Below are positions 1 to 11,239 of a DNA stretch of 11,239 nt, piece by piece. The stretch is taken from NCBI GenBank assembly GCA_947365485.1, contig CANAXK010000034.1:1-11239 (forward strand), given 5' to 3'. Positions within the stretch are counted from its first letter, which is position 1. Each line of letters begins with the position of its first letter. The notes beneath the pieces are model-generated. The model did not search any database. It saw only the letters and a list, made by a program, of their open reading frames with translations, and was not told the DNA's origin. The stretch is from an uncultured bacterium (GTDB taxonomy: Bacteria; Cyanobacteriota; Vampirovibrionia; Gastranaerophilales; Gastranaerophilaceae). The position numbers and the translations under genes are program-made.

Positions 1-861
1 CTCTCTGTATTCAGCCTCTGCTTCTTTGTACTTTTTAATGTTTGAATACAAATTCCCCGCAAGAATGTACGCATTCGCGTCTTTAGGATTAAGTTCAACT
101 GCCTTCTGGTAAAGCTCTGCTGCGTCCTCGTAATCCTTAAAGTCAGATTTTGCAATCGCGTAGCAAATGTAGGCCTTGTAATTGTCTCCCGGAAGCGCAA
201 TTGCTTTTTCAAAATAATCGTAGCATTTTTCTCTGTCTTTGTTTACCGCAAGGGTGTTTGCAATACAAAGCGCGACAGTCTTGTTATCAGGAGCCAGTTC
301 AAAAACTTTATAATAGTATTCAAGCGCCCTGCTGTAGTCAAAGAGTTTGAAGCAAACATTACCCAAATCAACAAGAGCCGTAAGGTTTTCAGGGTCAAGC
401 GAAAGCGCTTTTTCATAGTATGCTCTTGATTCTACATAGTCCTCAAAGTCGTGGTAAAGTAGCGCGATCGCGTTATAGATTTCAGGGTCCTGGGAATTGA
501 AATCAAGCGTTCTGTTATAATAATGAAGCGCCTTTGAGAAGTTCTTGAGTTCTGCATAAGTGTTTGCCATGTTGTAATAAACAAGGTAGTTGCTTGGATT
601 AACAATCATTGCCTGATTGAAATACTTAAGCGCTTTTTTGTACTCTTTTGAGTAGAACCAGATGCTGCCCAGATTCAAAAGTGTCTGCAAATCTTTAGGG
701 TCAAGCTCCAGCAAGCTTTCGTACACAGAAATTACTTTCTCATACTGGTTATCCATTGCATAATACTTTGCAAGCTCGTGGTAATGGTCGGTGTTTTTAG
801 GATCCATCGCCATTTTTAGAACTGTTTTTTCAATCGCTTTATTTAATTCTTTTTTATCCAT
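1..861 (-). CDS. TPR-repeat protein, C-terminus beyond window
   Basis: An open frame on the minus strand starts at ATG 861-859 (MDKKELNKAIEK) and stays open for 287 codons to the left edge, so the C-terminus is missing. From about residue 24 onward it is built of roughly eight tandem 34-residue tetratricopeptide repeats. They are recognisable by the recurring YxxALxYYxKALxLDPxN pattern, for example YEKALSLDPEN and YQKAVELNPKD. TPR arrays are protein-protein interaction scaffolds; no enzymatic domain, signal peptide or membrane helix is visible in the part present. It starts 3 bp after the rsfS stop codon, so it is almost certainly co-transcribed and possibly translationally coupled with rsfS; the ribosome-binding site is weak (GAAAGATAG). 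The precise partner cannot be deduced. Confidence 0.85.
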   Translation of the reverse strand, partial: MDKKELNKAIEKTVLKMAMDPKNTDHYHELAKYYAMDNQYEKVISVYESLLELDPKDLQTLLNLGSIWFYSKEYKKALKYFNQAMIVNPSNYLVYYNMANTYAELKNFSKALHYYNRTLDFNSQDPEIYNAIALLYHDFEDYVESRAYYEKALSLDPENLTALVDLGNVCFKLFDYSRALEYYYKVFELAPDNKTVALCIANTLAVNKDREKCYDYFEKAIALPGDNYKAYICYAIAKSDFKDYEDAAELYQKAVELNPKDANAYILAGNLYSNIKKYKEAEAEYRE

Positions 862-864
862 CTT

Positions 865-1272
865 CTATCTTTCAATATTTTCGTAATCAGAGTACTCTTT
901 AGATTCCTTGAGCCATGTTTCCTGCGGAATGCTGAACGCGTGGTTCCAGAATTTTTCAATAGCATAAGCATCTCTGTCTTCCTGATGCAGAATATGCACA
1001 ACCACATCGCCGTAATCAATCAGGTTCCAGCGGTTTTTTGCGTCATTTTCCCTGCCGAGCGGAAGTCTTGCAAAAGTTGTCTTAACTTTGTCTGCAAGGT
1101 TTTCAGTAAGCGCCTTAACCTGCGTATTGGTCTGCGCAGAGCAGATTACAAAGTAGTCTGCAAAAGAAGATACGTTGCTTATATTAAGTATCGAAATATC
1201 TTTTGCAATCTTTTCGTCCAAAAACCTTGCAATAACGCATGCCAGCTTATATGATGTAATTTCTTCTCCCAT
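865..1272 (-). CDS. rsfS: Ribosomal silencing factor RsfS (YbeB/Iojap family)
   Basis: The 135-aa product matches the RsfS/Iojap family across its length. It has the core SFADYFVICSAQTNTQVKAL at about residues 36-55 and the C-terminal stretch RWNLIDYGDVVVHIL at about 81-95. In this family the protein binds uL14 on the 50S subunit and blocks subunit joining, lowering translation when nutrients are scarce. Length is normal for the family (about 105-135 aa). The start at 1272 is supported by GGAG at 1279-1282 with 6-base spacing. It lies 12 bp downstream of rpiB and 3 bp upstream of the TPR gene, so it is the middle gene of a three-gene operon. In many bacteria rsfS sits near nadD; the rpiB neighbour here is less usual. 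Confidence 0.95.
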   Translation of the reverse strand: MGEEITSYKLACVIARFLDEKIAKDISILNISNVSSFADYFVICSAQTNTQVKALTENLADKVKTTFARLPLGRENDAKNRWNLIDYGDVVVHILHQEDRDAYAIEKFWNHAFSIPQETWLKESKEYSDYENIER

Positions 1273-1284
1273 TGTCCTCTCCGG

Positions 1285-1707
1285 TTAAATCATGTTTATT
1301 CTGTTGAGATGCCTTCCGCCCTCAAATTCTGTCTTGAGCCAGATATCAACGATATCAAGCGCAAGTCCTGTGCCGGTCACCCTCTCGCCCAGACAAAGAA
1401 TATTTGAGTCATTGTGCATTCTTGTCATTCTTGCAGAGAAGGTATCCCCGCAAAGAGAAGCTCTTATGCCGTCAAACCTGTTGGCTGCTATTGACATGCC
1501 AATACCAGTACCGCAAACAAGAATCCCTCTTCCGTTAGTTTGAAGGACGGAGTTTGCAACCTCTTTAGCAATAACCGGATAGTCGCAGGATTTTTCATCA
1601 TAGCAGCCAAAGTCCTGCACTTCATATCCTTGCTCTCTCAGGTGTTCGATTATTGAGGTTTTTAGTTTGAACCCGCCATGGTCTGAACCTATAAGTATCT
1701 TTGACAT
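1285..1707 (-). CDS. rpiB: Ribose-5-phosphate isomerase B
   Basis: This gene encodes the RpiB/LacAB-type isomerase that interconverts ribose 5-phosphate and ribulose 5-phosphate in the pentose phosphate pathway. Numbered from the chosen start, visible motifs are SDHGG (8-12), the catalytic-cysteine loop CGTGIGMSIAANR (Cys65), RMHNDSN with the conserved His98, and the phosphate-loop stretch EGGRH (129-133). The 140-aa length is typical. The start at 1707 is preferred over the in-frame ATG at 1716, because the Shine-Dalgarno AAGGAA (1717-1722) is 9 bases from the former but directly abuts the latter. It is the first gene of the operon with rsfS and the TPR gene, behind a well-formed promoter. 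Some family members also act on allose 6-phosphate; ribose is the default call. Confidence 0.96.
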   Translation of the reverse strand: MSKILIGSDHGGFKLKTSIIEHLREQGYEVQDFGCYDEKSCDYPVIAKEVANSVLQTNGRGILVCGTGIGMSIAANRFDGIRASLCGDTFSARMTRMHNDSNILCLGERVTGTGLALDIVDIWLKTEFEGGRHLNRINMI

Positions 1708-1741
1708 TAAAGACATTTCCTTATTTTAACTTCTCTGACTA

Positions 1742-1770
1742 ATTGTAACATTTTTGAAATAATTTATCAA
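1742..1770 (-). promoter_or_regulatory. Sigma-70-type promoter of rpiB-rsfS-TPR operon
   Basis: On the minus strand the sequence reads TTGATA (1770-1765), a 17-base spacer, then TACAAT (1747-1742). The -10 is preceded by TGT, giving the extended -10 TGTTACAAT. Both hexamers match the sigma-70 consensus at 4-5 of 6 positions with ideal spacing. The predicted start of transcription is near 1735, leaving a leader of about 28 bases that includes the AAGGAA ribosome-binding site. Confidence 0.7.
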
Positions 1771-1801
1771 TAATTTACTTTTTTTAGACTTTAATATAGA
1801 T

Positions 1802-2569
1802 ATGAAGTGCGGTTTTAATATGTTCAACCCTGTTAATTTTAGAGCGTCGATTTCTGACAAGGACATTGACTCCTTTGTGCAGGCAAAGCAGCACTTTAGC
1901 GACTGTTATCTTATGTCAACTCTTGATACGCTTTCTCACACCCAAAACGGAAGAAAAGTATTAAAAAATCAGCTTGAATACGATGATGAGAATCCCAAGC
2001 TTATCAACTGTTATTTGTACAAGCCGGATGGAGAAAAAGAGAAATATACAATTCCTGCCAAAAGCGCGCTTAAGGGCTATGAAAAGCTTTACGAAGCCCA
2101 GCCAAACGAAATAATAAGAAGCGTTGACATATCAGTCGGCGAGTACGAGAAGAAATACAAAGCAAAGCCCTGGATATGCCGTGTTGCAGACAATTTTAAG
2201 ACCTACGCGTTTGAGAAGAATCTTCCATCGCATTTTATGAAAGTTTTGACAGGCAAGGAGCCGAGGGTTATTGCAGAAACAGATTTCAACTTTGATTTAA
2301 GCGGGTACAGGAAAGAAGCATACGAACTGTTTGAACGCATGGACAAGGAAAAGCAGCACAGTTTTGTAATCGGCACCGGACCTAAAATGCTGGATGGCAG
2401 AACCTGGCATGTTTACGTAATCGAAGATGTGAATCTTGAAGAGAACACTATTACGGTCAAGGAAAAGAGAGGGAACAAGCCGCGCAAGATGAATATAGAC
2501 ACTGCATTAAACACTTTCAAGTATATAACAGGTTATTTTGATTCGGATTTGGAAGCTACTTCCCCCTAA
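1802..2569 (+). CDS. Putative calpain/papain-like cysteine protease
   Basis: The 255-aa protein has no full-length match I recognise, but its layout suggests a calpain-type (papain-fold) thiol protease. Near the N terminus, residues 27-40 (VQAKQHFSDCYLMS) resemble the calpain Q-x-x-x-x-DC-x-L-x-x nucleophile motif, with Cys35 as nucleophile. Near the C terminus, TWHVYVIEDV (His203) is followed by a hydrophobic strand and VKEKRGN (Asn225), in the order Cys-His-Asn seen in that fold. No signal peptide or membrane helix is visible. No ribosome-binding site precedes the ATG at 1802, and a -10-like TAATAT lies at 1792-1797. Either the mRNA is leaderless or translation begins at Met7 (1820, MFNPVNFRA). 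It is divergent from rpiB, and its last 14 bp overlap the convergent gene ending at 2556. Protease function is inference. Confidence 0.6.
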   Translation: MKCGFNMFNPVNFRASISDKDIDSFVQAKQHFSDCYLMSTLDTLSHTQNGRKVLKNQLEYDDENPKLINCYLYKPDGEKEKYTIPAKSALKGYEKLYEAQPNEIIRSVDISVGEYEKKYKAKPWICRVADNFKTYAFEKNLPSHFMKVLTGKEPRVIAETDFNFDLSGYRKEAYELFERMDKEKQHSFVIGTGPKMLDGRTWHVYVIEDVNLEENTITVKEKRGNKPRKMNIDTALNTFKYITGYFDSDLEATSP

Positions 2570-2852
2570 GCGCATTCTCCAGAGCCTTTTCAAGAACCTC
2601 AATCTTTGATTCAAGAACTTTTACCTTTGCGCTGCTCTCATCAGCAGAAATTGCTTCTTTTTCCAATTCCCGTTTGTAAGAATTAAGTGCAGCATTTTTC
2701 GAAAACAGCTTAATAATTCCAAGGCTCATACCGCCTATCATGCCACACATGTAAGTAATTGCGCCCATTGTTTTTCCGGAAAACTCATAAAGTGCCATCA
2801 CAGCTATCACAAAGCTCAAAACCAACAACAACACAGATAAAATTTTTTTCAT
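2556..2852 (-). CDS. Small two-helix membrane protein with C-terminal coiled coil
   Basis: This 98-aa hypothetical protein has two hydrophobic segments, about residues 4-24 (ILSVLLLVLSFVIAVMALYEF) and 30-50 (MGAITYMCGMIGGMSLGIIKL). A charged heptad-like region follows at about 60-96 (KRELEKEAISADESSAKVKVLESKIEVLEKALENAL) that should form a coiled coil. The plan, two N-terminal helices and a cytoplasmic coiled coil, resembles LapA-domain-type small membrane proteins, but I do not assign it to that family. The start is well supported: AAGGAG (2858-2863) lies 5 bases before ATG 2852. A TACAAT -10-like hexamer on the same strand lies at 2870-2875. The gene is divergent from flhB, and its 3' end overlaps the protease-like gene by 14 bp, with no terminator hairpin between the two. 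Confidence 0.75.
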   Translation of the reverse strand: MKKILSVLLLVLSFVIAVMALYEFSGKTMGAITYMCGMIGGMSLGIIKLFSKNAALNSYKRELEKEAISADESSAKVKVLESKIEVLEKALENALRGK

Positions 2853-2934
2853 AAGAACTCCTTTTTCTCATTGTACAATAAAATCAGACTTTATGATAGA
2901 ATAATAATGTAGAAAATCCAACGGAAGCAAAAAG

Positions 2935-3999
2935 ATGGGTGATGAAGATAAGCAATTTGACGCCACGCCCCAAAAACTCGAGAGAGCAAGAAAAGAAGGG
3001 CAGGTAGTTAAGTCGAAAGACGTGTCAACAGCATTGTCTCTGCTTGTAATGTTTACTTTTATAAACATGCTAGCACCAATCATCTGGAAAATGATAGTCG
3101 GACTTTTTAAAACCCTGTATGAGCAGATTCCAAACCAGCATCTCTCTGAAATTGGGCTTCCATATATGTTCACTGTTACGCTTATTCCGACAGTGGTAAT
3201 TATTGGCTCAATCCTTTTCGTGGCAGCTTTTATTGCGATTCTTGGAGACTTTATTCAGGTTGGGCCGCTTGTTGCAACGGCGCCTCTTGTTCCGAAGTTG
3301 GATAAACTTAACCCGACTAAATACTTCAAAAACCTGTTTCAGGTGAAAACTCTGTTCGAACTTGGCAAAAACATTGTAAAAGTACTTGTTCTGGGGCTTG
3401 TGGGATGGTCTGTATACAGCGCGCATCTTGAGAGCATACTAATGCTAGCCTCAATAGACAACAACTTTGCGGTTATGATAGAGTTCGGAAAACTGATTGT
3501 AGAGTTCATATACAAAGCCTGCGTCGCATTCTTAATCATCGCTGCAGCAGACTACGGGGTAACAAAATGGAAGTTTTTGAAAGACCAGAAGATGTCTTTC
3601 AAAGAAATAAAAGACGAGTACAAGAACTCCGAAGGTGACCCGCATGTAAAAGCAGCGTTAAGGCAAAGGCGTATGCAAATGCTCCAGCAGGGCGCAATGG
3701 ACTCTGTGCCGGAAGCAGATTTTGTGGTTAGAAACCCGACCCATGTGGCATGTGCTTTAAAATACGATGCAGAGACGATGCAATCACCAACCCTTACAGC
3801 AAAAGGAACAGAGCTTATTGCAAAAAAGATTATTGAAATAGCCACCCAGCACAATGTTCCGGTAATAGACAACGCGCCTGTTGCCCGTGCGCTTTTCAGG
3901 ATGGTTGATTTAAACCAACAGATTCCGCCGGAGCTCTACAAAGCTGTAGCCGAAATCCTGCTTTTTGTTTACGGATTAAAAGGAAAGCAGGGGCAGTAA
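2935..3999 (+). CDS. flhB: Flagellar type III export gate protein FlhB
   Basis: The 354-aa product is FlhB, the export-gate protein that switches substrate specificity of the flagellar type III apparatus from rod/hook to filament proteins. The N terminus has the family signature (D-ATPQKLERARKEGQVVKSKDV, residues 9-30). Four membrane segments follow, at about 32-56, 80-105, 145-163 and 185-207. The cytoplasmic linker contains MSFKEIKDEYKNSEGDPHVKAALRQRR (220-246). The autocleavage motif NPTH is intact at 267-270, with VACALKYD after it. Length is close to other FlhB proteins (about 355-380 aa). GGAAG at 2923-2927 is a good ribosome-binding site 7 bases upstream. FlhB and the injectisome SctU are homologous; the linker sequence and the flagellin gene in the window favour FlhB. 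Unusually, flhA and fliR are not adjacent. Confidence 0.95.
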   Translation: MGDEDKQFDATPQKLERARKEGQVVKSKDVSTALSLLVMFTFINMLAPIIWKMIVGLFKTLYEQIPNQHLSEIGLPYMFTVTLIPTVVIIGSILFVAAFIAILGDFIQVGPLVATAPLVPKLDKLNPTKYFKNLFQVKTLFELGKNIVKVLVLGLVGWSVYSAHLESILMLASIDNNFAVMIEFGKLIVEFIYKACVAFLIIAAADYGVTKWKFLKDQKMSFKEIKDEYKNSEGDPHVKAALRQRRMQMLQQGAMDSVPEADFVVRNPTHVACALKYDAETMQSPTLTAKGTELIAKKIIEIATQHNVPVIDNAPVARALFRMVDLNQQIPPELYKAVAEILLFVYGLKGKQGQ

Positions 4000-4006
4000 T
4001 TAATGC

Positions 4007-4035
4007 TTGAAAAAATCTTGAAATCAAGGTAATAT
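4007..4035 (+). promoter_or_regulatory. Candidate promoter of the sigma-factor gene
   Basis: TTGAAA (4007-4012), a 17-base spacer and TAATAT (4030-4035) lie in the 63-base gap between flhB and the sigma-factor gene. The overlapping TATAAA at 4033-4038 gives a second possible -10. This suggests the sigma gene can be transcribed independently of flhB, although no terminator separates the two and read-through is likely. Confidence 0.5.
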
Positions 4036-4062
4036 AAAATAAGGTTAGTTTAATAAGAAAAG

Positions 4063-4752
4063 ATGGATAATAAAACTTTAATCAAACAATACGTAGGTGT
4101 TGTACAAAAAATAGCGAGAGTTGAGCATAGGCGTATACCAAACCACATGATTGAGTATGAAGAGCTGGTTAGTATAGGCATACTTGCCATACAACAATTG
4201 ATTAAGGGAAAATCCGAAGAACAGCTTGCACGTTATAATGATGCTTACGTGGGGACAGCTGTGAAATGGGCTATACGTAACGAGCTTCGACACCGCTACA
4301 AGTGGTACACAATGAAGCACAAGAAAGAAGACGGAGCTGAGGACAGCTACACAGAAGATACTGCGGCTCAGGATGGTGCTTCAGAAGATATGGGATTCAG
4401 CATTTCTCCGACAAAGGTTAGAGAAGCTGTTTACGAAACAATCCTCTCAATAGACGGGCTTGCAGCTGCTGCAACTGACAACGCTTCACCTTTTGATTTT
4501 ATAAAAGACAATTCAGCAATGCCAGATGAGCAGGCTGAAATTGTTGAGATGAGTAAACTTATTAAACAAGCTATTGCACAATTACCTCAAAAAGAACGTA
4601 CTGTTGTAGAATACAGGTTCTACAGAAACATGCAGGCAAAAGACATCGCAAACATGATAGGGCTTTCGCCATCAAGAATTACCAGAATCGTTCAGTTCTC
4701 ACTCAACCAGATTAGAGAATACCTGAAAGCCAGAGGCAGAGAAGATTACTAG
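4063..4752 (+). CDS. Sigma-70 family factor, probably FliA-type
   Basis: The 229-aa protein is a sigma-70-family initiation factor. Region 2 covers about residues 5-85: EYEELVSIGILAI (31-43) corresponds to 2.2, and YVGTAVKWAIRNELRHR (62-78) to 2.3-2.4, the part that reads the -10. Region 4 spans about 160-222, with LPQKERTVVEYRF (174-186) and a helix-turn-helix at about 190-212 (KDIANMIGLSPSRITRIVQ). Size and the pairing with flhB suggest FliA (sigma-28), which transcribes late flagellar genes such as flagellin. Against this, the usual region-3 sequence is not recognisable: an acidic linker (about 88-110) and an Ala-rich stretch stand there instead. A group 3 sigma of another role (sporulation/SigF-like or general stress) is therefore possible. 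The ribosome-binding site is weak (AAGAAAAG). Confidence 0.85.
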   Translation: MDNKTLIKQYVGVVQKIARVEHRRIPNHMIEYEELVSIGILAIQQLIKGKSEEQLARYNDAYVGTAVKWAIRNELRHRYKWYTMKHKKEDGAEDSYTEDTAAQDGASEDMGFSISPTKVREAVYETILSIDGLAAAATDNASPFDFIKDNSAMPDEQAEIVEMSKLIKQAIAQLPQKERTVVEYRFYRNMQAKDIANMIGLSPSRITRIVQFSLNQIREYLKARGREDY

Positions 4753-4864
4753 GGATTTTACCAACAAAAAGTATAAAGTTTTGTAACAATATATGCAAAA
4801 CTGCTAAAGTTTTTGAAAAAACTGCCGTTATACAAAATGTACTTAGCAATAAAATATTATTTAT

Positions 4865-4900
4865 ATCAATGTAACACAATATACATTTTGTTACATTGAT
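4865..4900 (-). repeat. Palindromic dif-like site, copy 1
   Basis: This is an imperfect palindrome: half-site TCAATGTAACACAATAT on the left, and the reverse complement of the right half differs at only 2 of 17 positions. Bases 4867-4898 are the exact reverse complement of 5035-5066. Read on the minus strand, it has an 11-bp arm, the central hexamer TGTATA (4885-4880) and a second 11-bp arm TTGTGTTACAT. That is the layout of a Xer recombination core site, and also that of a dimeric regulator operator. Confidence 0.75.
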
Positions 4901-4963
4901 TTTTGTAATACATTCATAATTGTTGTTATTAGTGCGTTTTAAGATATCGCAGCTTCCTTATTC

Positions 4964-4973
4964 AGGAGGTGAT
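4964..4973 (+). promoter_or_regulatory. Orphan strong Shine-Dalgarno (AGGAGGTGAT)
   Basis: AGGAGGTGAT is complementary to ten bases of the usual 16S rRNA 3' tail, stronger than any gene-start site in the window, yet no ATG, GTG or TTG begins a reading frame at the right distance. The only candidate is ATT at 4977, 7 bases after AGGAGG. It would open a 21-codon hydrophobic frame ending with TAA at 5040-5042, inside the left arm of the RBS hairpin. CTTCCT (4953-4958) just upstream could pair with AGGAGG. Confidence 0.35.
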
Positions 4974-5027
4974 TTTATTCTTTTTATATACATTTTATTT
5001 TTTTGTAAACCGCTATTCATGTGGGTT

Positions 5028-5073
5028 TCCTTTCCAATGTAACAAAATGTATATTGTGTTACATTGGAAAGGA
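5028..5073 (+). promoter_or_regulatory. Hairpin sequestering the RBS of the gene at 5081
   Basis: In RNA, 5028-5050 (TCCTTTCCAATGTAACA...) can pair with 5051-5073 in a stem of up to about 23 bp with two inner mismatches. The right strand includes GGAAAGGA (5066-5073), the core of the only ribosome-binding site in front of ATG 5081. When folded, the stem would hide that site, so translation should depend on something that opens it, such as a protein, temperature, or a ribosome arriving from upstream. Confidence 0.55.
5035..5066 (+). repeat. Palindromic dif-like site, copy 2 (inverted)
   Basis: This 32-bp site is identical to copy 1 in the opposite orientation; the inner edges are 136 bp apart (4899-5034). 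Its parts are left arm ATGTAACAAAA (5037-5047), centre TGTATA (5048-5053) and right arm TTGTGTTACAT (5054-5064). Compared with the E. coli dif site as I remember it, the centre is identical and the right (XerD) arm matches at 9 of 11 positions (TTATGTTAAAT), while the left arm matches poorly. Outside the 32 bp, the palindrome extends to 5028-5073 at this copy only. Confidence 0.75.
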
Positions 5074-5080
5074 GTTATCA

Positions 5081-5410
5081 ATGGACTTTGGTACAAGATT
5101 TGGCAAGAATGTAGATTATTTGGCACAACGCACGGGTTATAAAAGTATGGAGGCAAACGACAGTTTTGGAGCGTCAAAAGCATCTGGTGGTTTGGCATTA
5201 TTTTGCTTTTTAGGAGGTCTTCTCATGACTGTATTCGGGGCTAACAAATCGCCGGGGCCTCACTGTGTATCACGGAATGAGCATCAGGTACCAGTAGGCG
5301 ACGCAAAGCTTGCCAATGTTAATGAGAAGGATTGCGACGTTAGAATTGCAGAAATGAAGAATAGTATGCCTAGAACAAACCTCGGAAACTCCGGCTTCAA
5401 TCCAATGTAA
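5081..5410 (+). CDS. Hypothetical protein with one membrane helix
   Basis: I do not recognise this 109-aa protein. Residues about 1-33 are polar (MDFGTRFGKNVDYLAQRTGYKS). A hydrophobic, glycine-rich segment at about 36-53 (GGLALFCFLGGLLMTVFGA) should span a membrane, and the C-terminal half is polar with two cysteines and ends RTNLGNSGFNPM. The start at 5081 is chosen because GGAAAGGAG (5066-5074) is well placed; the longer frame from GTG 5021 would have to translate through the palindrome. An internal AGGAGG (5212-5217) lies 7 bases before an in-frame ATG at 5225, so a 61-residue C-terminal product is possible. The gene is 20 bp upstream of the next small gene, which suggests one transcript. 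Expression is probably governed by the hairpin over its ribosome-binding site. Confidence 0.7.
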   Translation: MDFGTRFGKNVDYLAQRTGYKSMEANDSFGASKASGGLALFCFLGGLLMTVFGANKSPGPHCVSRNEHQVPVGDAKLANVNEKDCDVRIAEMKNSMPRTNLGNSGFNPM

Positions 5411-5430
5411 AATTTTAAGAAAGGAAAAGT

Positions 5431-5787
5431 ATGAACATCACAAACAAAGAATTACTGGCAAAAGAATACCAGAATATCATGCAAAACTACCTCCAACCCC
5501 AGGTAGAAAATCAAACGGTGCAAGCATCTCCAACTCTGGAGGACACGCTTGAGAGTATTGCAAAACTATCCTCCTATAGAAACATGCTTTCTATTGTGGG
5601 TTCAACCAACTGCACGAAAACTATTTATCTAAATGACGGTACATCGGTAGATGTAATTACAAGAAACGGGTTTATAAACATCCATGGCGCAGCACTCAAT
5701 GGCGAGTCCTTTAACCTAACGCTTACAAACCTTGAGCCGGAAAAAGTTATGGACATAGCGCAGGACATTGCAAAAGAGCTCGGGTAA
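5431..5787 (+). CDS. Hypothetical 118-aa protein
   Basis: I do not recognise this family. The 118-aa product is soluble-looking, with no signal peptide or membrane helix. It has a helical, Gln/Asn-rich N terminus (residues 1-35), a short helix-forming stretch (about 36-56), and a strand-rich core (KTIYLNDGTSVDVITRNGFINIHG, about 63-86). It closes with a C-terminal helix EPEKVMDIAQDIAKELG (102-118). The ribosome-binding site AAAGGAAAAG directly precedes ATG 5431. It follows the membrane-helix protein by 20 bp and is closed 5 bp after its stop codon by a strong terminator, so the two genes likely form a short transcription unit behind the dif-like sites. Confidence 0.75.
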   Translation: MNITNKELLAKEYQNIMQNYLQPQVENQTVQASPTLEDTLESIAKLSSYRNMLSIVGSTNCTKTIYLNDGTSVDVITRNGFINIHGAALNGESFNLTLTNLEPEKVMDIAQDIAKELG

Positions 5788-5792
5788 AATTT

Positions 5793-5823
5793 TTCGGGGG
5801 AGATTTTAGAAATCTCCCCCGAA
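5793..5823. terminator. Strong hairpin terminator between convergent genes
   Basis: A perfect 14-bp stem (TTCGGGGGAGATTT, 5793-5806, with its complement 5810-5823) closes on a 3-base loop TAG. It sits between the plus-strand gene ending at 5787 and the minus-strand lepB ending at 5843. A short T run (AAAATTTTT, 5787-5794) precedes it, and on neither strand is there a long T tract after the stem, so it may act bidirectionally on stem strength. Confidence 0.75.
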
Positions 5824-5842
5824 TCATATAATCATAAATTTA

Positions 5843-6481
5843 TTACAACCCTTTAACATGCGTAACAGGCCAGAACAAAAATACTGCCCTTCCAATAAAC
5901 CTTTCTTTTGGCAAGGTGCCCCAGAACCTGCTGTCCATTGAATTGCCGCGGTTATCACCCATCATAAAATATTGACCTTCCGGAATCACAAGAGGGCCAC
6001 AGTACATGTCGCTTTTGCACTTGTGAAAATCGTATTCGCTCATTATATAGTCTTCTTTTAGCGGCTTGTCGTTGATATAAACCTTGTAAGCCCCGTTTTC
6101 GCCCTGCTTGATTTCCAACTTCTCACCAGGAAGTCCTACAACGCGTTTAATATAAGCAATATCTTTGCAGAAAAACCCTGTAAGTCTGCTAAACACCGCC
6201 CAAGGAGTAGTTTTAAGTTTCACAAACGGCGGATAGAATATCATCACATCACCGCGTTTCGGAGTGTTTTCAAAAGCATGGTGGTTTATGAGGTTAGGAA
6301 ACTTAGTAAGTTTTTCAACAACTATTCTGTCTCCTTCAACAAGTGTCGGCTTCATTGAGCCTGATGGAATCCATCTGAGCTCTGCAACAAAAAATCTGAT
6401 TAGAATTACTGCCACCACGACAAAAACTATTGTGTCGACAACTTCTTTTATATTCGCCTTTAACTTTTCATCAATCATCAT
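5843..6481 (-). CDS. lepB: Signal peptidase I
   Basis: This is the membrane-bound type I signal peptidase that removes signal peptides from Sec/Tat-exported proteins outside the inner membrane. One N-terminal anchor helix lies at about residues 16-33. The serine box RWIPSGSMKPTL carries the nucleophile Ser42, YIKRVVGLPGE (110-120) carries the general base Lys112, and GDNRGNSMDSRFWG (175-188) is the conserved C-terminal box. The 212-aa length is typical of short, single-anchor forms. An insertion between boxes (about 150-163) contains two cysteines. The start ATG overlaps the upstream polyprenyl synthetase stop by 4 bp (ATGA at 6481-6478), a classic translational-coupling arrangement, and no strong ribosome-binding site of its own is visible. 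A second ATG directly follows (6478), so the start may be one codon later. Confidence 0.96.
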   Translation of the reverse strand: MMIDEKLKANIKEVVDTIVFVVVAVILIRFFVAELRWIPSGSMKPTLVEGDRIVVEKLTKFPNLINHHAFENTPKRGDVMIFYPPFVKLKTTPWAVFSRLTGFFCKDIAYIKRVVGLPGEKLEIKQGENGAYKVYINDKPLKEDYIMSEYDFHKCKSDMYCGPLVIPEGQYFMMGDNRGNSMDSRFWGTLPKERFIGRAVFLFWPVTHVKGL

Positions 6482-7278
6482 AACTTATTTAATAAACCCT
6501 CTAATTCCTTCTTATATTTATTATCAGGAATCTCCTTAAGCAGTCCCTCAATATCCTTTAAATAATTATCTATTAAAATTGTTGTTTTTTCAACACCAAA
6601 TATATCTTTTGCCGTGTAAATTTTGTTCATAGCATCGTTTGAAGCCGAGTCAGGCTGCAAATCGTTTTTTATCTGAAAAACTATTCCGAATTTTTGCGCA
6701 AAACACTTTGCCGCATGCCGGTCAAGTTTTTCCAGAACAGCAACACTCTCAAGCACTGCCTCAAACAAAGCAGCGGTCTTACCTTCAAGAATATCAATAT
6801 ACTCATCCGGCTCCGGCATTTTTCCACGCAAAAAGTATTGCTTAATCTCCGCCTGACTCATTTTTTGAGTGCAGTCCAGAAAAATTTCCAGAATCTCCTT
6901 ATTATCAAGCAGCAAGAGTTTTTTTACCGCTTCTGAGAGGAGATAGTCTCCAGTAAGTATTGAAATATGGGGAGAAAACTTGTGCCCGATTGTTTCTTTT
7001 CCGCGCCTCAATGAAGCGCTGTCAATCACGTCGTCATGCATTAAAGAGGCGTTGTGGATAATTTCACCTGCTGATAGAACCTTTATCACTTCTGGAGTGA
7101 TTTCTTTATCTAAAGATTTCAGGTAAAGAATTGCAACAAGACAACGGATTCTTTTTGAGCTGCTGTTTAGAAAAGATTTTAGCTCCCTATTTAAATTTGA
7201 CTCTGGTATAAAAATTCCGTCAAGCTCCTCGTCAATTGATTTTAGCTCCGAGGAAAAAAGTGTTTTGAGTGTTTCCAT
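6478..7278 (-). CDS. Polyprenyl synthetase family protein, second Asp motif degenerate
   Basis: The 266-aa protein belongs to the trans-isoprenyl diphosphate synthase fold, whose members condense isopentenyl diphosphate onto allylic diphosphates to make quinone or cell-wall lipid precursors. Visible features are SSKRIRC (40-46, the usual GGKRIRP), the intact first Asp-rich motif HDDVIDSASLRRG (81-93, DDxxD at 82-86), and EGKTAALFE (165-173). The second motif, normally FQxxDDxxD, reads FQIKNDLQPD (201-210), so the first and last Asp of the DDxxD are Asn and Pro. The following GKP...D...GK...P loop is also absent, and the protein is about 50-60 residues shorter than typical enzymes. It could be a divergent enzyme, a noncatalytic partner subunit, or a scaffold. 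It is the first gene of the pair with lepB; a weak AGGT sits directly before ATG 7278. Confidence 0.88.
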   Translation of the reverse strand: METLKTLFSSELKSIDEELDGIFIPESNLNRELKSFLNSSSKRIRCLVAILYLKSLDKEITPEVIKVLSAGEIIHNASLMHDDVIDSASLRRGKETIGHKFSPHISILTGDYLLSEAVKKLLLLDNKEILEIFLDCTQKMSQAEIKQYFLRGKMPEPDEYIDILEGKTAALFEAVLESVAVLEKLDRHAAKCFAQKFGIVFQIKNDLQPDSASNDAMNKIYTAKDIFGVEKTTILIDNYLKDIEGLLKEIPDNKYKKELEGLLNKL

Positions 7279-7327
7279 ACCTGAATATTATCATAAAGTT
7301 TATAAGAAAAATATAGTATAACAAGGC

Positions 7328-7364
7328 AAAAAAAGACGGGATTTGAAATTCAAAATCCCGTCTT
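7328..7364 (-). terminator. Intrinsic terminator of the flagellin gene
   Basis: A 12-bp stem, AAGACGGGATTT (7333-7344) with AAATCCCGTCTT (7353-7364), is followed on the minus strand by seven T residues (7334-7328). It lies about 47 bases past the flagellin stop codon and is a textbook rho-independent terminator, separating flagellin from the downstream polyprenyl synthetase-lepB pair. Confidence 0.92.
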
Positions 7365-7410
7365 ATACGACCATAAAAACTAATCAACAACCATGCATAG
7401 ACTCTAATTA

Positions 7411-8469
7411 CTATACTAGGTTCAGAGCTATACTTGGTGTTTGGTTTGCTGTTGCAAGCAATGTTGCTGATGCTTGCTGAAGAATCTGTGACTGAATGTA
7501 TTTAGAAGACTCGTCAGCAACATCAGTATCTCTAAGTGTAGAAAGTGATGAAGTCAGGTTCTGTGACTGTACATCGAGCGCTGTTATTGCTGATTCTACC
7601 CTGTTTTGCGCAGCACCTATTCTTGTTACACGAGATGAAATATCATCAATTGCAGCATCTAGGAAACCTAGCATTTCTTTTGCACCAAACACGGTGTTTG
7701 CACCAACTTTTGCCCCGTCAGAAGCCAGCATATAATCATCTGTATCAGCATCGTAGATTAATGAGCTGCAAGCTGCTGCAAAGATTTTGTTAAAGTTTTC
7801 ATCTGAAATACCTGATTTTACATCATTAATTGTACCTTTACTTGCCTGTTTAATCATAGCATCCAATGTTGCAGGTGTTTCACTTATACTTGACTGGCTG
7901 CCCAATTTTGTAAACAGACCGCTCACTGTAGCACTTCTGAATAAATCTACATCAAGATTGATAACACTGTGTTTATCTCCATATAAACCTACCTGCAGGT
8001 TAACCCCTGCATCTGTAATACCAACACCTGATGGCACCCCGTCTTCAACATACGCCATAAGTTTAATACCGTTAAATTCTGAGTTAGCCGCAACACGTGT
8101 AATTTCATCCAATCTTGCTTCGATTTCTGACTGGATAGCCTGAAGTGAAGCTGATGCGTAAGTACCGTTTGCAGCTTGTTCGGTCAAGTCTCTGATACGT
8201 TGCAAGTGGTCAGATACAAGGCCGTAGCTCTGTTCTGCAGATGTCAACATGTCAGAACCGGTAGCTGCGTTATCTGCTGCTACATCTAATGAGCCCAATT
8301 GTGTTTCCCATCTATTTGAAATTGAATACCCTGCTGCGTTGTCTTTTGCGTGATTAATTTTGTAACCGGTAGACATTCTCTCAATAGATTGGTTGAGGTT
8401 GGTCGTCGCACTGTTAAAACTTCTTTGAGCAATGATTGACGAAATGTTTGTGTTAATCGTGAGTGCCAT
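7411..8469 (-). CDS. fliC: Flagellin
   Basis: The 352-aa protein is the flagellar filament subunit. The N-terminal D0/D1 region (about 1-140) is highly typical: MALTINTNISSIIAQR, then LNQSIERMSTGYKINHAKDN, AAGYSISNR, and DLTEQAANGTYASASLQAIQ. The C-terminal D1/D0 region (about 255-352) includes RVTRIGAAQNRVESAITAL, LRDTDVADESSKY and QILQQASATLLATANQTPSIALNLV. The central variable domain is small (about 115 residues), so the outer D2/D3 domains are reduced. A cysteine (AACSS) in that region is unusual, since flagellins rarely carry Cys. AAGGAG (8478-8483) lies 8 bases before ATG 8469. It is monocistronic, with a strong terminator behind it and a long structured leader before it; export would be through the FlhB-type gate. 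I could not find a clear sigma-28 promoter upstream. Confidence 0.96.
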   Translation of the reverse strand: MALTINTNISSIIAQRSFNSATTNLNQSIERMSTGYKINHAKDNAAGYSISNRWETQLGSLDVAADNAATGSDMLTSAEQSYGLVSDHLQRIRDLTEQAANGTYASASLQAIQSEIEARLDEITRVAANSEFNGIKLMAYVEDGVPSGVGITDAGVNLQVGLYGDKHSVINLDVDLFRSATVSGLFTKLGSQSSISETPATLDAMIKQASKGTINDVKSGISDENFNKIFAAACSSLIYDADTDDYMLASDGAKVGANTVFGAKEMLGFLDAAIDDISSRVTRIGAAQNRVESAITALDVQSQNLTSSLSTLRDTDVADESSKYIQSQILQQASATLLATANQTPSIALNLV

Positions 8470-8683
8470 AGTTGGATCTCCTTTCTCTCTTTGATACGTA
8501 CTCTAACTAAGCTGCACAATCCATGCACAGCCCTCTATGTTACTCTCTTTTTCTTTAAAAAATTGTCCCTGCGTGATTTTGGCACAGTTTTCCCCATGAC
8601 TGTTTCCAATAAAAGAACAGCCCGACTAAACCTGTGATGCCATCACGGTTTTCTTAGAAAATTACTCTCTTTCTTTTTCTGAT
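8470..8683 (-). promoter_or_regulatory. Structured upstream/leader region of flagellin
   Basis: This 214-base stretch precedes flagellin. On the minus strand it carries a stable hairpin (8628-8651: AAACC-GTGATG / CATCAC-GGTTT with a one-base bulge), a second stem (CTGTT 8600-8604 with AACAG 8616-8620), and an overlapping CAGT/ACTG stem (8585-8588, 8599-8602). GGA-containing motifs lie at 8605-8607, 8591-8595, 8566-8569, 8520-8522 and in the ribosome-binding site. Two purine-rich GAGAGTAA stretches occur near 8538-8550 and 8660-8672. No convincing sigma-28 or sigma-70 promoter was found. Confidence 0.4.
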
Positions 8684-8962
8684 ATGTACTTTCCCTATAT
8701 ATCCCTAATAAGTTTGTTTACCCTTTTGACGATTTACACATTTCTCATAAGTCTAACAGCATCCTTTGCCTACAACTTATTCAAAACATACATTCCATGT
8801 ATTTACTTATTAGTTTCTGGATATATACTTCTTACAATAACATTATTGCAATATTCGAAATCAAAAGTAAACTCTTTCTTGTCATATTTTTACAAATCTT
8901 TATACAAATTAAAATTTCTTAACATTCAACATTGGAAAAAGGCAATTTTTTTGAGTAAATAA
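8684..8962 (+). CDS. Doubtful small hydrophobic ORF
   Basis: A 92-codon frame with two strongly hydrophobic stretches (about residues 4-30 and 38-58) and a Lys/Tyr-rich tail ending KKAIFLSK. A small membrane protein is possible. Against it, no ribosome-binding site precedes ATG 8684 (the upstream bases are pyrimidine-rich), and the region is extremely T-rich, which yields hydrophobic codons by chance. Outside this frame, 8470-8989 otherwise holds only the flagellin leader. Treat as unproven. Confidence 0.25.
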   Translation: MYFPYISLISLFTLLTIYTFLISLTASFAYNLFKTYIPCIYLLVSGYILLTITLLQYSKSKVNSFLSYFYKSLYKLKFLNIQHWKKAIFLSK

Positions 8963-8989
8963 ACTTTATATAAATAAGAGGATACTATT

Positions 8990-9517
8990 ATGGCACCAAA
9001 TGTTACAAATCCATTGCAACAAGCAAAAGTCTGGGTTAACGGACAATACAAGCCGGCTGTTAAAGATTCTGACGGCAAGTGGTATGTTGTTGACGATAAT
9101 GGAAAAAGGATTGCGGTTGATCCAAATGATTTGTTTAGTATTAACAGCAATTTAACAGAGCATCCTCAACACTTAGTTGATTATTATGATGATTTGCTTA
9201 AAAACACCGAAGAAAGAAAAGATTATCTTGAAGCTGCAGGGAATATAATCAGAGCGCAATTAAAAGGCGCAAAAGATAAGTATGCAAGCATCCTTGCTTC
9301 TTTTGGCGTAAAGAAATACGACGAGATTACAGATTCTGCTCAAAAGGCTGATGCGAAAAAATATTACTCAAGTGTTTCTGATTTATCAAGAGCAAAGACA
9401 AGAAACTCAAACGACTTTTATTCAGCTTGCATGCGTTCATTTGATTACGCGCTTGAAAAGGGTGAGTGGCAGAACCAGTTGAGTGTAGCGCAGCATGTTA
9501 TGAACAGTCTTGGTTAA
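8990..9517 (+). CDS. Hypothetical 175-aa protein
   Basis: I do not recognise this family. The product begins MAPNVTNPLQQAKVWVNGQYKPAV. A compact strand-rich section (about 13-45: VWVNGQYKPAVKDSDGKWYVVDDNGKRIAVD) looks like a small beta-hairpin repeat with two aromatic-Gly turns. The rest (about 55-175) is helical and highly charged, with no signal peptide or membrane helix, so it is probably cytoplasmic or exported without a Sec signal. AGAGGA (8977-8982) lies 7 bases before ATG 8990, and an AT-rich TATATAAAT (8967-8975) could supply a -10, with no good -35. It lies between flagellin (divergent) and the prepilin-like gene 68 bp downstream, which has its own promoter. A surface or appendage role is only a guess from position. 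Confidence 0.8.
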   Translation: MAPNVTNPLQQAKVWVNGQYKPAVKDSDGKWYVVDDNGKRIAVDPNDLFSINSNLTEHPQHLVDYYDDLLKNTEERKDYLEAAGNIIRAQLKGAKDKYASILASFGVKKYDEITDSAQKADAKKYYSSVSDLSRAKTRNSNDFYSACMRSFDYALEKGEWQNQLSVAQHVMNSLG

Positions 9518-9530
9518 AACTTTTTAGCTC

Positions 9531-9560
9531 TTTTCATGTTATTAGATTATATGTTACAAT
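9531..9560 (+). promoter_or_regulatory. Extended -10 promoter of the prepilin-like gene
   Basis: TGTTACAAT (9552-9560) is an extended -10 element identical to the one before rpiB. A weak -35, TTTTCA (9531-9536), lies 18 bases upstream of TACAAT. It sits 25 bases before ATG 9586, with GAGAGG (9574-9579) as ribosome-binding site in between. Confidence 0.55.
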
Positions 9561-9585
9561 AACATTAAAAGAAGAGAGGTTGAAT

Positions 9586-10266
9586 ATGAAACAAGGATTT
9601 ACTTTGGCAGAATTGCTTATTACCCTTGCTATGATTGGTGTACTGGCTGCAATAACAGTACCGACTTTAGCGAAGCTTAAGCCTGACGAGACAAAGGCTA
9701 AGTATTTGAAAGCTTACAACGTGCTTGTTACAAATACGGATGAGATTTTGTCAGACACATCGCTTTACTGGACAACTTATGATAACAGCGGAAAATCTAA
9801 TTGTATAGGATTGGGCTGCTGGGATATTAACAACAATGAAGACGGCGGATTCATTGACACACCTGGATTTCCTTCTGAAAGAGAAGCGAATGTTGACAAG
9901 TACCCGCGTTTGCTTGTAAACAGATTCAATTTATCAGAAAAGCCGGATGAAGCAAGTGTTGACCCGATTAGTTTTACGACTGTTGACGGGGTTTACTGGT
10001 TGTTTGAAGACACAAAGAACGAAACTATTGACGGAAAGCGCGCACTCACATACAACCTGACAATTGATATTGACGGGCCGGATAAGGGAAACAACAGCGA
10101 TTATTCTTCCAATAGCAAGCCCGATCAATTCAAATTCAAGATTGACACCTACGGAAAAGTGCTTCCGGATGACCCGCTTGGAAAGGCTTTCTTAAAGAAT
10201 CCTACGGAGATGAAGATGAGCGACAAGGATAGAAAACTTGCTGATAGTTATAAGTCATCAAAATAA
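9586..10266 (+). CDS. Type IV prepilin-like protein
   Basis: This 226-aa protein has a class III prepilin signal: MKQG, cleavage after Gly4, then FTLAELLITLAMIGVLAAITVPTL with Glu at mature position 5, the residue needed for assembly and methylation by prepilin peptidase PilD. One N-terminal helix (about 5-27) would anchor it before assembly. The soluble domain contains a possible disulfide pair Cys73/Cys78 (SNCIGLGCWD). It also has a C-terminal stretch IDIDGPDKGNN...DQFKFKIDTYGKVLP (about 160-194) that resembles the Asp-rich, possibly metal-binding end of pilins and pseudopilins. The start at 9586 is chosen over an in-frame upstream start at 9466, because the prepilin signal must be N-terminal and GAGAGG lies 6 bases upstream. 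It could be a pilus subunit, minor pilin or type II secretion pseudopilin; no assembly genes are adjacent. Confidence 0.92.
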   Translation: MKQGFTLAELLITLAMIGVLAAITVPTLAKLKPDETKAKYLKAYNVLVTNTDEILSDTSLYWTTYDNSGKSNCIGLGCWDINNNEDGGFIDTPGFPSEREANVDKYPRLLVNRFNLSEKPDEASVDPISFTTVDGVYWLFEDTKNETIDGKRALTYNLTIDIDGPDKGNNSDYSSNSKPDQFKFKIDTYGKVLPDDPLGKAFLKNPTEMKMSDKDRKLADSYKSSK

Positions 10267-10304
10267 CCCCTCACCCCACCCCTCTCCCTAAGGAGAGGGG
10301 GTTA
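10266..10304. repeat. GC-rich dyad, dispersed-repeat-like, possible terminator
   Basis: CCCCTCTCC (10279-10287), a CTAA loop and GGAGAGGGG (10292-10300) form a 9-bp GC-rich stem, preceded by CCCCTCACCCCA. The sequence is much richer in GC than its surroundings and resembles the CCCTCTCCC/GGGAGAGGG repeats found between genes in many unrelated bacteria (from memory). It separates two convergent genes and could stop transcription from both sides, though neither side has a clean T tract. Confidence 0.55.
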
Positions 10305-10310
10305 GAAAGG

Positions 10311-11239
10311 TTATCTTTCTAACGGTGCTCCGATTCTATGTACCCTGATAAAGTTTGTGCGACCTGTAATGAGTTTTGGAATAGAGCCGATGATTATTAT
10401 TCTTTCGCCTTTCTTGAACGATGTTTTGCCCAATATATAATCATCAATTTTTTCCAACAGATCTGCATCAAGGACTGTATCCCATTCTCTGCAATCTGCA
10501 AAAATATCCCAGTAAAGATTAAGTCTGCGACAGGTTGATTCCATATCAGAAATCGCGATTATTGGAACTGTAGGACGCAATTTCGAAAGCAGTTTAGGAG
10601 TGTACCCTGTATGAGTAAAGGCCAGAATCGCTTTTGCCCGCAAGTCTTCTGCCATCTTTACAGCTGCGTTAGAAATCGCCTGCGGGGAGAGTTCGTATTT
10701 GTCGTTCATCTCCAAGTCCAGATTAGAGAGGCAGAAGTTGCATCCTTCGATATTGGAAGCAATTTTTCTCATCATTTTGACAGCCTCAACCGGATACTTG
10801 CCCATTGCTGTTTCACCGGATAGCATTATAGCGTCTGTACCGTCAAGGATTGCGTTTGCAACATCGCTTGATTCTGCTCTAGTTGGAATCGGATTTTCAA
10901 TCATTGATTCTAGCATCTGGGTTGCAACGATACAGACTTTGCGCTCTCTGATTGCCTGGTCAACAATAAATTTCTGCACAATCGGCACTTCTTCCGGAGA
11001 CATTTCAATCCCCAGATCACCGCGTGCAACCATAATCCCGTCTGTTACTTTTAGGATTTCTTCAATATGTTCAACGGCCTGCGGTTTTTCGATTTTTGCA
11101 ATCACAGGAATATAGCCACCAAAATCCTTTATGTATTTTTTTGCAAGCTCAATGTCTTTTGCCTCTCTTACAAAAGAAAGCGCCACGTAATCAGCGTCGT
11201 ACTCCACAGCAAAGCGTATAAACTCTCTGTCTCTTTCTG
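10311..11239 (-). CDS. pyk: Pyruvate kinase, N-terminus beyond window
   Basis: This is the C-terminal 309 codons of pyruvate kinase, which transfers phosphate from phosphoenolpyruvate to ADP in the last step of glycolysis. The frame is open to the right edge (reading ERDREFIRFAVEYDADYVALSFVR), so the GTG at 11207 is internal and not a start. Motifs in order are: KIEKPQAVEHIEEIL; MVARGDLGIEMSPEEVPIVQK with the conserved metal/substrate region; TQMLESMIENPIPTRAESSDVANAILDGTDAIMLSGETAMGKYPVEAV; and the C-terminal allosteric-type domain ending IGSIPKLITGRTNFIRVHRIG. The N-terminal part of the barrel and the B domain are missing. It lies convergent to the prepilin-like gene, 44 bp apart, with the GC-rich dyad between them. 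The C-terminal domain ends normally, with no phosphohistidine-type extension. Confidence 0.97.
   Translation of the reverse strand, partial: ERDREFIRFAVEYDADYVALSFVREAKDIELAKKYIKDFGGYIPVIAKIEKPQAVEHIEEILKVTDGIMVARGDLGIEMSPEEVPIVQKFIVDQAIRERKVCIVATQMLESMIENPIPTRAESSDVANAILDGTDAIMLSGETAMGKYPVEAVKMMRKIASNIEGCNFCLSNLDLEMNDKYELSPQAISNAAVKMAEDLRAKAILAFTHTGYTPKLLSKLRPTVPIIAISDMESTCRRLNLYWDIFADCREWDTVLDADLLEKIDDYILGKTSFKKGERIIIIGSIPKLITGRTNFIRVHRIGAPLER

Follow-up and report, generated by a model that had tools for sequence, protein, structure and literature searches.

The 200-bp stretch 4867–5066 of the window (the complete piece of DNA analysed, 11,239 nucleotides long) is best explained as an invertible regulatory switch that is flipped by a small tyrosine recombinase and serves phase variation, a reading to which we assign a probability of roughly 0.85. 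An inversion switch had been put forward here in the original prediction, with dif-like Xer sites at its ends. The switch itself stood, as matched centers, linked recombinases, and paralogous switches point to tyrosine-recombinase sites bounding a probably phase-variable segment; the dif/Xer part was abandoned. Computational comparison established a family of such sites, the rule by which they pair, and the association of one recombinase clade with them. That the segment inverts, which enzyme acts in the host, and the polarity of the switch are inferences. According to the proposed mechanism, a small tyrosine recombinase would pair the two inverted 32-bp sites through their identical centers and flip the 136 bp between them. 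A 180-aa protein encoded on contig C42 of the host would act in trans on the window switch and on others. The other orientation would release the Shine-Dalgarno sequence and turn a weak promoter-like sequence toward the genes starting at 5081 and 5431.

Structure of the window locus

The window is contig C34 of the host genome (G000; 1.63 Mb in 227 contigs, 83.8% complete). The following features were delineated.

4867..4898, plus strand: left recombination site with center ATAC (repeat search and site-pattern scan)
5035..5066, minus strand: right recombination site with center GTAT, reverse-complementary to the left site at every position (repeat search and site-pattern scan)
4899..5034, no strand: inner segment of 136 bp, bounded by the matched sites and presumed to invert
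4952..4980, plus strand: terminator-like hairpin (4952–4970) with a T-rich tail (one found against 0.1 expected in shuffles)
4983..5009, minus strand: weak promoter-like sequence TTTACA-15-TATAAA, noted by eye, which would face gene 5081 upon inversion
5028..5073, plus strand: 46-nt palindrome; in the present orientation, folding predicts that its RNA hairpin pairs with the Shine-Dalgarno region of gene 5081
5081..5410, plus strand: gene 1, 109 aa, no family, putative target
5431..5787, plus strand: gene 2, 118 aa, no family over the cut-off
4753..5842, no strand: lineage-specific block with the switch and the two genes, between a sigma-factor gene and lepB (locus comparison)

The two repeats lie exactly at the predicted coordinates, are 100% complementary, and stand 136 nt apart. 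Each 32-bp copy is an imperfect palindrome, as had been claimed. The layout of 4867–5066, inverted repeats of 10–40 nt around a short segment, is that of an inverton. TGTATA, originally proposed as the center, gave way to a variable center of 4 nt when the family was compared (AAT-ATAC-ATT/AAT-GTAT-ATT); this hexamer is common in the window, with 10 matches against 5.2 expected. The right-hand palindrome is wider than the repeat, and its arms are 95% complementary.

The closest relative found was G270 (MAG MGG12104, an uncultured Candidatus Melainabacteria bacterium), the locus L241 of which is 95.2% identical to the window over 2,291 bp. The inner segment 4899–5034 has 93% identity there, in unchanged orientation. 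Inversion of 4867–5066 was looked for between the window and this relative and was not seen in the one ortholog (L241/L352), which has the same orientation.

Genes 5081 and 5431 are probably OFF in the present orientation, as a plus-strand transcript would meet the terminator-like hairpin and then the hairpin masking the Shine-Dalgarno region. The supposed orphan ribosome-binding site at 4964–4973 turned out to be the 3' arm of the terminator-like hairpin. Hairpin folding over 5005–5100 gave a z value of -5.2 (-5.7 in the relative). Inverting the 200 bp in silico raised the mean probability that the Shine-Dalgarno region is unpaired from about 0.13 to 0.57–0.66, and the same calculation in the relative gave an increase from 0.08 to 0.58. 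The pairing extension measures 10 bp beyond the 26-nt core in the window and its ortholog; means over 67 pairs of the family are 2.2–2.5. Shine-Dalgarno masking as a general feature of the switches was rejected, the long extension being particular to the window locus. At the segment end bearing the promoter-like sequence, the best promoter match on the minus strand had a score of 7.5, compared with a mean of 6.4 in shuffles. No strong sigma-70 promoter facing out of the window segment was found, and a consensus promoter scan of 4740–5150 returned four sites (2.8 expected), none of them inside the inner segment.

A family search returned nothing over the cut-off for gene 1 or gene 2. By tblastn, gene 1 was detected in one of 38 genomes of the genus; it is also present in G270, and among 5.8 billion proteins it has three matches, itself included. 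G011 and G026 have the sigma-factor gene end to end with a convergent lepB, and 4753–5842 is therefore considered a lineage-specific block. This arrangement was seen in two of 30 loci, most of the others having different neighbors.

A family of sites with matched centers

The sites of the window are members of a family, AATGTAACANAAT-NNNN-ATTNTGTTACATT. Further copies in the host, which the original prediction had proposed to seek, were indeed present. The degenerate pattern TGTAACWNAATNNNNATTNWGTTACA matched 14 times and the reversed-pattern control not at all, so the window site is more than a chance match. A search of the host with the 200 bp as query yielded the complete unit a single time and the 32-bp site on several other contigs. 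Eight of the 14 sites make four pairs, and six are single on their contig, four of these being no farther than about 200 bp from its end (those on C29 and C148 are). In all, eight of the 14 are within 500 bp of a contig end, a position that fits repeats as well as mixed orientations and proves neither.

G270, with about 2.1 Mb, contains 58 exact sites and 63 at ≤2 mismatches (reversed-pattern control, 0). At the latter threshold, at least one site occurs in 26 of the 38 genus genomes and at least eight in nine of them; sites are absent from 12, and the control matched in one genome only, G014. An exact site was found in 20 of 286 genomes drawn from the order, 14 of the 20 belonging to the genus. 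Among the matches listed in a scan of named genomes, many site-bearing records are Candidatus Gastranaerophilales. A phage origin of the sites was rejected: only eight stretches of a viral collection hold the exact pattern, none of these paired.

Paired sites are mostly 130–890 bp apart; single sites are often found at contig ends. Partners share their center, and different pairs, even inside one genome, differ in it. The 4-nt centers are exactly reverse-complementary in 64 of 67 non-redundant pairs, with 25 kinds of center, whereas 2,000 shuffles of the centers gave 5.05 matched pairs on average and never more than 12. The 67 pairs come from stretches chosen for holding sites, with duplicates removed, and include a few from other phyla. 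Left out were pairs with any site at >2 mismatches and 18 loci, nearly all from Planococcaceae, which were set aside because their arms and spacing differ and their centers do not match. Two of the remaining three pairs are one base off. The third, L044:1217–1423 (GAGT/GAGT), is the sole direct-orientation pair among the 67 and could undergo deletion instead of inversion or reflect an assembly error. In 28 stretches of G270, which represent part of its site places, 26 pairs were found, all inverted with matched centers, plus three single sites. The relative's copy of the window switch carries ATGT/ACAT and the window ATAC/GTAT; as the difference affects both sites at once, the two sites have changed together. 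Matched centers are what recombination within a pair would maintain, and they are expected of sites recombined by inversion.

Planococcaceae-type arrays contain TGTAACTTAAT-NNNN-ATTAAGTTACA-like sites every 200–900 bp, with centers matching in one of 43 pairs. These loci, nearly all from Planococcaceae, include L214, L216, L218, L245, L252, L259, and L264 and resemble arrays of cassettes more than inverted switches. At L058–L060, L062, L063, L091, and L285, full sites are adjoined by tandem units, each about 113 bp long, that contain the half-sites AGCACC-ACAAT.ATGT or their reverse complement.

A small tyrosine recombinase linked to the sites

At nine loci (G033, G014, G024, G025, L281, L232, L318, Roseburia L255, and Tepidimicrobium L315), an open frame for a tyrosine recombinase of 181–196 aa lies between the paired sites. 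The proteins of G025 and L281 are nearly identical, and broken copies between sites at L071 and L130/L253 were excluded from the nine. PF00589 proteins are encoded in all 38 genus genomes. A tree was built with 40 small recombinases from 40 of 41 loci, including six added loci and five from named records; L138 and L168 represent one gene, and L161 (G023) is missing because it has no open reading frame. The site-linked Gastranaerophilales enzymes fall into clade A, which has 18 rows and a support of 90/70, short of the starred level. Apart from the ortholog group described below, 11 of 12 clade A rows have a site nearby (≤4 mismatches, within 700 bp), and seven of the 12 have one on each side. 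None of the 20 other rows of the order, clade B, in which one gene is counted twice, has sites on both sides; at L164, two 3-mismatch sites are both on one side. A search for inverted repeats around six clade B loci yielded nothing convincing. The Roseburia and Tepidimicrobium enzymes fall outside both clades.

The ortholog group (support 100/100) comprises G000:C42, G007, G011, G021, G026, G030, and G003, where a 72-aa fragment lies at the end of a contig. No site stands beside the gene in its whole members, G000:C42 included. The ortholog occurs in seven of the 38 genus genomes, all seven with at least eight sites; so many sites are found in two of the other 31 (Fisher p = 2.9e-6, a value that ignores shared ancestry). 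G012 and G025 have 12 and 10 sites, respectively, without the site-free ortholog. Because all seven genomes bearing it have at least eight sites, the ortholog is taken as a candidate trans-acting invertase, and the enzyme of the host is likely the 180-aa catalytic-domain-only protein encoded at G000:C42:2253–2792.

The residues R-K-H-R-H-Y are catalytic in tyrosine recombinases. In 10 aligned proteins, R40, K64, H128, R131, H154, and Y163 (C42 protein numbering) are invariant, and together with the PF00589 match they identify the enzymes as tyrosine recombinases. Scores against the FimB/FimE invertase models are far under the cut-offs (53.8 bits versus 222 for NF007371 and 41.9 versus 221 for NF007370). 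The best solved match is the XerC-like recombinase chain 4a8e, and the nearest solved chains are Xer-type by sequence. The recombinase tree offers hints, with modest support, of an enzyme that may once have flipped its own gene and later become a trans-acting controller of many loci.

Alternative explanations

The palindromic core of the sites is of the tyrosine-recombinase type, and many genomes of the genus encode PF00589 proteins of about 285–320 aa, the size of Xer proteins. Both points would suit a dif-like pair served by the housekeeping XerC/XerD of the host. However, the host has a separate single-copy dif-like sequence with different arms (G000:C63:972–990). The corresponding dif-like sequence, ATAATATATATTATGTAA(A/G), occurs once each in 30 of the 38 genus genomes. 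The comparison of chromosomal dif arms with those of the 32-bp site, named beforehand among the refuting outcomes, speaks against dif, and the window sites have neither dif-like arms nor the one copy per chromosome of a dif. In addition, all 38 genomes encode PF00589 proteins, yet 12 lack the sites, and the recombinases between sites are small, not Xer-sized. The Xer/dif reading of the window sites is wrong, and service of the pair by XerC/XerD is extremely improbable. Paired operators, with a dimeric regulator looping the DNA between them, are highly improbable as well. They would explain palindromic sites just upstream of genes, but with a regulator one would expect selection to keep the center conserved, whereas the centers vary between pairs and are copied between partners; the linkage of a recombinase clade to the sites also argues against them.

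It is very unlikely that the unit is a MITE or a similar mobile element ending in the 32-bp repeats, with centers matched by transposition instead of inversion. The full 200-bp unit with its terminal repeats, the copy number of which had been proposed as the test of this alternative, is single in the host (84% complete), which makes a MITE a weak explanation for the window unit. In favor of a mobile element, inner cassettes are multi-copy in other switches (a 155-bp type in G270 and a 366-bp type in G007), and the block 4753–5842 is absent from G011 and G026. Nevertheless, the center is common to partners and different between pairs even within one genome, the gene between the sites of long pairs is a recombinase at nine loci, and the segments often precede gene starts by 20–110 bp. 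It is very unlikely that the terminator and a Shine-Dalgarno-masking riboregulator are what matters here, and not inversion. Such an RNA element would account for the strong hairpin 5028–5073, kept in the relative, and for the terminator-like stem, but its long pairing extension is particular to the window locus, whereas paired sites are general. The RNA hairpin may act together with inversion. We prefer a recombinase-driven inversion switch although the one orthologous copy shares the orientation of the window, six of 14 host sites are unpaired on their contig, the centers of L044 are direct, the presumed trans enzyme has no adjacent site, and G012 and G025 are rich in sites without it.

Promoters, neighboring genes, and orientation of the switches

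In 55 segments of ≤600 bp, the extended -10 motif TGNTANWAT was found within 90 bp of a segment end 21 times facing outward and once facing inward; the motif was chosen after the segments had been viewed, and the segments include copies of a single cassette. General sigma-70 scores, unlike this motif, separated the two directions poorly in these 55 segments, which are not independent; they averaged 7.5 outward and 6.9 inward, with the outward score better in 31. In five of 29 switches tested (L338, L339, L347, L041, and L048), the right site is bordered on its outer side, toward which the inferred promoter points, by a strong intrinsic terminator, as though transcription were to be ended in the OFF direction.

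The prepilin leader PF07963 was recognized in 10 of 19 chosen site-adjacent proteins, in eight over the cut-off. In G011, at least 11 of 22 PF07963 matches, one with an internal stop, are no more than about 350 bp away from a site, as are three of 13 in G000. At L070, L093, and L058, the switch separates two divergent paralogues whose leaders are the same or similar. A good share of the switches adjoin genes for likely surface proteins. At L073:5383–7014 and L079:5434–7260, the leader is joined to YadA-head repeats and a Peptidase_S74 chaperone domain. A gene for a calpain-family cysteine protease (PF00648; L084:462–1832) adjoins a site in G021.

Homologous cassettes stand in opposite orientation beside homologous genes in L073/L079, L073/L083, and L076/L081 and, less clearly, in the cross-species comparison L070/L093. 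For the last, the left genes give the best end-to-end match (54%) and the right ones reach 37%; gene shuffling is an alternative, because the right gene of L070 matches the left one of L093 (62% over 158 aa). The orientation is the same in the other comparable loci (L044/L234, L234/L308, L079/L083, L074/L080, and L306/L314). In G270, 11 switches with alignable cassettes stand beside prepilin-type genes, and the putative promoter points away from the gene in 10 and toward it in L330; promoter polarity is a weak prediction for this cassette type, and in three of the 10 another gene is on the far side.

Possible exchange between loci

The right flanks of G000 contigs C57 and C201 are shared at 97% with L347 and L339 of G270, and the cassettes are different. 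On C29, the flank of L336 is joined to the gene of L335 through the site and cassette. In the long flank that was tested, the window, C73, C151, and C154 each correspond to a single G270 locus. The discordant loci reflect either an exchange of cassettes and flanks among loci or an error at repeats in one of the assemblies. A tentative extension, which we consider possible but rather doubtful, is a spacer-typed network in which same-center sites would recombine across loci as well as within a pair, and one small trans-acting recombinase would both flip dozens of promoter cassettes and move cassettes and flanking genes about the chromosome.

Relation to known systems and significance

The sites share the tyrosine-recombinase site layout with dif/Xer and with pdif modules. 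Unlike dif/Xer, the window family has different arms, many inverted pairs, and a small recombinase of its own. Invertases of the fimS/FimB-FimE type are catalytic-domain-only enzymes of about 200 aa. The enzyme described here is likewise catalytic-domain-only, and NCBIfam models of tyrosine-type DNA invertases match it far under their cut-offs. In contrast to FimB/FimE, it is outside the family by cut-off, its putative targets are many loci, and its gene often lies inside its own switch.

Gut-bacterial invertons are described as small segments between short inverted repeats, with a promoter inside and often near cell-surface genes, and invertases are linked to groups of invertons (PMC11892184, PMC8748976). 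The window switch resembles invertons of the PhaseFinder type in the short inverted repeats bounding a small segment; it differs in that the repeats share arms around a variable center copied between partners, with up to 63 sites per genome. Clostridioides difficile, with RecV and multi-locus switches, offers a further parallel; its strain R20291 has seven invertible sequences, including the 174-bp Cdi2 switch with imperfect 19-bp repeats (PMC9286219). Several switches per genome, short inverted repeats, and promoter inversion are common to that system and ours (PMC9286219), whereas seven invertible sequences there compare with dozens of sites here. Among the matches listed in our literature search, which covered few subscription journals, no report on invertons in Gastranaerophilales was found. 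The matches included a study on geese for Gastranaerophilales and one on flagellin diversity for Melainabacteria.

Invertons are already well known; the present case is one of up to 63 sites per genome with variable, partner-copied centers in Gastranaerophilales. The variable centers are natural labels for which sites can recombine, and partner choice by a tyrosine recombinase therefore becomes directly testable. If the preferred reading is true, an uncultured gut lineage with a small genome would possess a large repertoire of DNA inversions (63 sites in the approximately 2.1 Mb of G270), with switches often beside genes for type IV prepilin-leader proteins, some of which also have YadA-like heads. 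Should the tentative network across loci be true as well, these non-photosynthetic relatives of cyanobacteria would have a promoter shufflon that spans the genome and serves surface proteins with prepilin leaders.
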